From positions 1-29,063 of IMG/VR virus record IMGVR_UViG_3300035698_001450: DNA of 29,063 nt. One strand, given 5' to 3'. The DNA comes from a virus. This document shows positions 1 through 29,063 of this stretch, in pieces. Under the pieces are notes generated by a model, which saw nothing but the letters and a program-made list of their open reading frames with translations, ran no database searches and was not told where the DNA came from. Both the position numbers and the translations under genes were made by a program. Within the stretch, counting starts at the first letter, position 1. Each line of letters opens with the position of its first letter.

Positions 1-102
1 GCAACTTATTCCATCAAATAAAGATAGCACGTTTATTTTGCTTCCTACGTCAGTAATTTTGCCACCGCTCAAAAAAATATTATTACTCATTTCGTTTTTC
101 AT
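1..102 (-). CDS. C5 cytosine DNA methyltransferase, N-terminal fragment (runs off left edge)
   Basis: Reading leftward from ATG at 102 gives 34 residues that end INVLSLFDGISC at the window edge. This is motif I (the AdoMet-binding FxG loop) of Dcm-type cytosine-C5 DNA methyltransferases, commonly seen in phage versions as LSLFDGIS followed by CG. An in-frame ATG at 114 would add four residues; 102 is preferred because the neighbouring gene also opens with MKNE. The catalytic PCQ, ENV and QRR motifs are not in the window. A matching C-terminal fragment lies at the opposite edge on the same strand. Its target sequence cannot be read from what is present. Confidence 0.7.
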   Translation of the reverse strand, partial: MKNEMSNNIFLSGGKITDVGSKINVLSLFDGISC

Positions 103-126
103 TTTAAAGTTCATTTCTATTTAACC

Positions 127-153
127 GCCATACAGTGTACAACACGTGCTATA
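127..153. repeat. Inverted-repeat copy upstream of the methyltransferase
   Basis: Read on the minus strand this is TATAGC, 4 nt, GTTGTACAC, 2 nt, TATGGC. The same pattern with a 7-nt first spacer occurs in opposite orientation at 28648-28677, just after the methyltransferase C-terminal fragment. The two copies would bracket the gene if the window edges belong to one circle. The 21 anchor bases are identical. Confidence 0.5.
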
Positions 154-184
154 ATGCATTGCGAAAAGCAACGCACCATAGCAC
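146..184 (-). other. Long intergenic stem-loop between the 118-aa gene and the methyltransferase
   Basis: Arms 146-162 and 168-184 are 17 nt each with a 5-nt loop. On the plus strand 14 of 17 positions pair and three are A-C mismatches. On the minus strand the same three become G-U wobbles, so a leftward transcript pairs at all 17 positions. Both flanking genes are leftward, so the structure fits an RNA element such as a terminator, attenuator or processing site. No clear U-tract follows it. It overlaps one end of the inverted repeat at 127-153. Confidence 0.55.
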
Positions 185-202
185 CATTCGTTAGCAACAA
201 CC

Positions 203-559
203 CTAAGAGTGCCACTCTGTAACATCAAATTCAGATGGTATTAATCCAAGTGTTTCACCATTATCTAAAATGGCAGAAACCGCCCCATATGAGTTTACCC
301 ATACCAAATATTCATTATCCTTTAAGCAAATTGTATCTTCCTTAATTCCAAGTATCGGGGCTAATTCCATCAAATCAGGTCTAACAGTTTTGGCAACTTT
401 TACTTTTAATGGTACTCTGCCTTTGTAATTAGCTGGATATGCCGACCTTCCCTTTCTATCAGACTTCCATTTTAGAGCAGGGGATGTAAGGGCAGTTTCT
501 AACATCGCATCATACGGCATAGCCTCGGTTTGTGGGTTATTCTTACTTTCGTTTTTCAT
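203..559 (-). CDS. Unknown 118-aa protein
   Basis: The open frame extends upstream to 679, but its first part translates a hairpin-rich stretch and looks non-coding. The ATG at 559 (MKNESKNNP) is preferred because it follows an A/T-rich leader and shares the opening MKNE with the methyltransferase. The protein is soluble, with a basic middle (residues about 30-55) and a C-terminus ending GLIPSEFDVTEWHS. I do not recognise the family. GAG/CTC occurs at normal frequency here, unlike in the phage core, so the gene belongs to the same composition block as the methyltransferase. Confidence 0.6.
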   Translation of the reverse strand: MKNESKNNPQTEAMPYDAMLETALTSPALKWKSDRKGRSAYPANYKGRVPLKVKVAKTVRPDLMELAPILGIKEDTICLKDNEYLVWVNSYGAVSAILDNGETLGLIPSEFDVTEWHS

Positions 560-599
560 ATCTATGTTATTTTTAACTTGATAATTCAGTTCATTTAAT

Positions 600-627
600 A
601 CGGCTACGACCGCATATGCGTAGCCGT
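600..627. other. Perfect 9-bp stem hairpin
   Basis: ACGGCTACG at 600-608 pairs with CGTAGCCGT at 619-627 around a 10-nt loop. It lies between the 118-aa gene and the phage early operon, close to where GAG/CTC depletion begins. It could be a terminator, an operator or a recombination site; no U-tract follows on either strand. Confidence 0.45.
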
Positions 628-637
628 TATATTTCAA

Positions 638-655
638 GCGGCAAAAATAAGCCGC
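638..655 (-). terminator. Candidate terminator of the leftward early operon
   Basis: GCGGC at 638-642 pairs with GCCGC at 651-655 across an A/T loop, 27 nt past the stop of the last early gene (682-873). The stem is short and the U-tract poor, so termination is inferred mainly from position. Confidence 0.35.
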
Positions 656-681
656 CAGAATATAACAATAATAATTCAATC

Positions 682-873
682 TTATTTTGATAATGTTTCA
701 ATCAAAGCAAGTTCTGTCTTCTTCCAGTTGTTCTTTTTTAAACGCGTGTAAAGTGTGACCTTTGACAGACCAAGTTTTTCAGCAAGGTCATTGTCATTTT
801 GTGCTTCTTGTCTTAACTGATAAGCCTTGTTTGTTGCTTCCAGTTGTTTAATTGTAGGCTGTTTTTTATTCAT
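682..873 (-). CDS. Small helix-turn-helix protein
   Basis: 63 aa. Residues about 28-50 (NDLAEKLGLSKVTLYTRLKK) match the shape of a helix-turn-helix: an Ala in the first helix, Gly-Leu-Ser at the turn, and a basic recognition helix. Such proteins in phage early operons are usually DNA-binding regulators. It overlaps the upstream DnaA-like gene by 8 nt, so the two are translationally linked. It is the last gene of the leftward early operon. No CI-type repressor is visible elsewhere, so it is one of two candidates, with the winged-helix protein at 26959-27255, for control of lysogeny. Confidence 0.65.
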   Translation of the reverse strand: MNKKQPTIKQLEATNKAYQLRQEAQNDNDLAEKLGLSKVTLYTRLKKNNWKKTELALIETLSK

Positions 874-1219
874 GATTATTTGTTTTATTATTAAGGTCTG
901 ATTGTGCTTTTGCTTTTATGCTTTTCTGAAAGTCTTCAACAAGTTTGAAATGATTAAATACTTTCAAATAAATATCAAAGCAAGTCAATTGTTTTCCCAA
1001 ATCTTCAAACTTCCTGACGTTGTGTAATACGGAAGCATGGTTGTAATTCGGGCGCAAGGTGTTTGCTATAATAGCAAGGGAAGAAATTGTAAGTTGTTTG
1101 CACAACTTACAATATATTTTCTTCAGGTCTGAAAATTCACGTTTGTTTGACTTTATGCCAATATCTTCAACGCCTGTGAATTCCTGAATCTTTTCTTTTA
1201 TTTCCTTACATTCAAACAT
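866..1219 (-). CDS. DnaA domain IV-like DNA-binding protein
   Basis: 117 aa. The central part (about residues 28-80) has the layout of the bacterial DnaA C-terminal DNA-binding domain. The segment YNHASVLHNVRKFEDL resembles the DnaA signature helix (RDHSTVIH in host DnaA) that contacts DnaA boxes. There is no AAA+ domain, so this is a stand-alone origin-recognition-like module that may bind the phage origin or compete with host DnaA. The start ATG overlaps the upstream nuclease stop (TAATG), indicating coupled translation. No helicase, primase or polymerase is recognisable in the window, which fits use of host replication proteins. Confidence 0.6.
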   Translation of the reverse strand: MFECKEIKEKIQEFTGVEDIGIKSNKREFSDLKKIYCKLCKQLTISSLAIIANTLRPNYNHASVLHNVRKFEDLGKQLTCFDIYLKVFNHFKLVEDFQKSIKAKAQSDLNNKTNNHE

Positions 1220-2244
1220 TATGTTGTCATGTTTAAAGTGATAGTCTGATAATAGATCATAGCCAGTTCAATTGACTTCAACATGATTTGTTCAAGTTCA
1301 ATGTCACGGGCAAATGAAAAGGTCTTGACGCGTTCTTCTTGATTGTAAAGTTTTGAATCTTCATAAAGGAAGTTTCTGTTGAATTGCTCAATTAAAGGAA
1401 AATACTTTTCCATTGAATCGTCAATTATATTATGCTGAAAACAATATCTTTTATATTCTTCCATAAGAACGTCAGGGGGGCAATCAACAAGGCAATGACG
1501 CAAGCGGAAAATATCAGCGTCATACAAATACAAATAAGACCTTCCTTGCCATTCATACCCTGTTGTCAATTCAGCGTTCATGAAGGTTCGCGGGTTCCAA
1601 GAACATTTGGTGTCATCTACAATCTTGATGTCTTCTGTCTTCCCGTCTTCTTCTGTTGGAACGCCTTTGAATTCCGTCACAACGTCACATTCACCCGTCA
1701 AGTTGCCCTTGTGAACACGCTTGTCATTCTTGATGTACATAATATTATCAACGTATGAAATTAGATTGATTGCGTCTTCTTCAGCCTGAAGACCTTTGCG
1801 AAACTTTTTGTCAGTCACTTCTTCTTCAAAGCCTTTTTCATTTTTAAGCCAGACTTCTTTGACGTAAGTTTTCGCGCCCTGTGACAATTCGGGGGGTCTG
1901 GCGTTGCTTTCTTTCAATGCTTGAAGTCTTGCTTCCTGTGTTTCAGTTAAGCCTTTAGGACGCTTTAAACGGCTTTTGTATTCTTCACGCTTTTCAGTTA
2001 ATTTGTCGGTCAGCGTTCCGCCGTCATCAAGTTTCTTGTTCCAAGTGTCAAGTTCAGTCTGTTGCTTTTCAGTTAAGCCAACAACGCTGATCTTTGTTGC
2101 TTCAAGTGTTTCCATTTCCTGACGTTGTTTTTCAGTCAGACCGTTTCTAATTAAGCCGCCCGCAAGCAAACCAATTTTTGAACTTCTGAAAAAGATTTGT
2201 GCAAGGGGTGTTTTGAAATTGGGTGTTGAATTTTCTGTTGTCAT
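1219..2244 (-). CDS. PD-(D/E)XK nuclease (phage recombination exonuclease-like)
   Basis: 341 aa from the ATG at 2244; an upstream in-frame extension to 2328 overlaps the previous gene and looks non-coding. The nuclease core is visible: an acidic helix GLQAEEDAI (E155/E156), TGECD (D187), then DDTKCSW giving D211-x-K213, followed by YEWQGRSYLYLY and LVDCP, as in RecB/Cas4-like phage exonucleases. Residues 35-112 carry four copies of a LTE-K/T-Q/R motif (about 35, 56, 81 and 98) in a charged, probably coiled-coil region. With the Rad52-like gene at 3026-3730 it would form a two-component recombination system that resects and anneals DNA ends. Confidence 0.7.
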   Translation of the reverse strand: MTTENSTPNFKTPLAQIFFRSSKIGLLAGGLIRNGLTEKQRQEMETLEATKISVVGLTEKQQTELDTWNKKLDDGGTLTDKLTEKREEYKSRLKRPKGLTETQEARLQALKESNARPPELSQGAKTYVKEVWLKNEKGFEEEVTDKKFRKGLQAEEDAINLISYVDNIMYIKNDKRVHKGNLTGECDVVTEFKGVPTEEDGKTEDIKIVDDTKCSWNPRTFMNAELTTGYEWQGRSYLYLYDADIFRLRHCLVDCPPDVLMEEYKRYCFQHNIIDDSMEKYFPLIEQFNRNFLYEDSKLYNQEERVKTFSFARDIELEQIMLKSIELAMIYYQTITLNMTT

Positions 2245-2255
2245 GATTTTAAAAT

Positions 2256-2453
2256 TTAATTGTTTGAATAAATTGTTGTTGATAATAATGAAGCAAAAGG
2301 GCTTGAACTTACTGAACGGACAAGACATTGATTGTCTTCCTTTGCCCGTTGTTCAAGTGCAATTTCATTCGCCTTGAAGATTGCTTCAGCGTCATTGTCA
2401 GCCCAAATGTAAAATTCTGTTGTTACGGTGTAACGGTTCTTTTTTTCTGGCAT
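2256..2453 (-). CDS. Unknown 65-aa protein
   Basis: It starts MPEKKNRYTVTTEFYIWADND. The first 45 residues suggest a small alpha/beta fold of a type often found in phage early operons (YTVT-EFY-WADNDAEA). It starts 3 nt after the upstream 113-aa gene and ends 11 nt before the nuclease start, so it belongs to the same leftward operon. No catalytic motif or membrane segment is seen and function is unknown. Confidence 0.6.
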   Translation of the reverse strand: MPEKKNRYTVTTEFYIWADNDAEAIFKANEIALEQRAKEDNQCLVRSVSSSPFASLLSTTIYSNN

Positions 2454-2455
2454 GA

Positions 2456-2797
2456 TTAATTTTCTATAAGAATTAAAGATTCAATTTTTGAAATAAGAAG
2501 TTGTTCCTGTTCTGAAGTCAAAACAAGGTCTTCATTTTCATCTTCAGAAAAAATGACAGGGTCTTTAATGTAAATTGATTCACCGTATGAATGAAATGAA
2601 GGCGGCGTGAAATAGTCACCCGCGTCAATTTTACCAGATTCGTACACGCTGACATTTGCAAAAACGCTGTTCTTGCCTGTCAAAATTTCGTGGTCTTCTG
2701 ATTCAAATTGACCTTCTTCACCTGACCAGTCAAGATGAACTTTGACGGGCGGAATTGATTCAAGAATTTGATTGAAAACGGTTTGATTTATGTTCAT
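2456..2797 (-). CDS. Unknown acidic 113-aa protein
   Basis: It starts MNINQTVFNQILESIPPVKV. The protein is strongly acidic and soluble, with a predicted beta-rich centre and a C-terminal helix (SEQEQLLISKIESLILIE). I do not recognise the family. It is the first gene after the promoter-like element at 2816-2834 and is followed within 3 nt by the 65-aa gene, so it probably heads the 2797-682 transcription unit that carries the nuclease, DnaA-like and HTH genes. Confidence 0.6.
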   Translation of the reverse strand: MNINQTVFNQILESIPPVKVHLDWSGEEGQFESEDHEILTGKNSVFANVSVYESGKIDAGDYFTPPSFHSYGESIYIKDPVIFSEDENEDLVLTSEQEQLLISKIESLILIEN

Positions 2798-2815
2798 AAT
2801 ATTTATATTGATTGA

Positions 2816-2834
2816 GGTACAAAATTAAACTAAA
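2816..2834 (-). promoter_or_regulatory. Promoter/operator element, copy 1 of a 19-bp repeat
   Basis: This 19-bp sequence is identical to the one at 3966-3984. On the minus strand it contains TAATTTTG (2827-2820), a match to the Bacteroidota -7 consensus TAnnTTTG, about 23 nt upstream of the start of the 113-aa gene. No clear -33 TTG is found at the usual spacing, so it may depend on an activator, or the shared sequence may be an operator. Confidence 0.5.
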
Positions 2835-2846
2835 TTATTTAAAGAC

Positions 2847-2884
2847 CTAATTAAAACAGTAAAAAATTAAACTGTGTTAATTAG
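2847..2884. terminator. 14-bp inverted repeat after the small early ORF
   Basis: Arms 2847-2860 and 2871-2884 match at 13 of 14 positions around a 10-nt A/T loop. On the leftward strand it begins at the stop codon of the 2881-3039 ORF and lies just upstream of the promoter element at 2816-2834. It could end the upstream transcript or act as an operator for the downstream one. The stem is A/T-rich, so strong termination is doubtful. Confidence 0.45.
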
Positions 2885-3039
2885 ACCCTGTAAAAACGCC
2901 CGTTTCCCAGATATTTCAATTGAAACATTTCAGCAAGTTCTTTGTCTGATAGTTTCTTGAAATAATCCGTGACCATTGCTTCAGGCATATTTGAATAGTC
3001 AAGCAAAAACCATTTATAAATAATATTACGGGTTATCAC
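2881..3039 (-). CDS. Small ORF downstream of the Rad52-like gene (52 aa, GTG start)
   Basis: An open frame runs from GTG at 3039, overlapping the end of the Rad52-like gene by 14 nt, to TAA at 2881. It encodes 52 aa including YSNMPEAMVTDYFKKLSDKE and ELAEMFQLKYLGNGRFYRV. An internal ATG at 2988 would give 35 aa. The helical, charged composition and GAA-only glutamate codons match its neighbours, which argues for coding. No function is suggested. It fills what would otherwise be a 230-nt gap inside a compact operon. Confidence 0.4.
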   Translation of the reverse strand: MITRNIIYKWFLLDYSNMPEAMVTDYFKKLSDKELAEMFQLKYLGNGRFYRV

Positions 3040-3730
3040 TTGCTGGGGTTTTTAAAACGCGGTTCATATGTTGTTTCAGAAGGTTCTTTGAATCTTCAGT
3101 TTCTTTGGCAGTATAAAGCCATTGTTCATAAATGTATTCAATCTGACTGACCTGAACACAGCCTTTCAAGAAGTGTGACAGGCGTTCAAGTTTCTTGTTG
3201 TCACCGTGTTTCAATTTGGGGGCTTCTTCAGTCTTCTTTTCTTCAGCGTGTTCTTGTCCGTAAATATCCCAACAAAAACCAAGTTCAGAAGCACACTTTT
3301 TGAAGGCGTCTGAAGCCGCTGACTTATATCCGTTGCCAATATCTGAAGCGTTGAAATAAGTCTTTGTTCCGCCTTCATTTGTTGTTGACTTGACGTTCAG
3401 ATAATGTTGCCCAAACTGTTCACGGGAAATGTCAGTTGTTCCCGTGTGAATGGTCAGGCATCCATGTACAAGCGTTTCTTTTGTGCTTTGGATAAATTCA
3501 CGGCTTTTGATTTCAAAGGTGAAATTGCCGCCAGAAACAAGCATGACAAGGGCTTTCACATAAGCAACTTTGACAGACTTGTAAGCAAAGCCGCTTTTGT
3601 CTTGTTTCACTTCAATTTCTGAAGCGGGCGTCTTCCTGTTTATGATCTTCATTTGCGCTTCATTGAAGATAGGGCTTTGACTGTTGAACATTTCAAGTTC
3701 CTTCCTTGAAAAATACGTTGATTTTCTCAT
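3026..3730 (-). CDS. Rad52/Rad22-family single-strand annealing protein
   Basis: 234 aa. The segment from about residue 45 to 165 follows the Rad52-like phage annealing fold: KVAYVKALVMLVSGGNFTFE, a strand pair ending in LVHGCLTIH, REQFGQHY, then the helix GNGYKSAASDAFKKCASELG and CWDIYG, equivalent to the ATDALKKAA-LGI-DIYG signature. These proteins form rings that anneal complementary single strands during phage recombination. The C-terminal 60 residues are charged and helical, possibly binding a partner. Its partner is likely the PD-(D/E)XK nuclease at 1219-2244. It starts 10 nt after the 63-aa gene at 3741-3932. Confidence 0.7.
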   Translation of the reverse strand: MRKSTYFSRKELEMFNSQSPIFNEAQMKIINRKTPASEIEVKQDKSGFAYKSVKVAYVKALVMLVSGGNFTFEIKSREFIQSTKETLVHGCLTIHTGTTDISREQFGQHYLNVKSTTNEGGTKTYFNASDIGNGYKSAASDAFKKCASELGFCWDIYGQEHAEEKKTEEAPKLKHGDNKKLERLSHFLKGCVQVSQIEYIYEQWLYTAKETEDSKNLLKQHMNRVLKTPASDNP

Positions 3731-3740
3731 AATAAATGTT

Positions 3741-3932
3741 TTAAGATTGTTTGATACTTGCTGAATTAATCAGCGTTAAAATTTCGGCTGTGTTGTTGAC
3801 TGGAATGTTACCGCCGTGTTGCGCTTTCGCGTTCAATAGTTGCTGTCTTTTAATTCCAAGTTCTTCACTCATACTGTCAATCTTCAAGTTGCTGATTGCG
3901 TCAAGAAGTTGATTGATTGTTTTAAGCCTCAT
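3741..3932 (-). CDS. Small HTH-like protein (63 aa)
   Basis: It starts MRLKTINQLLDAISNLKI. Residues about 18-40 (SMSEELGIKRQQLLNAKAQH) have the spacing of a helix-turn-helix as found in small Cro-like or YdaS-like phage proteins, but the match is weak. It is the first gene downstream of the well-formed promoter at 3970-3999, so it heads the transcript that also carries the Rad52-like gene. Confidence 0.55.
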   Translation of the reverse strand: MRLKTINQLLDAISNLKIDSMSEELGIKRQQLLNAKAQHGGNIPVNNTAEILTLINSASIKQS

Positions 3933-3965
3933 TGCTTTAAATTTTAAATTAATAATTAAATTGAC

Positions 3966-3999
3966 GGTACAAAATTAAACTAAAATTTTGAATAAACAA
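3966..3999 (-). promoter_or_regulatory. Leftward early promoter with 19-bp repeat copy 2
   Basis: On the minus strand TTG (3999-3997), a 19-nt spacer and TAATTTTG (3977-3970) match the Bacteroidota -33/-7 promoter layout. Transcription would start near 3965, leaving about a 30-nt leader before the gene at 3741-3932. The 19 bp at 3966-3984 are identical to 2816-2834, so the two promoters may share a regulator. Confidence 0.6.
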
Positions 4000-4043
4000 G
4001 TAAAATGTAGTTTATTTTTAAACTAATTATTTAAGGGTGAAAA

Positions 4044-4250
4044 TTATTGCTTCAGGTCTTTTATAAACGCCCTTACAACGTCATTTGTATCTGGCGCAAT
4101 GTAGGGTTCCAGATTGAAATTGAAGAACAGGCGCAAAGCCTTTGAAAGCCTAATGTCTTTGATCAATTGAATTGAAATGTCTTGAACAAGGTTTTCTTCA
4201 AGAAAGGTTTTGATTTGCTGAAGGTGTTCTTCAGGAATTGAATTTTCCAT
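4044..4250 (-). CDS. Unknown 68-aa protein
   Basis: It starts MENSIPEEHLQQIKTFLEEN. Composition is acidic and helical, with no membrane segment and no recognised motif. It begins 10 nt after the stop of the HNH-like gene and is the last gene before the 110-nt promoter-bearing gap at 3933-4043, so it probably ends the transcript that starts upstream of 5509. Confidence 0.55.
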   Translation of the reverse strand: MENSIPEEHLQQIKTFLEENLVQDISIQLIKDIRLSKALRLFFNFNLEPYIAPDTNDVVRAFIKDLKQ

Positions 4251-4260
4251 TTGCTTAAAT

Positions 4261-4692
4261 TTATATTGAAACTGTTGTTGATTTGATAAGAAAGTTTAAT
4301 TTATAGGCTTCTTTGGGGTTGTTGTGAATCCAGACATGACCTTTGCGGGAAACGGCAAGCCAGAAAGGCACATAATTCAACAACTTCCCTTTCCTTCCCG
4401 CTTTGTGATGAATTTCTTTTGCAAACCTTTGTTCCTTGAAGATAAGACTGGCAACAGGACAAAGCGCGTTTTCAGGCTTTGCAAGAAAGACTTTGCGCTT
4501 CTTTGAATAAATATAGTTTTCACCTTTCCTTCTGTCTGAAACGGGCTTGATTGCTTTGCGTTGGGGCTTTGGCTTTGACTTCTGGCTTTTGTAAGCGCAA
4601 GCGGGTGAACAGAACTTGTCTGTTGTCCTGTAAATCTTGAATTCTTTGTTGCACCCTTTACAGGCGCAAATTTTTGTGGGCTTGATCTTCAT
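4261..4692 (-). CDS. Zinc-finger HNH-like protein (NinG-like)
   Basis: 143 aa. The N-terminus has a zinc-binding finger (CACKGCNKEF, then KFCSPACAYKSQ) with four well-placed cysteines, followed by a basic Lys/Arg-rich linker. The C-terminal half contains KEIHHKAGRKGKLL and VSRKGHVWIHNNPKEA, the His-rich pattern of a degenerate HNH nuclease frequent in phage early operons. It resembles NinG-type recombination proteins in context and layout. Likely role is DNA binding or cleavage at recombination intermediates; activity is inferred. It starts 3 nt after the RHH-like gene. Confidence 0.6.
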   Translation of the reverse strand: MKIKPTKICACKGCNKEFKIYRTTDKFCSPACAYKSQKSKPKPQRKAIKPVSDRRKGENYIYSKKRKVFLAKPENALCPVASLIFKEQRFAKEIHHKAGRKGKLLNYVPFWLAVSRKGHVWIHNNPKEAYKLNFLIKSTTVSI

Positions 4693-4695
4693 GAA

Positions 4696-4857
4696 TTACT
4701 TTTTCTTTTGGATTGCTTCAGAATTGACTTTGATATACTTACGGACATAAAGCCGCAATTGATGACTTGGTGTTGTGAAGTTATCTTGACAGACCTTTTT
4801 AAATTCAGCCTTGACTTCATCTTCAACTTTGAAGTTAATTATTTTGTCTTTTGACAT
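4696..4857 (-). CDS. Small ribbon-helix-helix-like protein (53 aa)
   Basis: It starts MSKDKIINFKVEDEVKAEF. A short strand (IINFKV) followed by two helices (EVKAEFKKVCQDN, and SHQLRLYVRKYI after a Thr-Pro-Ser cap) is the plan of MetJ/Arc-type ribbon-helix-helix DNA-binding proteins. Such proteins bind operators as dimers. Its ATG overlaps the stop of the zinc protein upstream (TAATG), and it ends 3 nt before the HNH-like gene, so it is translationally coupled. The reading frame is intact and fills the gap exactly, which supports it as a real gene. Confidence 0.6.
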   Translation of the reverse strand: MSKDKIINFKVEDEVKAEFKKVCQDNFTTPSHQLRLYVRKYIKVNSEAIQKKK

Positions 4858-5081
4858 TATTCTTGATTTAAAAGGTTTAATTCTTCAAGGGCTTTGATAA
4901 GCGGAACGCGTATTGAATGAAGAAGTTTTTCCTTTCCAGTTCCTTTGCATTTGGGGCAATCCTGAACAAAATTCATTTTCCTGAATGAAAGGTTCTTCTT
5001 TGATTTTCCGTCACACACAGAACACTTGACAAGCGTGTAAGTATGCTTAATGACCATAAATTCTGATTGTTTGTCTTCCAT
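4857..5081 (-). CDS. DnaJ-type zinc-finger protein (74 aa)
   Basis: Two CxxC pairs are visible: VKCSVCDGKSKK near residue 20 and QDCPKCKGTGKEK near residue 42. They form a zinc ribbon like the DnaJ central repeat (CxxCxGxG). Many phages carry small proteins of this kind in early operons; their role is not settled and may be nucleic-acid or protein binding. It is followed by the RHH-like gene with a TAATG overlap and preceded by a membrane microprotein 3 nt upstream. Confidence 0.6.
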   Translation of the reverse strand: MEDKQSEFMVIKHTYTLVKCSVCDGKSKKNLSFRKMNFVQDCPKCKGTGKEKLLHSIRVPLIKALEELNLLNQE

Positions 5082-5084
5082 GAC

Positions 5085-5171
5085 TTAAAGGTTTTTATAT
5101 TTATGAATGATATAAAATTCAATTGCAATTCCTATCACAAGTGCAATGACTAAATATTGATAAAATTCCAT
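5085..5171 (-). CDS. Single-pass membrane microprotein (28 aa)
   Basis: ATG at 5171 to TAA at 5085 encodes MEFYQYLVIALVIGIAIEFY followed by IIHKYKNL. Nearly the whole protein is one hydrophobic helix with a basic C-terminal tail. It starts 2 nt after the ASCH gene's stop codon and ends 3 nt before the next ATG, exactly filling the operon gap. No function is known. Small early phage membrane peptides can be toxins, inhibitors of host processes or superinfection factors. Confidence 0.45.
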   Translation of the reverse strand: MEFYQYLVIALVIGIAIEFYIIHKYKNL

Positions 5172-5173
5172 GA

Positions 5174-5509
5174 TTAATTTTTTTTAAGGTTTCCAGAACT
5201 AAGAATTTCACCCAAATAAATAAGAATGTCACCTTCTTCAATAGATACTTCAAGACCGTTTGAATATTTGCCCAAAGACTTCTTCTTGCAAGTATCAAAA
5301 CCATTAAAGATTGAAATGAAGAACGGCGCGTTTTTTTTATAGCCGTGTGTAAACTTGACAACGTCAAATTCTTTTCTTGTTCCGTTTGAATTAAACAGGC
5401 GGCTTTTTATCCAGTCAGACGGCTTGCGGAATTCAATTGTTTTTTCACCCGTGACCATTACTTGAAACGGGGCTTCTGACAATGTTAGGTGAAGTGTTGA
5501 ATGATTCAT
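5174..5509 (-). CDS. ASCH-like DUF3850-family protein
   Basis: 111 aa. The sequence opens NHSTLHLTLSEAPFQVMVTG and continues EKTIEFRKPSDWIKSRL, which is the DUF3850/ASCH pattern (LHL-LK-PF--M--GEKT-EFRK---W---RL), followed by FDVVKFTHGYKKNAPFF. ASCH domains have a PUA-like barrel and are thought to bind RNA or modified nucleic acid. It is the first gene of the leftward early operon, reading away from the divergent control region at 5510-5751. The role in this phage is unknown. Confidence 0.65.
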   Translation of the reverse strand: MNHSTLHLTLSEAPFQVMVTGEKTIEFRKPSDWIKSRLFNSNGTRKEFDVVKFTHGYKKNAPFFISIFNGFDTCKKKSLGKYSNGLEVSIEEGDILIYLGEILSSGNLKKN

Positions 5510-5633
5510 TTGCTTACTAATATTTACTAAGGTTTAAAATTAAATTGTTAAAAAAATTATTTACGTTCAATTCAAAAATTCATCAAAATCAATAAAGCGT
5601 TGATAATTAATGAACTAAATAATGAAACATAAA

Positions 5634-5674
5634 ACAAAGTATTACAAAGTAAAACAATTAATTAATACAAAGTA
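5634..5674 (+). repeat. Three ACAAAGTA direct repeats
   Basis: Copies lie at 5634-5641, 5644-5651 and 5667-5674, with spacings of 10 and 23 nt between starts. They sit about 75-110 nt upstream of the late promoter. The regular spacing suggests binding sites for an activator or repressor, although the A/T-rich context makes chance repeats possible. Confidence 0.4.
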
Positions 5675-5714
5675 TAAATAAAAGTAAATAAAAGTGTTTC
5701 AAAGGACTGGCAAA

Positions 5715-5746
5715 TTGCCCTGAATGACATATTCAATATATCTTTG
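5715..5746 (+). promoter_or_regulatory. Late rightward promoter, probably leaderless
   Basis: TTG at 5715-5717, a 21-nt spacer and TATCTTTG at 5739-5746 match the Bacteroidota -33/-7 elements. The expected start of transcription, about 5-6 nt past the -7 element, falls on the ATG at 5752. An 11-bp palindrome (5709-5719) overlaps the -33 site and could be an operator. Confidence 0.55.
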
Positions 5747-5751
5747 TATTG

Positions 5752-7059
5752 ATGAAAGCAACAATTTATATATCTGGTAAAATCGGAAAAGACACAACGC
5801 TTGTTGATGTAATAAGACAGTTCAAATCTTATGATGAACCTGAAGGCGTTGAAGTAATTGTTCATTCAGTTGGCGGAAGTGTCAGAGAAGGTGAAGCAAT
5901 TTATAACTATTTGAACGCCCTGAAAACTGAAATGTCTGTTGACACATATACAGACAAGGCTTATTCAATTTCAGCAAAGATTTTTTCTGTTGGTGACAAC
6001 AGGATTGTTGAAGATATTGACAAAGCCCTTATGATTCATTTTGCGTGGGCGAATGTTCAGGGTAACGCTGAAAGGCTTGAAATTGTTGCTGAAGCATTGC
6101 GCGAAATGGAAAACGAATTTGCAACATATTATTCTGAATTTCTTGGAATAGACAATGAAACAGTCAGGAACCTTCTTGACAATGAAACTTTTGTTTCTGG
6201 TTCTGATTCTGTTGAACTTGGATTTGCAACGGAAATGAAAATGACGGCGAAGGCTGTTGCTGAATATACAATTGATAATTCATTAAATATTAAAACCATG
6301 ACAAAGAAGAAAAATGACAAAGGATTCTTCAAAAAGTTGATTTCGGACATTAACGCGTATTTGACAGAAGATGAAAAAGGCGTTGAAATTAACGCTGAAA
6401 TGACCCTTCAAGATTCAAACGGAACAGACATTTTGTTTCCTGACCTTGAAAGCGGTGAAGTTCCAAAAGTTGGTGACGCGGCAACACTTGACGGGGTTGC
6501 AATTACTGACGGTTCTTACATTATGCCTTCACTTGAAGAAAAGACCCTTGTTTTTGTAGGCGGTGCAATCACAGAAATTGTTGAAAAAGTTGTTGAAGAA
6601 AAAATTGTTGCTGAAGAAGTTCAGGAAATTTCTGTTTGGACAATGGAAGTATTGAACACAACTTTTGCAGTTGGTGACAAAGTGACCCGCAACGGTTGGG
6701 AAGAAGAAACAGAAGAAAGTGTTGGTTCAGGTGAATTCATTTTGACTGACGGAAGAAGGGTTGTCACAGACGCTTCAGGCGTTATTGTTTTAATTAAGGA
6801 AGCGGAAGCCGCTGAAGCAATTGTTGAACCTGAAGCAAGCCTTGAAGAACTGATTGAAAAAGTTACTGCAAAAGTGACTGTGAAAATCAAGGCTGAATTT
6901 GAAGAAAAGATTTCATTGAAGGAAAATGAAATTGTAAACCTGAAAAAGAAAATTGGAAGCAAGGAAATTGAAGCGGAAGCGCGTGACCTTGAAGACAACA
7001 AACCAATTGAAAAAAAGACAGGGGCTTCAATGCTGACAACAAGAAAAAAATCACAATAA
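5752..7059 (+). CDS. ClpP-like head maturation protease with C-terminal scaffold-like region
   Basis: 435 aa from the ATG at 5752; a TTG just upstream would add one residue. Residues 1-180 are a ClpP/S14-type serine protease: the oxyanion loop VHSVGGSVREGEAIY (38-51), catalytic Ser72 in KAYSISAKIFSVGD aligned with the ClpP nucleophile, and His96 in ALMIHFAWANVQG. In HK97-like phages this protease cleaves scaffold and capsid protein during head maturation. Residues 183-435 are acidic, with two beta-type repeats (near GSYIMPSLE and GEFILTDGRRVVTDASG) and a C-terminal Glu/Lys coiled coil, as expected of a fused scaffold. It lies directly upstream of the capsid gene. Confidence 0.75.
   Translation: MKATIYISGKIGKDTTLVDVIRQFKSYDEPEGVEVIVHSVGGSVREGEAIYNYLNALKTEMSVDTYTDKAYSISAKIFSVGDNRIVEDIDKALMIHFAWANVQGNAERLEIVAEALREMENEFATYYSEFLGIDNETVRNLLDNETFVSGSDSVELGFATEMKMTAKAVAEYTIDNSLNIKTMTKKKNDKGFFKKLISDINAYLTEDEKGVEINAEMTLQDSNGTDILFPDLESGEVPKVGDAATLDGVAITDGSYIMPSLEEKTLVFVGGAITEIVEKVVEEKIVAEEVQEISVWTMEVLNTTFAVGDKVTRNGWEEETEESVGSGEFILTDGRRVVTDASGVIVLIKEAEAAEAIVEPEASLEELIEKVTAKVTVKIKAEFEEKISLKENEIVNLKKKIGSKEIEAEARDLEDNKPIEKKTGASMLTTRKKSQ
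6298..7059 (+). CDS. Possible internally initiated scaffold protein nested in the protease gene
   Basis: An in-frame ATG at 6298 (MTKKKNDKGFFKKLI) follows the A/T-rich stretch AATATTAAAACC and lies exactly at the boundary between the protease domain and the acidic coiled-coil half. Translation from here would give a 253-aa scaffold without protease, as in lambda, where the scaffold Nu3 is made from inside the protease gene C. The sequence shows the start and the domain boundary; separate expression is inference. Confidence 0.35.
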   Translation: MTKKKNDKGFFKKLISDINAYLTEDEKGVEINAEMTLQDSNGTDILFPDLESGEVPKVGDAATLDGVAITDGSYIMPSLEEKTLVFVGGAITEIVEKVVEEKIVAEEVQEISVWTMEVLNTTFAVGDKVTRNGWEEETEESVGSGEFILTDGRRVVTDASGVIVLIKEAEAAEAIVEPEASLEELIEKVTAKVTVKIKAEFEEKISLKENEIVNLKKKIGSKEIEAEARDLEDNKPIEKKTGASMLTTRKKSQ

Positions 7060-7127
7060 ACGGTTCAGTTTTATTGATAGTAAAAAGAAGAATTAAATTA
7101 ATAATTGACATTTAAAAATTAGAAAAA

Positions 7128-8042
7128 ATGACTTACGTTGTAACAAATTTTACAGATTATGTTGGAAGGGAAAATGAATTCTTGACAGCAACATTGTTTT
7201 CAGGTGGCGACACAGGGAAATTTGCACGTTTCATGACAGACGTGAAAGGGAAAACTTCAATTCCGAACATTGCGGGTGACGCAACAATTCAGAAGGGTAC
7301 TTGCAAGACGGCTTCAGGTACAACAACAATCACAGAATATTTCATTGAAACAACTCAATGGGAATATTATGAAGGATTCTGTCAAGATGACCTTCAAAAG
7401 AAGTTTCCAAACACAGTACTTGCGCCAGGCAGTTCAAACCATGACGCGCCTTCAGGTTGGGAAGAAAAAACTGTTGATGTGAAGGTTGCTTCAATTCAGA
7501 AAACACTTGAATTGACTTACTGGCAAGGTGACACAGCGGGAACTTACACTTTGTTTGACGGCTTCATTAAATTGATTGACGCGGCGGGTGACGCTGTTGA
7601 CGGAAACACAACTTCCGCAACTTCAATTACGGCTTCAAATGTAATTGGCTTAGTTGATGACATAGTTGTTGCGGCTGACGTTGATGTGAAAGAAGCGGAC
7701 GATTTCAACGTTCTTGTTGGAAATGATACTTTTGACCTTTACATTCAGGCTGTGAAGACAGCAAATAATTATCATTTATCAGCGGACAACAACGGTGAAA
7801 CTTACATGATAGGCGGTTCAGGAAAAGTGTTGCGTAAGGTGCGCGGCTTGAACGGAACTGACAGAATGTTTGCGGGGCGTGGTTCTGACTTTGTTGTTGG
7901 AATGGACGTTGAAGGTGAAGAAGATATTATCAAAATTTGGTATTCTGAAGATGATGACCTTGTTTATTTCAGAACAAAGGCGAAGTCTGGCGTTGTTCCA
8001 GTTCACACTTCACAAATAGTTGAATTCACTTTGACCGTATAA
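7128..8042 (+). CDS. Major capsid protein (HK97-like)
   Basis: 304 aa, directly downstream of the head protease. The sequence is beta-rich with few Cys, and includes KFARFMTDVKGKTSIPNIAG, a central QWEYYEGFCQDDLQ segment, DFNVLVGNDTFDLYIQAVK and a C-terminal VYFRTKAKSGVVPVHTSQIV. These fit the N-arm, E-loop/P-domain and A-domain plan of HK97-fold capsid proteins of Bacteroidota phages. The size is normal for the mature fold, and scaffolding is probably supplied by the protease gene. The start is preceded by an A-rich leader. A strong hairpin at 8055 follows. Position and fold pattern support the call; no alignment was run. Confidence 0.75.
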   Translation: MTYVVTNFTDYVGRENEFLTATLFSGGDTGKFARFMTDVKGKTSIPNIAGDATIQKGTCKTASGTTTITEYFIETTQWEYYEGFCQDDLQKKFPNTVLAPGSSNHDAPSGWEEKTVDVKVASIQKTLELTYWQGDTAGTYTLFDGFIKLIDAAGDAVDGNTTSATSITASNVIGLVDDIVVAADVDVKEADDFNVLVGNDTFDLYIQAVKTANNYHLSADNNGETYMIGGSGKVLRKVRGLNGTDRMFAGRGSDFVVGMDVEGEEDIIKIWYSEDDDLVYFRTKAKSGVVPVHTSQIVEFTLTV

Positions 8043-8054
8043 TTTTAGTGATTT

Positions 8055-8084
8055 GGAAGGCTGACAAAATCAGTCTTCCTTTTC
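8055..8084 (+). terminator. Hairpin/terminator after the capsid gene
   Basis: GGAAGGCTGA (8055-8064) pairs with TCAGTCTTCC (8070-8079), including one G-U pair, around a 5-nt loop, followed by TTTTC. It is a good rho-independent terminator shape 13 nt after the capsid stop codon. No promoter is visible before the next gene, so read-through is likely partial. Confidence 0.7.
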
Positions 8085-8113
8085 AAATTGATTCACATTA
8101 AAAAATTAAAAAG

Positions 8114-8584
8114 ATGAAAAATTTATTAATATTTATGATTATTTTTTCAACTTCATTTTTAATGGTTCAGGGTCAGAATGAATTTGATTATGACCAAGTG
8201 CTTGAAAAGAATGAAGTCTTGAAACAATACAGGGGTGAAGCCGCTGACACGGTTTCAACAAATCAAACAACTTTCACTTACACAATCTTCAATGAAGGTC
8301 AAGAATATTTGAAAGAAAGTTTCACTAATTATTGGGAAATTGCCATTGATAGTGTTTCAGGCACGGCGGCAACAGTTTCAATTGCATATCAAAGACGCAA
8401 GAACATTTTCAATGTTTGGGTAACTGATTCAACGCAAATTTTTGGCGGAACACAGTCAGACACAACACTTGTTTATTATGATTCAAGCGCAAAGCCAGAC
8501 CCTTACAGGCGAATAAAAGTCACTTACGGTTCAGGCTTCAAAGTAAAAATTGACTGGCTGTCAGGTTTGTTCTTACTTGAATAG
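8114..8584 (+). CDS. Exported protein of unknown function inside the structural operon
   Basis: 156 aa with a classical signal peptide: MKNLLIFMIIFSTSFLMVQG then QNEF, with a basic start, about 14 hydrophobic residues and likely cleavage after GQ or QG. There is no lipobox cysteine. The mature part looks beta-rich, with FTYTIFNEGQEY, YWEIAIDSVSGTAATVSIAY and a C-terminal IKVTYGSGFKVKIDWLSGL. A secreted protein between the capsid and tail-tube genes is unusual for a virion module. It may be a periplasmic protein acting during infection or a cargo (moron) gene. Hairpins flank it at 8055 and 8616, but no private promoter was found. Confidence 0.6.
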   Translation: MKNLLIFMIIFSTSFLMVQGQNEFDYDQVLEKNEVLKQYRGEAADTVSTNQTTFTYTIFNEGQEYLKESFTNYWEIAIDSVSGTAATVSIAYQRRKNIFNVWVTDSTQIFGGTQSDTTLVYYDSSAKPDPYRRIKVTYGSGFKVKIDWLSGLFLLE

Positions 8585-8615
8585 GCTTTGCGGTTGGATT
8601 TATATTGATTGAATA

Positions 8616-8642
8616 GGAAGCGCGGCTTCTGGTCGCGTTTCC
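8616..8642 (+). terminator. Hairpin after the exported protein gene
   Basis: GGAAGCGCG (8616-8624) pairs with CGCGTTTCC (8634-8642), with one G-U pair and a 9-nt loop, followed by GTTCTT. The U-tract is weak, so it may act as an attenuator or mRNA-stability element. Confidence 0.5.
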
Positions 8643-8685
8643 GTTCTTAATAAGATTAATTAAAAAAAAATAATAAATAGAAATT

Positions 8686-9267
8686 ATGGCTGAATGTTCA
8701 AAAAAATTAACAACAGACCTTTTATTTGATTGCGCTGACACGCCAAAGAAAGGGATTGACGGAGGAAAAGCCGTTGTAATAAATTGGGAAGACATTGACT
8801 TTGCGGCGTCAACAATGACAGGCGCAATGATAACTGACTTAGTTTTGAAGTCAGGAACAACAGGGCTTTCTTTAGAATGGTATAAAGACCTTGCAAGCGC
8901 AAATTCTGCATTTGCACCAAACACGGAAGACATTGACGGCTTTCTTCATAACTTCCTTGCACGTATGGCAACAACAACAGTTGAACACGCTGAACGCGCA
9001 AATGAATTGAAGAACGGACGCTTCATTGTTGTCTATGAAAGTAGATACAAGGGGACTGATTCGGCTGACGCTTTCAAGGTGCGCGGTTGGGCTTCTGGTC
9101 TGATTGTTTCTGAAATGGTAGAAAACACCCTTGAAAATTCAGGTTCAATCTTGTTCACCCTTTCTTCTGAAGAAGGTGCAAATGAACCTTATCCGTATAA
9201 TGTATTTCTTGAAACTGATTTTGCAACTTCAAAAGTTTCTTTTGACGCTTTATTTGAAACAGTATAA
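8686..9267 (+). CDS. Probable major tail (tube) protein
   Basis: 193 aa. It opens MAECSKKLTTDLLFDCADTP and contains VINWEDIDFAASTMTGAMI, a helix near SLEWYKDLASANSAF, and a C-terminal beta region with GSILFTLSSEEGANEPYPYN. Length, beta-rich content and position shortly after the capsid gene fit a tail-tube protein of Bacteroidota siphophages. It sits between two hairpins, as expected for a gene whose product is needed in many copies. A head decoration role is an alternative. No direct family signature was confirmed. Confidence 0.5.
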   Translation: MAECSKKLTTDLLFDCADTPKKGIDGGKAVVINWEDIDFAASTMTGAMITDLVLKSGTTGLSLEWYKDLASANSAFAPNTEDIDGFLHNFLARMATTTVEHAERANELKNGRFIVVYESRYKGTDSADAFKVRGWASGLIVSEMVENTLENSGSILFTLSSEEGANEPYPYNVFLETDFATSKVSFDALFETV

Positions 9268-9280
9268 TTCATAAAACTTG

Positions 9281-9313
9281 AAGGCGGGGTGACTTTGGTT
9301 GTTCCGCCTTTTT
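9281..9313 (+). terminator. Terminator after the tail-tube gene
   Basis: AAGGCGG (9281-9287) pairs with CCGCCTT (9304-9310) around a 16-nt loop and is followed by TTT. It lies 14 nt after the stop and immediately before the start of the next gene, so read-through is needed for downstream expression. Confidence 0.65.
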
Positions 9314-9327
9314 AACAATCAGAAAAA

Positions 9328-10014
9328 ATGGGTTTTGAATTTCAAAAAAGCAAATTGACAATTCCTGAAATTCTTGACGGAACTGACAAAACCATTATTG
9401 CAAACATTAACTTGCTTGCAAAAGATTATCTTGAAAAGACAGGGCGCAAAGTTTGCCGTTCTTGTCCGTCAGATATGCAATACATGATTTTATCACTAAA
9501 AAATATTTATAAGATGACACAATTTAAATTCAAACGTCACGCCGCAATATATAAAGACAAAAAGGGTGACAAAGTTTCAATATCAAACGCAACAATGACT
9601 GACAAAACAGCCGTTGCATTTCTTCAGACTAATCCTGAAAGAATAAGACTGTTTTCAGAATACCCTTCAAACTGGGAAACAATGTTGTTTTCTGATGAAG
9701 AAGAAACTGAAGCAAACAAAGACTTGCGCCTTGCCGCTGAAGCGGAAGCGAAGGTTGTTGCTGAAGCCGCTGAAAAAGCCGATGAAGTTCCAGAAGAAAA
9801 AGAAGTTGAAGAAGAAGTGATTGTCAAAGATTCTGAAGAACTTGAATCAGACGCGGTCAAGGAAGCAACTGAAGCCGCTGAAAAAGCCGCTGAAGCCGCA
9901 ATGGATCCTGAAAGAAGGGAACTTGAAAGAATGTCTTTGAAGCATTTGCGCGCCAAATATCCAGACATAAAAGCAACTTCAATCAAAGCATTTGTTGACG
10001 CTGTTCTTGCATAG
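9328..10014 (+). CDS. Coiled-coil structural protein with C-terminal Rho-N/LEM-like helix pair
   Basis: 228 aa in three parts. Residues 1-115 are a compact domain (TIPEILDGTDKTIIANINLL, KVCRSCPSDMQYM, NATMTDKTAVAFLQTNPE). Residues about 120-190 are a very Ala/Glu-rich coiled coil (AEKADEVPEEKEVEEEV, EATEAAEKAAEAAMDP). The last 35 residues, RRELERMSLKHLRAKYPDIK followed by ATSIKAFVDAVLA, resemble the short helix-extended-loop-helix modules of Rho-N, HeH or SAP type that bind DNA or partners. Position after the tail-tube gene and before the portal suggests a head or tail assembly factor. Function is unknown. Confidence 0.5.
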   Translation: MGFEFQKSKLTIPEILDGTDKTIIANINLLAKDYLEKTGRKVCRSCPSDMQYMILSLKNIYKMTQFKFKRHAAIYKDKKGDKVSISNATMTDKTAVAFLQTNPERIRLFSEYPSNWETMLFSDEEETEANKDLRLAAEAEAKVVAEAAEKADEVPEEKEVEEEVIVKDSEELESDAVKEATEAAEKAAEAAMDPERRELERMSLKHLRAKYPDIKATSIKAFVDAVLA

Positions 10015-10035
10015 TAATAAATTATAAACCAAGTC

Positions 10036-10080
10036 AAAAAGGCTTTATTTTGCTTCAGAAGTAAAGTGAAGCCTTTTTTT
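10036..10080 (+). terminator. Terminator between the capsid/tail operon and the portal operon
   Basis: AAAAAGGCTT (10036-10045) pairs with AAGCCTTTTT near 10069-10078, and a run of T follows to 10080. The long loop can form a smaller inner hairpin. A new -7 element begins 5 nt later, so this marks a transcription-unit boundary. Confidence 0.65.
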
Positions 10081-10084
10081 GTTA

Positions 10085-10092
10085 TACTTTTG
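10085..10092 (+). promoter_or_regulatory. -7 element of the portal operon promoter, probably leaderless
   Basis: TACTTTTG matches the Bacteroidota -7 consensus TAnnTTTG and ends 4 nt before the portal ATG at 10097. No clear -33 TTG lies at the usual distance because that space is taken by the terminator stem. Spacing to the ATG repeats that of the late promoter at 5739-5746. Confidence 0.45.
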
Positions 10093-10096
10093 AAAA

Positions 10097-11464
10097 ATGA
10101 AATTACACTTTGAAAATGTGAAAGGGTCAGTTCTTGACATTAAACAGGACAAAAGAACAGAATGTTTCAATTTTGGTTCTGACAACGCTGAACCTTCTTT
10201 GATTGAAGCATTAATCAGAATGTCAGTCACTTCAAAAAATTGCGCTGACAGGGCTTCAAAAGCCATTTACGGCAAATCATTTGGCGAAGTTGGAAAAGCC
10301 ATTGTAAACAGCAAAGGTCAAAGCCTGAATGAAGTCTTGCGAATTGCGGGGCGTGAATATGCCAGACAAAACAATTGCTATTTACAAATATCATACAACG
10401 CAAATATTGAATTCAGTTCAATTGTTGTTGTTCCTGTTCCAGAAGTCAGAATTGGGAAGGCTGATGACAAAGGCTATTCAGGAAAATTCATTGTGTATAA
10501 TAATTGGGATAAGTCGAAAAGCGGAAAAATAATGAAGTCAGACTTTGTTTTGTTTGACAAGTTCAATTCTGACAAGACCATTGTTGAAGGTCAAATCAGA
10601 AAGTCAGCGGAAAACAAAGACCCTGAAGCAAAAATTGAAGACTTGATTTCAGAATACAACGGGCAAATTCTTCACATTAAAAAAGACGCGTATTTCAAAT
10701 ATTCAACAAGTGACCTTGAAAGCGCAATGTCTGAAGCATTACTTGAAGCAAATTCACAGACGTTCAGAAGTAAAGGGGCGCAAAAAGGGTTCTTGAATAC
10801 TAAATTGCTGACCGTTCAGCCCTTCAATGATGAAGACCAGAGGAAAGAATTCAAGAAAGACTTAAACGGGCTTAGAGGGGCGGAAAATTCAAGTGAAGTT
10901 CTTCTTCTGGAAGCAAGTCAAATGACTGATGACTTGTCAAAGGCAATTCAACTTCAAGACTTGTCAGGGGCTTACAATGACAAGCTGTTTGAATATTCTG
11001 ACAAGCAAGCGGAACACAACATTTGCAAAGCCTTTGTTGTTCCTGTCATGTTGGTTTCACAATCAGACAATTCTTTGTTTGGTAATTCTGGCGAAATGCT
11101 GAAGGAAGCAAAACAGCAACTTTGGGAAAGCCGTGAAGAAGACCGTGACCAATTTGAAGAAGTATTCAATAATTTGATGAAGAAATTTTCAACGCCAATT
11201 GAAAGCAATCTGTCAATTGTCAATCCGTTCATTGATGAAGATGAAATTCAGGAAGCAAAGAACATCAACAAGAAAGCGCAAGCAAACTTGAAAGGTTCTG
11301 TTGGGGGTGTGACAGCGTTAATTGCAACAATAGGTCAAGTGAAGCAAGGTCTTATCACTAAGGAATCAGCCGTTGAAGTAATACGTTCAATTTATGGCTT
11401 CACAGAAGCAAAAGCAAAAGCCATGATTGGCGGCTTTGAAGATGAAGTCAAACCAACAGTTTAA
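10097..11464 (+). CDS. Portal protein
   Basis: 455 aa, normal for HK97/SPP1-type portals. Visible segments are an N-terminal helical and wing region (IEALIRMSVTSKNCADRAS, IAGREYARQNNCYLQISYN), a central clip-like region, the stem and crown helices (LSKAIQLQDLSGAYNDKLFE, then CKAFVVPVMLVSQSD with FGNSGEMLKEAKQQ, the phage-portal pattern of a helix ending in a P-V--L-G-S turn), and a C-terminal helical domain ending GFTEAKAKAMIGGFEDE. The portal is the dodecameric DNA channel at the head vertex. It is separated from the capsid gene by four smaller genes and a terminator. It heads the long rightward operon, whose terminase genes lie 6 kb downstream. Confidence 0.75.
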   Translation: MKLHFENVKGSVLDIKQDKRTECFNFGSDNAEPSLIEALIRMSVTSKNCADRASKAIYGKSFGEVGKAIVNSKGQSLNEVLRIAGREYARQNNCYLQISYNANIEFSSIVVVPVPEVRIGKADDKGYSGKFIVYNNWDKSKSGKIMKSDFVLFDKFNSDKTIVEGQIRKSAENKDPEAKIEDLISEYNGQILHIKKDAYFKYSTSDLESAMSEALLEANSQTFRSKGAQKGFLNTKLLTVQPFNDEDQRKEFKKDLNGLRGAENSSEVLLLEASQMTDDLSKAIQLQDLSGAYNDKLFEYSDKQAEHNICKAFVVPVMLVSQSDNSLFGNSGEMLKEAKQQLWESREEDRDQFEEVFNNLMKKFSTPIESNLSIVNPFIDEDEIQEAKNINKKAQANLKGSVGGVTALIATIGQVKQGLITKESAVEVIRSIYGFTEAKAKAMIGGFEDEVKPTV

Positions 11465-11476
11465 AATTAAACAAAT

Positions 11477-11986
11477 ATGTCAAATATTATCACAGCAATA
11501 GAATTCGCAAGTTTCAGAAACATTTCACAGAAACTTGACACGGGCAAAATTGATGAATCAATAAGCCTTGCGCAACAGTCAGACCTTCTTAATATTTTAG
11601 GTGACTTTTATTTTGACGTTGTCAAGAATCAGTCTGAAGGAACCTATTCAGATTTAATGGACGGGTCAACATTTACTTATAATGGTTATGAATATGAACA
11701 CGCGGGAATCAAAAGGCTTCTTGCTGATTATTCTTATTCAAGATTTGCTTCAGGCGGAAATATAAACTTCACGCCTTTTGGAATTCACAAGAAATTGTCA
11801 AACGATTCAGAACCTATTGACAGAAACACAGTCAAAGACATTTCAAAGCAAGCGCAAGTTGACGCGGGCATTAAGTTCAAATTCATTGAATATTATATTT
11901 TAAGTGAACCAACACTTTTTGAAAGGTATTGCAACGGGAAGCAACAAGGAACAAATTTTTCAACACAAAAATTCAGTAAACTTTAA
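11477..11986 (+). CDS. Probable head-tail connector (adaptor) protein
   Basis: 169 aa, mostly helical, opening MSNIITAIEFASFRNISQKL. The pattern of an N-terminal helix with Ser/Asn, a LLNILGDFYFDVVKN helix, then YEYEHAGIKRLLADYSYSRF and a C-terminal polar tail resembles connector proteins of Bacteroidota phages that follow the portal gene (DUF6712-like). It would join the portal to the tail. The start lies 12 nt after the portal stop. The assignment rests on position and general shape. Confidence 0.5.
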   Translation: MSNIITAIEFASFRNISQKLDTGKIDESISLAQQSDLLNILGDFYFDVVKNQSEGTYSDLMDGSTFTYNGYEYEHAGIKRLLADYSYSRFASGGNINFTPFGIHKKLSNDSEPIDRNTVKDISKQAQVDAGIKFKFIEYYILSEPTLFERYCNGKQQGTNFSTQKFSKL

Positions 11987-12005
11987 AAAATACAAACAAA
12001 TAAAA

Positions 12006-12620
12006 ATGTCAAAGACAAACATTGTTCTTCTGATAATTATTGCGGTTTTGATTGTTTATATTTTAATGATAGGCAATTCAAAGCCTGAAGTCATTGTCAT
12101 TCCGCCTGAAGAAAATTCAATTGTCATCAAAGACCCTGTTCCAGAAATAAGATTTGACACAATTTTTGTTGATTCAATTCAGGAAAAGGAAATTCTGAAG
12201 ATCATAAAAATTGAAAATCCAGTCAATTCAGAATTATTGTCAAAATATGAACAGGCTGTTCAAGCAAATGACAGTTTGAAACAACTTCAACTTTATAAAA
12301 GCGCAATCACAGAAAGACTTTATAATGAAATTTTTGAAGATAGTGTTCAGACAATAACAGTTGATTCAAAGGTTGTGGGGGTCTTAAAACTTCAATCAAT
12401 ATCTTATGTGACAAAGGCAAAGAAATTGACCCTGAAGCCAGTTAAATTGAAGCCTTCATTATTTGTTGGGGCTTTTCTTGCTGTTCCAGTTGATATTCAA
12501 AAGGCTTCAAGTTTTGGCGTGAATGTTTCATTGATGAACAAGACAAAAAAACAATATTATTCAATAGGCATTGACAACAGAAAAAATATTTATCTTGGTG
12601 TCAGTTTTAAACTGTTTTAA
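12006..12620 (+). CDS. Membrane-anchored coiled-coil protein, spanin-like
   Basis: 204 aa from the ATG at 12006 (MSKTNIVLLIIIAVLIVYIL); a longer frame from 11904 overlaps the connector gene and is unlikely. Residues 4-22 form one membrane helix. They are followed by a periplasmic region with Pro-rich (VIVIPPEE) and coiled-coil stretches (VNSELLSKYEQAVQANDSLK). The last 60 residues look like beta strands typical of outer-membrane-facing domains (SLFVGAFLAVPVDI, FGVNVSLMN, YSIGIDNRKNIYLGVSFKLF). Located before two holin-like genes, it could connect the inner and outer membranes during lysis like a spanin. This role is inferred. Confidence 0.5.
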   Translation: MSKTNIVLLIIIAVLIVYILMIGNSKPEVIVIPPEENSIVIKDPVPEIRFDTIFVDSIQEKEILKIIKIENPVNSELLSKYEQAVQANDSLKQLQLYKSAITERLYNEIFEDSVQTITVDSKVVGVLKLQSISYVTKAKKLTLKPVKLKPSLFVGAFLAVPVDIQKASSFGVNVSLMNKTKKQYYSIGIDNRKNIYLGVSFKLF

Positions 12621-12623
12621 ATT

Positions 12624-12839
12624 ATGAATGAAAGAATGACAAAAGTTGAAACAAATCTTGACAATATCAAAGAAGACGTGACTGAAATAAAAACAATGCT
12701 GACAGCGCACGTTGACAGGGAAACACGGCAATATTATGAAATGGAAAAAAGATTTGCGTCAAAATGGGTTCAGCCCGCTTTTGTGACGCTTCTTATTTCA
12801 ATAACAATTGCGGCTTTGACTGTTGTAATTAAATTATAA
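12624..12839 (+). CDS. XhlA-like membrane protein (holin partner)
   Basis: 71 aa. A charged N-terminal coiled coil (MTKVETNLDNIKEDVTEIKT) is followed by one membrane helix (QPAFVTLLISITIAALTVVI) at the C-terminus. This is the layout of XhlA-type haemolysin/holin-associated proteins. It starts 3 nt after the spanin-like gene and 12 nt before another holin-like gene, which supports a lysis role. Confidence 0.6.
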   Translation: MNERMTKVETNLDNIKEDVTEIKTMLTAHVDRETRQYYEMEKRFASKWVQPAFVTLLISITIAALTVVIKL

Positions 12840-12851
12840 AATAGAAAGAAG

Positions 12852-13073
12852 ATGAAAGCAAAAGATATTTATATGTATGTATTAGGGGCAATTATTGTAA
12901 TTGGCTTCTTTCTTGTTTTGTCCGTCATGATATTTGTGGGCGGTTATGACAAAGACTTGTCAATTGTTTTGGGGGCTTTGATTGCGGCGTTTTCAATGGT
13001 TGTTTCCTATTTCTTTGGAAGTTCAAAAGGTAGTTCAGATAAAAATGACATTTTAAAAAATAAAAATCAATAA
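12852..13073 (+). CDS. Holin-like protein with two membrane helices
   Basis: 73 aa. Two hydrophobic helices (YVLGAIIVIGFFLVLSVMIF and LSIVLGALIAAFSMVVSYFF) are joined by a short charged loop, and the hydrophilic C-terminal tail begins GSSKGSSDKND. This is a typical class II holin layout, and tails of the form YFFGSSKGS are common in Bacteroidota phage holins. It would permeabilise the inner membrane and release the M15 endolysin. It lies directly before the tail fibre gene. Confidence 0.6.
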   Translation: MKAKDIYMYVLGAIIVIGFFLVLSVMIFVGGYDKDLSIVLGALIAAFSMVVSYFFGSSKGSSDKNDILKNKNQ

Positions 13074-13074
13074 A

Positions 13075-15735
13075 ATGATATTAATAAACACAGTTGACAC
13101 AAAATATTTCACCCTTGACGGCGTGACTTTAGCAAGAATTTATCAGCCATTGGCGCAAGGTTCTGAAGCAATTGGACTTTATTCAATTTATGACACAAGA
13201 CAACAACTTGTGAATTCAACGAAATATGATGAATTTACAATTGACGGTTCAACTTACGCTTCGCAAGAATTGGCAATTGCGGCAATTCTGGCTGTGATTT
13301 GGTCAGGCGTTTCAGATTATGACGTTGAACAATTGACAGACCGTGTTGCAATCAATGAAGCGGACATTGAAAACCTTCAAGAAAACCAAGTGACAGGCGT
13401 TGAAGTTTATTCAACACTTGCTGACTTGCCCGCAATGGGAACGCTTCTTGTTTCTTATAAAGTTTCAAATGACCCAACGTCAACAAATAATGGTTTCTAT
13501 CATTGGACGGGCGCGGCTTATGTCAAAGACGCTGATATAATGCTTGATATAGCTATACTTGCAAATGACCTTGATTTCAATAATAAAAAAGGCGTTCAAG
13601 TTGCTGACGGTGTTGCTTCAGGTGACGCAATCAACAAAGGTCAACATGACCTGAAGCAAGACGCTTCTGAATTTACTGATTTATTAGTTGATTTGTCAAA
13701 TTCGGTTTTTGCGCAAGCGGGAACTGATTTGGCGTCTGGCACAATTTACACGCCTGACTTTTATGTCAATGGGATTGGAAATTTGACTTCTTATGTTGGT
13801 TATAATTCAACTGATTATATAAATATACGCGGTCAAGGTTCTGTCAGTTATATTGGTGAAGGATTGGAAGGTAGTACAGCAACGGCATTCTATGATGAAA
13901 GTAAAGTTTTTATTAGTTCAATTGTTGCGCATGGTGTTGCGGTCATAAGTGTTCCAGTAACAGCGTATTTTTTAAGAACTTGTTCAAATAAAGTAACAAC
14001 ACCATATTTGCAAGTGCTTGCTCAAGATAGCGTTGATTTGGCGGGTGAAAGGTTTGACGGTGTTGAAGACAGAACTGAAGCAAGTGAAGCAAACATTAAA
14101 GTCAATAGTGAAACAAGGGTTCTTGTTTACAAGCCAACTGTTGAAGATAAAAATAAATTAATTAATTACGGCAATTCAATTGTTGGTGACTTTTCAATTT
14201 CAGGAAATATTTCTTTGGAAGATGGGATAGCCTCGACAAACGCTTACACAAATGGAACTACATTTAGTGCATCGGTACTATTTACAATGCTGAATGATGA
14301 ATCCTTCAACGCAATTGGATTTAATTTAAGCCCCTACTCTGGAACGGTTACAGCTGGTATATTGATAAAAATATTTGTGAATCATGTATTAGCAAGAACA
14401 ATAAATATTGATAAATCTGATTTAGACTTTTTATCAGCCTTAGCACCTTTAACAACAGCAAACAGAAGTGAACATCTTATTATTGGGAACGTTGATTCAC
14501 TTGATTTGGTGGCGGGTGACATTGTTTCTTTTAATGCAAAATATACTGATGATAGTTATATTAGAACGTCATATAATTCTGACAAAACTGTTTCTTCAAC
14601 TTTTGCTTTATCTACAATTAATTTTGAAGTTGGTAATTGGGATGGAGAAACAGAACCAACGTTTTCCTCGAAGGCTTATACAATGGCATTGCTTTTATAT
14701 AATTTTGAAACTATTTCAAAAATATTCACTTCAAATATTGAAACGCCAATATCAACAGAAGTTCAATTTGCGGGTGACAATTTTGCTTCTGTTTGGGCTG
14801 AATTTGCAAAGTCAATATTTAACAAGGTTATTTGTATAGGTGACAGCATGACGCAAGGATGGACTTCAATAGGAACTTTTAAGAATTTGTCATTTCCTAA
14901 ATTCTTGCAAGACTTGTCAGGGTGGCAAGTAACAAACGCGGGTTGGGGTGGTTCAGCCCCTATAAGTTGGATGACAACGCATTTCAATCAAACTGGAATT
15001 GCTGAAAAAATTGATTTAACAATTACAGCAATACCAACAGTAAATGGAACAGTAACTTTGGAACTTGACGGCAATATTCAAAAAATAACTTTGAACACTT
15101 CAACTGAAACAACAACAAATTTAGTTGCGGAAAAGGTATTAAATGAAGTGTATTTTCCTGAATGGAATATGACTTTGTCAGGAAGTAAATTGACTTTTGA
15201 AAATAAGATAAAAAAAATATGTTTAGAACCTGAATTTGTTGACGCTGAAGGAACAGGCGTGACGGTTGCATTAAGCACTATTTTAAACGGTTATACACAT
15301 CATGTTTATTCAGAATATGACGCCGCAACAATCTTCTTTGGTCAAAATAACGGGCTTACTGATACAATTGCCGCTGACACGGCTTCAGGTGATCCAGATA
15401 CTTACGCAAATACTGAAACGGGTCAATATTGTAGATTGATTGAAGAACTTATCATTGCAAATCCTGACATAAAGATTTTTTTAATTAGTAAGGGAATTGA
15501 CGGTTCTACTGTCACTTGGTCTGTTGTTTATGATATTGGTATAAAATATAGTTTGCCCGTTTTAAATTGGGAAGAAAACGGAATTCATAATTTGACAGAC
15601 GCGGTTTTTCACCCTTTAGATACAATTCATTTTGGTACAATGGGAAACGTTGCTTTTGCTGACGTTGTTTATAAGTCAATAGTCAAATATGTTTATGAAA
15701 ATCAAACTGAATTTGAACAATATAAAATGATTTAA
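13075..15735 (+). CDS. Tail fibre with SGNH/GDSL esterase domain
   Basis: 886 aa. Residues 1-110 look like a virion-attachment domain, followed by a coiled-coil segment (VAINEADIENLQENQVTG), beta regions to about 580, then an SGNH hydrolase. Block I is IGDSMTQGW (nucleophile Ser591), block II NAGWGGSA, block III FFGQNNG (G756, N758) and block V DTIHFGTMG (Asp849, His852). Between blocks II and III sits an inserted beta-rich stretch of about 100 residues. Such fibre esterases remove acyl groups from surface polysaccharide during adsorption. The segment coding residues about 315-532 differs in base composition from the rest of the phage. Confidence 0.75.
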   Translation: MILINTVDTKYFTLDGVTLARIYQPLAQGSEAIGLYSIYDTRQQLVNSTKYDEFTIDGSTYASQELAIAAILAVIWSGVSDYDVEQLTDRVAINEADIENLQENQVTGVEVYSTLADLPAMGTLLVSYKVSNDPTSTNNGFYHWTGAAYVKDADIMLDIAILANDLDFNNKKGVQVADGVASGDAINKGQHDLKQDASEFTDLLVDLSNSVFAQAGTDLASGTIYTPDFYVNGIGNLTSYVGYNSTDYINIRGQGSVSYIGEGLEGSTATAFYDESKVFISSIVAHGVAVISVPVTAYFLRTCSNKVTTPYLQVLAQDSVDLAGERFDGVEDRTEASEANIKVNSETRVLVYKPTVEDKNKLINYGNSIVGDFSISGNISLEDGIASTNAYTNGTTFSASVLFTMLNDESFNAIGFNLSPYSGTVTAGILIKIFVNHVLARTINIDKSDLDFLSALAPLTTANRSEHLIIGNVDSLDLVAGDIVSFNAKYTDDSYIRTSYNSDKTVSSTFALSTINFEVGNWDGETEPTFSSKAYTMALLLYNFETISKIFTSNIETPISTEVQFAGDNFASVWAEFAKSIFNKVICIGDSMTQGWTSIGTFKNLSFPKFLQDLSGWQVTNAGWGGSAPISWMTTHFNQTGIAEKIDLTITAIPTVNGTVTLELDGNIQKITLNTSTETTTNLVAEKVLNEVYFPEWNMTLSGSKLTFENKIKKICLEPEFVDAEGTGVTVALSTILNGYTHHVYSEYDAATIFFGQNNGLTDTIAADTASGDPDTYANTETGQYCRLIEELIIANPDIKIFLISKGIDGSTVTWSVVYDIGIKYSLPVLNWEENGIHNLTDAVFHPLDTIHFGTMGNVAFADVVYKSIVKYVYENQTEFEQYKMI

Positions 15736-15739
15736 TGCA

Positions 15740-16201
15740 ATGACTGATTCAGAAATATTGACAGGAATAAGAAAATTTTTTGACATTCGTGAACTTGTGG
15801 GTCGGGGGGTGTTCAAAAAGTATGGTTCAAAGGGTTGGCGGTTTTTAGACTTCCGCCTTCTTTGGGCTTTGTTGATTATTCGTGAAGGTCTGAATAAAAG
15901 TATTACTTCAAACAATTGGCTTCACGGGGGTCCGTTCAGTCAGCGTGGACTTAGAACAAACGTTCAGGGAATTTTCAAGGGATTCTTCCAGAAGTCAAAA
16001 TTATACTTGTCAGGTCATGTTTTGGGAAAAGCAATTGATTTTGATGTTAAAGGAATGACAGCGGAAGAAGTCAGAAATTGGATTGTCAAGAATGAACATT
16101 TGTTTCCGTTTAAAATTAGACTTGAAGCGGGCGTCAATTGGGTTCATTTGGACGTCATTCAAGATGAATCAAAACCAAAGGTTTACATTTTTAAAGTTTA
16201 A
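15740..16201 (+). CDS. M15-family peptidase endolysin
   Basis: 153 aa. The zinc site of D-Ala-D-Ala carboxypeptidase-like M15 enzymes is intact: SGHVLGKAIDFDV gives His93 and Asp100, and VNWVHLDV gives His136. It would cleave the peptide stems of peptidoglycan at lysis. There is no cell-wall-binding domain and no signal peptide, so release should depend on a holin, and two holin-like genes lie upstream of the fibre. The residues LHGGPFSQRGLRTNV before the active site fit the family's substrate-side loop. It begins 4 nt after the fibre stop codon. Confidence 0.8.
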   Translation: MTDSEILTGIRKFFDIRELVGRGVFKKYGSKGWRFLDFRLLWALLIIREGLNKSITSNNWLHGGPFSQRGLRTNVQGIFKGFFQKSKLYLSGHVLGKAIDFDVKGMTAEEVRNWIVKNEHLFPFKIRLEAGVNWVHLDVIQDESKPKVYIFKV

Positions 16202-16205
16202 GATT

Positions 16206-16763
16206 TTGACAAAAAAGACTTTACATAAATACAAAAGAATTATTGATGAATGGTTTGTCAATGGCTTCAACGGAACACAGGCTTATTTGAAATTTTATAA
16301 GCACGTCAAAGACCAGACAGCAACAGTCAATTTTTCAAAAATTCAGTCTTTGCCAGAATTAAAAGATCATATCAGACAAAAGCATGATGACGCCGCAAAG
16401 ATTGTCAGCATGACACATGAAGGGATTCTTCAAGAATTAAAAAATTGGATTGAATCAGACATTACAGAAACAATGAATTTGACGGCTGATGAATTGAAGG
16501 AATTGCCAATTGAATTGAAGCGTTTAATCACAAAGTATAAAACAACAACGCGTGACATTTACGGAAAAGACGCGGAAATTGTTGAAACAATCACAACTGT
16601 TCAACTTCACTTTGTTTCAAAGGAACGGGCAATTGATATGATTTCAAAACATTTGGGCTTTTATGAAATTGACAATGAACAGAAGTCAAATGACATTCAC
16701 ATTTATACTTCAAACGAAAAACACAAAGGTTTGATTGAAGATATAATTGAAGGAAAGAAATGA
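16206..16763 (+). CDS. Terminase small subunit (TTG start)
   Basis: 185 aa if started at TTG 16206, 4 nt after the endolysin stop. An in-frame extension to 16083 lies inside the endolysin gene in another frame and is probably not used. The N-terminal helices HKYKRIIDEWFVNGFNGTQA and YLKFYKHVKDQTATVNFSKI match the HTH-type DNA-binding region of terminase small subunits (NGTQAYLK, then TA and a LPELKDHI helix). The rest is helical with a charged C-terminus. It recognises the packaging site and recruits TerL, whose gene overlaps its end by 4 nt. Confidence 0.7.
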   Translation: MTKKTLHKYKRIIDEWFVNGFNGTQAYLKFYKHVKDQTATVNFSKIQSLPELKDHIRQKHDDAAKIVSMTHEGILQELKNWIESDITETMNLTADELKELPIELKRLITKYKTTTRDIYGKDAEIVETITTVQLHFVSKERAIDMISKHLGFYEIDNEQKSNDIHIYTSNEKHKGLIEDIIEGKK

Positions 16764-17944
16764 AAACAGGACAATATGAAACAACAACGGCTTTTGAAAA
16801 AATATGTAATTTAACAAAGGACGTTAGAATTGTTCAAGGCGGGAAAGGGTCTTCAAAGACAATTTCAATATTGATGTTATTCATATTATTATGTATTTCA
16901 AAGCGTGAAGGCTTGATTCTTTCTGTTGTTGCTGAATCAATGCCAAATCTTTTGTCAGGGGCTTTGCGTGACTTTGAAAAGATTCTTAAAAGTTGGGGCT
17001 TATTTGATAAATTCAAGAAAAATAACACGCGTCACATTTATTCCTATGGTTCAAATCTGATTGAATTCTTCAGCGTTGACGGTGAAGGTTCAAGACTTGG
17101 TTCCAGACGTTCACATTTGTATATTAATGAAGCCGATTCAATAAAATTTTCAACTTACATTGAAATTTATTCAAGAACTTCAGAATTCACAGTAATTGAC
17201 TTTAATCCAAGAAGAAAGTTTTGGGCGCACAAAGAATTGATTGGTGAAGCGCACGTTGATTTCTTGGTTCTGAACTTCACGCACAATGAATTCATTCCAG
17301 AAAAAGAAAAGTCTTCAATTCTTTGGTTTAAGAAGAAGGCTGATGAAGGTTCAAGATATTTCAAAAACAAGTGGCGTGTTCTTGGTTTGGGGCTTCTTGG
17401 AATTACTGAAGGCATAATCTTTGAAAACTGGACTGAAGCAAAGCAAGTTCCTTCTGACGCTCATTATTTGGGGGCGGCTTTAGATTGGGGCTTCACAAAT
17501 GACCCAACAGCAATTGTCAAGATTTACAGATATAATCAGAAGATTTATTTGAAAGAATCTTTATATAAACGCGGTATGTTGAACAGTCAAATTGCAAAGC
17601 ATATCAAAGAAGACCCTGAATTGTTTGCGGGAATTATTATTGCTGACGCCGCTGAACCAAAGTCAATTGCAGAATTGAAAACATACGGTGTCAAAATCAA
17701 GAAGTCAGACGTCAAAGACATTGCTTTTGGAATTAATATTGTTCAGGAATTTGAACTTATTGTTGTAGGTTCAAACGCCGTTGAAGAATTTGAAAACTAT
17801 TGTTATAAGCGCAACAAAGCGGGTGAACAACTTGACGTTCCAATTGATGACTGGAATCACATCATTGACCCAACAAGATATTTCTTTGCTGAAATGCTTG
17901 CAAAATCTTCAATGTCTGGTAATTCCTTTAAATTTGTAAAATAA
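16760..17944 (+). CDS. terL: Terminase large subunit
   Basis: 394 aa. The ATPase domain shows Walker A GGKGSSKT (27-34), an adenine-binding region VRIVQ, and Walker B with catalytic Glu in LYINEAD. A coupling-type motif VIDFNP follows. The RNase H-like nuclease domain has ALDWGFTNDPTAI, IIADAAEPKSI and a C-terminal DDWNHIIDPTRY, supplying the metal-binding Asp residues. This is a Terminase_3-type motor that pumps and cuts DNA at the portal. It overlaps TerS by 4 nt (ATGA) and the next gene by 1 nt (TAATG). Confidence 0.9.
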   Translation: MKTGQYETTTAFEKICNLTKDVRIVQGGKGSSKTISILMLFILLCISKREGLILSVVAESMPNLLSGALRDFEKILKSWGLFDKFKKNNTRHIYSYGSNLIEFFSVDGEGSRLGSRRSHLYINEADSIKFSTYIEIYSRTSEFTVIDFNPRRKFWAHKELIGEAHVDFLVLNFTHNEFIPEKEKSSILWFKKKADEGSRYFKNKWRVLGLGLLGITEGIIFENWTEAKQVPSDAHYLGAALDWGFTNDPTAIVKIYRYNQKIYLKESLYKRGMLNSQIAKHIKEDPELFAGIIIADAAEPKSIAELKTYGVKIKKSDVKDIAFGINIVQEFELIVVGSNAVEEFENYCYKRNKAGEQLDVPIDDWNHIIDPTRYFFAEMLAKSSMSGNSFKFVK

Positions 17945-18480
17945 TGGAAATAGAAAATTTTAAACTTATTGATTTTTTTAATCAAGACAGAACCTTGATA
18001 GACAATTATGTTGTTGCGTTGCGGTATGTCAAAGCCAAAGAAACAAAGCGTGAATTATATCACATGAAATTGAAGCACGTTGAATTGATAAAAACAACAA
18101 TCAGTTCAGGAAATGACCGTGACTTGATAAAAATTGTTTCAAAGGTTCAGAAGTGTTCAGAAGAAGAAGTTCTTGACTTGGAAATTATTGAATTCTTTGG
18201 TTTGGTCAATTCCATTAAGACACAACTGAAAACAATTGTCAGGGCTGAAGAAAATGCTTTGACGCCTTCTGAAGCCAACATGAAATGGGAAGCGGTCAAC
18301 GGGTCTGAAAGAATGTCAAAGTTTGGAATCTTCAACACGCTTGACCTTCTGACAGGAAAGAAGCCATATTTGAACAAGGTTTATTTGAATATGATGTATT
18401 CAGAAATATTTGCTATTTTGTATAAATGGAAGACAGAAGATGACATTCAGAAAGAAATGAAAAAACTTAAAATTGATTAA
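17944..18480 (+). CDS. Unknown phage protein, possible tail assembly protein
   Basis: 178 aa, predominantly helical, soluble and charged. It contains VSKVQKCSEEEVLDLEIIEF (the EEVL-L spacing is common in tail assembly chaperone-like proteins), a central WEAVNGSERMSKFGIFNTLD segment, and a helical C-terminus. Its start overlaps the terL stop. Position between TerL and small neck proteins makes an assembly or chaperone role possible, but no signature confirms this. Confidence 0.45.
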   Translation: MEIENFKLIDFFNQDRTLIDNYVVALRYVKAKETKRELYHMKLKHVELIKTTISSGNDRDLIKIVSKVQKCSEEEVLDLEIIEFFGLVNSIKTQLKTIVRAEENALTPSEANMKWEAVNGSERMSKFGIFNTLDLLTGKKPYLNKVYLNMMYSEIFAILYKWKTEDDIQKEMKKLKID

Positions 18481-18482
18481 TT

Positions 18483-18896
18483 ATGTATGAAATAATGAAA
18501 GCCATTGCGGCGGCAAACAGTTGGGTTTTTGATTATGGGCGTTCAGACTTTCAAAACCTATTCAACGCGGCTGAACAGAAACTTAAATCACATTTATTTC
18601 TTGACCCTGTCAAGATAGGCAAGAACAGGAATGACACAGGCGGCGTTGAAGCAATGGTTTATTCTGGTTCATTTATGCTGTTGTATTCTTCTGACCTTGA
18701 TGAAGTTTCTTATTCAGACAGATATGAAAAATATATCAAGCCAATTGTCATGACACAAATTGAACTGATTGAAACTGATTTGATTTGCACACAACAGGCA
18801 AATATTGAACAATGGGAAATTGTTGAAGTGATTAATATGTTTGACTATAATCTTGACGGAATTATTGTGACTTACAGAATTGTAATTGAAGAATGA
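18483..18896 (+). CDS. Probable neck/tail-terminator protein
   Basis: 137 aa. The N-terminal helix MYEIMKAIAAANSWVFDYGR, a central beta part (LFLDPVKIGKNRNDTGGVEA) and a C-terminal strand pair (WEIVEVINMFDYNLDGIIVT) make up an alpha/beta fold of the size used by tail-terminator proteins. It sits directly before a tail-completion candidate, overlapping it by 4 nt. The call is based on size, layout and neighbours. Confidence 0.4.
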   Translation: MYEIMKAIAAANSWVFDYGRSDFQNLFNAAEQKLKSHLFLDPVKIGKNRNDTGGVEAMVYSGSFMLLYSSDLDEVSYSDRYEKYIKPIVMTQIELIETDLICTQQANIEQWEIVEVINMFDYNLDGIIVTYRIVIEE

Positions 18897-19369
18897 TTGA
18901 AGAAGACAAAATCATAAAAGAAGAAATTGAATCAATTCTTGCTGATATATTGACGGTTTACAATAATTCAGGAAGAAGGGCTTCAGGTGAATTTGAAGAA
19001 GGTCTTGAAGCCATTTATGAACCTTACAAGGCAACTATCAAAGGTTATCTTTATTTGGCGGGGCGTGGCAAGACAAAGAAGAAAGGGAAGGCGGGTGAAC
19101 CAACAGTTCAGGAACAAATTTTGACTTGGTTAAAAGTTCGCGGAATTAAACCAATAAAAGAAAAGACAAGTCTGAAGTCTTTGGCTTTTTTGATAGCAAG
19201 GAAGATCCACAAAGAAGGAACAAAGCGTTCTTCATGGCTGAAGATTTATGAACAAGTCATTACGCCTGAAAGAATCAACAGTATTATTGACAGAATTTCA
19301 ACATTAAACGTCAACAGAATAATAACAGAATTTAAAGCACAACTTGAAGTTTTTGAAAAGGGTGTTTAA
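18893..19369 (+). CDS. Probable head-tail joining/tail completion protein (HK97 gp10-like)
   Basis: 158 aa. A helical N-terminus is followed by a basic segment AGRGKTKKKGKAGEP and LTWLKVRGIKPIKEKTSLKS with LAFLIARKIHKEGTKRS. The pattern of a small residue-rich loop, a W-x-x-R-G-I turn and an LAFLIARKI-x-x-EGT helix is characteristic of tail-completion proteins in Bacteroidota and other siphophages. It would seal the tail end at the neck. It starts within the previous stop (ATGA). Confidence 0.5.
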   Translation: MIEEDKIIKEEIESILADILTVYNNSGRRASGEFEEGLEAIYEPYKATIKGYLYLAGRGKTKKKGKAGEPTVQEQILTWLKVRGIKPIKEKTSLKSLAFLIARKIHKEGTKRSSWLKIYEQVITPERINSIIDRISTLNVNRIITEFKAQLEVFEKGV

Positions 19370-19387
19370 TTTATAAAAAATATAATT

Positions 19388-20497
19388 ATGGCAATCACAT
19401 TGACAAAAGAACCTTCTGGCATTTATCCCGCTTACAATGATTCATATATTGAATTTAGTTCAAACATTATAAACGGCAACAGGGCGGAAATTACGGTTTA
19501 CCCGCTTTCAATTTTCCCGCGTGTTTTCCTAATTTACCCAAATGATGACGGCGTTTATTTGTTCAACTTGAAAGAAGCCGTCAGAACTGTCTTCAATCAA
19601 AACGGCTTTGAAGATTCAAACTTTGATTTGTCTGTTTACTGGAAAAGTATTGAAGGGCTTTATTTGTCACAGGATATTGAAATAAATGTTCTGACAGACA
19701 CAACTTCATTTGATACTTTGTCAAAGACTTACACTTTCTTCAAGGCTGTCAAGCAAATTGCTGAACCTATTTTTTCAAATCCGTTCCGCTTGCTGTCTTA
19801 TTCTGAAGACGGGGTGAACAATTCATTGACTTACTTTGAAGGCTTTCCGTTTTCCTTTGATATTCTTCAGGCAACGTCTGGAAAGGTTGTGACGGTCAAA
19901 AGCCTGAACACAGGCAACACTTCAGACCTTATGACGCCAACAACTTCAGAATCATTCAGAATCAACGTTGACAAAGGCGGTGCAAATAACTGGACGCTTG
20001 ACAATGTACTTCCATTGACTGACGGCTTGAACAGGCTTGAAATATATGAAGACGGGGTCTTCAAGACAAATCTGTTGTTGAATAAGAAAAAAGAATGTTC
20101 TGGCGTTTATTTGAAATGGTTCAACAGGAACGGCGGCTTCAGTCATTTCCTTTTCAATAAATTCTTCATACAACAAACAAAAGGTCTGGAAATTGGCAAG
20201 GTGTTCAATGATGAATTCCAGAACATTGAAGAAGCAACAGGAATCTTCAAAAGTATTGGGAAGAATGTGAAAGGGGCTTTGACTATCAAGGCGAAATTTG
20301 ACGCGGCTGAATACGAAATTATAAAAGACATTTTTGCAAGCCCGCTTGTTCAAATGTATTCATCAAAAACGCAATATCTTGAAGGGTCATTCATTGACGT
20401 ATTCATTGACGGTTCAATTTCCTTCAGTAATAAACGCCGCCTGAATGACATTGCTTTGATTGTTGAACTTCCTGAAGTAATAACTGCAAAACTTTAA
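19388..20497 (+). CDS. Tail protein, possible distal tail component
   Basis: 369 aa, beta-rich, opening MAITLTKEPSGIYPAYNDSY, a start I associate with Bacteroidota phage tail proteins. Later segments include FFKAVKQIAEPIFSNPFRLL, a hydrophobic LNRLEIYEDGVFKTNLLL and a C-terminal domain (GALTIKAKFDAAEYEIIKDI, VFIDGSISFSNKRRLNDIAL) that looks like a tube-like or distal-tail fold. It is followed after 3 nt by the large tail-tip protein. A distal tail (Dit-like) hub is likely from its position. Confidence 0.5.
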   Translation: MAITLTKEPSGIYPAYNDSYIEFSSNIINGNRAEITVYPLSIFPRVFLIYPNDDGVYLFNLKEAVRTVFNQNGFEDSNFDLSVYWKSIEGLYLSQDIEINVLTDTTSFDTLSKTYTFFKAVKQIAEPIFSNPFRLLSYSEDGVNNSLTYFEGFPFSFDILQATSGKVVTVKSLNTGNTSDLMTPTTSESFRINVDKGGANNWTLDNVLPLTDGLNRLEIYEDGVFKTNLLLNKKKECSGVYLKWFNRNGGFSHFLFNKFFIQQTKGLEIGKVFNDEFQNIEEATGIFKSIGKNVKGALTIKAKFDAAEYEIIKDIFASPLVQMYSSKTQYLEGSFIDVFIDGSISFSNKRRLNDIALIVELPEVITAKL

Positions 20498-20500
20498 ATT

Positions 20501-23389
20501 ATGGCTGACAGTTTATTTTTAAACAAAACGAAAGTTGATATATTTCAAAAGCCTATCACAAGAAAAATCAGAATAGGTGAAGTTTCAGAAGTTGACAAAA
20601 TGAAAAGTTCATATTCATACACGGTCAGCCTTCCGAAAACTGGAAAGAATCAAGCCTTCTTTGAAATGTTGGGGCTTATTGGGAACACAAGCCGCAAGCC
20701 TTATGAATCAATTGTTGCTGACTATATTGTTGACGGCGTTTATTTGGTTTTGAATGGTTCAGCCATTATAAGACAAACTTCAAAAGGTTATCAAATTAAC
20801 TTGATTGACGGCGTCAGAAGTCTTTCAGAATTGTTGAATGGTTTGAAACTTGTTGACTTGCCGCTTGATGACCTGAACCATATTTTGACAACTCAAAATT
20901 ACATTGACAGTTTTGAAAACACAGACGGTTTCATTTATGGAATTGCTGATTATGGAAGGGGCGTTTCAACAAGTATCAAAGTTGAAAAGCAAGCACCTTC
21001 AATTTTTGTTCATACGTTGTTCAGAAGAATCTTTGAAAGCAACGGGCTGACATTACATGGTGAATTTTTCACTACAAATGAAAAGTACCTGAATGAAGTT
21101 CTTGCGCCTTCAGTCGGTTATGAAGTTAAAGAAACGGCGGTGACAAGCACGGCGAAGGGCGGGGCTGATTCTGATGAACTGGAAGCCTTTCAATTTTCAA
21201 ATGATTATATCACATTTGAAGAAGATTTCACAATGACAGACAACAGCCTTATTGGGGCTTCAATAGTTTCTGGAAATATGAAGTTTTCAGTTGCGGGAAT
21301 TTATAAAATTGATATGTCTGTTTTTTATTCCCTTTATTTCACTTATGCAAGTATTCAAGTGAAGTTGAATGACACAACAATTTCTTATATTTCACTTTCT
21401 GAAGGGAACAGTCAGACCCTTGACAAATCAATTGTCTTCACAGTTGAAGTTGATGACGTTCTTTCATTCATGCTTTCTGGAAGTTCAAAGACAGGATATG
21501 AAGACCCGCTTCACCCTTACATGATTGATTATTCAGTTAAGTTTGATTCTTTGATTTATCTTCAAACAGGGGGTCAGGTCATTGCGGCTTCTGACTATAT
21601 TGGTGACATGAATCAACTTGACTTTGTGAAAGACATTGTCAACAGATATGGTCTTGTATTGCACCCTATTCAGAACACAAATGAATTTCAATTCAAGCGT
21701 CTGGAAGCCTTGTTGAATGACAAGACAAACGCTGAAGACTGGACTTCAAAATTGTCTGAAATTGGAACTGAAAATTATATTTCTGGATATGCAAAAAGCA
21801 ATCTTGCAAATTATCAATATCCTGAAGCAATAGTTGTTCCGAACAATGACGGTGAAATGTTGATTGACAATGAAAACGCGCTTCTTGAAAAGACTTTGTT
21901 TTCAAGCCCGTTTGAAATTCCGACAACAGCAAGCAAAATTTCAGGTGAACAGACTTATTTGTTGCCTATTTGGGGTGAAGAAGAAGCGGGAACTGAAGAA
22001 CAGGAAACAACATTGACTTATTTGACAGGAACTTCAAGCGTATATTTGAAGACTGATGGAACAACGGGGGCTTTAGTTGACGCAAATGTGAAGGAATATG
22101 CAAACATTGACCCAACAACAAAGACTTACAAAGCAACAGGAAGCATTGAAGCGGCTGACGGCGCACTTGTTTGCTTTTACGATATTGACGGAAACTTCAT
22201 TTCCTATCAAAAGAAGGGAACAGGAACTTCAGCCAATTACACAAAGGAAACACTTTTTTTGCCTTCAAATTGTAAGTCAATCAAGGTGTCAGGAATCACA
22301 GCCTTTGACGGTGAATTGTACGAATATGAAACAATTGACGTTTCAACGCCCGTGAATGAAGAACAGCCTTTGCGGGTCTTGAACATTGAACGTTTTGACA
22401 TAAGTTTCACAGCCAAATTGTTTGATGAAGTGACAGGGGTGACGGCTTCAACTGATATTCCTTTCTTGAATCTTGAAAATATGTCAATGGCTTACTTTCT
22501 GGCAAACTTTTACAAGGCATTTCAAAGCCTTATTGAAAACTTTAAAAAGCGCAAGTTCCTTTTCAATTTGTCTGTTGTTGACATTTACAATCTTGACTTC
22601 TTCAAACTGAAATATTTGCGTCAGACAGGAAGGTTTTATTATATGAACGGCGTTCAATACACAAACGGAAAATTGTCTTCAGTTGACTTGATTGAAATAA
22701 AAGAATTTCCTGTGAATTTGCCGCCTTCACAAGTCGGGAATTATTCATTCAATATGAATCACAGCGCAACAAGAACTGTCACGCTTGCAAATATGCTGAC
22801 CAATTATGAAGACCCTGAAAAAGACGCGGCTTTGAAAATTAAGATCATAAGCGGCTTCAATGCTGATGTACTTTTGAAACAAGGCGGCGTGACCATTACA
22901 GCGGAAACGGAAATTGCTGTTGCTGATCTTGACTTGACGGCTGTTGAAGTGTTGGGCGGGGTTTCCGCTTATTCTGAAGCGTGGGTCTTTGCAATTGCTG
23001 ATTCTGGTTCAGGAACATACGGTTCTTTGACAGGAACCTTGACAGCAAATGTCTTGACTTATGTGAATGTTGCGCCAGTTGCCAACGCGGGAAGCAATCA
23101 GACGGGAATGTTGCCAGATTCAGTTTATGGAATTTCATTTACTTTGAACGGTTCAGGGTCTTATGATTATACAGGTGAAATTGTTTCATACTTTTGGGAA
23201 ATTATAAGTGAACCAACAGGCGCAACGGCAAGCATTTCACAAAGTACTTCAACGCCAACGGCAACAATGACGGTTCCAAATGATGAAGATAATGTTGGCG
23301 TCTTTACATTACAATTGACCGTGACTGATGAATTTGGTTTGACTGATACAGATACAATGACGGTGACAGTTCAAATGTTTCACCCTTAA
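20501..23389 (+). CDS. Large tail-tip protein with C-terminal PKD-like domain
   Basis: 962 aa. It opens MADSLFLNKTKVDIFQKPIT and contains SYSYTVSLPKTGKNQAFFEM, a hub-like region (FVHTLFRRIFESNGLTLHGE), a central GDMNQLDFVKDIVNRYGLVL segment and VDLIEIKEFPVNLPPSQVG. These fit the tail-associated (Tal-like) hub proteins. The last 110 residues form an Ig-like PKD domain: APVANAGSNQTG, SFTLNGSGSYDYTGEIVSYF and LQLTVTDEFGLTDTDTMTVT. PKD domains often bind carbohydrate or extend a protein, so this end may contact the host surface. It is a candidate receptor-binding element next to the fibre esterase. Confidence 0.55.
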   Translation: MADSLFLNKTKVDIFQKPITRKIRIGEVSEVDKMKSSYSYTVSLPKTGKNQAFFEMLGLIGNTSRKPYESIVADYIVDGVYLVLNGSAIIRQTSKGYQINLIDGVRSLSELLNGLKLVDLPLDDLNHILTTQNYIDSFENTDGFIYGIADYGRGVSTSIKVEKQAPSIFVHTLFRRIFESNGLTLHGEFFTTNEKYLNEVLAPSVGYEVKETAVTSTAKGGADSDELEAFQFSNDYITFEEDFTMTDNSLIGASIVSGNMKFSVAGIYKIDMSVFYSLYFTYASIQVKLNDTTISYISLSEGNSQTLDKSIVFTVEVDDVLSFMLSGSSKTGYEDPLHPYMIDYSVKFDSLIYLQTGGQVIAASDYIGDMNQLDFVKDIVNRYGLVLHPIQNTNEFQFKRLEALLNDKTNAEDWTSKLSEIGTENYISGYAKSNLANYQYPEAIVVPNNDGEMLIDNENALLEKTLFSSPFEIPTTASKISGEQTYLLPIWGEEEAGTEEQETTLTYLTGTSSVYLKTDGTTGALVDANVKEYANIDPTTKTYKATGSIEAADGALVCFYDIDGNFISYQKKGTGTSANYTKETLFLPSNCKSIKVSGITAFDGELYEYETIDVSTPVNEEQPLRVLNIERFDISFTAKLFDEVTGVTASTDIPFLNLENMSMAYFLANFYKAFQSLIENFKKRKFLFNLSVVDIYNLDFFKLKYLRQTGRFYYMNGVQYTNGKLSSVDLIEIKEFPVNLPPSQVGNYSFNMNHSATRTVTLANMLTNYEDPEKDAALKIKIISGFNADVLLKQGGVTITAETEIAVADLDLTAVEVLGGVSAYSEAWVFAIADSGSGTYGSLTGTLTANVLTYVNVAPVANAGSNQTGMLPDSVYGISFTLNGSGSYDYTGEIVSYFWEIISEPTGATASISQSTSTPTATMTVPNDEDNVGVFTLQLTVTDEFGLTDTDTMTVTVQMFHP

Positions 23390-23401
23390 AAATTATATAA
23401 A

Positions 23402-25873
23402 ATGGCTGAAAAAGTAAATATTGCAAGTTTGACAATTGACGTTGATGACGTCATAAAAGAAAGCGTAAGGCTTCAGAAGGAAATTGACAAGACAAAGAAG
23501 GCACAAAAAGAACTTGACACAACGACTGATGAAGGCGCGGCTTCTTATCAAAAGTATGACGCTCAATTGAAGAACACAAAGAAGGCTTTGCGTGACAATC
23601 AACAGTTTGTTTCTTCCCTTGATGAAGCAAACAAAGACTTGACAAAAACAATGCAAGTTGAAAACAAGTCAACGCAAGAATTAAGGGATTCAAGAAGGAA
23701 TCTGAACCAGATTTCAAAGCAAATAGTTGGAAATACACAAGAAGAAATTGACTTGCGTGAACAACTGAACATTGCAATTGATGACCAGACAGAAGCGTTG
23801 CGGGAACAAGGGTCAGAATTCAATAGTTCAAAAGATAAAATTGGCGAATACACGCAAGGAATAAACGCTTCAGATTTAAGCCTTCAAAGTTTCATTTCAC
23901 AGTCACAAGACGCGGGCGGCGCAACAAAACTTGTCAGCGGTGGTTTAAAGTCGGCTTCAAAGTCAATGTTGGGATTCACAAAAGCGTCACTTGCTTTCAT
24001 TGCAACGCCAATAGGGGCGGTTTTGGCTATCATTGCGGGGGCTTTCTTATTGATCAAGAACGCAATGAACAGAAGTGAAGAATCAACAACAAAGGTCAAG
24101 AAGGCTTTTGCGGCTTTTTCTGGAATAATAAGCGGGGTCATGAAAGTTCTGGAACCTTTGGGAAAATTCTTGATTGATTATTTGGTTTGGTATCTTGACA
24201 AAGTTCAAAAAGCGGTCTTTGCTGTTGTTGACGCTTTTATTTGGCTGACTGACAAAGTGGGTCTTGACGGAATTTCAAATGATGTGAAGGAATTCAAAGA
24301 AGAAATTGAAGCAACAACTGAAGCGGCGCAAAAACTTGTTGACGCTGAACTTGCTTTGACAAAGGCGCAACGTATTTCAAGAAAAGTTCAACTTGAATAC
24401 CAAAAGGACGCTGAAAAATTCCGTCAAATACGTGATGACACTTCAAAGTCTATCAAAGAAAGAATTCAAGCAAATGAAGATTTGGGGGCTTCACTTCAGA
24501 AGCAAGCAAAAGAAGAAGCCATTATTTTACAGAAAGCCCTTGACCTTGCCAATTTAAGAATTGAACTTGAAGGGGAAACAACTGACGCTTTAAACGCAAG
24601 GGCTGACGCTGAAACGGAAATTGCTGATCTTGAAGAAAGAATCACAGGGCAAACTTCAGAACAGTTGGTCAATAGGGTTGGACTTTACAAGGAAGCGTCT
24701 GACGCTGTCAAAGCAATTAAAGACCAAGAAGGGAAGGAAGCGGAAGAAGCCGCAAAGAAACAAATTGAACTTGACAAGCAAGTTGCTGAAGCGGCAATTG
24801 AATCAGCCCGTTTTGAATTGAATGAATACATAAGGGCAAACAAATCAAAGATTGATTCTGACAAGTTCTTGACAAATGAAGCCGTTACGCAAGAAACAAA
24901 AAGGCTGAACGGACTAGCGGAACAAAGACGCAAATATGAAGCAACAAGACTTGAAGAAGGCGCAATCACAGAAGCGGAATATAATGACACAATAAATCAA
25001 ATAAATGATGAAAATCAGATTGCAATTGATGAAGTAAATCTTGAACGGGAAGAAGCCAATAAAGAAAAGCAAGCAATTGACGCTGAAAATTATTTGATAT
25101 TTCTTGAAGAACAAACAAACAATGAGCTTGAAAATCAATTAAGAAGACTTGACGCGGAACAGAAAGCGGAACTTGACGCGGCTGAAAAGACTGGCGCAAA
25201 TAAAGCATTGATTGACGCAAAATATTCAAAGCGTGAAAAGGTTCTTCAGGCGGCAACAACTGACAGTCAAATTGCGGGCTTTGGTCAGGTATTTGATTCA
25301 TACGCTTCAATACTTGGTGAACAGACAGCGGCGGGAAAAGCGGCGGCAATTGCTTCAACAGTCATTTCAACTTATCAAGGGGCGCAACAAGCCTTCACTT
25401 CATTGTCTGGAATTCCTATTGTCGGAACGGCTTTAGGTATTGCGGCGGCGGGGGCGGCTGTCATTGCGGGTGTGAAGAATATTCAGAAAATTACTTCAAC
25501 GCCAACAACTTTTTCAAAAGGTGACATTCTGAAAGGGAAAAGTCACGCAAGGGGCGGAATTCCTTTTTCTTTGGGCGGTCAACTTGGATTTGAAGCGGAA
25601 CACGGTGAATCCTTAATCAATGCAAAATCAACAGCAATGTTCAAACCTTTGCTTTCTTCAATCAATGAAGCGGGCGGCGGAAAGAAATTTGCTTCAGGTG
25701 ACATTTTGGGAAGTTCAGCAAATTCTTCTTCAATGTCAATAATTGATTATGACCTTTTGGCGGCAAGAATATCACAAGCAAATGAAAGTTTGCCAAATCC
25801 AGTTGTCAGCATTGAAGAATTCAACACGGTCAATGACAATGTCAATTTTGTTGAAAGTCTTGCTTCTGAATAG
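23402..25873 (+). CDS. Tape measure protein
   Basis: 823 aa. A long N-terminal coiled coil (to about residue 170) leads to a hydrophobic segment (ATPIGAVLAIIAGAFLLIKN), further coiled coil rich in Ala, Glu, Lys and Gln, then a second hydrophobic stretch (IPIVGTALGIAAAGAAVIAG). The C-terminal domain starts FSKGDILKGKSHARGGIPFS and contains FEAEHGESLINAKSTAMFKP, which I associate with the end of Bacteroidota phage tape measures. The protein sets tail length; at about 0.15 nm per residue this suggests a tail near 120 nm. It ends the late operon, after the tail-tip genes rather than before them as usual. Confidence 0.8.
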   Translation: MAEKVNIASLTIDVDDVIKESVRLQKEIDKTKKAQKELDTTTDEGAASYQKYDAQLKNTKKALRDNQQFVSSLDEANKDLTKTMQVENKSTQELRDSRRNLNQISKQIVGNTQEEIDLREQLNIAIDDQTEALREQGSEFNSSKDKIGEYTQGINASDLSLQSFISQSQDAGGATKLVSGGLKSASKSMLGFTKASLAFIATPIGAVLAIIAGAFLLIKNAMNRSEESTTKVKKAFAAFSGIISGVMKVLEPLGKFLIDYLVWYLDKVQKAVFAVVDAFIWLTDKVGLDGISNDVKEFKEEIEATTEAAQKLVDAELALTKAQRISRKVQLEYQKDAEKFRQIRDDTSKSIKERIQANEDLGASLQKQAKEEAIILQKALDLANLRIELEGETTDALNARADAETEIADLEERITGQTSEQLVNRVGLYKEASDAVKAIKDQEGKEAEEAAKKQIELDKQVAEAAIESARFELNEYIRANKSKIDSDKFLTNEAVTQETKRLNGLAEQRRKYEATRLEEGAITEAEYNDTINQINDENQIAIDEVNLEREEANKEKQAIDAENYLIFLEEQTNNELENQLRRLDAEQKAELDAAEKTGANKALIDAKYSKREKVLQAATTDSQIAGFGQVFDSYASILGEQTAAGKAAAIASTVISTYQGAQQAFTSLSGIPIVGTALGIAAAGAAVIAGVKNIQKITSTPTTFSKGDILKGKSHARGGIPFSLGGQLGFEAEHGESLINAKSTAMFKPLLSSINEAGGGKKFASGDILGSSANSSSMSIIDYDLLAARISQANESLPNPVVSIEEFNTVNDNVNFVESLASE

Positions 25874-25887
25874 AAAACCATTTTAAA

Positions 25888-25976
25888 GCCTTTTAAGAAC
25901 AAAAAGGCGCAAGACAACACAAGTTGTCAAGGAACATAAAAAAAGCCGCTTGACTTAACAGGCGGCTTTCATTTTT
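25888..25976. terminator. Terminators between the convergent late and right-hand operons
   Basis: Three hairpins lie between the tape measure stop and the next gene on the opposite strand. They are GCCTTTT/AAAAGGC (25888-25908), GACAAC/GTTGTC (25913-25928), and AAAGCCGC/GCGGCTTT (25942-25949 with 25962-25969). The third has A-rich sequence before it and T-rich sequence after it, so it can terminate transcription from both directions. Confidence 0.7.
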
Positions 25977-25991
25977 GGTTTAATTGACTTT

Positions 25992-26468
25992 TTACTTCTT
26001 CTTAAATCTGATTAATTTCAAAACGTCTTGAATCACATTCTTTTCTTTTGGAACTTCTTCAACTTTCTTTTCAATCAGTTCAGCCTTAATTTCAACTTTG
26101 TCATCATTCTTGACAACTTTCATTTCAGGTTGTTTTTTAATTTCTGACTTCTTGATTTCTTCAGCCTTTTCTTTTTCCTTGTTTGAATTATAAAGGTTGT
26201 TCAATTTTTCCTTTCTGATATTTTCCATTTCAACGCGTAAAGTTGGAAAGGTCAGTTCAGCAATTTCAATCATTGTTTCAATGTCAGAAAGTGCTTGCGT
26301 TAAAAGTTGAAAATTTAAGTCAGAAGGGTTGTTTCCAAATTTATGAACAGCAAGGGAAGTTTCAATTGCGGTCTGTTGAAGTGTTGACAATCTTCTTTCA
26401 GGCTTCCAGTTCAGGAAGGTTCTTTTGTAAAGATAAAGCCTTTGTTTTAAAGTTTTGTATTGTGGCAT
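25992..26468 (-). CDS. Unknown Lys/Glu-rich protein (158 aa)
   Basis: The N-terminal 90 residues are helical (MPQYKTLKQRLYLYKRTFLN, LQQTAIETSLAVHKFGNN, LTQALSDIETMIEIAELTFP). The rest is a low-complexity Lys/Glu coiled coil ending RFKKK. I do not recognise the family. It is the last gene of the right-hand leftward operon and converges with the tape measure gene. Alternating charges suggest a scaffold or nucleic-acid-associated protein, but this is not supported by any motif. Confidence 0.5.
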   Translation of the reverse strand: MPQYKTLKQRLYLYKRTFLNWKPERRLSTLQQTAIETSLAVHKFGNNPSDLNFQLLTQALSDIETMIEIAELTFPTLRVEMENIRKEKLNNLYNSNKEKEKAEEIKKSEIKKQPEMKVVKNDDKVEIKAELIEKKVEEVPKEKNVIQDVLKLIRFKKK

Positions 26469-26469
26469 A

Positions 26470-26709
26470 TTATGAATTTTTGTGACGGCTGTTGATTGTA
26501 AGCGTTGTCGATTTGAATTTAAGTTTCACGCCGTCAATGTTTGTGTTGAAAATATTATTGAATGAATCTATTATAAACGGTTTAAAATTGCACCAAACAT
26601 TTAGGGGTGAATCTTTGTTGCGCGTTGCATATTCTTTCACGGGGTCTTTCATTTCTGTTCTATGTTTGATGACCTTTTCAACGTAGGTCTTGTTTAATGG
26701 CATAAGCAA
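26470..26709 (-). CDS. Unknown small basic protein (79 aa)
   Basis: It starts MLMPLNKTYVEKVIKHRTEM. The frame overlaps the upstream gene by 32 nt, so a later start, such as ATG at 26703 or 26652, is possible. It ends just before the 158-aa gene. Content is basic and polar (YATRNKDSPLNVWCNFKPFI), with no recognised motif. Confidence 0.4.
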   Translation of the reverse strand: MLMPLNKTYVEKVIKHRTEMKDPVKEYATRNKDSPLNVWCNFKPFIIDSFNNIFNTNIDGVKLKFKSTTLTINSRHKNS

Positions 26710-26962
26710 GCGAATTATAAAGATTTATGATTGAAAATTGATAACCTTTGTCATTAAGAATGAACTGGCGAAGGAATTTGCTGTTGTCAGGAACAATTGT
26801 TTTTTTGTTCAAAGGTACTTTATGAAACTTTGCAAAAGATTTCAGAAGTTGAATTGAGTTTGTCTTGTGTTCAGTTTTCCCGTCTTGAATGAAGTCAAGA
26901 ACAGCAACAATGATTTCAGCCTTCACGCTTTCTGTTTCAGTTCTGTTGAATTTTTCTTTCAT
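26678..26962 (-). CDS. Unknown 94-aa protein
   Basis: It starts MKEKFNRTETESVKAEIIVA. It appears helical and basic, with an N-terminal helix (SVKAEIIVAVLDFIQDG) and a C-terminal segment (FLRQFILNDKGYQFSIINLY). It overlaps the upstream winged-helix-like gene by 4 nt (ATGA), so translation is coupled. The family is unknown. Overlap with the downstream ORF leaves some doubt about that ORF's start rather than about this gene. Confidence 0.5.
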   Translation of the reverse strand: MKEKFNRTETESVKAEIIVAVLDFIQDGKTEHKTNSIQLLKSFAKFHKVPLNKKTIVPDNSKFLRQFILNDKGYQFSIINLYNSLAYAIKQDLR

Positions 26963-27255
26963 AAGGCTTCAGAAATTCCAGCTTGATTAAGTTTCATTTT
27001 CTGGTAAAGTTCAACGGCTTCTTTCTTGTTTTCAAGGCTGTATTGTACAAAAGTGACTTCACGCCCGTATTTGTTGAAAGACTTCACTTCATTTGAAATT
27101 ATTTTGAAGCCTATTTTCCGCAAGTCTGAAATTCTTGCTGTCAAGTTCCAGACGCCGCAAGACAACATCATTGTTTTTCTGTCTATGAAAAGCCTGTTGT
27201 ATAATTCAAAGAACACTTCTTGAATTTGGCTTTCAGGTAAAGCAATTTTTTTCAT
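26959..27255 (-). CDS. Winged-helix-like DNA-binding protein
   Basis: 98 aa. The stretch LSCGVWNLTARISDLRKIGF is a recognition-helix pattern (L-ARISDLRK-G) found in winged-helix domains of phage and DpnI-C-terminal-like proteins. It is followed by the wing strands KIISNEVKSFNKYGREVTFV. The C-terminal helix NKKEAVELYQKMKL completes the domain. It is the first gene of the right-hand leftward operon, next to the integrase, so it may be a lysogeny or excision regulator. That role is inferred. Confidence 0.6.
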   Translation of the reverse strand: MKKIALPESQIQEVFFELYNRLFIDRKTMMLSCGVWNLTARISDLRKIGFKIISNEVKSFNKYGREVTFVQYSLENKKEAVELYQKMKLNQAGISEAL

Positions 27256-27288
27256 GATTTATATTGATTTAAAAGGTTTAAAATTATA

Positions 27289-27319
27289 CAAAACTAAGAT
27301 AAATTATTTAATAAGCAAT
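27289..27319 (-). promoter_or_regulatory. Leftward promoter of the winged-helix operon
   Basis: On the minus strand TTG (27319-27317), a 20-nt spacer and TAGTTTTG (27296-27289) match the Bacteroidota -33/-7 elements. It overlaps the last codons of the integrase gene. Transcription would begin near 27284, leaving a leader of about 29 nt before the winged-helix gene, so this operon can be expressed separately from the integrase. Confidence 0.55.
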
Positions 27320-28118
27320 TTGTTATTCCAGTTGTGTTGAATTGTGAAACGTGTGTATAAATTTCGGTTGTCTTGCTTGAAGAATGACCAAGAAGTTCTT
27401 GAATGAATCTTAAATCAATTCCTTTTTCAAGTAAGTGAGTTGCAAAAGAATGTCTTAATTGATGAGGCGTGACGCTTTTATTTAACTTCTTAGAGCAATA
27501 TTTTACAATGTTGCTTAAAGAGGTTGCAGAATACTTTGTTCCGATTTCCTGACCATTAAAAACATACTTCAGAGGCTTATATGAATGATAATATTCTTCA
27601 AGTTCTTCAATAAAACCTTCATACATTGGAATAAATCTGTCTTTGTTCCCTTTAGATTGCTTCACAATTAGAACTTTCCTTTCCCTGTCTATATGATTAA
27701 ACTTTAGATTAATCAATTCTTGTCTTCTTAATCCAAAATAATACAAGGTTTTAAGTATCATTAAATGCTTGATGTTTCTTGCATTTGAAAACATAATCTG
27801 AATTTCTGATTGTGATAATACAACAGGAAGTTGCTTTTCTTTTCTTGGTCTTACAAATTTTACTTTGTCATATTTCCTTTCAAGAATCTTTTCATAAAAG
27901 AATTTCAAAGCGTTTATTATTTGATTCTGTTGTGAACCTGAAGAATATTTGTATTCATCAATAAACTTTTGCAAATCCTTTCCAGTTAAATGCTGATAGT
28001 ATTTGTCAGTACTTTTCAGAAATATTTCAATATAATGAAGATAAACTTTAATAGTGTTTTCAGAATACCTTATTTGTTTAAGTTTTCGTTTGGCAATATT
28101 TAAAATATTATCATTCAT
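27294..28118 (-). CDS. int: Tyrosine recombinase/integrase
   Basis: 274 aa. The N-terminal SAM-like core-binding domain (residues 1-90) is followed by the catalytic domain with all expected residues: Arg131 in FGLRRQELINL, Lys in KQSKGNKDR, HQLRH (His219, Arg222), LGHSS (His245) and Tyr254 in EIYTHV. The size and compact form are close to XerC/D-like integrases. It would catalyse phage integration or genome resolution. It lacks the additional N-terminal arm-binding domain of lambda Int, and no attachment site was recognised. GAG occurs five times here, far above the phage core, suggesting a different origin. Confidence 0.85.
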   Translation of the reverse strand: MNDNILNIAKRKLKQIRYSENTIKVYLHYIEIFLKSTDKYYQHLTGKDLQKFIDEYKYSSGSQQNQIINALKFFYEKILERKYDKVKFVRPRKEKQLPVVLSQSEIQIMFSNARNIKHLMILKTLYYFGLRRQELINLKFNHIDRERKVLIVKQSKGNKDRFIPMYEGFIEELEEYYHSYKPLKYVFNGQEIGTKYSATSLSNIVKYCSKKLNKSVTPHQLRHSFATHLLEKGIDLRFIQELLGHSSSKTTEIYTHVSQFNTTGITNCLLNNLS

Positions 28119-28231
28119 TATATTGATATTTAGTTAATTAAAAAGGGGTGAATTTATTTAGTAGTTAATTTGCAAGCCGTGATGAAGAAAGACGGCCTAC
28201 AAATAACATAGGCTATATTCAAAAAATGCTT
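28119..28231. other. Intergenic region upstream of the integrase
   Basis: About 110 nt with no coding frame. It contains a small hairpin GCCGT (28176-28180)/ACGGC (28192-28196) and the only GGCC I noticed in the window. It is a plausible place for an attachment site, but no matching repeat was found at the left end. Confidence 0.3.
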
Positions 28232-28606
28232 TTAGTCATGTAACAATTCTGGATTTTCATAAATATTGCCAATAATAGTAATATAACCACCGTAGATGCG
28301 TGAATAATCTTCTCTTGTTTTTACCAATTTCATTGACCATCCATTAACGTACCATACAATTTCAAAAAGTAGATTCTTATAATCAGATTTAACAATATCA
28401 CCATCGTATAATTCTTCCCCATTTTTGTCTTTTATACAGGTGAATTGGCATAATGTCTCAAAAATAATATCGCTTTCTAATCCTGTATCTTGGTTATGTA
28501 TTCTAAACTCATTAGAACAACCTTCAAACCTCTTAGAGTGAATGAAGTTTCCGTAAACCCATTCTGAACTCATTGCCTTTGCTCTAAATTTAATTTCTCT
28601 TTTCAT
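28232..28606 (-). CDS. YopX-family protein
   Basis: 124 aa. It has the full YopX pattern found in many phages: the opening MKREIKFRAKAMSSEWVYGN, the central LCQFTCIKDKNGEELYDGDI, and the end ITIIGNIYENPELLHD. The family is named after SPbeta YopX; its biochemical role is not established. The length is normal. It sits between the methyltransferase fragment and the integrase on the same strand. GAG/CTC is frequent here, in contrast to the phage core, so it belongs with the methyltransferase block. Confidence 0.85.
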   Translation of the reverse strand: MKREIKFRAKAMSSEWVYGNFIHSKRFEGCSNEFRIHNQDTGLESDIIFETLCQFTCIKDKNGEELYDGDIVKSDYKNLLFEIVWYVNGWSMKLVKTREDYSRIYGGYITIIGNIYENPELLHD

Positions 28607-28647
28607 TTTATTGTGTTTTAGTTTTTTAGATTAAGCATTTTCATAAA

Positions 28648-28677
28648 TATAGCCCTATTCGTTGTACACAATATGGC
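28648..28677. repeat. Inverted-repeat copy downstream of the methyltransferase
   Basis: On the plus strand TATAGC, 7 nt, GTTGTACAC, 2 nt, TATGGC, matching in opposite orientation the copy at 127-153. It lies 33 nt after the methyltransferase stop and about 40 nt before the YopX start. TGTACA at its centre is itself a palindrome. It may be one end of a mobile cassette. Confidence 0.5.
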
Positions 28678-28710
28678 TACGTTCCAGTTTTAATTGAAGG
28701 TTCGTGCATA

Positions 28711-29063
28711 TCAGTCGTAATAATATTTTTTTTCCCTCGCTTTTTTCTTACTCATACTTTTAAAAATGTGGGTAATCATTCCAACTTCCCATCCATTACC
28801 AGTTGCTTTTATAGTTTGGTTTAGGCTTATTTCATCACAGTAATTATCGGGTAGATTCATTAGTCTGCACCTTTCAATTTTAGTGTAATTCCTGTAAGGT
28901 AGTTTTCTGTTAAAAGCGTCAGGGTGTCGCCCTATCTCCATTGTGGTTAAAACCGTGTCTTTTGCTACCGTAGTAAGGCAGTTACTTTTATCTCTGTTAG
29001 TTGCTCTTACTTCAAGGCATTGGGTTATCGGTACGGTTTTATCATAGTCTTGGCGTTTACCAC
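28711..29063 (-). CDS. C5 cytosine DNA methyltransferase, C-terminal fragment (enters from right edge)
   Basis: The frame stays open to the window edge, giving 116 residues that begin GKRQDYDKTVPITQ. It contains RDKSNCLTTVAKD, NYTKIERCRLMNLPDNYCDE and a terminal SLNQTIKATGNGWEVGMITH followed by an IF helix. These are the end of the target-recognition region and motifs IX and X (the GN motif) of Dcm-type cytosine-C5 DNA methyltransferases. Judged by motif content this is the missing tail of the fragment at 1-102, with the catalytic core outside the window. The two edges do not join directly in frame, so sequence is missing between them. A separate second methyltransferase is the alternative. 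Confidence 0.75.
   Translation of the reverse strand, partial: GKRQDYDKTVPITQCLEVRATNRDKSNCLTTVAKDTVLTTMEIGRHPDAFNRKLPYRNYTKIERCRLMNLPDNYCDEISLNQTIKATGNGWEVGMITHIFKSMSKKKAREKKYYYD

Follow-up and report, generated by a model that had tools for sequence, protein, structure and literature searches.

Inverted repeats flanking a phage methyltransferase gene as putative core boxes of an integron-type cassette

The inverted repeats that flank a C5-cytosine methyltransferase gene in this phage DNA are very likely the cassette boxes of an integron-like module, whose recombinase captures and exchanges cassettes. The window analysed, a linear IMG/VR fragment of 29,063 bp, encodes a tyrosine recombinase preceded by an attI-like site and holds as many as three cassettes, which carry a YopX-family gene, the methyltransferase gene and a gene for a 118-aa protein. 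In the proposed mechanism, each cassette would consist of an attC-like hairpin and a gene, with a G|TT box at its start and another at its end; the two boxes of a cassette are complementary and would therefore form both arms of a single attC once the cassette is free and circular. Cleavage at G|TT by the recombinase would act on attC as a folded single strand, which would then be joined either to attI or to a second attC. In this way phages would capture, lose and swap cassettes, and the methyltransferase cassette would have been acquired by such a capture. This reading rests on comparison of sequences, in which the boxes, the arrays, their link to the recombinase, the break points at attI and attC, the travelling unit, and the absence of the module from sister phages can be seen; that the recombinase of the window does the cutting, and that folded single strands are used, we infer.

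The methyltransferase cassette and its two ends

The preliminary description had noted TATAGC-N7-GTTGTACAC-N2-TATGGC at 28648–28677 (+) and, in inverted orientation, TATAGC-N4-GTTGTACAC-N2-TATGGC at 153–127 (−). This pair is borne out, as the pattern has only these two matches in the whole window and none in 100 shuffles, and the same pair is the best-matching GTT/AAC pair of the module. TATAGC does not belong to the common terminus, its left copy lying within an attC stem and its right copy within the neighbouring cassette; what both repeats share as a terminus is GTTGTACAC-N2-TATGGC.

That the repeats bracket the methyltransferase in a circular model is true once the contig ends are joined, but the record is linear and the gene is split by both ends. 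Its C-terminal part lies at 28711–29061 (−; PF00145, compare L002:5316–6371) and its N-terminal part (MNFKMKNEMSNN...VLSLFDGISC) at 1–112 (−), where it corresponds to the beginning of the 351-aa protein encoded in viral contigs L002 and L003. A plain end-to-end join is out of frame, and by reference to the intact 351-aa copy in L002 about 553 nt of the gene are absent between the ends. The join is backed by three sister phages (L216–L218), in which the counterparts of the backbone genes on either side of the module, one for a 63-aa HTH protein (682–873, −) and one for a 98-aa protein (26959–27255, −), adjoin each other, so the contig ends belong together. At 28720–28740 the methyltransferase gene has a 2-nt homopolymer deletion relative to L002, either real or an assembly error, which alters its last residues (KKYYYD, then stop).

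The methyltransferase cassette (cassette 2) thus comprises a first part at 28662–29063, followed by the absent stretch, and a second part at 1–190, which terminates in the cassette's own attC-like site. This site (137–196, −; scanner score 15.5) consists of a core box, a 17-bp hairpin and a crossover box, G190|TTAGCA on the + strand; as DNA it folds at −15.0 kcal/mol on the − strand (z −4.5, 0/200 shuffles). The left repeat (127–153, −) lies inside the hairpin and includes one of its arms together with the partner core box GTACAAC (137–143 on +). The right repeat (28648–28677, +) is the other end of the cassette and includes its start box, G28661|TTGTACAC, with the extension TATGGC. From this architecture, the repeats around the methyltransferase are the two core boxes of a putative integron-type cassette.

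A scan of viral contigs recovered the left repeat, the hairpin and the methyltransferase together in L002, L003 (within a 161-kb contig) and L005, all of a different phage type from the window. In these contigs the methyltransferase gene stands in a row of small genes separated by imperfect hairpins with AAC and GTT boxes. The start of the cassette is 98% identical over 143 nt between the window and an unrelated phage, includes the hairpin common to both, and breaks at the repeats; homology with L002 is limited by TGCTAAC upstream and by GTTGTACAC downstream, where it stops at the right repeat. The proposal that the methyltransferase is a discrete, acquired mobile element between its own inverted repeats is therefore upheld by near-identical DNA in an unrelated phage. 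In L002, a second C5 methyltransferase gene (4257–5177) directly follows the one shared with the window. In bacterial genomes the exact repeat is rare (three unrelated matches, fewer than expected by chance), because the version of the box differs from cassette to cassette.

The proposed neighbouring cassettes and the acquired block

Cassette 1 is proposed to extend from the candidate attI to the start box of cassette 2 (28165–28661, boundaries tentative) and carries the YopX-family gene (28232–28606, −; 124 aa; PF09643, 2.3e-16). It has no clear short attC hairpin, and there is no standard attC between the YopX and methyltransferase genes, the window having only one clear attC hairpin. Short complementary stretches, AATAGGGCTATATT and AATATAGCCTAT, flank the YopX gene (28165–28661), which may be enclosed in the loop of a very long attC; in contigs L171 and L172, start codons likewise occur within attC loops. 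Cassette 3 (191–626, outer boundary tentative) contains the 118-aa gene (203–559, −) and is proposed on the basis of homologues in L171 and L172, cassette genes of 75–77% identity that occur between attC-like sites; the L172 array terminates in a related recombinase. In the window the stem of cassette 3 is degenerate, and the 118-aa protein matches no Pfam or PHROG family.

The sister phages L216–L218 are without the whole module and have in its place, between the HTH and 98-aa genes, an HNH-like gene (at least 125 aa) and a small ORF. The module is also set apart by its content of GAG/CTC: 26 sites (10.9 per kb) fall in a stretch of 2,396 nt that runs from the recombinase as far as about position 626, while the remaining window (627–27293, 26,667 nt) contains 20 (0.75 per kb) where about 560 are predicted from composition. 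Based on its absence from the sisters and its lack of depletion, the block from the recombinase to the 118-aa gene is foreign and relatively recent. The preliminary description had noted that the enclosed DNA lacks the depletion; this is correct, but the undepleted stretch reaches beyond the repeats, and the acquired block also includes the YopX gene, the 118-aa gene and the recombinase. An empty site between the YopX and 118-aa genes, which the preliminary description had proposed to look for in relatives, was not seen, as the relatives lack the entire module, and a search with the predicted junction CCCTATTCGTTAGCAAC gave one match, in an unrelated phage, that we attribute to chance.

Among the sisters, L216 and L217 are depleted in GAG/CTC as well (about 1.2 per kb) and L218 is not (7.8 per kb). 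Five of the few backbone sites in the window cluster at 14021–14667, within an 886-aa gene (13075–15735), which suggests a recently swapped segment.

Few of the cassette genes have recognisable functions. In a Pfam scan of 140 cassette proteins there were eight family matches, and at least 130 proteins match no Pfam family. Six of the eight recognised cassettes encode anti-restriction functions (five DNA methyltransferases and one Lar-like restriction alleviation protein), and PHROGs are consistent with Pfam on this cargo. As recognised cargo is mostly anti-restriction, protection from restriction is the likeliest benefit of the methyltransferase in the window, which probably shields phage DNA against the host's enzymes; the benefit suggested earlier thus stands as plausible.

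The recombinase, its candidate attI and the arrays of related loci

About 0.5 kb from the methyltransferase cassette, the window encodes a 274-aa tyrosine recombinase (27294–28118, −; PF00589, 2.9e-35). The earlier statement that no mobilising enzyme is visible, and that mobilisation in trans would be needed, does not hold, since this protein is a member of an integron-integrase-like family that is associated with arrays of these sites. The nearest models are XerA and integron integrase, and the protein scores below the cut-offs of both NF040815 (199 bits, cut-off 220) and TIGR02249 (176.6 bits, cut-off 265). An additional domain specific to IntI serves as a criterion for integron integrases (PMC2426708); the window recombinase has no such insert, with 35 residues between the aligned blocks versus 79 in IntI4 (2A3V), about 44 fewer, and the distance between KGxKDR and HxLRH is 59–63 in the phage recombinases. 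A scan of viral sequences identified 163 relatives, and 80 of the loci were read. In the recombinase tree, the viral proteins stand apart from Bacteroidota chromosomal relatives with moderate support, save two long-branch viral rows, and the window recombinase is itself on a long branch. Recombinases in INPHARED are at most 35% identical to it, and megablast of the window against INPHARED gave no match.

Sites in these loci were located with a custom scanner and thresholds of our own. Over 1.7 Mb, the first scan yielded 323 sites on one strand and 8 on the opposite one, against a single site in shuffled DNA. Among the 69 recombinase loci with enough upstream sequence, 63 have sites before the recombinase and on the same strand; by position, 260 sites are upstream, 2 downstream and none on the other strand. 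When the loci were scanned again with both strands scored alike and polarity left free, 235 sites lay upstream and 22 downstream, with equal spacer polarity in 216 of the 235 and more stable folding of the recombinase-coding strand in 213. Cassette spacing has a median of 411 nt, and the longest ORF is on the recombinase strand, facing the recombinase, in 133 of 137 informative cassettes, so that these units do not have the order of an integron, in which the cassette gene is followed by attC when read away from the integrase. Seen from the recombinase, the layout is integron-like (recombinase, attI, array, and the crossover box at the far end of the unit) with the genes reversed.

Two core boxes around an imperfect hairpin, as in attC, are present at 137–196 in the window and in 281 distinct sites of the related loci. 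Only 26 of these 281 crossover boxes (9%) fit strict GTTRRRY/RYYYAAC, the consensus being closer to GTTANNN. In 121 of 195 cassettes of the related arrays, the boxes at the two ends are complementary at all six variable positions; between the two boxes of one integrated site, a full match occurs in 2 only. The length of the attC loop is too variable for a covariance model. Terminase models match only about a third of 50 tested viral contigs (PHROG 2 in 17, PF03237 in 12), many records being fragments, so some of the arrays may lie in host rather than viral DNA; the window itself carries terminase, portal, protease and tape-measure genes.

In relatives, attI lies immediately ahead of the recombinase start and joins a constant AACTAnnATATA to a variable box; the motif occurs within 120 nt upstream of the recombinase in 42 of 68 loci (chance expectation 0.0026 per locus). 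The window has a tentative candidate, TTAACTACTAAATAAATT on the coding strand, at 28150–28166 (−), −48 from the recombinase start, with the crossover proposed at G28164|T28165 on +; this copy is diverged and matches the consensus of its relatives, AACTAttATATATA, only in part. Sixteen pairs of loci are 88–100% identical from the AAC of attI through 400 nt (attI and recombinase) and unrelated upstream, the break falling 1–4 nt before AAC, which is the footprint expected of cassette insertion at attI.

The unit that moves was identified from cassettes whose bodies are 86–99% identical in different neighbourhoods. In the closest pairs, the identity of the upstream (5') hairpin is 0.79–1.0 (background 0.63, 99th percentile 0.82), and that of the downstream (3') hairpin is 0.45–0.66. 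As the upstream hairpin is kept and the downstream one is not, the mobile unit is a hairpin plus the gene that follows it. The canonical polarity, with the hairpin 3' of the gene, is ruled out by this linkage, by the position of attI and by the strand that folds. Pairs involving L094 and L128 are exceptions that break at the inner box, from which it appears that hairpins are sometimes exchanged; some cassette pairs of more than 90% identity have hairpins at background identity only.

A different account would have the window carry an orphan cassette array (CALIN), its cassettes moved by the integron integrase of a host and its recombinase serving only to integrate the prophage. Arrays without a close relative of this recombinase do occur, in L002/L003 and in Polaribacter phage P12002L, one of whose attC sites (attC2) was recombined with attI1 by bacterial IntI1 (PMC9892861), and sites of this kind are also found close to chromosomal relatives of the recombinase. 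We nonetheless consider this account unlikely, based on the recurrence of the recombinase–attI–array arrangement in dozens of loci and on break points at the site beside the recombinase. A CALIN moreover has at least two attC and no integrase nearby, whereas the window has one clear attC hairpin and, adjacent to it, a recombinase of the array-associated family.

The element envisaged in the preliminary description, a non-autonomous, transposon-like unit with terminal inverted repeats and a transposase in trans, does account for the inverted repeats, which are genuine and mark the two ends of the unit. These ends, however, are G|TT core boxes of the kind found in the arrays, a hairpin is present at one end only, and comparable units number in the hundreds and follow one another head to tail, with junctions at attI, which makes such an element very improbable; no transposase was found among the window proteins searched or read, and no target duplication was seen in the cassette flanks, read by eye. 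Equally hard to credit is a reading of the hairpins as terminators or other RNA structures, with gene turnover by ordinary homologous recombination. The hairpins do lie between genes, where terminators would be, but their AAC/GTT boxes are anchored, their spacers are fixed, breaks occur at a constant site, box complementarity spans the gene rather than the hairpin, and an Rfam search gave no family match. Capture of cassettes by a phage-encoded, integron-like module remains the reading that we favour.

Relation to known integrons

Integrons are known as bacterial platforms, and phages have been reported mainly with borrowed pieces of them. We think it somewhat more probable than not that the loci described here form a widespread class of integrons encoded by phages whose hosts are Bacteroidota-like, characterised by a compact recombinase that captures cassettes without the IntI domain, an attI of its own, genes that face the recombinase, and a stock of small genes open to exchange, anti-restriction ones and others mostly unknown. 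Phages with the module seem able to collect and exchange small genes, for example for protection against restriction. If a phage lineage has a capture system of its own, this would account for fast turnover of small accessory genes and would provide a direct route for cassettes between phages, perhaps also to host integrons; the arrays offer a way to find anti-defence genes, and the phage recombinase opens to question the need for the IntI-specific domain in recombination of folded sites.

Classical integrons (PMC8946536) likewise have a recombinase beside attI, an array growing from attI, a G|TT crossover, and an attC that folds better on one strand, here the recombinase-coding strand. The phage loci differ in having no IntI-specific insert, cassette genes that face the recombinase, boxes that depart from GTTRRRY, one spacer of just 1–3 nt, and a hairpin that travels at the 5' side of the gene. 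The reverse integron of Treponema denticola (PMC4909258) is similar in that its integrase gene and cassette genes run the same way, but is chromosomal and has an IntI.

The nearest cellular relatives are the Bacteroidota chromosomal proteins annotated as "site-specific tyrosine recombinase/integron integrase" (NF040815), which are 44–50% identical and have similar sites nearby. They differ in being longer, mostly at least 345 aa, and in the placement of their sites, which are downstream and on the other strand; apart from one hit, their loci do not have the phage attI motif. The Bacteroidota chromosomes L203–L214 carry these longer relatives together with such hairpin sites and may represent a type of chromosomal integron not yet described.

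Qi et al. (2023) described phages with pieces of integrons and arrays of cassettes, among them P12002L with its methyltransferases (PMC9892861), and our scanner finds in P12002L sites of the same type as in relatives of the window. These phage CALINs resemble the present loci in carrying DNA methyltransferase cassettes and in sharing the hairpin and core-box architecture. They were described either as arrays that lack an integrase or as parts of integrons with IntI (Vibrio, class 1 or Shewanella), whereas the loci here have a compact recombinase and attI of their own. No system in which a phage encodes both a non-IntI recombinase and an attI of its own turned up in the literature searched, which did not include preprints. 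As far as this literature shows, the non-IntI recombinase belonging to the phage, the attI that accompanies it, the reversed orientation of the genes and the wide occurrence of the arrangement are new.
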